Source of the DNA: Verrucomicrobiales bacterium
GTDB lineage: Bacteria > Verrucomicrobiota > Verrucomicrobiia > Verrucomicrobiales > DEV007
Direction of reading: 5' to 3'
Assembly (NCBI GenBank): GCA_022361255.1
Contig: JAKSBG010000351.1
Coordinates: 1-35,899, forward strand
DNA: 35,899 nucleotides
Under the pieces are notes generated by a model that worked only from the letters and a program-made list of their open reading frames with translations, was not told the origin of the DNA and searched no databases. Below, in pieces: positions 1 through 35,899 of this stretch. Position 1 is the stretch's first letter. Each line of letters opens with the position of its first letter. The translations under genes were made by a program, and so were the position numbers.

Positions 1-3
1 CAT
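1..3 (-). CDS. Possible start codon of the next operon gene (runs off the window)
   Basis: On the minus strand an ATG occupies the last three bases of the window, five bases after the TGA of the amidohydrolase-aminotransferase fusion gene. The spacing fits the next gene of the same operon, but nothing of the protein can be seen, so this is only a positional inference. Confidence 0.3.
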
Positions 4-8
4 TTCTT

Positions 9-2348
9 TCACGTCAGCCGCCCAAACCCCGAGTGCTTGATCGGGCTGCCAATTCTTCCGGCAACGCCACCTTCTGCAATCGCCTCTGCCATCTCGGCGA
101 AAACGGGATCCAGGGCCTCCAGATAGGCGTCCACATGTCTCATCTCATGGGCGAGAGTGGCATTGAAACCTCCGCCGGCGAGAAAGCCGTGTTCCAACAT
201 TCGGGATGTCATCAGGGTGAGGAGTGCTGCTGATTCAGGGTGGTCGAATCCGAGGATGGCCCACTCCGGTCGTCCGGGAGTGGTGACAGGGAGGTCGTGC
301 TTTTTCCCCAGTTCCTGCCAGCCGGAAATGACCGCAATTCCGATTTTTCTGAGATGAGCCGGCACGTCGACTTGCTGCATTTTCAGGATGCAGGCCACCG
401 CGGCAGCCGGGCCGACACCCTCCGTCCAAAAGGTGCTTGAGATAAAAGACGATTGCGCCGCGTTCATCGTATCGGCTTTTCCGATGATTGCCCCCATCGG
501 AAATCCGTTGGCAATCGCTTTGGCGAAGACGGCGATGTCGGGGGTGACTCCGTATTGCAAGTGCGCGCCCCCGAGACAGAGCCGCCACCCGCTGGAAATT
601 TCGTCAAACACAAGGCGCGCTCCAATGCGATCGCATCGCTCCCGGACTCCTTCGAGAAAACCGGGGTCGGGATCGGTGTATCGGGTTGGTTCCATCACGA
701 TCGCGGCGATTTTTTCTCCGCGCTTTTTGATGAGACCGTCCAGCTCGTCGAGCCGGTTGTAATGAAAGGGATGGGTGTGTCCGGCGAGAGCCGCAGGTAC
801 ACCAGCCGGGTCGAGTCCAGGCAGGAGATGCCCTCCGAGCTGGTCACCGTCAGCGAGATTTGCCGAAAGATACCAGTCATGCCATCCGTGGTAGCCGCAG
901 AGTGCGATCTCATCCCGCCCCGTCGAAGCGCGTGCGATGCGAACGGCTGCAGCCATTGATTCCCCTCCCCCGCGCGTGAACCGGGCCATATCCGCCCACG
1001 GGTGAATTTCGAGTAAAAGGTCGGCGAGCTCGACTTCGTCCTGTGTTTGCAAAGTCGACATCGAGCCGAAATTCACCCGGCGGATGACGGCAGCATTCAC
1101 ATCCGGGTCGCTGAATCCGAGAATGGTCGAGAGAATCCCGTTCAGGCTCATATCGATGAAACGCCGCCCTTCGAGATCGATTACTTCGCAGCCCCGCGCT
1201 TCGCGGTAGTAGGCGGGCCACTTTTCGGGAGCAAACATTTCCGGACGCTTGCTGAGCAACTGCGTCCCGCCGGGGATTTTCTCTTTTGCAATTCGGTAGG
1301 CTTCCTGAACATCAGGGACTGGGCGCGGCAGGGGAAGCCCGAGCATTCTCCTCGCCCCGAGACAAAAGATCTCCTCCACGTCCGTGGCATCGAGATGTTG
1401 ATTCAGACAAGCCTGCTTTAATGCGAGAAGTGATTCGAGCCCGAGGAGGGTCGGCCGGGCAAACTGCGATCGGGAGAAATCAGCCTGAACCGAATCGAGC
1501 CAAAGGAATCCATCGGCGAGATCGACGCAGCGGCTTCTCATTTCCGTCACGCAGAAATCCGCACCAAAGAACAGGCGGGTGGGACCAAACACTTTGAGAA
1601 TCGCCTCAAACGCATGTGGCTCGCAGACTGCCGATGTATCGAAGTAAACATTTTCCAATCCCCGAATCGATTCGATTCCCTCGACGGTGTGTTTTCCGCA
1701 AAAGCCGCGGGCGGCGTGGGCGAGAATCAATCTGGCTCCGGGGTAGCGGAGGCAATGCTCGCGAATGTATTTCTGATTCTCCGGCTCGGCGAGAGCGCGG
1801 GGCAGAACCATGTGAAGCATGATCGAAAGCCCGTGGTCGTCCGCCAACTCCCAGGCCCATTCGGGAATGAACTCTTCGGAAGGAGCGTAGAAAGTATCCT
1901 CACGCTCCGCGAACAGGTGGTAGACCTTGAAACCGACGAAGCCGTCTTCTCGTATTTGCTCTTCTACCTCTGCGGGATTCTGTCGCGGGGTTACGATCAT
2001 GAGACCGCGCGAACCCGGGTCGTCTTTGACCTCATTGGCGAGGTGGCGGTTGGCGCCCTCGACATCGAGAGCGCGGGTTGGGAAGGGAAAGAATAGTCCG
2101 CCGGTGGGGCAGCGGTTCGGCATCCATAGCGAAAGACGTTCGTCGTAAACGGCACGCGTTACGAGATCCGGACCGGAGACCGCAAGCGCCGGAGTCGGGT
2201 CTCCCAGGTCAACCTTTCTCCACAGGTGAGCATGGGCATCGAAGGAATCCGGTGGAACGAAGTCAGCGAGATGCCGATCCCAGATCTCCCGGTCAGAGTC
2301 GTTGATCTGCGCCCACTGGTAGGGATCCGCTCCGCCGGTTTCGCTCAT
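9..2348 (-). CDS. Amidohydrolase / class III aminotransferase fusion protein
   Basis: This 779-residue protein joins two enzymes. Residues about 33-340 resemble the amidohydrolase-2 TIM barrel: a metal-type H-x-H (H39, H41), K141 in GFKVYH, H211 in AHAARG and D264 in GADF. Residues about 350-779 are a PLP-dependent class III aminotransferase of the glutamate-1-semialdehyde aminomutase type: GGGES phosphate-binding loop near 460, YHGWHDWY near 486, D582 in FDEISSGWR and the probable Schiff-base lysine K610 in FAKAIANGFPMGA. Neither half has a signal peptide, so it should act in the cytoplasm. The start overlaps the stop of the upstream beta-propeller gene by 4 bp (ATGA), which indicates translational coupling. 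Each half is close to full family length, so this looks like a real bifunctional enzyme, perhaps hydrolysing a substrate and then transaminating or isomerising the product. The substrate is unknown. Confidence 0.85.
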   Translation of the reverse strand: MSETGGADPYQWAQINDSDREIWDRHLADFVPPDSFDAHAHLWRKVDLGDPTPALAVSGPDLVTRAVYDERLSLWMPNRCPTGGLFFPFPTRALDVEGANRHLANEVKDDPGSRGLMIVTPRQNPAEVEEQIREDGFVGFKVYHLFAEREDTFYAPSEEFIPEWAWELADDHGLSIMLHMVLPRALAEPENQKYIREHCLRYPGARLILAHAARGFCGKHTVEGIESIRGLENVYFDTSAVCEPHAFEAILKVFGPTRLFFGADFCVTEMRSRCVDLADGFLWLDSVQADFSRSQFARPTLLGLESLLALKQACLNQHLDATDVEEIFCLGARRMLGLPLPRPVPDVQEAYRIAKEKIPGGTQLLSKRPEMFAPEKWPAYYREARGCEVIDLEGRRFIDMSLNGILSTILGFSDPDVNAAVIRRVNFGSMSTLQTQDEVELADLLLEIHPWADMARFTRGGGESMAAAVRIARASTGRDEIALCGYHGWHDWYLSANLADGDQLGGHLLPGLDPAGVPAALAGHTHPFHYNRLDELDGLIKKRGEKIAAIVMEPTRYTDPDPGFLEGVRERCDRIGARLVFDEISSGWRLCLGGAHLQYGVTPDIAVFAKAIANGFPMGAIIGKADTMNAAQSSFISSTFWTEGVGPAAAVACILKMQQVDVPAHLRKIGIAVISGWQELGKKHDLPVTTPGRPEWAILGFDHPESAALLTLMTSRMLEHGFLAGGGFNATLAHEMRHVDAYLEALDPVFAEMAEAIAEGGVAGRIGSPIKHSGFGRLT

Positions 2349-3907
2349 GGCGCGACGTAGAGAGAATACAGTTTCACATCCCCCTGCATCGGGAGTTCGA
2401 CCCGTAGAGCTACCGATTCCCCCGCCGGAATGCGTCCTGGCAGGCTGACTTCGACGCGTGTTCCTGACGTTACCACCTTTGCCAGTGCTCCCGGGATCGC
2501 TTTTGCAGATGCATCGAGCAACTGAACCTTGAGCGGTGCTTCCGCCGAAACCCCCTCGACATTCACATACACGTCCGCCGGTTGTTCCGCCCGGAAATGG
2601 GTTGTCTCAATGTGAGCAGGCGAATCCGCAATCTTTCGCGACAGATAACCGAATCCATCCCGTCGCAGGGTCGCGAGTCCGATTTCCATATCCTTCAGTT
2701 TTCCTCCTGTATCCCAGTGGGAATACCAGATCATCGTCTTGTCCCCCTCGTTTACGAAAGCATGCCCCTGCAGCAGGGCAATGTCATCCCATTCGCCGGG
2801 TTTCCCGCGCTCGATGACTTTGTGATCCGGAATCGGTTCCCGGAAATGAATCCCGTTGTTGCTTACGACGAGTCCGAGATCAACGCGCACCCCCTTATTC
2901 CAGTATCTCCCATCCTCCGGCTTTTCGGGAGCATCCTGCCAGAGCCCGTTTAATCCTACTAACACATTGCCACGGTTCCAGATTCCCGCCCCCATGTGCC
3001 CCTGCTGCCCATTCACGGGAGTCGACGTCAGCTGACCGGGACGGGCGAGAGAAAAAGCCTTTCCGTCAGACCAGGTATCAAAATCAGCTGAGCGATACGT
3101 CAGAGTCACCCGCCCCACATCACTCCCGTCCATCCGCCAGGTCCACGGAGAAATGAGCTGGCCGGGAGCGTAGTAGAAATTGCCAAACTTGTAGAGTGCC
3201 GACACTTCGAAGCGCTCATTGCCCGCGTTCATGGGGCGGTCGCCGACCACTTTCCAGCTCAGGCCGTCGGCACTGGTCGCGGCAATAAACGCACCCCATC
3301 TCCGCTCGTCGGGACCGATTTTGCTCCGTCCCCCTTTGACGTCTCCGAACTTCGGGTGAGCAATGTAGACACATTTGTATCGGCGATCCGGGTCCGGATC
3401 ATCCGGCTCGTAGATGACGGAGAGAAAGTCGTTCACCTTGGCGAGAGACGGCACTTCCGACTCGATCAGGCAGATGTTGTTGTTTTTGTTTCCCTTAAAC
3501 TCGACCAGGCCCAGGTCCGGCTTCGTCCAGTTCACTCCGTTGTCACTTTCGGCGTAGCACATCGGTCGCCACCATCCCGGGGCCTGTCCCGCGTCGATTT
3601 CCGTTTCGAACATGCCCAGATACCACATGCGAAATTTTTCCCCGTGTTTCATCACCGTCCCGTAGAGAATCGCGTGACCGTGATCCGGCGCATTCTCCGG
3701 TCCGCGGCGCAGGACCGGATTGGCATCATGCTTTGTCGCTGTTACGGGGGTGACATAGACATTGCTGCGCCAGGGGATCGCATGATCGTCAAAAGAAAAG
3801 AAGACAGCCTCTTCAACCGGCGGGCCGCCGTCGACGGAGATCTGAGCGATCGCAGGGGAGGAGAGGAGCAGGATTGCAATGCCGAGCACTGGAGATTTCG
3901 GAAACAT
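2345..3907 (-). CDS. Secreted beta-propeller (glycosyl hydrolase-like) protein
   Basis: A 520-residue protein with a Sec signal peptide (residues 1-21, ending AIA|Q). The body has repeated W/Y-rich strand motifs such as FRMWYLGMFET, CYAESDNGVNWTKPDLGLVEF and TMIWYSHWDTGG. These resemble the five-bladed propellers of GH32/GH43/GH130-like proteins common in Planctomycetes and Verrucomicrobia, including the 'SxDGxxW' type blade signature. The last 90 residues or so look like a separate beta-sandwich. I cannot assign catalytic acids or a substrate, so hydrolase activity is inferred from fold resemblance only. It starts 2 bp after the stop of the beta-helix gene and overlaps the fusion gene by 4 bp, so all three are one operon. 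It probably acts in the periplasm or outside the cell on a carbohydrate. Confidence 0.7.
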   Translation of the reverse strand: MFPKSPVLGIAILLLSSPAIAQISVDGGPPVEEAVFFSFDDHAIPWRSNVYVTPVTATKHDANPVLRRGPENAPDHGHAILYGTVMKHGEKFRMWYLGMFETEIDAGQAPGWWRPMCYAESDNGVNWTKPDLGLVEFKGNKNNNICLIESEVPSLAKVNDFLSVIYEPDDPDPDRRYKCVYIAHPKFGDVKGGRSKIGPDERRWGAFIAATSADGLSWKVVGDRPMNAGNERFEVSALYKFGNFYYAPGQLISPWTWRMDGSDVGRVTLTYRSADFDTWSDGKAFSLARPGQLTSTPVNGQQGHMGAGIWNRGNVLVGLNGLWQDAPEKPEDGRYWNKGVRVDLGLVVSNNGIHFREPIPDHKVIERGKPGEWDDIALLQGHAFVNEGDKTMIWYSHWDTGGKLKDMEIGLATLRRDGFGYLSRKIADSPAHIETTHFRAEQPADVYVNVEGVSAEAPLKVQLLDASAKAIPGALAKVVTSGTRVEVSLPGRIPAGESVALRVELPMQGDVKLYSLYVAP

Positions 3908-3909
3908 AC

Positions 3910-5331
3910 TTATTCAGGGGTTGGAAGCGTTGATCGATCCGCACCGACACCATCCGGAGCAGTGTCGACTTCTTCCCAGCGCGATTCTTTCTCGCTGCCG
4001 GTGAGAGTTTGAAAGTCGGAAAAGGTCTCCGGACGAAAGCTTGTCTGGTCAACCCGCAGGCTCTTGAAATCATACACATTGCTCTGTCCCCGCCATACCG
4101 TGTTGCGAAAAAGAAGGGCATTGGGCCGGGACTTTCCGGACGAGAAAAGGCAGGACCGGAAGTCAACGATTCCTCCGGGTGTGAGCATCACATCAACACC
4201 CTCAAAGGTGCAATTCGTCGCATGCAGGGCGCCGCCACCACCGATGCGGAGTTCCTGCGAGCTTTCCCCCACCCTTCGGATCAGAACATTCTTCATGCGC
4301 AGATTGCACAACCCGCCCTCGTCCAGATACTTGGCTTCCAACCAGAACGTTTTCGCGGCACTGCTTTCGATCAGGGCATTTTCGAGAGAGTGGTCGAGCC
4401 CGATGAAGTAGAGATCAAAACCATGGCAGTCACGAATGTAGACATTGCGATAGTAGGTCCGGCTTGTGTTGACGTCGCAAAGTCCGGTCGAGTTCCCGAT
4501 ACTGACAAAGCCATCAATGCGGCAGTCCGCATCTTCGTGCGCACTGAATCCATCGTCGCCGCAATCGATCGCTTTGATGTTCTCAAACACCAGATTGCGC
4601 TGCGCGCCGTGGACGTTGAAGCCATCGTTGTAAACATGGGTTCCCGTGATATTCCGGACGGTAATATGTGAACCCGAGGAGGAGAAACTGACGGCGTTGC
4701 TGCGCTTCGGATACCGGATGTTCGCCTCGTCCAGCTTTTGCCCTTCCGGCAGACGGAGGTAAAAAGCATCCTCGTCCTCCACGTAGGTCCATTCACCGGG
4801 CTGTAGATCAGCTACCGGCTTGAGTGGATCCTTCGGCCCTTTCGATGTGCGGTTCATGCGTTGCATTTCCCCGTCCCACAACAAAAACCAGCGACCGACA
4901 ATGGCATCGCTCGGATTCGGATAGAGCTTCACCTTTCGATGAAGCCCCGGTTCCACTTCCTCCCATTCCTCAGAGGTGACCGGCTCGCTCCCGTCGAGAA
5001 CGGCACCGTGCCCGTCGAGGATTATCGGTTTGTCAGGCTCTCCATTCACCTTTGTGAAGGAGGCGCTCTCGTAATAGATCCCCGGGGAAAGGTGGATGGA
5101 ATCCCCGGGAGCAGCGAGACGAATCGCACGAGCGATAGATTTTACCGGAGCCGTCCTGCCATCCGCTGCGTTATCACCCTCTGTTTGATCGACATAAATA
5201 TCAGTCGCCCGGTTTGCGAACAGCTGCGGGGAAAGCGCGAAAACGGCCATTGTTCCGATTCCGGCTATGCCGCGAAAGAGAGAGCGGATCGAAAGTTGGG
5301 AAAGCAGGGCGACGTTCATCGATGCGATCAT
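3910..5331 (-). CDS. Secreted right-handed beta-helix protein (pectate-lyase-like fold)
   Basis: A 473-residue protein with a hydrophobic signal peptide ending around ALSPQLFA|N. The following segment (DIYVDQTEGDNAADG, then SIARAIRLAAPGDSIHLSPGIY) is the usual opening of the parallel beta-helix superfamily that includes polysaccharide lyases and DUF1565 proteins. Residues about 200-400 show short repeating N/D-rich turns (ITGTHVYNDGFNVHG, NIKAIDCGDDGFSAHED), consistent with helix coils. ATG codons at 5331 and 5319 are both possible; the second gives a more typical signal peptide. It is the first gene of the minus-strand operon and diverges by only 55 bp from the GntR-type regulator. A lyase or glycosidase role on a plant or algal polysaccharide is plausible, but no catalytic residues could be assigned. 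Confidence 0.75.
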   Translation of the reverse strand: MIASMNVALLSQLSIRSLFRGIAGIGTMAVFALSPQLFANRATDIYVDQTEGDNAADGRTAPVKSIARAIRLAAPGDSIHLSPGIYYESASFTKVNGEPDKPIILDGHGAVLDGSEPVTSEEWEEVEPGLHRKVKLYPNPSDAIVGRWFLLWDGEMQRMNRTSKGPKDPLKPVADLQPGEWTYVEDEDAFYLRLPEGQKLDEANIRYPKRSNAVSFSSSGSHITVRNITGTHVYNDGFNVHGAQRNLVFENIKAIDCGDDGFSAHEDADCRIDGFVSIGNSTGLCDVNTSRTYYRNVYIRDCHGFDLYFIGLDHSLENALIESSAAKTFWLEAKYLDEGGLCNLRMKNVLIRRVGESSQELRIGGGGALHATNCTFEGVDVMLTPGGIVDFRSCLFSSGKSRPNALLFRNTVWRGQSNVYDFKSLRVDQTSFRPETFSDFQTLTGSEKESRWEEVDTAPDGVGADRSTLPTPE

Positions 5332-5348
5332 CGCCCGCGTGAATCAGC

Positions 5349-5378
5349 CTGACAAGATTTCGATTCTGGTAATATATT
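5349..5378 (+). promoter_or_regulatory. Candidate promoter of the GntR-type regulator
   Basis: CTGACA (5349-5354) and TATATT (5373-5378) are separated by 18 bp and match the sigma-70 consensus at five of six bases each. The predicted transcription start (about 5385) falls at the start codon at 5387, so the mRNA would be leaderless. This agrees with the absence of a Shine-Dalgarno sequence. It is prediction only. Confidence 0.45.
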
Positions 5379-5387
5379 CTTACCAGA
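5365..5387. promoter_or_regulatory. Candidate operator: perfect 8-bp inverted repeat in the divergent promoter region
   Basis: The arms TCTGGTAA (5365-5372) and TTACCAGA (5380-5387) are exact reverse complements around a 7-bp centre. The site covers the predicted -10 element of the regulator and touches its ATG, and it lies in the 55-bp gap to the divergent beta-helix operon. A dimeric GntR-type repressor bound here could control both directions and repress itself. Confidence 0.6.
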
Positions 5388-6484
5388 TGACAGCATTCTC
5401 CCCGGACGACCTTCCCCGTCGTGTTTCTCTCGTCGCAGAAACAGCACGCGCGCTGCGCGAAGGAATTCAATCCGGAACATGGGGGGAATACCTTCCCGGC
5501 GAACGTGAACTCTGCTCCCACCTGCAGGTAAGCCGTCCGACGTTGCGGTCCGCACTTCTTGAACTGCAGAAGGACGGAATACTGCGAGCAGAATCCCGGC
5601 GGCGGCGACGGATCATTGCAGCGGGCGGAAATCCCAACGAAAAACCGCAGACCGGTGTTATCGGCGCCATTTCCCCCCGCCCTCTTTCGCTCATGCCGCA
5701 ATCTGCCATTATTGTTATCGATGGACTTCGAACGGCATGGGAGCGAGCCGGATTGCGATTTGAAATTGTGGTAGACCCTCTCTGCTATTCGCGAAAGCCG
5801 GATCGCGCATTGGAACGGCTGGTGGCTGCGACGAGGGCTGATGCGTGGGTGATGTTTGGTTCCAGGGAACCGATGCAGCGATGGTTCTCCAGCAAGAACT
5901 TGTCGAGCCTTGTTCTTGGCTCCAATCCGGGAGAGATACTGATACCTTCTGTCGATATCGACTACCGGGCGGTTTGTCGCCACGCTGGAGGCATCTTGAG
6001 GAGCTACGGGCACAGAAGCATTTCTCTCATTCTTCCTGACAGTGCAACCGGCGGGGAGGCTGACAGCGAGATCGGTTTTCTCGAAGCACTGGAGAATTTT
6101 GAAGACACGAGGGCCGGGATTATTCGCCATGACGGGACTGCAGCCGGTTTGATTGTGAAGTTGGAGAATGCGCTCCGTAGTGATGAACATCCCACAGCGC
6201 TTATAGTCGGTCGAGGTGTTCATGCCCTGACCGTGATGACTTTTCTCCAGCGCAGTCGGATATCGGTGCCGGGGCAAATTTCAGTGATTGCACGGGATAA
6301 TGAGGAATACCTTGAGCATGTTACTCCCGAGATAGCTCGCTATTCGATTAACCCCTCCCGGATCACGCGGAGCGTCGTACGAACCATCAGGGAAATGATT
6401 GAATCGGAATTTGCGACGGTTCGGCACACCCGGTTAATGCCCGACTTTATCCAAGGGGAAACCCTGGCAACACCAGAGGATTGA
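5387..6484 (+). CDS. GntR-type transcriptional regulator with LacI-like sensor domain
   Basis: A 365-residue protein. The N-terminus (about residues 8-80) is a GntR winged helix-turn-helix: ARALREGIQSGTW, LPGERELCSHLQVSRPTLRSALLELQKDGIL. Residues about 90-360 resemble the periplasmic-binding-protein-like sensor domain of LacI/GalR regulators (ending ITRSVVRTIREMI). This hybrid is common in Verrucomicrobia and Bacteroidetes and usually senses a sugar. The ATG at 5387 was chosen over a frame extending 40 codons upstream because the HTH begins right after it and the extension would overlap the divergent gene. It probably controls the adjacent beta-helix, beta-propeller and fusion-enzyme operon through the inverted repeat at 5365-5387. 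Confidence 0.85.
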   Translation: MTAFSPDDLPRRVSLVAETARALREGIQSGTWGEYLPGERELCSHLQVSRPTLRSALLELQKDGILRAESRRRRRIIAAGGNPNEKPQTGVIGAISPRPLSLMPQSAIIVIDGLRTAWERAGLRFEIVVDPLCYSRKPDRALERLVAATRADAWVMFGSREPMQRWFSSKNLSSLVLGSNPGEILIPSVDIDYRAVCRHAGGILRSYGHRSISLILPDSATGGEADSEIGFLEALENFEDTRAGIIRHDGTAAGLIVKLENALRSDEHPTALIVGRGVHALTVMTFLQRSRISVPGQISVIARDNEEYLEHVTPEIARYSINPSRITRSVVRTIREMIESEFATVRHTRLMPDFIQGETLATPED

Positions 6485-6610
6485 GAAAACCATGGTAGAG
6501 CAGGTTCCGGCTGAAAACACAATTAGTAGGCGTCCCCGTTACAGCTGGCACATTTACAGCAAACCCGGTCGACGGCCCATCCGCGCCGGAAAAAAACTTT
6601 TTCTGCCAAA

Positions 6611-6656
6611 CAAAACGGTGTAGCTTTTCCGCTCTACGTGTAGCGAACGCGTTTTG
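6611..6656. other. Imperfect stem-loop between the regulator and the protease gene
   Basis: In the 225-bp gap, CAAAACG (6611-6617) pairs with CGTTTTG (6650-6656). Inside the loop are a GTAG/CTAC pair and two copies of GTGTAGC. An A7/T5 stretch lies just upstream at about 6592-6603. It could be a weak terminator for the regulator or a structured leader. There is no convincing promoter in the gap. Confidence 0.25.
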
Positions 6657-6709
6657 GTCACGATCCCTCTCCTTCGAAGACACGTTACTTATCTCAGACT
6701 TGCCGATAT

Positions 6710-9058
6710 ATGTTTCTTTTTCCCTCTCTTAAGCCGGCCCGGCTTCTTGCGCTGATCGCGCTTTCTGCCACGATTTTTCCCTCTTCTGTTGAAGCTCAAA
6801 CGCAACACGGTGACCTCGCGCTACGCGTCACCAGTATGCTGGAGGATGAGCATTTTCTCAAAGAGCCGTTCAATGACAAAATGTCCAAGCGGGTGCTCGA
6901 CACCTACCTGAACATGCTCGATTTCAGCAAGATCTACTTCACAAAGGAAGATGTGGATGGGTTTCGGAGTCGACACGAGACGACTATTGACGATCAGGTT
7001 CGCAACGAGGGGATCCCCGCCGCCTACGAGATTTACGCAGTCTACCAGGAGCGCATCCGCTCCCGGGTGAAAATGGCGAAGGAGCTCGCCAAGCCCGGTG
7101 TTTTCACCTACGACTCCGACCGGTCTATCAAGATTTCCCGAAAAGATGCGGATTGGGCTGCAGCCGGAGACGCGCACGATCAGCTCTGGAGAAACTTGAT
7201 CGAGGGCGATCTGATTCGCGAAAAACTGATCGCTGACGCCGTTGCCGAAGAAGAGGCTGAGGAGGCGAAAAAGCGCGCTGAAGAGGGAAAACCGCCGAAA
7301 AAGGAGGATCCGAACGCCGATCCGAAAAAATCCATTTACGAAAAAGTGGCAGATCGCTACGACCGCATCCTCAAGCGGGTAAATGAAAACAATGTTGAAG
7401 ACGTAGCGACGCTGTTTATCAAGTCCATCGCGCGCGCCTACGATCCCCATTCCGAGTATTTCTCTCAGCAGCAGTATGACAATTTCCGTATTGGAATGAA
7501 CAAATCGCTCACCGGAATCGGCGCGATGCTGCAGAAAGATGAGGACCAGGGCGGCGCCACGATTGAGGGGCTCGTCGTTGGCGGCCCTGCATTCAAAGGA
7601 GGTGATCTCGAAGTGAAAGACCGTGTCATCGGCGTTGCTCAGGGTGAGGACGGGGATTTCACCGATGTGGTGGAAATGAAACTCTCGGACATCGTCGATC
7701 TCATTCGTGGTGAAATCGGATCGGTGGTTCGCCTGAAAGTGATTCCGCAGGGGGAATCAACCAAGATCAAGCTCGTCGACATCGTGCGCGACAAGGTTGA
7801 CCTCAAAGATGCGCTCGCCACGGCTGATCTTATCATCACGAAAGACCCACAGGGCAAGGAGCAGAAGATCGGCTGGATTACTCTTCCGTCTTTCTACGCT
7901 GATATGGATGGCGGCAACACCAGCACGACCACCGATGTTCGCCGCCTCCTCACCCGTCTCTCCATCGAAGGCATTGACGGACTTGTCGTTGATCTCCAGG
8001 ACAACGGTGGAGGTTCTCTGGAAGAGGCCATCAACATGACCGGGCTCTTTATTCGCAAGGGACCCGTCGTTCAGTCCGTCGACTGGCGGGGGCAGCGCGA
8101 CCAGAAATCATCGAAAAACGGTGAAGCTGTTTACACCGGTCCAATGATCGTACTGATTAACAAAGCCAGCGCATCCGCTTCGGAAATTTTCGCAGCTGCC
8201 TTGCAGGACTATGGTCGCGCCGTGGTTGTAGGTGACAAAACCACCTTCGGGAAAGGGACTGTTCAGCAGCTTCGCCCGGTCCTTACCAACCGGCTCAACC
8301 TGCTCCTCAACCGCCAGGTGAATCAGCAGGGGGCTCTGAAGCTCACGATCCAGACTTTCTATCGAATCAATGGGCATTCCACCCAGCTCGATGGGGTCGC
8401 TTCTGATATCCACCTTCCTTCCATTCTCGACATCGCCGAAATCGGAGAGGACTCGCTCCCCAACGCACTCGAGGTCGAGCCGATCAAACCGAGCAACTAC
8501 GGACCGTTTTTTGAAACGCCTTTGCCGATCGATCAACTCCGGAAAGCATCAGAAGCCCGGATCGGATCGATGCCCGGATTCGATTACATTCTGGAAAACA
8601 TCGCCGACGAGAAAAAGCGGATTGAGGAGAACAGGATTTCTCTCAATATCGAAGAGCGAAAGCAGAAGGTGAAAGACAATGAAGCGGAGCGGGAAGCGCG
8701 CAAAAAAGAGCGTATTGAGCGTTTCGCGAGAATCCGGAAAGAGGAGGAAGGTCTCTTCACCACCTACAAGCTGACACAGGATAACGTGCTCGAGGAAGGT
8801 CTCACCCTTGCCGACGAGTTGTCCGATGAACAACTCAGCGGCATGACGCGCGGGAACGCCAAAGAAGAGGAGGATCCCGAAACAAAGGCCCTGGAGTATC
8901 CTCATAAACTCGACCCCTATGAGCGCGAATCGATTCGCATTGTGCAGGACCTCATCGCTATCAGCAAAACGGGAAAGCCCGTCAATATTTCTGAAGCGAA
9001 GCCTCAGCCCCGCGATAAGACAGTTCCGATTCCCGTTTCCAAGGGTGCGCCGAACTAA
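6710..9058 (+). CDS. prc: Tail-specific (C-terminal processing) protease, Prc/Tsp family S41
   Basis: A 782-residue protein with an N-terminal signal peptide ending near SSVEA|Q, so periplasmic. Order of domains: Tsp N-terminal helical region (about 35-240), PDZ domain (about 250-345, with IGAMLQKDEDQGGATIEGLVVGGPAF), S41 peptidase core (about 375-570) and a charged C-terminal helical region. The Ser-Lys dyad is S489 in the SASASEIF motif and K515 in TFGKGTVQQ, as in E. coli Prc (one residue longer between them). The family trims C-termini of periplasmic proteins and controls peptidoglycan hydrolases. It is about 100 residues longer than E. coli Prc, partly from a Lys/Glu-rich insertion near residue 180. 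No Shine-Dalgarno sequence precedes the ATG. Confidence 0.93.
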   Translation: MFLFPSLKPARLLALIALSATIFPSSVEAQTQHGDLALRVTSMLEDEHFLKEPFNDKMSKRVLDTYLNMLDFSKIYFTKEDVDGFRSRHETTIDDQVRNEGIPAAYEIYAVYQERIRSRVKMAKELAKPGVFTYDSDRSIKISRKDADWAAAGDAHDQLWRNLIEGDLIREKLIADAVAEEEAEEAKKRAEEGKPPKKEDPNADPKKSIYEKVADRYDRILKRVNENNVEDVATLFIKSIARAYDPHSEYFSQQQYDNFRIGMNKSLTGIGAMLQKDEDQGGATIEGLVVGGPAFKGGDLEVKDRVIGVAQGEDGDFTDVVEMKLSDIVDLIRGEIGSVVRLKVIPQGESTKIKLVDIVRDKVDLKDALATADLIITKDPQGKEQKIGWITLPSFYADMDGGNTSTTTDVRRLLTRLSIEGIDGLVVDLQDNGGGSLEEAINMTGLFIRKGPVVQSVDWRGQRDQKSSKNGEAVYTGPMIVLINKASASASEIFAAALQDYGRAVVVGDKTTFGKGTVQQLRPVLTNRLNLLLNRQVNQQGALKLTIQTFYRINGHSTQLDGVASDIHLPSILDIAEIGEDSLPNALEVEPIKPSNYGPFFETPLPIDQLRKASEARIGSMPGFDYILENIADEKKRIEENRISLNIEERKQKVKDNEAEREARKKERIERFARIRKEEEGLFTTYKLTQDNVLEEGLTLADELSDEQLSGMTRGNAKEEEDPETKALEYPHKLDPYERESIRIVQDLIAISKTGKPVNISEAKPQPRDKTVPIPVSKGAPN

Positions 9059-9117
9059 ATCAGGTTTTCTCATTCCATCGCTCCCGGAAACTACCGGGCG
9101 CAGCCCCTCCCCGCCCC

Positions 9118-11643
9118 ATGCATGGCGGTCTTGAAAACGCGTTTGAAGGTCTTTCTGTCCAGCTTCGGGTTCCCGACCTTTGGCAACAGGATGCCATACG
9201 CCTGTTGCGTGACGGGACCGATGTAGTGCTTTCGGCGCCGACCGGTGCCGGAAAGACGTTTGTCTTTGAGGCGCTTGTCGACGAAGGCAAGCTAATCGGT
9301 CCCGGGCGTCAGGCGGTTTACACCGTGCCGACCCGTGCCCTCGCCAATGACAAATGGCGGGAATGGAAAGAAAAAGGGTGGAATGTCGGCATCGCGACAG
9401 GCGATCTTGCCGAGGATCTCGATGCGCCGGTAATTGTCGCCACTCTCGAAACGCAGCGGGAACGGCTTCTTTCCGGAGACGGCCCGTCCATTCTCGTGAT
9501 CGATGAATACCAGATGATCGGAGATCGACGGCGCGGCCTTCACTACGAGCTTTCTGTCGCCCTTGCCCCTCCGGAAACGCGATTGCTGCTTCTCAGCGGG
9601 AGCGTCGCGAACCCTCAACATGTCGCAGACTGGATGAGTCGACTCGGAAGAGACGCGCAGGTGGTGGAAACCAAAGACCGACCCGTTCCGCTCGAAGAGA
9701 TTCCACTCGAGGCGCTGCCGAATTCCGCTCCGAGAAAATATCACAATTTCTGGGAGAGGCTCGCGCTGGGAGCCCTGCTTTCTCACTACGGACCACTCCT
9801 GATTTTTGCTCCGCACCGCAAAGCAGCGGAAAAAATCGCTGCCAAAATTGCGAGTGTGATGCCCGATGATGATCCGATTCGAATGGGCGATCAGGGCATG
9901 GATAAATCGTGCTCGAAAAATTTGGCCCGTCTTTTGAAAAAGCGGGTTGCCTACCATCATAGCGGGCTGGGCTTTACGGAGCGGGCTGCCGTTGTCGAGC
10001 CGCTCGCGAAAGCGGGACAACTTCGCGTCATTGTCGCGACAATGGGACTGGCGGCGGGAATTAATTTCTCCGTTCGCTCCGTCTTTGTTGCCGAAACCAG
10101 TTACCGCGATGGCCCCTTTCAGAGGAATGTGGCACCGGATGAACTGCTCCAGATGTTCGGGCGCGCCGGTCGACGAGGTCTCGACGAAACGGGCTACGTT
10201 ATCGTCGGGGACAAGAGCCCTCGACTGTACGATTCTCATCCACTCGAGCTTCGCCGCCAAAACGAGGTCGACTGGCCCACTCTCATTCGCAGAATGCACT
10301 TTGCCGCCAGCGCCGGAGAATCCCCCTTTCTCGCTGCCAGGGAATTGCGTGACCGGCTTTTCTCCGATCAGAAAGTTGCGCTGGGATTCCAGTCTGACTC
10401 GCAAATCCCGGATGCGACCGGAGAAGATGATTTGCTCTTCGGTCTCAAGCCGGTTCGCAAAGAAATCTTCAACTCATCGGGGAAATGGGAAACCTATAAT
10501 CCCGCCCGCCAGGCAATCGCACGACTCGGTGACTCCCTGTCCTTTCTCCGGGGCCGAAATCGCCCGGCTGAAGGAAACAGCAAACTCGTCGCCGGACTGC
10601 TTCCCGACCGGACCCGGCTCTGTCGCCTCGATCAGAAAGGGAGCGGCCCGCGGCGATACGGTATGGAAATCGCTGTCGCGACGGAGAAGGAACCGGGCAG
10701 CTTCGGATTGACGAAATTTGCGGGAAGACGGGGCAATGCGCGACGCGATGACAGGTTTTCTCTCGAGGAAATAGAAGGCCTTCTTCCTGATGCCTTTTCC
10801 GAAATCATCGAACCGGCCAAATTCGAGCGTGTTGTGCAACGTGGCACCCAGCTTTTTCTGACGGGGCATTTTCAGGAAGCGGAAATCGAGGTATATCTCG
10901 ATGAAAGCGACCAGGGCATTCAGCAGCCGGAGATCCGGACGGTTGAAATCGACTCCGATACCCACTACGCGGATGAAGACTCCGGCGAAATCCGGGAGGC
11001 TGCCGCCGGCACTGCTGCTCGAGCCTGGAGAAAGCTTCGTCTGATCGAGGAAGACGGAAAGCCGACGAATCGCGGCATTCTGTTTTCACTCTTTCAGGGG
11101 GGCGAAGGGCTCGCTATCGCTGCAGCCCTGGAAGACCCGCATTATCCGGTTGAGGATATCGTTCTTCACCTGGCGAATCTTCGGGCAGGTCATCGCTTTG
11201 AGCTCGATACCGTGCCCGACGCAGAGAAACTCATCGACTCCGTTGGCAGTGAGCGCCTCGCCGCCGCCTGCCGTCAGGCTCATGGTGCGGTTGACTACAG
11301 CGGATATCTCGAGCTCGGTCTCCCCGTTCACTACGGAGAAGGAGCTGCGGAAGTCATTTCCCTGATGCTCGACGGAGGCCTTCACAAGCTACTTTCCCGT
11401 GTCTCTCAGCTCGATTTCGGTCCCGGTGACGTCGAGCGGGCCTTCATCGAATGGCTCAGTTTACTGAGACACATTCATCACGCCCCCGACGTCGATGACG
11501 AACGATGGGGGGAGCTCAAGCAGGCTGCAGCAGAGGAGTTGAAAAAGCGGGATCGCCGCAGTCCACTCGCCTCACTTCCCGACCTCCCCGCATCTGTTTT
11601 GCAAAAACCGCCCCAGCACGGGATTCGGTACGGGATGGTGTGA
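9118..11643 (+). CDS. Ski2-like superfamily 2 helicase
   Basis: An 841-residue ATP-dependent helicase. Walker A is APTGAGKT (40-47), motif Ia PTRALAND (71-78), motif II DEYQ (129-132), motif III SGSVAN, and motif VI QMFGRAGRRG (345-354). VATMGLAAGINFS and YHHSGLGFTER match the Ski2/Mtr4/SUV3-type second RecA domain. The DEYQ box with following MIGD resembles the DEIQMI of SUV3-type RNA helicases more than DEAD proteins. The long C-terminal part (about 450-841) is poorly recognisable, with a helical segment near 640-760. It probably unwinds RNA or structured nucleic acid. The gene starts 60 bp after prc and is followed by the ylbF-like gene, whose family member in Bacillus works with RNase Y. 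An RNA-processing role is therefore attractive but inferred. Confidence 0.88.
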   Translation: MHGGLENAFEGLSVQLRVPDLWQQDAIRLLRDGTDVVLSAPTGAGKTFVFEALVDEGKLIGPGRQAVYTVPTRALANDKWREWKEKGWNVGIATGDLAEDLDAPVIVATLETQRERLLSGDGPSILVIDEYQMIGDRRRGLHYELSVALAPPETRLLLLSGSVANPQHVADWMSRLGRDAQVVETKDRPVPLEEIPLEALPNSAPRKYHNFWERLALGALLSHYGPLLIFAPHRKAAEKIAAKIASVMPDDDPIRMGDQGMDKSCSKNLARLLKKRVAYHHSGLGFTERAAVVEPLAKAGQLRVIVATMGLAAGINFSVRSVFVAETSYRDGPFQRNVAPDELLQMFGRAGRRGLDETGYVIVGDKSPRLYDSHPLELRRQNEVDWPTLIRRMHFAASAGESPFLAARELRDRLFSDQKVALGFQSDSQIPDATGEDDLLFGLKPVRKEIFNSSGKWETYNPARQAIARLGDSLSFLRGRNRPAEGNSKLVAGLLPDRTRLCRLDQKGSGPRRYGMEIAVATEKEPGSFGLTKFAGRRGNARRDDRFSLEEIEGLLPDAFSEIIEPAKFERVVQRGTQLFLTGHFQEAEIEVYLDESDQGIQQPEIRTVEIDSDTHYADEDSGEIREAAAGTAARAWRKLRLIEEDGKPTNRGILFSLFQGGEGLAIAAALEDPHYPVEDIVLHLANLRAGHRFELDTVPDAEKLIDSVGSERLAAACRQAHGAVDYSGYLELGLPVHYGEGAAEVISLMLDGGLHKLLSRVSQLDFGPGDVERAFIEWLSLLRHIHHAPDVDDERWGELKQAAAEELKKRDRRSPLASLPDLPASVLQKPPQHGIRYGMV

Positions 11644-11687
11644 TCTTCCCCTTGTCCCGCCCCCCTTTCTGGCGTACCTCTGATGCT

Positions 11688-12104
11688 ATGACTGAAACTC
11701 TCTCCCTTAACTCCGCCGTTCTCGAAAAGACACGCGAGCTTTGCACGCTGATTCTCAAGTCGGGTGAATACACCGAGAATGTGTCCAAAATCGAAGCTTT
11801 TTTCGCTGATGAAGAAGCGCAAAAGCAGTATCGCGAGTTCGCCGGTCTCGGAGAAGATCTCCACCAAAAACAGGGCGAAGGAACGATCACTCAGGAGGAT
11901 GTGGAAAAATACGAAGAGCAGCTCAAAGCGCTGAAGGAGAATCCTGTCACCGGTGGCTTCATGGATGCCGAGAGCAATCTCAATGGGATCGTTCAGCAGG
12001 TTTCCAAGCACGTCGGAAAAGCTCTCGAGCTCGGTCGTCTTCCCGAGCCGGAAGACCTCGAAGACAGCGGTTGCTGTGGAAGCGGTGGTTGCGGAAGTTG
12101 CTGA
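11688..12104 (+). CDS. YlbF/YmcA-family protein with Cys-rich tail
   Basis: A 138-residue, mostly helical protein. Residues about 5-110 fit the Com_YlbF family (TETLSLNSAVLEKTRELC, FFADEEAQKQYREFAGLGEDLHQKQ). In Bacillus subtilis YlbF, YmcA and YaaT form a complex reported to carry Fe-S clusters and to steer RNase Y. The protein ends in a four-Cys cluster (CCGSGGCGSC), a likely metal or Fe-S binding tail. The ATG at 11688 is chosen because the frame upstream lies within the helicase gene. The stop codon directly abuts the stop codon of convergent bioA with no space for a terminator. Confidence 0.75.
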   Translation: MTETLSLNSAVLEKTRELCTLILKSGEYTENVSKIEAFFADEEAQKQYREFAGLGEDLHQKQGEGTITQEDVEKYEEQLKALKENPVTGGFMDAESNLNGIVQQVSKHVGKALELGRLPEPEDLEDSGCCGSGGCGSC

Positions 12105-13412
12105 TCATTCCATCACCTTCGTCGCCGCCTTTTCAAGGGCGTCGACGGCAAAGGTGATTTGATCCGCCGTAGAGCATAGCGGTGGCATCAATGTCAGGGT
12201 GTCCCGGACGGGGCGCGTGAGGAGGCCATACTTTCGGGCAGCGCGACAGACTCGGGCTCCGGTTTCCTTTTTCCAATCCAGCTCACCTCCTGTCCCGGCG
12301 TCGACCAGGTCGATTCCGGCAACCAGCCCCACCCGGCGAAATTCGCTGAAGTGGGGGGAACGTTCCACGGCTGCCTTCAGGCTCGTTTGAAGCGCTTCGA
12401 TCTTTTCCGGTAGACCGGCGAGGACGTTTTCCTCTTCGAAAATGCGAAGACTCCCCAGTCCCGCAGCACAGCCAAGTGGATTCGCGCAGTAACTGTGGCC
12501 GTAGAAGAAGGTTTTCAGTTCCTCGTAACGACCGAGGAAAGCTTCGAATACCGACTCCGTTGTCAAAGTCGCCGCAAGAGGCATATAGCCGCCCGTGAGC
12601 CCTTTGGCGAGACAGAGAAAATCGGGAATCACTTCCTCGTGTTCGCAGGCAAACATACGTCCCGTCCGCCCGAAGCCCGTCATTACCTCGTCGAGAATGA
12701 GAAAAACGCCATGTTTGTCGCACCAGTCGCGAAGCTGCTTCAGCATTCCGGATGGCCAGGTCTTCATACCGGCAGCTCCCTGAATCAAGGGTTCAATAAC
12801 GACCGCGTTTACCGAGGAAGCGGCTTCGTCTGACCAGTCGTTCAGTCGGTCCATGGAGTCGACCCGGTGAACGGGATAGCCGGTCCCGCCGAACCGGTCG
12901 GTGAAGGTTCCGATTCCTCCGAGCGATGCGGCACCCATCGTGTCGCCGTGGTAGGCTCCGCCGAAAGAGACAAAATCCGATCGCCCCGTTTCCTCCTTCA
13001 GCTGACGAAACTGTATCGCCATTTTGCAGGCGCATTCGATCGCGGTGGAGCCATCATCAGTGAAAAAGACCCGGCTGAGGGTGCCGGCAGGAAAAAGGCC
13101 GACCAGTTTTTCGGCGAGGCGAATCGCAGGTTCATTGGAGAATCCAAGGGCCGAACAGTGGGCGATCCGGTCGAGCTGTTCGCGAATCGCCTCGTCAATG
13201 GTCGGGTGACAATGGCCGTGGATATTGGTCCAGATCGAACTGTTTCCGTCGAAGTATTCGTTTCCTTCCGAATCAGTCAGAGTTGCGCCTTTTCCCGACG
13301 TGATGATGAGAGGATCCTCCTCCGAAGCAATCCAGTCCTGCATCTGCGTGAACGGATGCCAAAGGTGGGCCTTGTCGAGCTGGCGGAGGTCCTGAATTTG
13401 GTCGGGGGGCAT
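12105..13412 (-). CDS. bioA: Adenosylmethionine-8-amino-7-oxononanoate aminotransferase (biotin synthesis)
   Basis: A 435-residue class III aminotransferase. The N-terminal WHPFTQMQDW (18-27) is diagnostic for BioA, with DGNSSIWTNIHGHCHP near 55-70, AYHGDTMGAAS near 153, D241 in ILDEVMTGFGRTG and the PLP lysine K270 in LAKGLTGGYMPL. It converts 7-keto-8-aminopelargonate to 7,8-diaminopelargonate using S-adenosylmethionine as amino donor. I chose the ATG at 13412; a TTG at 13427 would add five residues but lies inside a repeat core. Other biotin genes are not in the window. It is the last gene of the minus-strand run and no Shine-Dalgarno sequence is visible. Confidence 0.93.
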   Translation of the reverse strand: MPPDQIQDLRQLDKAHLWHPFTQMQDWIASEEDPLIITSGKGATLTDSEGNEYFDGNSSIWTNIHGHCHPTIDEAIREQLDRIAHCSALGFSNEPAIRLAEKLVGLFPAGTLSRVFFTDDGSTAIECACKMAIQFRQLKEETGRSDFVSFGGAYHGDTMGAASLGGIGTFTDRFGGTGYPVHRVDSMDRLNDWSDEAASSVNAVVIEPLIQGAAGMKTWPSGMLKQLRDWCDKHGVFLILDEVMTGFGRTGRMFACEHEEVIPDFLCLAKGLTGGYMPLAATLTTESVFEAFLGRYEELKTFFYGHSYCANPLGCAAGLGSLRIFEEENVLAGLPEKIEALQTSLKAAVERSPHFSEFRRVGLVAGIDLVDAGTGGELDWKKETGARVCRAARKYGLLTRPVRDTLTLMPPLCSTADQITFAVDALEKAATKVME

Positions 13413-13425
13413 GAGCAAATGACCC

Positions 13426-13478
13426 AACAGGGTTGGGTGCGGGACGTAACAGGGTTAGGTAGGTGAGTGAACCCTGTT
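13426..13478. repeat. Three-core 22-bp-period element, copy A
   Basis: Cores AACAGGGTT (13426-13434), AACAGGGTT (13448-13456) and AACCCTGTT (13470-13478), starts exactly 22 bp apart. The element sits between the HerA-like gene and bioA; its last base is part of the HerA stop codon. The same pattern recurs at 27135 and 32055. Confidence 0.85.
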
Positions 13479-15913
13479 TACCATGCCGCTCCTAGTTGCG
13501 GCTGGGGATTCACTCGATACGGCATCCAGACGATTCCGACGGATTTGGCGGAGCAGTTTTTCTTTAACGGGGAAAGGCTGATCGATTCGAGCTTTTCGGT
13601 CATGGGATCCATGGCGTCTTTCAACTCCTGGATTTCCTCTTCGCACTCGCGCTCGAGTTCGTCGAGATCATCCTGATAGTCTTCAACTTTCTCCTTTGCC
13701 CGGGCGACGTCGCGGCTTTCCTTCCAGGCGCGGGAGGCACCGGTCATGGCACTGCTGCTGCGGCGTCCGACACTTCTTCCGAGAACGGCGCTGAGGATGG
13801 TCCCGCCGATGCGCATCGCGGTGTCCATTTTTGCACTGTTGGCCTGGGCTTTCTGTTCGGCAACGGTGTCCATGGCCCGGGCGATCCGGTCTTCTAGCGT
13901 TTCGATTTTCTTCGCGTAGGAGTCCTGGAGCTCCTCCACTTTTTCATCGCGAATCTCGTGCGCGGCGTGGACGAGTCGGGCGCGGAAATCACCTTCGCTT
14001 TCGCCAAGGTTGGAATACATCCCGGTTAGGGGGCTTTTGTAGATTGTAATGGTGTGATTGCCGTAGAGGTAATCGACGAGTTCCTTTTTCAAACTGGTCC
14101 AGAGCTTGGTATCGAGCATGGGTTGCGGCAGCTCGGAAAAGGTGGATCCGGCGAGCGGCTCGCGTCCGAGCTGGCTGACTTGCATGCCGTTGGGCAGATC
14201 AAGTGACTGGTTCCAGTCCACCTCGCCGCTGTCAGGATTGATTTTGTTGATCATGGCGACAGACTCGGTGCCGCTGATGCCTTTCTTGCTGTCCTGGTAA
14301 CGAACTTCGCCGACACGAATGACGGCGGGCACATAGTTGATCTCTTCGGCCGGAACGTTGGGACCGGCAGGGATGAAAAAGTCCTCGGCTCCACGCGGGA
14401 GTTTCGGGCGCAGTTTCTGCGGTGCTGCCGGTTTCGGCGCTTCGGGGGACGGTGTCGGTGCAGCAGCCTGGACGGCTTCGACTTCGGCACGCTTGGGATC
14501 CATCAGCTCTTTGATCTGACGACGGGCAAGGGGACCGGTCAGGTAGCTCATGACCCAGCGGACGTGGAAGACTACAGGGCCATCTTCGTGAACGTTGTTC
14601 ATCAGGAAGACGCGACTGCCGAGTCCGGCGAGCAATTCTTCCATCGCGCCCCTGTCAAAACCACCATCTGTGCTGGCGGCGGCACCTTCGAGTCCGTCGA
14701 GGACGCGGGCTTTGTCGCGCTCGGTCTGGAGACGCCCGAGAAACCAGGTTCCGATGTTGGAAAGAGCTTTGTAGTCGAGATCGACGGGGTTTTGGGTAGC
14801 GAGAAGGACGCCGAGGCCGAAGGCGCGAGCCTGCTTTAGCATGGTCATCATCGGCTTTTTCGACGGGGGCATCGCCGACGGCGGAAGGTAGCCATAGATT
14901 TCGTCCATGTAGAGCAGGGCACGAAGGCTGGTCGTTCCTGACTGCGCACGCATCCAGCCGAGCATCTGGTTCAGCAAAAGAGAGACAAAAAACATCCGCT
15001 CGGAATCGCTGAGGTGAGCGATGGAGAATATCGAAATGCGCGGTTTGCCCTCGGGCGTATGCATCATGCGCTTGATGTTGAGCGGCTCGCCCTGCAGCCA
15101 GGTGGAGAAACCGGGTGAGGCGAGAAGGTTGTTCATCTTCATCGCGAGACCACGCCGGTCTTTCTCCGGGCAAACCGTCTCGAGATCCATGACGCCGATT
15201 TTCTCAAACGGCGGAACCTGGATGTGACGAATGAGGCTTTCCAGAGTGATCCCCTGTCCTGCTTTCCAGGCATGGGCAAAGATGTTGGAAAGGAGAATGT
15301 GCTCGGGATCCTGAATGGGATCGGCCTCAATTCCAACGAGGGAGAGGAGGCTGGAAACGGTGGACTCGATCCGCTCGGAAAAGGCTTCGGCATCATCGAG
15401 CACCTCGAACTCCGGCACGTCCAGCGAGCTGAGGATCGAGACGGGCAGTCCGGCGTTCGATCCGGGCGTGTAAACGGTAAGGTCCACCTTGTCGCGGAAG
15501 CTTTTGATGCGCTCGGAACCCTGCCCCCAGCTGGCGAGGCCGTTTTTCCAGAGGTCGGCTGTTTTGGCAGCGTGCTCGTCCGGAGTGATCCCTTTTTTCT
15601 GCGCGTCGTCTTCGTTAATCCAGGGGCGGAAATCTTCGGGTGCGAGATCGGGAAACGTGAGGAGAAGATTCGCGATGTCGCCTTTGGGATCGATGACAAT
15701 GGCGGGGATGTTGTCCATCGCTGCTTCCTCGAGAAGCCCGACGCAGAGCCCGGTCTTACCTGAGCCGGTCATGCCGAGGACGACACCGTGAGTGACAAGG
15801 TCTTTGGAATCGTAGAGGACGAGTTCGTCTTCGAGTTCCTTTTCTTTCAGGTCATATTCGCGACCGAGGTAGAATTTGCCGAGCTGTTCGTAGTCTTCCG
15901 TTCGAATATCCAT
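13478..15913 (-). CDS. HerA/FtsK-type ATPase (DUF87/DUF853-like) with C-terminal coiled coil
   Basis: An 811-residue protein. Walker A is GMTGSGKT (47-54), and Walker B is in LRALLYMDEIYGYLP (near 345). LLATQNPVDLDYKALSNIGTWFLGRLQTERDKARV is the conserved sensor/arginine-finger region of HerA-type ATPases. After about residue 480 come a Pro/Ala-rich linker, a beta-rich domain and two long helices (about 660-700 and 740-790). These flank a short glycine-rich hydrophobic stretch (RIGGTILSAVLGRSVGRR), which suggests a coiled-coil hairpin. HerA-family pumps translocate DNA or remodel nucleoprotein as hexamers; the exact role here is unknown. It starts about 100 bp after rnhA on the same strand. 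Its last 30 residues run into a repeat element that supplies the stop codon. Confidence 0.85.
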   Translation of the reverse strand: MDIRTEDYEQLGKFYLGREYDLKEKELEDELVLYDSKDLVTHGVVLGMTGSGKTGLCVGLLEEAAMDNIPAIVIDPKGDIANLLLTFPDLAPEDFRPWINEDDAQKKGITPDEHAAKTADLWKNGLASWGQGSERIKSFRDKVDLTVYTPGSNAGLPVSILSSLDVPEFEVLDDAEAFSERIESTVSSLLSLVGIEADPIQDPEHILLSNIFAHAWKAGQGITLESLIRHIQVPPFEKIGVMDLETVCPEKDRRGLAMKMNNLLASPGFSTWLQGEPLNIKRMMHTPEGKPRISIFSIAHLSDSERMFFVSLLLNQMLGWMRAQSGTTSLRALLYMDEIYGYLPPSAMPPSKKPMMTMLKQARAFGLGVLLATQNPVDLDYKALSNIGTWFLGRLQTERDKARVLDGLEGAAASTDGGFDRGAMEELLAGLGSRVFLMNNVHEDGPVVFHVRWVMSYLTGPLARRQIKELMDPKRAEVEAVQAAAPTPSPEAPKPAAPQKLRPKLPRGAEDFFIPAGPNVPAEEINYVPAVIRVGEVRYQDSKKGISGTESVAMINKINPDSGEVDWNQSLDLPNGMQVSQLGREPLAGSTFSELPQPMLDTKLWTSLKKELVDYLYGNHTITIYKSPLTGMYSNLGESEGDFRARLVHAAHEIRDEKVEELQDSYAKKIETLEDRIARAMDTVAEQKAQANSAKMDTAMRIGGTILSAVLGRSVGRRSSSAMTGASRAWKESRDVARAKEKVEDYQDDLDELERECEEEIQELKDAMDPMTEKLESISLSPLKKNCSAKSVGIVWMPYRVNPQPQLGAAW

Positions 15914-16016
15914 GGTGAAGAGGGGGGATTGATGGGATTAAAAAGGGTTTGGGCAGAAATGACAACGGGGAAAAGGGAAAGAGTGGGTTTCAGACGAAGA
16001 TATGGAATGGTGCTTT

Positions 16017-16487
16017 TCACCCGCCAAAGCCCGAATCCACTTCCAATGCTCCTCTTTCCCCATCTGCGGCCGAGGTGGCGAGTTCGTCGCAGCGTTCGTT
16101 CATCTCGTGGCCGGCGTGGCCTTTGACCCACTGCCAGTGGATCGTGTGTCCGTTTGCGGCTTCCTCAAGTCGTTGCCAGAGATCGACATTTTTCACGGCG
16201 GACTTGTCTTTCTTTCGCCAGCCCCGCTTTTTCCATCCGTCGACCCAGCCTTTGGTTTGCGCATCAACCAGATAGCGGGAATCGGAGTAAACGGTCACTT
16301 CACAGGGTTCTTTCAGGACTTCCAACCCGGCCACGGCAGCAAGAATTTCCATGCGGTTGTTGGTCGTTTCCCGGAACCCCCGAGCCAACTCGCGGGTGTG
16401 CTGCCCGTAACGAATCACAGTGCCGTAACCGCCCGGTCCGGGATTGCCACGGGAGGACCCGTCGGTGAAAATTTCGACCTGTTTCAT
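16017..16487 (-). CDS. rnhA: Ribonuclease HI
   Basis: A 156-residue enzyme that cleaves the RNA of RNA/DNA hybrids. The catalytic set is visible: D9 in [15 protein letters not shown]47 in NNRMEILA, D69 in VYSDSRY, the histidine of [11 protein letters not shown] and the final aspartate of [29 protein letters not shown] is the basic handle region of type 1 enzymes. The ATG overlaps the stop of the upstream glycosyltransferase by 4 bp (ATGA), indicating coupling. The HerA-like ATPase gene follows. Confidence 0.95.
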
Positions 16488-17512
16488 GCAGTGAGTCTTT
16501 CTTTCGTGAAATCGGCGATGGTCTCGACATCTGACGGATCGAGCAGGCGCGCGCTATTGGCGAAGTGTTTTTTGAGATCACGGCGTTCTTGAAAACCTGC
16601 GGATCGACATTCGCGAATGGATAGGGTTTTTCCCTCGCGCCAGGCATACGCCTCGGGGCACCACGGTCCAACGGTGGCAGGATTCGACCAGGTATGGATG
16701 GACAACACACGATCACTCACTGCTGCGGCAAGATGCATGGGGCCGCTGTCGACACTGACTGTCCAGGCAGCACGGCGAAGCAAGTGAATCAGCTGGGGAA
16801 GCGAGGTTTGATTCAGCAGATCGACAACGTTTTCGGGCCAGACCGTTCCCGGAGGAAGCTCGGCCCTTCCCACGAGGATGACGGGATGAGGCTGCAAGTT
16901 CCGGCACAGCTCCGTGACCTCTTTGACAGAAAGCGATTTTCCAGTCCCGCGGGAAAAAGGGTGCAGTAGAACAGCGCCGTCCTCATGCGAATCCGGCACG
17001 GAGACCGAGTCTCCCCGGGGAAGGGGAAACTCTATCGGTATGGTCTCGATCCCGAGCATTTGAACGAGCTCGCAATTTCGTTCGACGGCGTGCTTCCTTT
17101 CCCAGTCCTGCACGCAAATGGCGGAACCGTATAGCATGTGCGCTCCCTCACGCGCATTGGAGAAACCGTGAATCGCCTTCGCTTTGGAAAGTTTCGCCAG
17201 CAACGCGCTTCGTAGCAGCCCCTGAAAATCGATAGCGAGATCGTAGGAGTTTTTCCTCAGTTCCCCGGCTGCCCACTTCTTTGCTGCGAACAATCCTGAC
17301 AAACCACGAAAGTCGCGGCGGGGAAAAGGTATGACCCGATCCAGAATCGGGCTTCCTTCCAGAAGCGGGCACCATTCCGTATTCGCGAGCCAGTCGATCC
17401 GGACTTCGGGAAAAGCGCGGTGAATTGAATTTACGGCAGGCAGGGCGTGCACAATGTCTCCGAGAGAACTCGGTTTGAGCACCAGAATTCGCTCGTTGCC
17501 GATCAGGTTCAC
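16484..17512 (-). CDS. Glycosyltransferase family 9 (heptosyltransferase-like)
   Basis: A 342-residue protein starting at a GTG at 17512, one base after the stop of the metallophosphoesterase gene. [27 protein letters not shown] is the classic GT9 N-terminus of ADP-heptose:LPS heptosyltransferases (WaaC/WaaF). [17 protein letters not shown] and [33 protein letters not shown] are the C-terminal donor-binding motifs, including the D-S-G-P-x-H-x-A signature. It should add a sugar to the lipopolysaccharide core or another envelope glycan at the cytoplasmic membrane face. An 83-codon upstream extension of the frame was discarded because it lies in the neighbouring gene. Confidence 0.88.
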
Positions 17513-17513
17513 G

Positions 17514-18236
17514 CTATTTTCCGAGTGAGAGCCGGTGGGCGAGCATCTCGGGAAGACCCGCGTCGATGATCTTGTCCTGCGTTTTCTGAATGTCGTATTC
17601 GAGGCGCTGAATCGACACCTCCTGATTTTCGACATCGTAAATCGCGTAGGACGCGCGCCAGTCGCCGTCACGGGGTTGGCCGGCACTTCCCACGTTGATG
17701 AAATACTTTTTCCCCATCTCCAGGTGAACGCTGGTTTCTTCGATCGGGAAAACCCCGTCACCTTTTACATAGATCCGGGGAGTATGGGTATGCCCGTAGA
17801 AGCAAAGCTGGGTGAACTGGTAGCTGAAGCTTGCCATCGCATCGAACTTGTTCGTCACATAGGTCCAGCCACCCGGTGTATCGAGTGTTGCGTGGACGAT
17901 GGTAAAGTCGCGCACCTGGCGAACGAGCTTGAGGCTGCCGAGGTATTCCCGCTCGTCCTCGTTGAGTTGCTGCCGCGTCCATTCCATGGCGTGACGGGCA
18001 AGCGGGTTAAGCCCTTCGAGGGAAGTGTCGAGAATGGCCTCCTCATCGTGATTCCCTTTTACGACAGGGCAATTCAGCTCGCGAACTTTGGCGAGGCATT
18101 CATTCGGATCGGATGCGTAGCCGACAATGTCGCCGACACAAACGTGGTCAGTGCAGCCCTTGTTACCGGCATCCTCCAGCACGGCCTCGAATGCTTCGAG
18201 GTTGGCATGGATATCTCCGAAAATGGCGTATTTCAT
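17514..18236 (-). CDS. Calcineurin-like metallophosphoesterase
   Basis: A 240-residue protein with all the dinuclear metal motifs: D8 and H10 in FGDIHAN, D36 in GDIVGY, N62-H63 in KGNHDEE, a histidine in TIVHATLD and the final GHTH. The length and the INVGSAGQPRDGDWRASYAIYD segment match the YfcE/DUF2156-like small phosphodiesterases, such as those acting on cyclic or bis-phosphorylated nucleotides. The substrate is not predictable. The ATG at 18236 is chosen because the DxH motif must lie near the N-terminus. It is the first gene of a tight operon with the GT9 enzyme and rnhA. Confidence 0.85.
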   Translation of the reverse strand: MKYAIFGDIHANLEAFEAVLEDAGNKGCTDHVCVGDIVGYASDPNECLAKVRELNCPVVKGNHDEEAILDTSLEGLNPLARHAMEWTRQQLNEDEREYLGSLKLVRQVRDFTIVHATLDTPGGWTYVTNKFDAMASFSYQFTQLCFYGHTHTPRIYVKGDGVFPIEETSVHLEMGKKYFINVGSAGQPRDGDWRASYAIYDVENQEVSIQRLEYDIQKTQDKIIDAGLPEMLAHRLSLGK

Positions 18237-18361
18237 GGAGGGTTCGAAATGGGATGGTCGGGGCTGAAAAAGAAACCTCGGAACTAACCATAGATGTTTC
18301 ATTTTGCAACGCAATGGAAACCAGACATTATGGCGCAAATGTCTTCGGACCCAAATAGCTC

Positions 18362-18416
18362 AAAAGCGATGCTTTTTCCGCGATTCGCGGCTGCAAAAGT
18401 GGACTCTACCCGAGTC
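18362..18416. other. Run of three short hairpins between two minus-strand genes
   Basis: AAAAGC-GAT-GCTTTT (18362-18376), CCGCGA-T-TCGCGG (18378-18390) and GACTC-TACCC-GAGTC (18402-18416) are perfect inverted repeats in a row. On the minus strand they follow the end of the membrane-anchored protein gene at 18427. They could be a composite terminator or part of a small RNA. None has a proper U-tract on that strand. Confidence 0.35.
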
Positions 18417-18426
18417 GATACTGACC

Positions 18427-19284
18427 CTATTTTCCGGGAGGCTCGGTGAAGTCGGGAATGCCATCGGTATTTTCCTGCTTCGATGCTCCTTTCGCCCTAC
18501 CCGGTAGCGGCGGATAATCCTCAGGGATTCTCAGTGCAAAAGGGATTCCGAGTTTCTTTTCGAGATCCTTGATATTGATGATGAGGCTCGCGACGTGATT
18601 GTTTTCACTCTCCCGATAGAGCTTGATGAGATGCTCATACGCTTCGCGTTCCTTTCCCGGGCAGGCTGCCAGAAAGTATCCGTGAAAGCGCTCCACGTAG
18701 CCGGGGGAATCCCGCAGGCCGATCATTTCCCCGTAGACGCGTGCCGTTTCACAGGGATCATTCAGCTTTCCCCGATACACTTCGGCGAGCTGCAGGCGAA
18801 TAACTGCGGAATCCGGATTCTGCTCCAGCCCCTCTTCGGCCAGCTCCACAGCTGCTACAGCGTACTCGTTGAATCGACGCATTCTTTCGAACTGGGGGAT
18901 CGATTCGTCGACCTCCATGTTGGCGGTCGCGTTGATTCCGATATGCCAGACGACGTCTCGCCAGTGATTTTCGTCTCGAGGCTCGAGCGTGGTGATCACC
19001 TTGTAATCCGAGCGAAGCTCCTCCCATTCTTTCAGAGAAAAATGGTCAAACGCCTCCAACACGAGATAGGAACTAACGAGGGTTCGCAGTCCCCCGAGAG
19101 TCCCCATGAGAGCTGACTGATTCAACTGTCCGAGCGCGTCTTTCGCCGGCGGAGGGAGAAGAATTCCATCGCTGACGAGATTTGTCCTGAGATCATCCTC
19201 AACGGGTGCACGAAACACCCCGAAGATCGCGAGACCGATCAGAATCAGAATCCACTTCGGGATTTTCCGGAACAGCGTTTTCAC
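18427..19284 (-). CDS. Membrane-anchored helical repeat protein (TPR-like), unknown function
   Basis: A 285-residue protein starting at GTG, with an AAGGAG about nine bases upstream inside the permease gene. One N-terminal transmembrane segment (about residues 10-27) anchors it; the rest is helical. A TPR-like pattern is visible around 130-225 (AVAAVELAEEGLEQNPDSAVIRLQLAEVY, ARVYGEMIGL, AYEHLIKLYRES). It ends with a Pro-rich tail. It starts 3 bp after the ABC permease stop, so it may be an accessory part of that export system. I do not recognise a named family. Confidence 0.65.
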   Translation of the reverse strand: MKTLFRKIPKWILILIGLAIFGVFRAPVEDDLRTNLVSDGILLPPPAKDALGQLNQSALMGTLGGLRTLVSSYLVLEAFDHFSLKEWEELRSDYKVITTLEPRDENHWRDVVWHIGINATANMEVDESIPQFERMRRFNEYAVAAVELAEEGLEQNPDSAVIRLQLAEVYRGKLNDPCETARVYGEMIGLRDSPGYVERFHGYFLAACPGKEREAYEHLIKLYRESENNHVASLIINIKDLEKKLGIPFALRIPEDYPPLPGRAKGASKQENTDGIPDFTEPPGK

Positions 19285-19287
19285 AAT

Positions 19288-20196
19288 CTAAAACTCCTTG
19301 TCGACGAAAGTAATGAGCGAAAGAAAAAGAAAAACGACGAGGTATCCCGCAGTGAGCCCGGTCATCTGAGCGAGCACCGCCGGTGCGACAGCCGCTCCCG
19401 CGACAATTCCTTCACTGAAGGAAAAGAGCTGGAAATTCGGGATGATAATTTTGAATACCTTGAGCAGCATCTGCACTGCCATGCTGCTGTCCGTTTCGCG
19501 GAGCCAGTAGTCGGTCGCCATCGAGTGCGCGTGACCGACGAGGAAAACGAGAATGCTGATGATAATGGTGAAAAGCGAACTCGAAGCGAAGGTGGAAAGC
19601 AGAATCGTGACGGCCGCGACGACGGATGCCTTGAGAAAGGATCCATAGACCGCTGCCAGCAACTCGATGCGAAACCCGTTTTTGGAAATGAGGGACAGCG
19701 CGGCCTGGATGTCTTCAGGTCTTCCGCCGCCAGCCTGTTCGTCAGCCATATATCCCGCTTGTTTCCAGATGATCATGACCGAGCAGATTACAAACATCAC
19801 AAGCAGCGACACCCCGATCACGACGAGAACTCCTGCGAGTTTTCCGAGCAGGTATTCCCCGCGGCGAACCGGTTTCGAGAGGATCGTGTAGAGCGTCCGG
19901 TCCTCGATATCGCGGGGAATGAGCAGCGCGGTGGCGACAATGGCAAAGAGCCAGGCAAACAGGTCGATTGCGCCAAAGGAGACCTTCTTCAAAGTCGACA
20001 AAGCCTGCGCCGGTGACGAGGCGAAGCTGACATTTCCCACGAGCAGAAGCAGCAGGGCAAAGGCCAGCAGGAAGTAGAAGGTCTTCATTCGCACCAGCTG
20101 CGTCACCGTGCTCGTGGCGATCGTCCAGACGCGGGTGAGGGAGAAAAACGGCACCTTCTTTCCCGGTGCTCTTGGTGTGATCGCTTCGTCGCTCAT
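19288..20196 (-). CDS. ABC-2 type transporter permease
   Basis: A 302-residue inner membrane protein with about six hydrophobic segments, at roughly residues 37-57, 78-98, 120-145, 180-205, 208-228 and 270-297. The motif PRDIEDRTLYTILSKPVRRGEYLLGKLAGV between segments 2 and 3 is typical of ABC-2 (NatB/GldF-like) export permeases. It overlaps the ATPase gene by 4 bp and has a good AAAGGAGG Shine-Dalgarno sequence 4-5 bases before its ATG, a rarity in this window. Substrate unknown; similar systems export lipids, ions or polysaccharides, or support gliding. Confidence 0.88.
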   Translation of the reverse strand: MSDEAITPRAPGKKVPFFSLTRVWTIATSTVTQLVRMKTFYFLLAFALLLLLVGNVSFASSPAQALSTLKKVSFGAIDLFAWLFAIVATALLIPRDIEDRTLYTILSKPVRRGEYLLGKLAGVLVVIGVSLLVMFVICSVMIIWKQAGYMADEQAGGGRPEDIQAALSLISKNGFRIELLAAVYGSFLKASVVAAVTILLSTFASSSLFTIIISILVFLVGHAHSMATDYWLRETDSSMAVQMLLKVFKIIIPNFQLFSFSEGIVAGAAVAPAVLAQMTGLTAGYLVVFLFLSLITFVDKEF

Positions 20197-21080
20197 GATG
20201 CCTCCTTTTCGTCGGCCGGTTTTGATTCTTTGCTGCGCTTTCCGGCAATCTGGATGAAAAGCCGCTCCAGTGTCGTTTTGGGATGTCCCGTCTCGATTAT
20301 GGAAGCGGAGTCATCCGCAGCAATCAGGTCCGCAATTTTTTCCAGCAACTCCGGCGATGCATTTTCCAGCGTCATTGCCGTCTGCGTTTCGATTTTGATG
20401 AGTTCCTCAAGAGGGCCCTCCCGCCGCATCCGGCCTTCAAAAATGATTCCGACGCGGTCGCAAACCTCCTGCACCTGTTCCAGCAAATGAGAGCAGAGAA
20501 AAACCGTGTACCCCTCGTCTTTCAGTTTCAAAATCAGATCGCGAATCTCGCGCGAGCCAACCGGGTCGACCCCTGCAGTCGGTTCGTCGAGAATGACAAG
20601 ACGCGGATTCTGCACCAGGCTCTGGGCGAGACCAATGCGTTGCAGCATTCCTTTGGAATAGCCTCCCAGCCGGCGCTTTGCTGCGTTTTCAAGTCCGACC
20701 AGTTCGAGAAGTTCCTCGACGCGTGACTTGAGAGCTTTCCCCCGCATCCCGCAGAGTTTTCCGTAAAACTTCAGCGTTTCCGCTCCGGTGAGATGTTTGT
20801 AGAAATAGGGGTTCTCCGGCACAAATCCCGTCTCGTTCCTCGCCCGAATGTCTCCGCTGTCGAGTCCAAAAACCTTTGCCTCGCCCTTGCTCGCGGCCAT
20901 GAGCCCGAGCACGACTTTCATTGTCGTCGATTTGCCAGAGCCATTCGGCCCGATCAGCCCGTAGACCTCTCCGGCCTTCACGTGAAAAGAAAGATTGTCG
21001 ACTGCGACGACATACTGATTGCCGATCCCGGTCCGGAAAACCTTCGTGAGATTGTTTACTTCGACTGCGTTTTCACTCAT
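20193..21080 (-). CDS. ABC transporter ATP-binding protein
   Basis: A 295-residue ATPase. Walker A is GPNGSGKST (44-52), signature LGGYSKGMLQRIGLAQ, Walker B LVILDEPTAGVDP, and the switch histidine is in FLCSHLLEQVQ. The C-terminal extension after about residue 225 is typical of ATPases paired with ABC-2 permeases (ABCA/NatA type), matching the permease encoded next. It begins 3 bp after the acylphosphatase stop, making a four-gene minus-strand operon. Confidence 0.93.
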   Translation of the reverse strand: MSENAVEVNNLTKVFRTGIGNQYVVAVDNLSFHVKAGEVYGLIGPNGSGKSTTMKVVLGLMAASKGEAKVFGLDSGDIRARNETGFVPENPYFYKHLTGAETLKFYGKLCGMRGKALKSRVEELLELVGLENAAKRRLGGYSKGMLQRIGLAQSLVQNPRLVILDEPTAGVDPVGSREIRDLILKLKDEGYTVFLCSHLLEQVQEVCDRVGIIFEGRMRREGPLEELIKIETQTAMTLENASPELLEKIADLIAADDSASIIETGHPKTTLERLFIQIAGKRSKESKPADEKEAS

Positions 21081-21083
21081 TTC

Positions 21084-21356
21084 TTAGTCTCGGATCGAAA
21101 ACCCTCTAACATCTTCCAAAAGCGGCACGGTGCGCTCTTCCTGTTCCTGAATATGGTGACCGAGCGGACTGTCGTGCATCTCCTGAATAAATTCATCCAG
21201 TTCCTCCTCGTCACCCATGATTTGCAGCTCGACCCGCCCGTCATCGAGGTTGCGCACCCACCCAAGGACATCGAATCCCTTCGCGAGCTGCTTGGTTGCA
21301 TATCGAAAACCGACCCCCTGCACCCGGCCGGAGAAAAAATACTGACGTGCTGTCAT
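21084..21356 (-). CDS. acyP: Acylphosphatase
   Basis: A 90-residue enzyme that hydrolyses acyl phosphates. The active-site arginine R18 in FSGRVQGVGFR and asparagine N36 in GWVRNLDDGRVEL are present. The ATG at 21356 gives the usual family length; a longer frame upstream runs into the divergent thyA promoter region. It is first in an operon with the ABC exporter and shares a 124-bp divergent gap with thyA. Confidence 0.93.
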   Translation of the reverse strand: MTARQYFFSGRVQGVGFRYATKQLAKGFDVLGWVRNLDDGRVELQIMGDEEELDEFIQEMHDSPLGHHIQEQEERTVPLLEDVRGFSIRD

Positions 21357-21480
21357 GCCGGAACTGTAAGACCAGAGAGCGACAGCATGCCAGCGAAAAG
21401 GGTTGCAGGGCGTTCTCCTTCGTTCACGATGTCTACTTGCCATCCACCTCTCTTTTCGTTCATTCTCTCCACCCCGCACC

Positions 21481-22284
21481 ATGAAAACCTACCTCGACCT
21501 GCTCGACCACGTCCTCACGAACGGCACTCCGCGGGGAGACCGGACCGGAGTGGGGACAATCGGGGTCTTCGGTGCGCAGGCGCGGTTTGATTTGCGGGAG
21601 AATTTCCCCTGTCTTACTACAAAGAAGCTGCATTTGCGCTCCATCATTCACGAGCTGCTCTGGTTTTTGAAAGGCGATACGAATATCCAGTATCTCAAGG
21701 ATAACAAAGTCACCATCTGGGACGAATGGGCCGACGAAGACGGGAATCTCGGACCGGTCTACGGAAAGCAATGGCGCTCCTGGGAGGTCGGGGACAAGGG
21801 GGAAACCATTGATCAGATCGCCCGCGTCGTGGATTCCATCCGGAACAATCCAACGAGCCGTCGTCACATCGTCAGCGCCTGGAATCCCGCCGATGTCGAG
21901 GAAATGGCTCTGCCGCCTTGCCACTCGCTTTTTCAATTCTACGTCGATACCTCACGGGGCGAACTGAGCTGTCAGCTCTACCAGCGCAGCGCCGATCTTT
22001 TTCTCGGAGTGCCGTTTAACATCGCTTCCTACGCCCTTCTCTGCATGATGATGGCCCAGGTCTGCGGCCTGAAGCCGGGCGACTTTGTTCACACCTTCGG
22101 AGATCTTCATCTCTACCAAAACCACCTCGACCAGGCAAAACTCCAGTTGAGTCGCGATCCCCGTCCTCTTCCGCAAATGAAGATCAACCCGGATGTGAAA
22201 GAGATCGATGGGTTCGTCTTCGAGGATTTTGAATTGGTCGGTTACGATCCGCACCCCACGATCAAGGCTCCCATAGCCGTTTGA
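21481..22284 (+). CDS. thyA: Thymidylate synthase
   Basis: A 267-residue enzyme that methylates dUMP to dTMP using methylene-tetrahydrofolate. The nucleophile is C147 in [12 protein letters not shown], with the phosphate-binding arginines in RGDRTGVG (18-25) and [14 protein letters not shown] (123-136) and the folate/dUMP motif [20 protein letters not shown]. Length matches E. coli ThyA (264). The upstream part of the open frame is rejected because the family begins with MKxYLDLL. It overlaps or nearly abuts folA, which regenerates the folate cofactor it oxidises, so the two form a functional pair. Confidence 0.97.
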
Positions 22285-22289
22285 ATGGT

Positions 22290-22763
22290 ATGAGCAGGCC
22301 CGTCCTCAAAGCCATCGTCGCAATGGCATCGAACCGCGTCATCGGAAAAGACGGCGACCTCCCCTGGCGGCTGCCAGAGGATTTGAAATGGTTCAAAAAA
22401 CTCACCCTCGGGAACCCCATTGTCATGGGGCGTATTACGATGGAATCGCTGGGACGCCCCTTGCCGAAGCGGAGAAATATTGCCATTTCCCGCAGCCTTG
22501 GTGAAGCACCGGAAGGCTTTGAACTGGTCGAAAGCTGCGATGCTGCCCTCGATCTTCTACAAAATGAGGAAACCGTTTTCGTGATCGGCGGAGGACAGAT
22601 CTACCGCGAAATGATTCCCCGATGCGACGAAGTACTGATGAGCTACGTGTTTCACCCCTACGAGGGTGATACGACGCTGTTCGAGTTTGAGGATGACTTC
22701 GAAATCGCGGAAATCCTGCACCGGGATGACGATTTCGAGCTGAGGCGTTATCTCCGCAGGTAG
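22290..22763 (+). CDS. folA: Dihydrofolate reductase
   Basis: A 157-residue enzyme that reduces dihydrofolate with NADPH. IVAMASNRVIGKDGDLPWRLPEDLKWFKK includes the catalytic acid D31, with NPIVMGRITMESLGRPLPKRRNIAIS and FVIGGGQIYREMIP for NADPH binding. The ATG at 22290 is chosen over the TTG at 22281 because it matches the family start. It lies 5 bp after thyA, the standard pair for recycling dihydrofolate made during dTMP synthesis. Confidence 0.96.
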   Translation: MSRPVLKAIVAMASNRVIGKDGDLPWRLPEDLKWFKKLTLGNPIVMGRITMESLGRPLPKRRNIAISRSLGEAPEGFELVESCDAALDLLQNEETVFVIGGGQIYREMIPRCDEVLMSYVFHPYEGDTTLFEFEDDFEIAEILHRDDDFELRRYLRR

Positions 22764-22824
22764 GTCAGCTTTCAGGGAAGAGCGTTCGAAAGCCTGCCCC
22801 ATTTAATCAACAGGGAGAATAAGT

Positions 22825-22914
22825 GCCAGAGAACCGCAGCAATGACGGACGAGTTACCGTTGCTGCCTTCCGGCCCTGGCGGAGTTCACCCGCCGACACT
22901 CTACGGCCTCTGAC
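22825..22914 (-). ncRNA. ffs: Signal recognition particle RNA (4.5S, small bacterial type)
   Basis: On the minus strand the sequence contains the SRP RNA apical signature GGGCCGGAAGGCAGCAAC (about 22857-22874) flanked by GUGAACUCCGCC. The 5' end GUCAGAG (22914-22908) pairs perfectly (one G-U) with CUCUGGC (22831-22825), closing a hairpin of about 90 nt. The RNA binds Ffh to target nascent membrane proteins. Its predicted start agrees with the TATATT element seven bases upstream. Confidence 0.92.
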
Positions 22915-22920
22915 GGGGCG

Positions 22921-22926
22921 AATATA
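22921..22926 (-). promoter_or_regulatory. Candidate -10 element of the SRP RNA gene
   Basis: TATATT on the minus strand ends seven bases before the paired 5' end of the SRP RNA at 22914. The matching -35 region (around CTGGAA, 22943-22948) is weak. It lies in the divergent gap to trpB. Confidence 0.5.
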
Positions 22927-22992
22927 CACGCGTCAGGTTTTTTTCCAGCAGGTATCGCATTTCTTGATTCCTGTCGTAATCTTCCTGCAACA

Positions 22993-24207
22993 ATGAGCAC
23001 GGCTACCATCCCCGACACTCTTCCCGATCAAAGCGGTCACTTCGGCACTTTCGGCGGACGTTTCGTCCCCGAAACGCTCGTTGCGGCACTCGACGAACTT
23101 ACGGCAGAATACGAAGCCGCGAAGGTGGATCCGGCATTCCGCGCGGAGCTGGATCGACTTCTCGCCGAATTCTGTGGACGCGAAACGCCTCTGTATTTCG
23201 CAGAGCGATGGACCGAAAAGCTCGGCGGGGCCAAAATTTATCTGAAACGTGAGGACTTGCTGCACACCGGTGCGCACAAGATCAACAACGCATTGGGCCA
23301 GATTCTTCTCGCGAAGCGACTGGGGAAAAAGCGTATCATTGCCGAGACGGGCGCCGGACAGCACGGGGTCGCGACGGCAACGGTGGCGGCCCGGTTCGGG
23401 ATGGAGTGCATTGTTTATATGGGCGCGGTCGATATGGAGCGTCAGCACCTGAATGTGGTCCGGATGCGTCTCCTCGGCGCGGAAGTGCGGGGTGTGGAAG
23501 CAGGGCAGAAAACGCTCAAGGAAGCCGTGAATGAGGCATTGCGGGACTGGGTGACGAATGTTCGCTCCACCCACTACATTCTGGGAAGTGCGCTGGGGCC
23601 GCATCCGTATCCGATGATGGTCCGCGATTTTCACAAAGTGATTGGAGAAGAAGCGCGCCGCCAGATTCTGGAGCGCGAGGAGCAGCTTCCCGACATTCTC
23701 GTCGCCTGTGTCGGCGGCGGCAGCAATGCGATCGGTTTGTTTCATCCGTTTCTCGGCGACGAAGACGTGAAAATGGTCGGAGTTGAGGCCGGAGGTCACG
23801 GCATTCGTCACGGCGAGCATGCAGCCCGTTTCCAGGGTGGGAAGCTCGGCGTTCTCCAGGGAACAAAAACCTGGTTGCTCGCTGACGAAGACGGCCAAAT
23901 TGAGCTGACGCACTCCGTTTCCGCAGGACTCGACTACGCGGCGGTCGGCCCCGAGCACGCCTTTCTCCAAAGCGAAGGTCGTGTCGATTACACCTACGCC
24001 ACCGACGACGAAGCCCTCGCCGCTTTCCGTGAAATTGCGGAGACCGAAGGCATTATTCCCGCTCTGGAAAGTTCTCATGCGCTTGCCCACGTGCGGAAGA
24101 TTGCCCCGGAAATGAGCAGCGATCAGATCATCGTTGTGAACCTGTCAGGGCGTGGTGACAAAGATGTCGAGCAGGCCGCGAAGTATTTGCTGGGGGATGA
24201 GGGGTAG
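22993..24207 (+). CDS. trpB: Tryptophan synthase beta chain
   Basis: A 404-residue PLP enzyme of the TrpB1 type that joins indole and serine. The PLP lysine is K96 in [13 protein letters not shown], the catalytic glutamate E118 in [14 protein letters not shown], and the phosphate loop is in [19 protein letters not shown] opens the chain as in E. coli TrpB, and [12 protein letters not shown] ends it. trpA, normally the next gene, is not adjacent; a broken ankyrin gene follows. The ATG at 22993 has no Shine-Dalgarno sequence. Confidence 0.97.
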
Positions 24208-24224
24208 ATATTCTTTCTGATTGC

Positions 24225-24700
24225 ATGCCGAAGAATCCGAGCAAGCAAGAATTGGCATACGAGTTTCGCTATGCACTGTCATCGAATTTGGCGAAGGCGG
24301 AAGAGTGTCTGCGTTTGAATCACTGGCTGATTGATCATCCTGTATACGGTGATTCCGAGTCGGCTCTGCATTTTTTTGCTACGGAAAACTACCGGGAGAT
24401 TGTCGATTGGCTTCTCAACAATGGAGCCAATCCCAATGGCGTCGACGACAGCGATACGCCTTTGCACGCGGCAGCACAATTGGGGCATTCAGAAGTGGTG
24501 CGTTCTCTAGTATCTGCTGGCGCGAATGTGAATGCTCTTGATTTCCTTGAGGAGACGCCGTTGCACAAAGCTTCATCAAGCGGTCACATCGAATCGCGGA
24601 AACATGCGGTGAGCTACCGGTTGATATGGCATTGCCGCGAAAATTGGCACGAGTCAAAGAGGTCTTCGAGCGGTATCAAAAAACGAAAAATATCGGATAG
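24225..24700 (+). pseudogene. Ankyrin-repeat protein gene disrupted by a frameshift/deletion
   Basis: From the ATG at 24225 the frame encodes ankyrin repeats (ESALHFFATENYREIVDWLLNNGANPN, DTPLHAAAQLGHSEVVRSLVSAGANVN, ETPLHKASSSGHIE). It then changes into sequence with no ankyrin character at about 24592. From there a different frame carries a sensible ending (IAETCGELPVDMALPRKLARVKEVF...) to a TAG at 24698-24700. An ankyrin repeat after GHIE should contain about 13 more residues before this ending, so about 40 bp appear lost at the ATCGAATCG junction, shifting the frame. The unshifted frame continues to 24992 but collides with the opposite gene. It could also be a sequencing error. It lies 17 bp downstream of trpB. 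Confidence 0.65.
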
Positions 24701-24717
24701 AGAATCCGTGAGAGATG

Positions 24718-24751
24718 CAGGTGCTCACCAGAGCGGCAGGCGGAGCACCTG
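24718..24751. repeat. 9-bp perfect inverted repeat (REP-like) in a convergent gap
   Basis: CAGGTGCTC (24718-24726) and GAGCACCTG (24743-24751) are exact reverse complements with a 16-nt GC-rich loop. It sits between the broken ankyrin gene and the convergent secreted-protein gene. There is no T-tract, so it is more like an extragenic palindrome than an intrinsic terminator. Confidence 0.55.
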
Positions 24752-24788
24752 TCCCCCCGGTCTCTCCGACTACCCCGAAGAAAATCAA

Positions 24789-25721
24789 TCACTCCGGCAC
24801 TTCGCCGGAAATCACCCCACCGGTTGCGGCAGGTTTCACGGTCACCGGTTTGTCTCCGGTTTCGGCGGGTTTCGATTCCCCTACGTTGGAAACGATGAGC
24901 CGCTCGGAGCCGTAGGTGATGTCGACGAGGTCTTCGACCATCGTTCGCAGCTCCTGCACCTCTTCTTCGCTCAGGATTTCCTGTTCCGGTAGATCGACTT
25001 TTTTCTGGATCACTTCGAGGTCCTTGCGGATTCGCTCGACGGTTTTGTTTTTCTGGATCGCCGGGGGGAGGGTTTCCAGGTTCAAAACGAAATATTCCAC
25101 GACCTCGGGACGTGCGAGGGTTGAAGCTTTTTCCGGATCGTAGGGGTTCAAAGAGGCGGCGCAGCCGATTTCAAATGCCCGCAACCACCCGCCGAGGCTG
25201 ATGAGGTTGGCGGCATCGACGTCCCGGATCAGGACCATTTCTTTTTCCACGTCTTTCTGGGTTCGGGCGAGCTCGAGCTTCAGCTCGTCCCACTCGCGGC
25301 TTGCTCCTTTCTCCAGCATGCTTTTCATGTGGCTGGAAATGCGGGTGCCGGATCCGAGCACTTTTGCGTGGTTGAGCAGGGAACGACCGACGGGTTCGAG
25401 GTCGAACACTTTCTCTGCTTCAACAGCGAAAAATCCATCCGCGAGTAGCAGGCCGACGGCGAGAGCCAGCTCGGTCCGGTCCTGCGGCGTTTCCTCCGGC
25501 ATGGGACGCTTCAGTTCATCGTAGGGAAGGGGACGCAACGTTTCGAGATCCTTAAAGATCTTTCGAATCGACGGAGTGGTGAATTTGTTGACGCCGAATT
25601 CCTCGCGCACATGCTCGTCCTCCAGCAATTCATCGGGAATCTCCTGGGCCTGAACGGGGAGGGTTCCCACACATGCCAGGCAAACGACAGGGAGTAGGCA
25701 GGAAAAGAGAAAGCGGGTCAT
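24789..25721 (-). CDS. Secreted protein of unknown function
   Basis: A 310-residue protein with a clear signal peptide (residues 1-25, ending VQA|Q). The rest is largely helical and acidic, with conserved-looking segments such as ELALAVGLLLADGFFAVEAEKVFDLEPVGRSLLNHAKVLGSG and DAANLISLGGWLRAFEIGCAAS. It ends in a low-complexity tail (SKPAETGDKPVTVKPAATGG). I recognise no named family; the helical body resembles uncharacterised exported proteins of Verrucomicrobia. It faces the L,D-transpeptidase gene across a 276-bp AT-rich divergent region. Confidence 0.75.
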   Translation of the reverse strand: MTRFLFSCLLPVVCLACVGTLPVQAQEIPDELLEDEHVREEFGVNKFTTPSIRKIFKDLETLRPLPYDELKRPMPEETPQDRTELALAVGLLLADGFFAVEAEKVFDLEPVGRSLLNHAKVLGSGTRISSHMKSMLEKGASREWDELKLELARTQKDVEKEMVLIRDVDAANLISLGGWLRAFEIGCAASLNPYDPEKASTLARPEVVEYFVLNLETLPPAIQKNKTVERIRKDLEVIQKKVDLPEQEILSEEEVQELRTMVEDLVDITYGSERLIVSNVGESKPAETGDKPVTVKPAATGGVISGEVPE

Positions 25722-25851
25722 GGTGAGGGAAAAAGGCGAATCGGGCCTGATCGTGAGAAAGACCTCATCGGGTGCGTGGTCGCAGCCGGTATATCAGACT
25801 TATTTCAAAGACGGTCGAAAGATAAATCTCACAGAAAATTATGCTAGAAAT

Positions 25852-25881
25852 TTGTAATTTGTTAAGTTAGATTGATATTAT
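25852..25881 (+). promoter_or_regulatory. Candidate promoter of the L,D-transpeptidase gene
   Basis: TTGTAA (25852-25857) and TATTAT (25876-25881) are separated by 18 bp in the most AT-rich stretch of the 276-bp divergent region. The predicted start near 25888 would give a leader of about 110 nt. The rest of the region shows no gene. Confidence 0.4.
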
Positions 25882-25883
25882 AC

Positions 25884-25899
25884 CTGAGAATTTTCTCAG
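25884..25899. promoter_or_regulatory. Candidate operator: 7-bp perfect inverted repeat at the predicted transcription start
   Basis: CTGAGAA (25884-25890) and TTCTCAG (25893-25899) are exact reverse complements around TT. The site begins three bases after the predicted -10 element, a usual repressor position. Confidence 0.4.
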
Positions 25900-25944
25900 T
25901 CCAGCCACTCACTCACTGGAAAATCAACAAACCGGGAAACGCAG

Positions 25945-25967
25945 CGGAGTTCTAATACAGAACCCCG
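25945..25967 (+). other. Leader hairpin upstream of the L,D-transpeptidase
   Basis: CGGAGTTCT (25945-25953) pairs with AGAACCCCG (25959-25967) around an AATAC loop: eight pairs with a single A-C mismatch. It ends 30 bases before the ATG and may stabilise the mRNA or affect initiation. Confidence 0.4.
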
Positions 25968-25997
25968 AACCCACGTTCATAACCTGCGAAACCCGAA

Positions 25998-26792
25998 ATG
26001 AGTGTAAATAAACAGATCCGGCTGGCCGGGTGTGCTACCTTGCTCACCCTCTCCTTATTCACCACGAACTGCGCTGTTCAGACCAGTGCGAAACGCGACG
26101 ATCAGCACGTCATGGAAGTCTCCGTGCCGCAGCAGAAAATGGCGTTGTATCGCAAAGGCGCTCTCGTAAAAACCTATCCTATCTCGACGTCGAAATTCGG
26201 CCTCGGCAATGAGAAGGGAAGCTACCGTACTCCTCTCGGTAAGATGGAGGTGGCGGAGAAAATCGGCGGAGGAAAGCCTGCCGGCGCTGTTTTCAAGAGC
26301 CGGAAGTGGACCGGCGAGGTGGTGAAACCAAATTCTCCGGGGCGTGATCCCATCGTTTCCCGTATCCTCTGGCTGAACGGGTTGGAGCCGAAAAATAAAA
26401 ACACCTACTCCCGTTGTATCTATATTCACGGAACGGCGGCCGAGCGTGACATCGGAAAGCCCGCGAGTTACGGTTGCGTGCGAATGAAGTCGCGCGACGT
26501 CATCGATCTCTACAGCAAAGTCGGTGAGGGATCGAAAGTCTTCGTCGTGAGAAAAGGCCTCTGGCGTGATGAGAAAAAAGGGCAGGAAATGGGCGAGCCG
26601 ATTCAGGCCATGCCGGTAATGGATCCGGTTTCGCCGCCAATGGTTTTTCAAGCCGTCGAACCGACCGCAACAATGCCGGTTTGGAATGAAGTGGGCAATT
26701 TCCGCACTGGAGTCGACGTTCTTTCCGAGGCCGGCTACGAGAGGGAATACATTATGCTAGCCGAACCGTCAGAACTCGGCCTTGACGGCTGA
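25998..26792 (+). CDS. L,D-transpeptidase (YkuD family), probable lipoprotein
   Basis: A 264-residue envelope protein. The N-terminal hydrophobic segment ends FTTNC, so C25 may be lipidated although the lipobox is poor. The YkuD domain (about 38-185) has the full active-site signature: H144 in YIHGT, then IGKPASYGCVRM with nucleophile C160. It should form 3-3 cross-links in peptidoglycan or attach lipoprotein. The last 70 residues are Pro-rich and unassigned. It has its own AT-rich promoter region with an inverted repeat. Confidence 0.9.
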   Translation: MSVNKQIRLAGCATLLTLSLFTTNCAVQTSAKRDDQHVMEVSVPQQKMALYRKGALVKTYPISTSKFGLGNEKGSYRTPLGKMEVAEKIGGGKPAGAVFKSRKWTGEVVKPNSPGRDPIVSRILWLNGLEPKNKNTYSRCIYIHGTAAERDIGKPASYGCVRMKSRDVIDLYSKVGEGSKVFVVRKGLWRDEKKGQEMGEPIQAMPVMDPVSPPMVFQAVEPTATMPVWNEVGNFRTGVDVLSEAGYEREYIMLAEPSELGLDG

Positions 26793-26853
26793 GTAAAAAC
26801 GCGTATGTTCCGCGCCCCTTCAACAAGGGTTCACAAAGAACAGACAACTTCTC

Positions 26854-27120
26854 ATGGCAAACTCCAGATCAGCACTCAAGCGCGTCCGCCAGACCAGAAC
26901 GGCCACCGCTCGTAACCGCATCCTCAAGGATCGTGTGAAGGCTTCCCGTCGTGTAGCTCTCGAAGCGGTTGAAGCAGGGGATTCTGCTGCCGCGCAAAAA
27001 GCATACAACGAGTTTGCTTCTGCTGCTGACAAGGCTGCCAAGCGCGGTGCGATGCACAAAAACACCGCAAGCCGCATTAAGGGCCGTGTCGCTCAGAAGG
27101 TGAACGGTCTCTCCGCCTAA
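26854..27120 (+). CDS. rpsT: 30S ribosomal protein S20
   Basis: An 88-residue basic helical protein that binds 16S rRNA. MANSRSALKRVRQTRTATARNRILKDRVK and KAAKRGAMHKNTASRIKGRVAQKVNGL match the family along its whole length. The 60-bp leader contains a small hairpin CCCTT-CAAC-AAGGG (26816-26829). The gene is followed by a three-core repeat element and then a strong intrinsic terminator. Confidence 0.97.
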   Translation: MANSRSALKRVRQTRTATARNRILKDRVKASRRVALEAVEAGDSAAAQKAYNEFASAADKAAKRGAMHKNTASRIKGRVAQKVNGLSA

Positions 27121-27134
27121 TCGGTTTCGGACCT

Positions 27135-27187
27135 GACCCTGTTCGGTCGATGATCTGACAGGGTTGCCTCCCTGACTTGACCCTGTT
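27135..27187. repeat. Three-core 22-bp-period element, copy B
   Basis: Cores GACCCTGTT (27135-27143), GACAGGGTT (27157-27165) and GACCCTGTT (27179-27187), starts exactly 22 bp apart. The element lies between the rpsT stop codon and its terminator, so it is probably transcribed. Confidence 0.85.
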
Positions 27188-27205
27188 TGGGGTCATACCA
27201 TTTTC

Positions 27206-27236
27206 CAAAAACCCTGCCGAAAGGCGGGGTTTTTTG
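27206..27236 (+). terminator. Intrinsic terminator of rpsT
   Basis: CCCTGCC (27212-27218), a GAAA tetraloop, then GGCGGGG (27223-27229) form a seven-pair stem (one G-U) followed by six T (27230-27235). The A-run before the stem makes it potentially bidirectional. Confidence 0.92.
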
Positions 27237-27308
27237 CGTTTTCGGGAACTGCTTCCCGCCACGATCAGGGGATGGATGGAGCGCCCCCTGCGTGAGAGGA
27301 TTCTTCTC

Positions 27309-28652
27309 ATGCGATTCATTTCTATAGCGGTGGTTCTGCTCGTTCTGCCGTGTTTTGCTCCAAGCTCAGAGCGTCCGAATATTCTTCTCATCACCTGTGA
27401 TAATCTCGGATACGGGGATTTGCAGAGCTACCGGTCCGAAAGTCCGATTCAAACGCCGAATCTGGATCGCCTCGCCTCGGAGGGAGCCCGTCTCACGCAA
27501 TTCTACACCGCCTCGCCAACTTGCACGGTTTCGCGGGCCTGCCTCCTGACCGGACGTATTCCGGAAAGGCATGGGCTTAAGAATCAGCTTGGAGGAATCG
27601 AGGGAAATTACGGCGTCGGATTGAATCAGAAGGAAATTCTCATTCCCGGAATTTTGAAAGGAGCGAATTCCCCCTATGCGACTGGATGCTTTGGAAAATG
27701 GAACATCGGATTCGCGGAGGGATCCCGTCCGACCGAGCGGGGCTTCGATGAATTTCTCGGGCACGCTTCGGGGAATGTCGATTACTATCACCATCGCTAC
27801 AACGGGAAGCGCGATCTCTTTCACGGCATCGAGCCGATCATTCGGGACGGTGAATATGCCTCCGACCTTTTTGCCGATGCAGCGATTGATTTCATCCGAC
27901 GGAAAAGCCCGGACGTCGCGTCCTGGTTTGTGTATTTGCCGTTTAACTCGCCTCATTTCCCCAACAAACGCAACAAGCTTCCCGGGCAATCAGATGAATG
28001 GCAGGCGCCGGACTGGGCATTCAGCGAAACGGGAATGTCTCCGGAGGAAACCGATCCGAAGAAGCGATATGACGCCGTCGTCTACGCGCTCGACAAAGCG
28101 ATCGGCCGTGTGCTCGAAGCGTCGGAAAAAACGGGGGAAGCGGAGAACACGTTTGTCTTTTTTATGTCGGACAACGGAGGGTTCCGGCTGAACCGGAAAG
28201 GTCTCGATGTGGGAATCAATGAGCCGCTCCGCTCCGGCGGGGTGACCTGCTGGGAGGGCGGCCTGCGGGTCCCGGCCTTCGCGCGCTGGCCCGGGAAAAT
28301 CAAGGAGGGCAGTGTGATTGATGAGCCGCTCTGGTCGCCGGATATTCTGGTCGCCTGCGCTGATCTGGCAGGCGTGGGTTTGCCCGCAGAGGTTGTCTAC
28401 GATGGGAAAAATCCCCTTCCGGTGCTGCGGGGGGAGTCCGCATCCCCGCATGAGTCATTCTACTTCGACTACCGGTCGCATTCCGCTCTTCGAAAAGGAG
28501 ATTGGAAGATCGTCAGGGAGAAGCCGGACCAGCCCTGGCAACTGTATGATCTCGCCACGGACAGGGGGGAGACGACTGATCTGGCGAAAGAACGGCCGGA
28601 GATGGTGGAGCTACTGGTCGCCGAACGAAAAAAATGGCGGGACACTTTCTGA
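27309..28652 (+). CDS. Secreted sulfatase (type I, formylglycine family) with variant active site
   Basis: A 447-residue protein with a signal peptide (ATG at 27309, cleavage near FAPSS). ERPNILLITCDNLGYGDLQSY opens the alkaline-phosphatase-like sulfatase fold; D31 is a metal ligand while the usual second D is N32. The active-site motif at 72-76 reads C-T-V-S-R followed by ACLLTGR, whereas the formylglycine signature is C-x-P-S-R, so the proline is valine. SDNGG and the C-terminal GDWKI segment are present. It should hydrolyse a sulfate ester in the periplasm if C72 is matured. A GAGAGGA lies about six bases before the ATG. The selenoprotein gene begins 45 bp downstream. Confidence 0.88.
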   Translation: MRFISIAVVLLVLPCFAPSSERPNILLITCDNLGYGDLQSYRSESPIQTPNLDRLASEGARLTQFYTASPTCTVSRACLLTGRIPERHGLKNQLGGIEGNYGVGLNQKEILIPGILKGANSPYATGCFGKWNIGFAEGSRPTERGFDEFLGHASGNVDYYHHRYNGKRDLFHGIEPIIRDGEYASDLFADAAIDFIRRKSPDVASWFVYLPFNSPHFPNKRNKLPGQSDEWQAPDWAFSETGMSPEETDPKKRYDAVVYALDKAIGRVLEASEKTGEAENTFVFFMSDNGGFRLNRKGLDVGINEPLRSGGVTCWEGGLRVPAFARWPGKIKEGSVIDEPLWSPDILVACADLAGVGLPAEVVYDGKNPLPVLRGESASPHESFYFDYRSHSALRKGDWKIVREKPDQPWQLYDLATDRGETTDLAKERPEMVELLVAERKKWRDTF

Positions 28653-28697
28653 GCTGATTCTCTGCAACCCGGTCGGTGGCGCGGAGTTTACCTTCCC

Positions 28698-30056
28698 ATG
28701 AAGAAAGTTCTTTTTTGCTTCCTGCTTGGCAGCTTTCTGTCGGAGGTATCCCACGCTCAGGGACCGGGGAAAGCGAAAGATTCGGGGCCCCTGCCTTTAC
28801 AGGGACAGGAGTTACCTGACGTTGTCGCTCACGATGAGTCGGGTGAGGAATTTTCCCTTCAGCAGCGACTCAAAGGCAAGCATGGGGTGATCGTTTTCGG
28901 TTGTCTGACGTGACCCCCGTTTCTGCGCAACGTCCCCGGTCTGGAGGCGGTTTATCAGGATTATCAATCGAAGGATGTAGCGATTTTTTACGTATACAAA
29001 TCGCTCGCTCATCCGGAGAAAGATGGGTTTGTTCAACCCGTTTCGCTGGAAGAACGACTCGCCCATATTGCCCATGCGAAGGGTGAGCTTGGAACGAAAA
29101 TTCCCTGGCTCGCTGACTCAATGTCGAATGATCTAAAGCATGCCTTCGGTGATCGCAATAATTCCGAATTTGTCATTTCCCCTGAGGGCAAAGTCATCAT
29201 CGCCCGCGCCTGGAGCGACCCGGACCAGTTGCGCGAAGACCTTGAAGGACTGGTTGGCAAAGCCGAAACCCTGACCGGAGTTTCTGATCTCGAAAAAGTT
29301 TCGAAAACGGAGGCCGAAAGGGAGTCAAAAGTAGCCACCGGGATTGTTCCCCGGGTGGAGCGCCCGTCCGGAGCGCAGCCTCTCACGGTGACAGCGCATG
29401 AAGTGAAAGGGGGGCATCCGCACTATCTGAAATTGCGTGCGGAGGCGGCAAGTGATCTGAGTAGCGGAGGGGAAGGGTCGCTTCATCTCGCGTTTCGCCT
29501 CGACCCGATTCATAAGGTGCACTGGAACAATCTTGCTGCTCCGCTTCGTTTCGAAATCAGGGCACCCGGGGGGATAGCGGTTGAGCCGAAGACGGTTGAA
29601 GCAGAGAAGGTTTCCCGGGCAGAGGCAGACGCGGATCCCCGTGAATTTCTGATCAAAGTGAATCGGGGGGAATCAAATGAACCGATCGATCTCACTGTAA
29701 AATATTTCGCGTGTGATGACGACAACCGCTGGTGCAAAGCGGTAACCCAGACTTTTACCGTTGCCTGGGCGATTGATCGCGATGCCGGCCGGGTTAACAA
29801 TCGCAGCAGCGGCGGTGGCCGGGGCATGAAGGGGAAGGGAAAAGGAGGCAAGGGGATGAAAGGGCGCCCCGGATCCGGCACCCCCGATCCGACCCGCATT
29901 CTTTCCCGATTCGATTCGAACGAGGATGGGAAAATCTCCCGTGCCGAAGCAACCGGACAAATGGCCGCACGGTTTGATCAGGCCGACTCAAACGGCGACG
30001 GCTTTGTGACGAAAGAAGAGCTCATCGCAAACTTTGCGAGGCGACGGGGAAAGTAG
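28698..30056 (+). CDS. Deiodinase-like selenoprotein (in-frame UGA at codon 72) with DsbD-N-like and EF-hand domains
   Basis: One frame of 452 codons, broken only by TGA at 28911-28913. Residues 1-20 are a signal peptide. Residues about 30-190 match the iodothyronine deiodinase/thioredoxin-like fold. VIVFGCLT-U-PPF parallels the deiodinase FGSCTUPPF motif, and IFYVYKSLAHPEKDG, LEERLA and WLADSMSN parallel IYIEEAHxSDGW, LQDRLQAA and VVDTMQN. C69 makes a C-x-x-U pair. Residues about 230-360 resemble the DsbD N-terminal domain, with C339 and C346. A Gly/Lys-rich linker (about 370-393) leads to two EF-hands (DSNEDG at 406, DSNGDG at 430). The hairpin after the UGA fits a bacterial SECIS. Likely a periplasmic redox enzyme; substrate unknown. 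A UGA sequencing error for TGC is the alternative, but the SECIS-like loop argues against it. Readthrough needs SelA-D, not in this window. Confidence 0.85.
28929..28952 (+). promoter_or_regulatory. Bacterial SECIS-like hairpin
   Basis: AACGUCCCC (28929-28937) pairs with GGAGGCGGUU (28943-28952), with one C-A mismatch and one bulged G, around the loop GGUCU (28938-28942). The loop starts 24 nt after the UGA, within the usual 16-37 nt, and has G at the first two positions. It is the same loop sequence as in the E. coli fdhF element that binds SelB. Confidence 0.7.
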
Positions 30057-30130
30057 GGAGCGCTCTATCTGCAATTCCGGAGGCTGAGAAAAGGATCGAA
30101 ATCGCGTTGGTCGAACGGCGCGGTTGCGGG

Positions 30131-30169
30131 TTCCGGCGGATTCGTCCGGAAGGGGAGGGATCATCTCCC
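30131..30169. other. Two adjacent stem-loops after the selenoprotein gene
   Basis: In the 192-bp gap TTCCGG (30131-30136) pairs with CCGGAA (30146-30151), and GGGAG (30153-30157) pairs with CTCCC (30165-30169), flanked by AA/TT pairs. The following bases are T-rich but not a U-tract. It may be a weak terminator. Nothing else is seen in the gap. Confidence 0.35.
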
Positions 30170-30248
30170 TTCTTGATTCCCTTGCGCAAATCCCTTATCT
30201 TTTCTCACCTCCTGATTCCCGTATTTCTCCGGGATCCCCGTTCCCCTC

Positions 30249-31082
30249 ATGATTTTTTCGGCTCTTCCCCTTCTCCGTTGGTCCGGATCTGCTCTCGCTG
30301 TTGCCTTTCTCTTCGCATCGGTATCCCTTTTCGCCGAAGACCATCTCGTTGTCGTGTTTCCCGGTGGTCCCAAACCCGGTTCTTCCGGCCAGCGGGTCAT
30401 TGATGATTTTGTCGGGAAAATTGAGGCGGATCTGAAAGGCAGCTACTTCAATGAAACGGAAAAGGCGCTCGCCTTTCTGCGCGAAAATCCAAACAGCTTC
30501 ATCCTCGGGTCGACCGGTTTTTTTCTCCAGGCGCGTGAGGAGCTGAAGCTCGAACCAATGCTTCGTGTCGTCTTGCCGAATGAAAAGCCGGAGCAGTATT
30601 TCCTCGTTTCGAAAAAAGGCAGCTTCTCTTCCCTCGCGGACTTGGAAGGAAAGACGGTCGTAGGCACGCCTTTTCATGAATCAGCGCAGTTTGTGGAAAA
30701 GGTGGTTTTCAATGGAAAAGTGCCGTCCGGTTTCTGGACGGCGGAGGCGACCGAGCGCCCGCTCTCGGCGCTTCGCAAGCTGACTTCCGGTGACATTGAT
30801 GCCGTGTTGCTGGCGGCTCCCCAATACCACGGTCTCGCCGAGTTGCCTCTGGCAGATGAGCTTGATGTCGTGTTTGAGTCCAGGCCGGTCCCTTCCGTGG
30901 GATTGATGCGGGTTGCGAACGATGCCACGGCGGCAAAAGCCAATGCGTTGAAAGAAGCGATGCTGACTCTTTCTCAAACACCGGAGGGGGCCGAAGCGGC
31001 GAAGGGCTTCGGCGTGGCCGGTTTCGCGGAAATCGAGGAGGAAAAAATCCAGTCTCTCATCCAGTTGTATGATCCGTCGTAA
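30249..31082 (+). CDS. PhnD-like periplasmic substrate-binding protein
   Basis: A 277-residue protein with a signal peptide ending near SLFA|E. The fold is that of the phosphate/phosphonate (PhnD) ABC-type binding proteins: DLEGKTVVGTPFHESAQFVEKVVF, then LRKLTSGDIDAVLLAAPQYHGL and VPSVGLMRVANDATAAKANALKEAML. No transporter permease or ATPase is adjacent, so it may be an orphan sensor or binding protein. The downstream lipoprotein gene overlaps its end by 14 bp, so they are co-transcribed and probably cooperate. Confidence 0.8.
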   Translation: MIFSALPLLRWSGSALAVAFLFASVSLFAEDHLVVVFPGGPKPGSSGQRVIDDFVGKIEADLKGSYFNETEKALAFLRENPNSFILGSTGFFLQAREELKLEPMLRVVLPNEKPEQYFLVSKKGSFSSLADLEGKTVVGTPFHESAQFVEKVVFNGKVPSGFWTAEATERPLSALRKLTSGDIDAVLLAAPQYHGLAELPLADELDVVFESRPVPSVGLMRVANDATAAKANALKEAMLTLSQTPEGAEAAKGFGVAGFAEIEEEKIQSLIQLYDPS

Positions 31083-32040
31083 CTCCGGTGTTCTTCTTTT
31101 TTCTCCTGCCGTCGTTGTGGTCCTGCTTGCAGGTTGTGCGACGAAGGACGGCCCGGTCGCGGAAGCGCCACCTGCTGCGACGCCCGTTGCCTCTCCGATA
31201 GAGCCGGCTGCGGAGCCAGTGCCCGAGTCAGAGGAAAAAGTTGTCTCCCCGCTTGAGAAGCTCGCGTCCAACTCCCGGGTGGAAAAGACGAAGCCGGTTC
31301 CGGAAAACGCAAAGCCTGCCGGGGCATCAGCTCCTGTGAAACCTGCGGTGGAGCAGAAAAAAACTCCGACGGAACTGGCGAAGCAGGCAGAGGATAAAGT
31401 GAACTGGGGAAGTTCAAAGACATCCCTGCAGGAAGCTTTTGCTCTGAGCGGCGAAGCTGCCGATGCCGCGCCGACGGATTCAAAGATTGCTCTGCAGCAT
31501 GCGCGCCATGCCTTGCGCCTCGCGCAGACGGAAACCGGCATCGACCGTCCCGCCGCTGTCGCAAAAGAGGGGCTTGCTTCGATGAAAGCCGCCGGCATTG
31601 ACGGGGAGTCGAATCACGCCGATGCCGCCTACTACCACGCCAGTCTCACAGGAATGGTGATGCAGGCACAGGGACTGGGGGCGGCGGGCAAGCTCCCGAA
31701 ACTGGAAGCGGAATTCAAACGCGCTCTCGGCGCACCGGGAACGGAACAGGGTGGCCCTTTGCGCGCTATCGGGATGCTTTATTTAAAAGCGCCGCCCTGG
31801 CCCACTGGAATCGGTGACATCGAGCTCGCGTTGGAAAATCTGGAGAAAGCGGTGCAGTCCTACGGCGGCTTTCCCCACAATCACATCTGTCTCGCCCGTG
31901 CCTACGCGGACGACGGCAGCCTCGAAGAAGCGGAGCAGTCTCTCGACCGCGCCGAAAATTTGCTCGCTTCAGGAAACTGGGGTGCGCTCGAGTCCGGCTG
32001 GCGGCGCGAGATCGCGGAGATTCGGAAGCTGATAGGGTAG
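31069..32040 (+). CDS. Lipoprotein with TPR-like repeats
   Basis: A 323-residue protein. VVLLAGC gives a clear lipobox with lipidated C23, followed by a Pro/Glu/Lys-rich linker (about 25-100) and a helical region (about 105-320). Repeats resemble TPR motifs (DAAPTDSKIALQHARHALRLAQTE, DIELALENLEKAVQSYGGFPHNHICLARAYADDGSLEEAEQSLDRAENLL). It overlaps the PhnD-like gene by 14 bp. It probably sits on the outer or inner membrane face and scaffolds protein contacts; the partner is not known. A repeat element follows the stop codon. Confidence 0.8.
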   Translation: MIRRNSGVLLFSPAVVVVLLAGCATKDGPVAEAPPAATPVASPIEPAAEPVPESEEKVVSPLEKLASNSRVEKTKPVPENAKPAGASAPVKPAVEQKKTPTELAKQAEDKVNWGSSKTSLQEAFALSGEAADAAPTDSKIALQHARHALRLAQTETGIDRPAAVAKEGLASMKAAGIDGESNHADAAYYHASLTGMVMQAQGLGAAGKLPKLEAEFKRALGAPGTEQGGPLRAIGMLYLKAPPWPTGIGDIELALENLEKAVQSYGGFPHNHICLARAYADDGSLEEAEQSLDRAENLLASGNWGALESGWRREIAEIRKLIG

Positions 32041-32054
32041 CAATCAGGGAGAGC

Positions 32055-32107
32055 AACCCTGTTGGATCACGGACGGTACCCTGTTGAGTCATCCACCGAA
32101 CAGGGTT
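32055..32107. repeat. Three-core 22-bp-period element, copy C
   Basis: Cores AACCCTGTT (32055-32063), TACCCTGTT (32077-32085) and AACAGGGTT (32099-32107), starts exactly 22 bp apart. It lies in the convergent gap between the lipoprotein gene and the UbiA-like gene. The segment covering the second and third cores is, on the other strand, very similar to the first two cores of copy B including the spacer. Confidence 0.85.
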
Positions 32108-32196
32108 TGCTGTGTCGAATGGAATTTACTCGATACAGCGATGTGTCATTTGTCGGGATCGAATACGCCAGGGCACCCGCCTCCGAAAAAAATCGT

Positions 32197-33039
32197 TCAG
32201 CCAAAGCAAGCGGCCAAAGCAATGAACCACGGGATAAGGAGAATTGCGTCACTGGCTGGCTGGACCCATTCCGATTTCCCGGTTGGCCATTTGTTGATCC
32301 ACCACGTAGCTGCAGAGCACAGAACGAGGCCTGTCCCGACTCCGGGGCGGGATGCAAACATGATCCATGCTCCGATCGAAGCAGAGAGTGCAAGCGGAAC
32401 AGAAATCCAGAGGAATGATCTCTCGTTTTGAGAAAAGAATGCTTTCGGATCAAAGCTGCGATCCCGATCCGCTTCGGCGCGGGAAATAACGAGACAGTTG
32501 GCGAGAAAGAGCAGGCTCATCGCGGCGGTTTCCGGGGAGATCCATTCGCGTGGATCATTCCTGCCGGATCCGATGCTGACTCCGGTTGCGAAACAGATGG
32601 CAATCACCATTTCTTTTCCGGGGAGGCGCGGAGCGAGCTTCGTTGTGTCGGCCCATCCAAAGACGAAAAAATAGAGGGCGGTAGCGAAGGCAACAGTTGC
32701 CCCCGCAACAATGGTTTGTCTTTCCAGTCCTGACAAAGCAACAGCGAGGCCCCCGGCAATGGCAAAGGAAAAGAGGAAGATCAAGATGCGCGGGTGTCGC
32801 CTGGCAAAGCGATGACGAACCGGCTCGAAAGGTGAGCCGAACCCCTTCCGCGAATCGCGAATCCGGTCGGCCAGATAGACGGCCCAGACCGCGAAAAACA
32901 GGGCGCCGGTGCCAGGTAGGCTGACGGGGCCTTTCTCGACTGCGAGAAGAAGGGCCCATCCGACTGCCACGAGCGGGGCATCGAGGCAAAGTGCAGAAGG
33001 GAGATGCAGGAAATTGCGAACTGGTCGGGGAACAGGCAC
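32197..33039 (-). CDS. UbiA-like polytopic membrane protein
   Basis: A 280-residue inner membrane protein starting at GTG, with about eight hydrophobic segments. The loop after the second segment reads YLADRIRDSRKG, which resembles the D-x-x-x-D prenyl-diphosphate motif of UbiA prenyltransferases. A second acidic loop, NCLVISRAEADRDRSFDP, lies where the family has its second motif. The first motif lacks the usual asparagine, so the assignment is tentative. The substrate could be a quinone, heme or lipid precursor. It diverges from manC by 73 bp. Confidence 0.55.
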   Translation of the reverse strand: MPVPRPVRNFLHLPSALCLDAPLVAVGWALLLAVEKGPVSLPGTGALFFAVWAVYLADRIRDSRKGFGSPFEPVRHRFARRHPRILIFLFSFAIAGGLAVALSGLERQTIVAGATVAFATALYFFVFGWADTTKLAPRLPGKEMVIAICFATGVSIGSGRNDPREWISPETAAMSLLFLANCLVISRAEADRDRSFDPKAFFSQNERSFLWISVPLALSASIGAWIMFASRPGVGTGLVLCSAATWWINKWPTGKSEWVQPASDAILLIPWFIALAACFG

Positions 33040-33112
33040 GTCACAAAAAGATCATCAGATTTTCCCTTTATCAGGTGACCGTTCGGGTGCTCATTCAACG
33101 AAAGATTTTCCC

Positions 33113-34195
33113 ATGTCCGATTCTGATTCCATCTACGCACTGATTCTAGCCGGGGGAAGCGGCACGCGCTTCTGGCCGCTCAGTAGAAATGTCCGTCCCA
33201 AGCAGCTGCTGAATTTATTTGATGAAGAAACTCTCATCGAGAAAGCGGTGAATCGACTTGAGGGCCTCGTTCCGCGGGAGCGCGTCCTCGTTTTGACCAA
33301 TGAGGCACAGGTGGAAGGCATTCGCGCAGTGCTTCCAGAACTCCCGGAGGAAAATATTGTGGCGGAACCGGCGCGCCGGGATACGGCACCGGCCATTGCG
33401 CTCGCGGCCGGTTGGATCGCGGCGCGGGATCCGGAGGCAGTCATGATCGCCCTGCCGGCTGATCAGCTCGTGGTGAAAGAGGATGCGTTTCGCACGGTTT
33501 TGACAGCAGCGGCGGAGGCGGCAGATCGGGAGTCGGCAATTGTGACACTGGGAATCAAACCGGACTGGCCCTGTCCAAGCTACGGCTATATCGAGCGCGG
33601 CGCGGCGATGAACGATCTGGACCTGTCCGGCGGTATCGTGGCTCACGAAGTGGAGTGTTTTCGGGAAAAGCCTTCCGTGGAAACGGCGGAGGAGTATCTT
33701 GCCAGCGGAAATTTTTCCTGGAACGCCGGGATCTTCATTTGGTCGATTCCGACCCTTTTGAGCGAGCTGGGTGAACACTGTCCGCAACTGCATGAGTTCA
33801 TCGGAAAGCTGCGTGACGCGGATGACTTTGCCGGTGTCGTCGAAAACGAATTTCCGCAGTTGGAAAAAATATCGATCGATTTTGCGCTGATGGAAAACGC
33901 GAAGCGGATTCTCAATATCGAAGCTGATGTCGGTTGGGACGATGTGGGAGGCTGGCCTTCTGTCGCAAAATACCTGAATCAGGACGAATCCGGAAATGCG
34001 ACCCGGGGAACCGTTCTGTCTGTCGATGCGGCGAACAACATTGTTTTTTCCGCCGAAGGCGAAGAGACGATAGCCCTTCTCGGGGTGAGTGACCTAATCG
34101 TCGTGAAAACACCGGATGCGATTCTCGTCGCAAATCGCAATGACGCCGATCAGATCAAGAAGCTGGTCGATGCCTTGCCGGATTCCCTTTTATAA
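33113..34195 (+). CDS. manC: Mannose-1-phosphate guanylyltransferase
   Basis: A 360-residue enzyme that makes GDP-mannose from mannose-1-phosphate and GTP for envelope glycans. YALILAGGSGTRFWPLSRNVRPKQLLNL is the nucleotidyltransferase signature. FREKPSVETAEEYLASGNFSWNAGIFIW and DVGWDDVGGWPSVAKYL are the family's sugar-binding and metal motifs. The ATG at 33113 was chosen because the signature begins nine residues later; the longer frame overlaps the divergent gene. It lacks the C-terminal isomerase domain of bifunctional enzymes. The gene is followed 5 bp later by ruvX. Confidence 0.95.
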   Translation: MSDSDSIYALILAGGSGTRFWPLSRNVRPKQLLNLFDEETLIEKAVNRLEGLVPRERVLVLTNEAQVEGIRAVLPELPEENIVAEPARRDTAPAIALAAGWIAARDPEAVMIALPADQLVVKEDAFRTVLTAAAEAADRESAIVTLGIKPDWPCPSYGYIERGAAMNDLDLSGGIVAHEVECFREKPSVETAEEYLASGNFSWNAGIFIWSIPTLLSELGEHCPQLHEFIGKLRDADDFAGVVENEFPQLEKISIDFALMENAKRILNIEADVGWDDVGGWPSVAKYLNQDESGNATRGTVLSVDAANNIVFSAEGEETIALLGVSDLIVVKTPDAILVANRNDADQIKKLVDALPDSLL

Positions 34196-34200
34196 AAAGG

Positions 34201-34668
34201 ATGGCTGAGTTTGTCCGCGCGCTGGGAATTGACTATGGCACGGCCCGGATCGGGGTCGCGGCGAGTGATGAGATTGGTTTCCTGGCGCACCCGGTGGAAA
34301 CGGTGGCGGCGGCGGATGAAGCCGGGGCGATTGAGAGGATTGTTGCTTTGTCAGATGAACGCAAAATCGAGGATCTCGTGATCGGTCTTCCTTTGCACAT
34401 GAACGGTGAAGAGGGGAAGGCGGTCGAGAAAGTGCGCGCCTTTGGAGAAAAGCTGAGGGCCGCTCTTCCGCCGGGGATTCGATGGCACGAGGTGGATGAG
34501 CGCCATACGACAAGTGATGCAATGGCGAAACTACATGATGCGGGGAGAAACGAAAAAAATTCGCGGGCGATCATTGATCAAGCGGCCGCGGTGGAGATTC
34601 TGCAGCGGTGGCTGGATGACAGGGCGGGCGTCGAATTTTTCCCTGAAGATCTGCCCGGTGACGATTGA
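34201..34668 (+). CDS. ruvX: YqgF/RuvX family nuclease (pre-16S rRNA processing or Holliday junction resolvase-like)
   Basis: A 155-residue RNase H-fold protein. D11 in ALGIDYGTARIGVAASD is the first catalytic acid, GLPLHMNGEEGKAVEKVRAFGEKL the central motif, and DERHTTSDA holds the later acidic residues. IIDQAAAVEILQRWLD ends the domain. In E. coli YqgF completes 16S rRNA 5' processing. It starts 5 bp after manC with a weak AAAAGG just before the ATG. Confidence 0.93.
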   Translation: MAEFVRALGIDYGTARIGVAASDEIGFLAHPVETVAAADEAGAIERIVALSDERKIEDLVIGLPLHMNGEEGKAVEKVRAFGEKLRAALPPGIRWHEVDERHTTSDAMAKLHDAGRNEKNSRAIIDQAAAVEILQRWLDDRAGVEFFPEDLPGDD

Positions 34669-34736
34669 TCTTTCAAGGAAACTGATATGCTGATCAATCC
34701 CGTTGCATAATCACTGATTTGCTTCCCCATTATATA

Positions 34737-35624
34737 ATGCAGAAGGACGGCAAGGAAAGAGTGGGGGTGATAGGGCTCGGGATCATCGGGAGCCGCGTTG
34801 CGGATCGGTTGCGTGATACGGACCGGCATCTCTACGTTTGGAGCCGCAGTCCAAAGCCCGTCCCGAATTTTCTCAGTTCCCCGGCTGAGGTTGCGCGGAT
34901 GGCCGATATCATCCAGCTCTTTGTCACGGACGGGGAGGCACTCATCGAGGTGATGGATTCGATGAAAGGGGAGTTATCCAAACGCCATACGATTCTTTGC
35001 AGCTGCACAGCTGATCCACAGTCCGTGGTGGATGCCTATCAGGTTGCCAAAGATGCAGGAGCTTCCTTTCTCGATGCACCGTTTACCGGAAGTCGCGTCG
35101 CTGCGGAAAAGGGGGCTCTCACGTATTACGTTGGAGGGGATACTGCTGCGTTGGACCGGGCGCGCTCCATCTTTGAAACGTCCTCCCGCGATATCTATCA
35201 TTGTGGCCGGGTTGGGGAGGCGAGCATCCTCAAGATAGCGACCAATATGATATCGGGCACAACCATGGAGATTCTCGCGGAAGCTTACGGCGTGATTCAC
35301 GCAGCAGGTATTGAACCCCGAAAACTATCCGATGCGCTGGAGCTGAACGGTTGTCGATCGGATCTGATTGCAACAAAGCTGGCTTCGGTAATCGAATCGG
35401 ACTACGAGCCTCACTTTTCGTTAAAGAATATGTTCAAGGATGCGCAATATGGACTCGGCCTCGGCAAGAGCCTCGGACTGGAGCTTCCTGCTCTATCCAC
35501 TGCCGCGAGCCTGATGTTTCGCACAATGCAGAAAGAAAAGGAAAACGGGGCACTCGATTTCTCCGTTCTTGCAAAACGTTTTCAGGAGAAGTCGGGAGCG
35601 GGTAATTCAGGAAAGTTGAAATGA
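34737..35624 (+). CDS. NAD(P)-dependent beta-hydroxyacid dehydrogenase (6-phosphogluconate dehydrogenase-like)
   Basis: A 295-residue oxidoreductase. VGVIGLGIIGSRVADRL is the Rossmann nucleotide-binding motif, FLDAPFTGSRVAAEKGALTYYVGG the substrate-binding loop (DAPxxGS), and VGEASILKIATNMI carries the catalytic lysine of the GlxR/GarR/HIBADH family (GxxxxxKxxxN). It should oxidise or reduce a 3-hydroxyacid such as tartronate semialdehyde or a relative. The start is uncertain: ATG at 34737, or GTG at 34761 preceded by AAGGAAAG; the Rossmann motif fits both. The end overlaps ygfZ by 4 bp (ATGA). Confidence 0.88.
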   Translation: MQKDGKERVGVIGLGIIGSRVADRLRDTDRHLYVWSRSPKPVPNFLSSPAEVARMADIIQLFVTDGEALIEVMDSMKGELSKRHTILCSCTADPQSVVDAYQVAKDAGASFLDAPFTGSRVAAEKGALTYYVGGDTAALDRARSIFETSSRDIYHCGRVGEASILKIATNMISGTTMEILAEAYGVIHAAGIEPRKLSDALELNGCRSDLIATKLASVIESDYEPHFSLKNMFKDAQYGLGLGKSLGLELPALSTAASLMFRTMQKEKENGALDFSVLAKRFQEKSGAGNSGKLK

Positions 35625-35899
35625 AAATAACAGAGGAAGAGTTGAGCGGTCGCTGGGTAAATCTGTCTGAACGTGCAGTGATCCGGCTTACGGGATCGGA
35701 TCGGGTGCGCTATTTAAACGGGCAGGTAACGAATGACGTCACCAAAGTAGACGGGAAGCGCTCCGTTCCGGCCTGTCTTTGCAATGCGAAAGGGAAAGTC
35801 GAGGCATTGATCTGGATTTCGAAAGAAGGGGACTCCCTGCTGATTGATGGCGAGATATCCCAGCGCGATCAAATCATGGAGCGCCTCGACCGCTACCTC
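35621..35899 (+). CDS. ygfZ: YgfZ/GcvT-like folate-binding protein (5' part only)
   Basis: The first 93 codons are visible before the window ends. WVNLSERAVIRLTGSDRVRYLNGQVTNDVTKV and CLCNAKGKVEALIWI match the tetrahydrofolate-binding N-terminal domain of YgfZ, which aids iron-sulfur cluster maturation and repair. The YgfZ KGCYxGQE motif lies beyond the window, so GcvT-type aminomethyltransferase remains possible. The ATG overlaps the stop of the dehydrogenase gene by 4 bp, suggesting translational coupling. Confidence 0.82.
   Translation, partial: MKITEEELSGRWVNLSERAVIRLTGSDRVRYLNGQVTNDVTKVDGKRSVPACLCNAKGKVEALIWISKEGDSLLIDGEISQRDQIMERLDRYL

Follow-up and report, generated by a model that had tools for sequence, protein, structure and literature searches.

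A candidate Verrucomicrobiales selenoprotein joining a CxxU site on a deiodinase-like frame to a DsbD-N-like cysteine domain

Deiodinase-like selenoproteins of bacteria were reported in 2005 from the Sargasso Sea (PMC1088965) and included in a further count, of the Global Ocean Sampling data (PMC2398784), and an inventory of 119 families and subfamilies published in 2026 lists deiodinase-like and Redoxin selenoproteins, both with UxxC sites (PMC13188914). Among vertebrate enzymes, Dio2 has a proton relay made up of Glu160, His162, His182, Ser127, Thr129 and Tyr157 (PMC11592359). In a different branch of redox biology, the N-terminal domain of DsbD (nDsbD) carries Cys103 and Cys109 on opposite strands of a hairpin and serves as an electron donor to thioredoxin-fold proteins of the periplasm (PMC7347389).

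The gene described here has features of both. It lies in a stretch of 35,899 nucleotides (the window; contig JAKSBG010000351.1 of the Verrucomicrobiales assembly GCA_022361255.1), and the features discussed below are:

28698..30056, + strand: complete candidate selenoprotein gene, 452 codons, Sec at codon 72 (frame translation and homologues)
28698..28760, + strand: putative signal peptide, MKKVLFCFLLGSFLSEVSHAQ (read from the sequence; homologues start with similar hydrophobic stretches)
28794..29261, + strand: thioredoxin-fold domain, codons 33-188, deiodinase/Redoxin-like (Pfam and VIA-align)
28902..28913, + strand: CxxU active site, Cys69-Leu-Thr-Sec72, with the TGA at 28911-28913 (sequence and alignment of homologues)
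28931..28949, + strand: bacterial SECIS hairpin with its GGUCU loop (28938-28942) set 24 nt 3′ of the UGA (alignment of homologues and synonymous minimum)
29304..29783, + strand: second beta-sandwich domain, codons 203-362, DsbD-N-like, with Cys339 and Cys346 (Foldseek, VIA-align, PF11412 and hhalign)
29889..30053, + strand: C-terminal EF-hand pair after a Gly/Lys-rich linker, loops DSNEDG and DSNGDG (PF13202, 39.4 bits)

With the bacterial deiodinase-like selenoproteins of PF00837 the predicted protein shares a thioredoxin fold, Sec within a T-U-(P/G)-P-F motif, a bacterial SECIS, occurrence in aquatic bacteria and the existence of Cys homologues. It differs from them in having Cys rather than Ser three residues before Sec and Leu in place of the relay Glu, in adding the DsbD-N-like Cys domain and the EF-hands, and in scoring below the PF00837 cut-off. 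When compared by description, which leaves room for overlap in sequence, no entry of the 2026 inventory joins a CxxU site on a deiodinase frame to a DsbD-N-like domain, and the NCBIfam models for the inventory's CxxU families (e.g., NF041199 and NF045827) gave no match at E values up to 1. Neither NCBIfam release 20.0 nor Pfam has a model that covers the gene above its cut-off, apart from the domain-level Redoxin and AhpC-TSA matches discussed below; the best NCBIfam model, deiodinase_rel, scored 59 bits against a cut-off of 250.

The only in-frame stop between the ATG at 28698 and the TAG at 30054-30056 is the TGA of codon 72, and what a mechanical ORF list gives as a separate second ORF (29121-30056, 311 aa) is the continuation of the same frame. 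The first-pass annotation had proposed exactly this, two ORFs forming one frame parted by a single TGA, and on re-translation its coordinates, its codon number and its motif C-L-T-U-P-P-F all proved exact. Among 289 genomes of the same order that we searched for homologues, 26 had a match, and 21 of those 26 (the window's own genome included) have exactly this TGA at the matching position of the GCLTUPPF motif, with no further gene-breaking stop. The TGA form was also found in a locus from Verrucomicrobia (L066), one from a contig labelled Planctomycetaceae (L068) and L169, which comes from another class of the phylum. Altogether there are 24 Sec-form loci, the window's and 23 others, every one of which has TGA at this codon within an invariant GCLTUPPF. 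Such conservation makes a nonsense mutation an unlikely origin for the TGA, as it would not be conserved across loci. In more distant members this codon is TGC or TGT, in the context GCLTCPEF or GCLTCPEY. Over the stretch from the TGA to the following ATG, dN/dS has a median of about 0.15, with dS near saturation.

Several individual loci are of separate interest. In one homologue (L057, G112:C114) the codon at the Sec position is TGC, the reading frame is interrupted immediately downstream, and the SECIS loop sequence is still present; this may be either a recent loss of Sec or an assembly error. The Planctomycetaceae-labelled L068 is the first branch within the Sec clade in our tree, which could reflect either transfer between phyla or mis-binning. 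Two other Sec-form proteins (L055 and L056) have about 310 additional N-terminal residues that are rich in EF-hand loops.

Downstream of the UGA, 22 distinct sequences have in common a seven-pair hairpin with a GGUCU loop, which lies close 3′ of the UGA and has a G within its small apical loop. The strongest sign that it is a SECIS element, and one that is independent of folding, is a probable constraint on synonymous change: the fraction of synonymous differences falls to 0.24–0.25 over codons 79-86, as against 0.59 for the gene as a whole, which is the lowest value in 336 codon windows, and it reaches 0.0 where Pro and Gly codons make up the stem and loop. Covariation lends the predicted hairpin modest support: 89% of the alignment cells are paired in it, versus 36–62% when the partners are slid, and its covariation score was equalled by 6 of 500 shuffles. 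The GGUCU loop is identical to that of the experimentally known SECIS of E. coli fdhF, and the selD gene of the same genome has GGUC. Single-sequence folding of the window's own 63 nt was no better than for shuffled sequences (z 1.17), so that the element came to light through the alignment alone, and an Rfam scan around the UGA gave no match.

The machinery to decode such a UGA is encoded in the same genome. A tRNA-Sec with anticodon TCA was found at C467:852-946 (61.1 bits), and selD at C471:14075-15004 (L027, G000) has an in-frame TGA of its own (SSCAGUASKL) followed by a GGUC-loop hairpin, an arrangement seen in all 16 relatives whose selD scored over the cut-off. It is followed by selA at C471:15197-16552. 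The selB gene is in two pieces: C471:20352-20729 (of 20762) holds its N-terminal part and C114:11425-9926 (of 11437) the rest; as both pieces lie at contig ends, selB is split by an assembly gap. Across the order, selA was found in 20 of the 21 TGA-form genomes versus 93 of all 289 (hypergeometric 5e-10, with genomes treated without correction for kinship), and the sole TGA-form genome with no selA match, G199, is an assembly of 720 contigs. The same genome as the window probably has two further selenoprotein genes, one for a redoxin with FWUPFC (L139; G000:C296:1069-1461, minus strand) and one for a peroxiredoxin-like protein with TGGUTAEC (L141; G000:C182:23790-24176, minus strand).

Taken at the level of sequence, the gene at 28698-30056 is almost certainly a selenoprotein gene whose internal UGA is decoded as Sec. 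The first-pass annotation had made this claim and had named three findings that would count against it, and on each point the claim gained strong support: tRNA-Sec, selA, selB and selD are all encoded in the genome, the same TGA in many independent assemblies argues against a misread TGC or TGT, and Cys homologues exist at the site.

The AlphaFold2 model of the protein has a mean pLDDT of 87.7, and its first domain is a thioredoxin fold. In Pfam, this domain passed the cut-offs for Redoxin (PF08534; 33.4 bits vs. 26.6) and AhpC-TSA (31.6 bits). In a VIA-align comparison of residues 31-188, the best row was mouse Dio2 (9h48; Z 20.3, 156 residues aligned, 2.1 Å), followed by Dio3 (4tr3; Z 19.2, 158 residues aligned, 3.0 Å), with SdbA (18.5), ResA (17.4) and TxxC peroxiredoxins (Z ~15–16) in lower rows; as rows within 1 Z count as tied, the deiodinases lead ResA by only ~2–3 Z. 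A search of a viral structure library returned only thioredoxin-fold matches such as glutathione peroxidases. We also built a tree from 86 domains (41 family rows, 30 PF00837 proteins from related genomes and 15 redoxin-family proteins from the window's own genome). In it the family groups with the PF00837 proteins, apart from the own-genome redoxin-family proteins (support 100/98), domain 1 is sister to the PF00837-type bacterial deiodinase-like proteins, and the Sec forms make up one clade (98/89). The term "deiodinase-like" in the first-pass annotation is thus borne out by fold and by tree grouping, and is weakened by the replacement of two relay residues and by the profile check suggested there: PF00837 gave 21.8 bits for this gene, below its gathering score of 27, and matched 26 of the 41 family members at E values of 0.01 or better. 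Relatives commonly have canonical deiodinase-like selenoproteins, with the motif GSHTUGPF or GSYTUGPF (L108-L113, L116, L117, L120, L122, L127-L129, L132 and L134), and the window's own genome has four PF00837 genes, all without TGA.

The active site is where this protein departs from deiodinases. The vertebrate deiodinase motif is S-C-T-U, with Ser at position -3 and Cys at -2 relative to Sec, whereas here, in C-L-T-U, the Cys is at -3. Of the relay residues that were mapped (Ser, Thr, Tyr, Glu and one His), Thr, Tyr and His are kept (Thr71, Tyr100 and His105); Ser is replaced by Cys69 and Glu by Leu103. These replacements run through the family: all 41 members have Cys or Asp at the Ser position and Leu at the Glu position, whereas both Ser and Glu are kept in all 28 alignable canonical bacterial deiodinase-like proteins. 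The exchange of Ser for Cys and Glu for Leu points to a CxxU thiol/selenol site built on a deiodinase frame. Compared with Dio2 and Dio3, with which it shares the fold of domain 1, 22–23% identity and the active-site Thr, Tyr and His, the window's protein thus has two relay residues replaced, and it differs further in its bacterial in-frame SECIS and in being a multi-domain and putatively exported protein. With the ResA/TlpA thiol-disulfide oxidoreductases (Z ~17) it shares a CxxC-type redox site and probably its export; it differs from them in having Sec as the second Cys, and the Redoxin-family paralogues of its own genome fall outside the clade of deiodinases plus this family.

The rest of the protein was missed in the first-pass annotation, whose domain picture stopped at the deiodinase-like part and included neither the second cysteine domain nor the C-terminal EF-hands. 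Residues 203-362 form a beta-sandwich in the predicted model (pLDDT 94.2). Foldseek matched it to many DsbD N-terminal domain entries with a probability of ~0.99 and an E value of only ~0.01 (0.0085), and VIA-align gave a Z score of 6.7 to nDsbD (99 residues aligned, 3.7 Å), tied with adaptin-ear, complement and other Ig-like folds. PF11412 was the sole Pfam family found for the window's domain, at 16.8 bits, under its cut-off of 25, and it matched 9 of the 41 family members; a PDB sequence search with the domain found no relative. In one profile-to-sequence comparison with hhalign (local E 0.0021), PIDLTVKYFACDDDNRWCKA aligned to ATLTVTYQGCADAGFCYP of nDsbD with both Cys in register. In the predicted model Cys339 closes strand 330-340 and Cys346 opens strand 346-359, placing the pair on opposite strands of a hairpin. 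The predicted beta-sandwich and its Cys pair on a hairpin resemble those of nDsbD (PF11412; 3pfu and 1l6p), with YFACDDDNRWC aligned to YQGCADAGFC. The domain differs from nDsbD in its C-x6-C spacing (C-x5-C in E. coli), in falling under the Pfam cut-off and in being fused to a selenoprotein thioredoxin-fold domain, with no membrane domain. We refer to it as DsbD-N-like, and not as a proven member of that family. The genome also encodes DsbD_N proteins, one of them within an 804-codon frame. As for the claim that the protein is secreted, its hydrophobic N-terminus ending in SHA-Q and the extracytoplasmic character of its domains are consistent with export, which we consider putative on these two grounds.

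The two cysteine sites appear to be inherited together. Of the 41 aligned members, all 33 with CxxU or CxxC keep the second Cys site (32 with both Cys, L056 with Ser-Cys), and none of the 8 with DxxD has a Cys there. Members found later follow the same pattern: the second pair is missing from the GCLTE form (L180, which keeps just the first Cys) and from the GDLTA, GDLTH and GLLTE forms, and is present in the Sec form L169. Co-variation across the family shows the CxxU geometry and an apparent coupling of the two Cys pairs. Joint retention and joint loss as seen here are what a relay from one site to the other would predict; the classified redox-dead forms make up one clade, however, so the joint loss may represent a single event or only a few. 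In another class of the phylum (L079-L086 and L157-L182), both domains are fused to long N-terminal repeats that look beta-helix-like or DUF1566-like by eye, and in many of these copies DLTD stands where the redox motif would be, so that they are redox-dead yet retained.

We favor, with moderate confidence, the reading that the gene product is exported and acts as a selenenylsulfide reductase coupled to a DsbD-like module of its own. Sec would be inserted at the UGA (28911-28913), for which the evidence is comparative, by SelB and tRNA-Sec under the guidance of the hairpin at 28931-28949. Outside the cytoplasm, the C69-x-x-U72 site of the thioredoxin-fold domain would reduce an oxidized substrate, for which a protein disulfide, a sulfenate or a peroxide are candidates, and turnover would leave a Cys69-Sec72 selenenylsulfide. 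Cys339 and Cys346 of the protein's own DsbD-N-like domain would then reduce that bond and would in turn be recharged by the genome's DsbD, while the EF-hands probably bind calcium and may anchor or stabilize the protein. The genes around the locus encode a sulfatase, a YkuD transpeptidase and a phosphonate-type binding protein; comparison of neighborhoods found no conserved neighbors beyond sulfatases, which occur at differing places, and gave no pointer to an electron donor or substrate.

Several other explanations were weighed. One is that the TGA is a true stop, produced by nonsense mutation or sequencing error or separating two independently translated products. TGA does end ordinary genes here, such as the upstream sulfatase gene, whose TGA is at 28650-28652, and the ATG at 29121 could allow a restart, but a product restarted there would be without the active site, selection is purifying upstream of that ATG, and the identical TGA in independent assemblies, the association with selA and the constraint on the SECIS all speak against it, so that we give it next to no chance and regard it as refuted in practice, as far as sequence comparison can do so. 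A pseudogene reading and restart at 29121 were likewise considered and dropped, as was decoding of TGA as Trp, since relatives carry Cys and the upstream sulfatase ends in TGA. If the gene is a selenoprotein gene, it might still code, as the name of the family would suggest, for a deiodinase or dehalogenase that depends on selenium and takes iodinated or brominated aromatics of marine origin as substrates. The top structural rows for domain 1 (Dio2 and Dio3), its PF00837-type sister clade, the retained Thr-Sec, Tyr and His of the deiodinase site and the identity of the best, sub-threshold NCBIfam family all point that way, but the relay Ser and Glu, invariant in the canonical proteins, are replaced in every member of this family, and a resolving Cys at -3 fits disulfide chemistry; we think dehalogenation quite improbable.

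A peroxiredoxin-like selenoperoxidase that acts outside the cytoplasm on H2O2 or alkyl hydroperoxides, its resolving thiol being Cys69 or domain 2, would leave the relay part of the scheme unchanged. Sec is well suited to peroxide chemistry, Redoxin and AhpC-TSA both pass their Pfam cut-offs and the alignment with TxxC peroxiredoxins is good, but the PxxxTxxC/U motif of peroxiredoxins is absent, with Cys rather than Thr at -3, and the genome's own peroxiredoxins and redoxins lie outside the clade that unites this family with deiodinases; on balance this seems unlikely. The persistence of DxxD relatives, fused to right-handed beta-helix-like repeats, indicates that the fold can serve a purpose in the absence of redox chemistry, and it raises the idea of a non-enzymatic role at the cell surface, as a sensor of both redox state and calcium or as a scaffold. 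Yet every member of the diverse Sec clade keeps Sec, which would be costly without a redox need, and we judge such a role highly improbable. Returning to the selenenylsulfide reductase that we favor, a stronger form of it, which we put forward only tentatively, is that one polypeptide would constitute a complete exported selenium redox relay, with a deiodinase-type Sec site, a built-in DsbD-N-type reductant and a calcium-binding tail, and would represent an undescribed class of extracytoplasmic selenoenzyme.

Being split into two meaningless pieces is the usual fate of such a gene in annotation, and many Verrucomicrobiota genomes are concerned. A function for the bacterial deiodinase-like selenoproteins has been lacking since 2005, and this branch, set apart from the deiodinase-type site by two active-site changes, would offer a concrete handle on it: its probable chemistry can be read in two co-inherited Cys/Sec pairs, both of them open to mutation.
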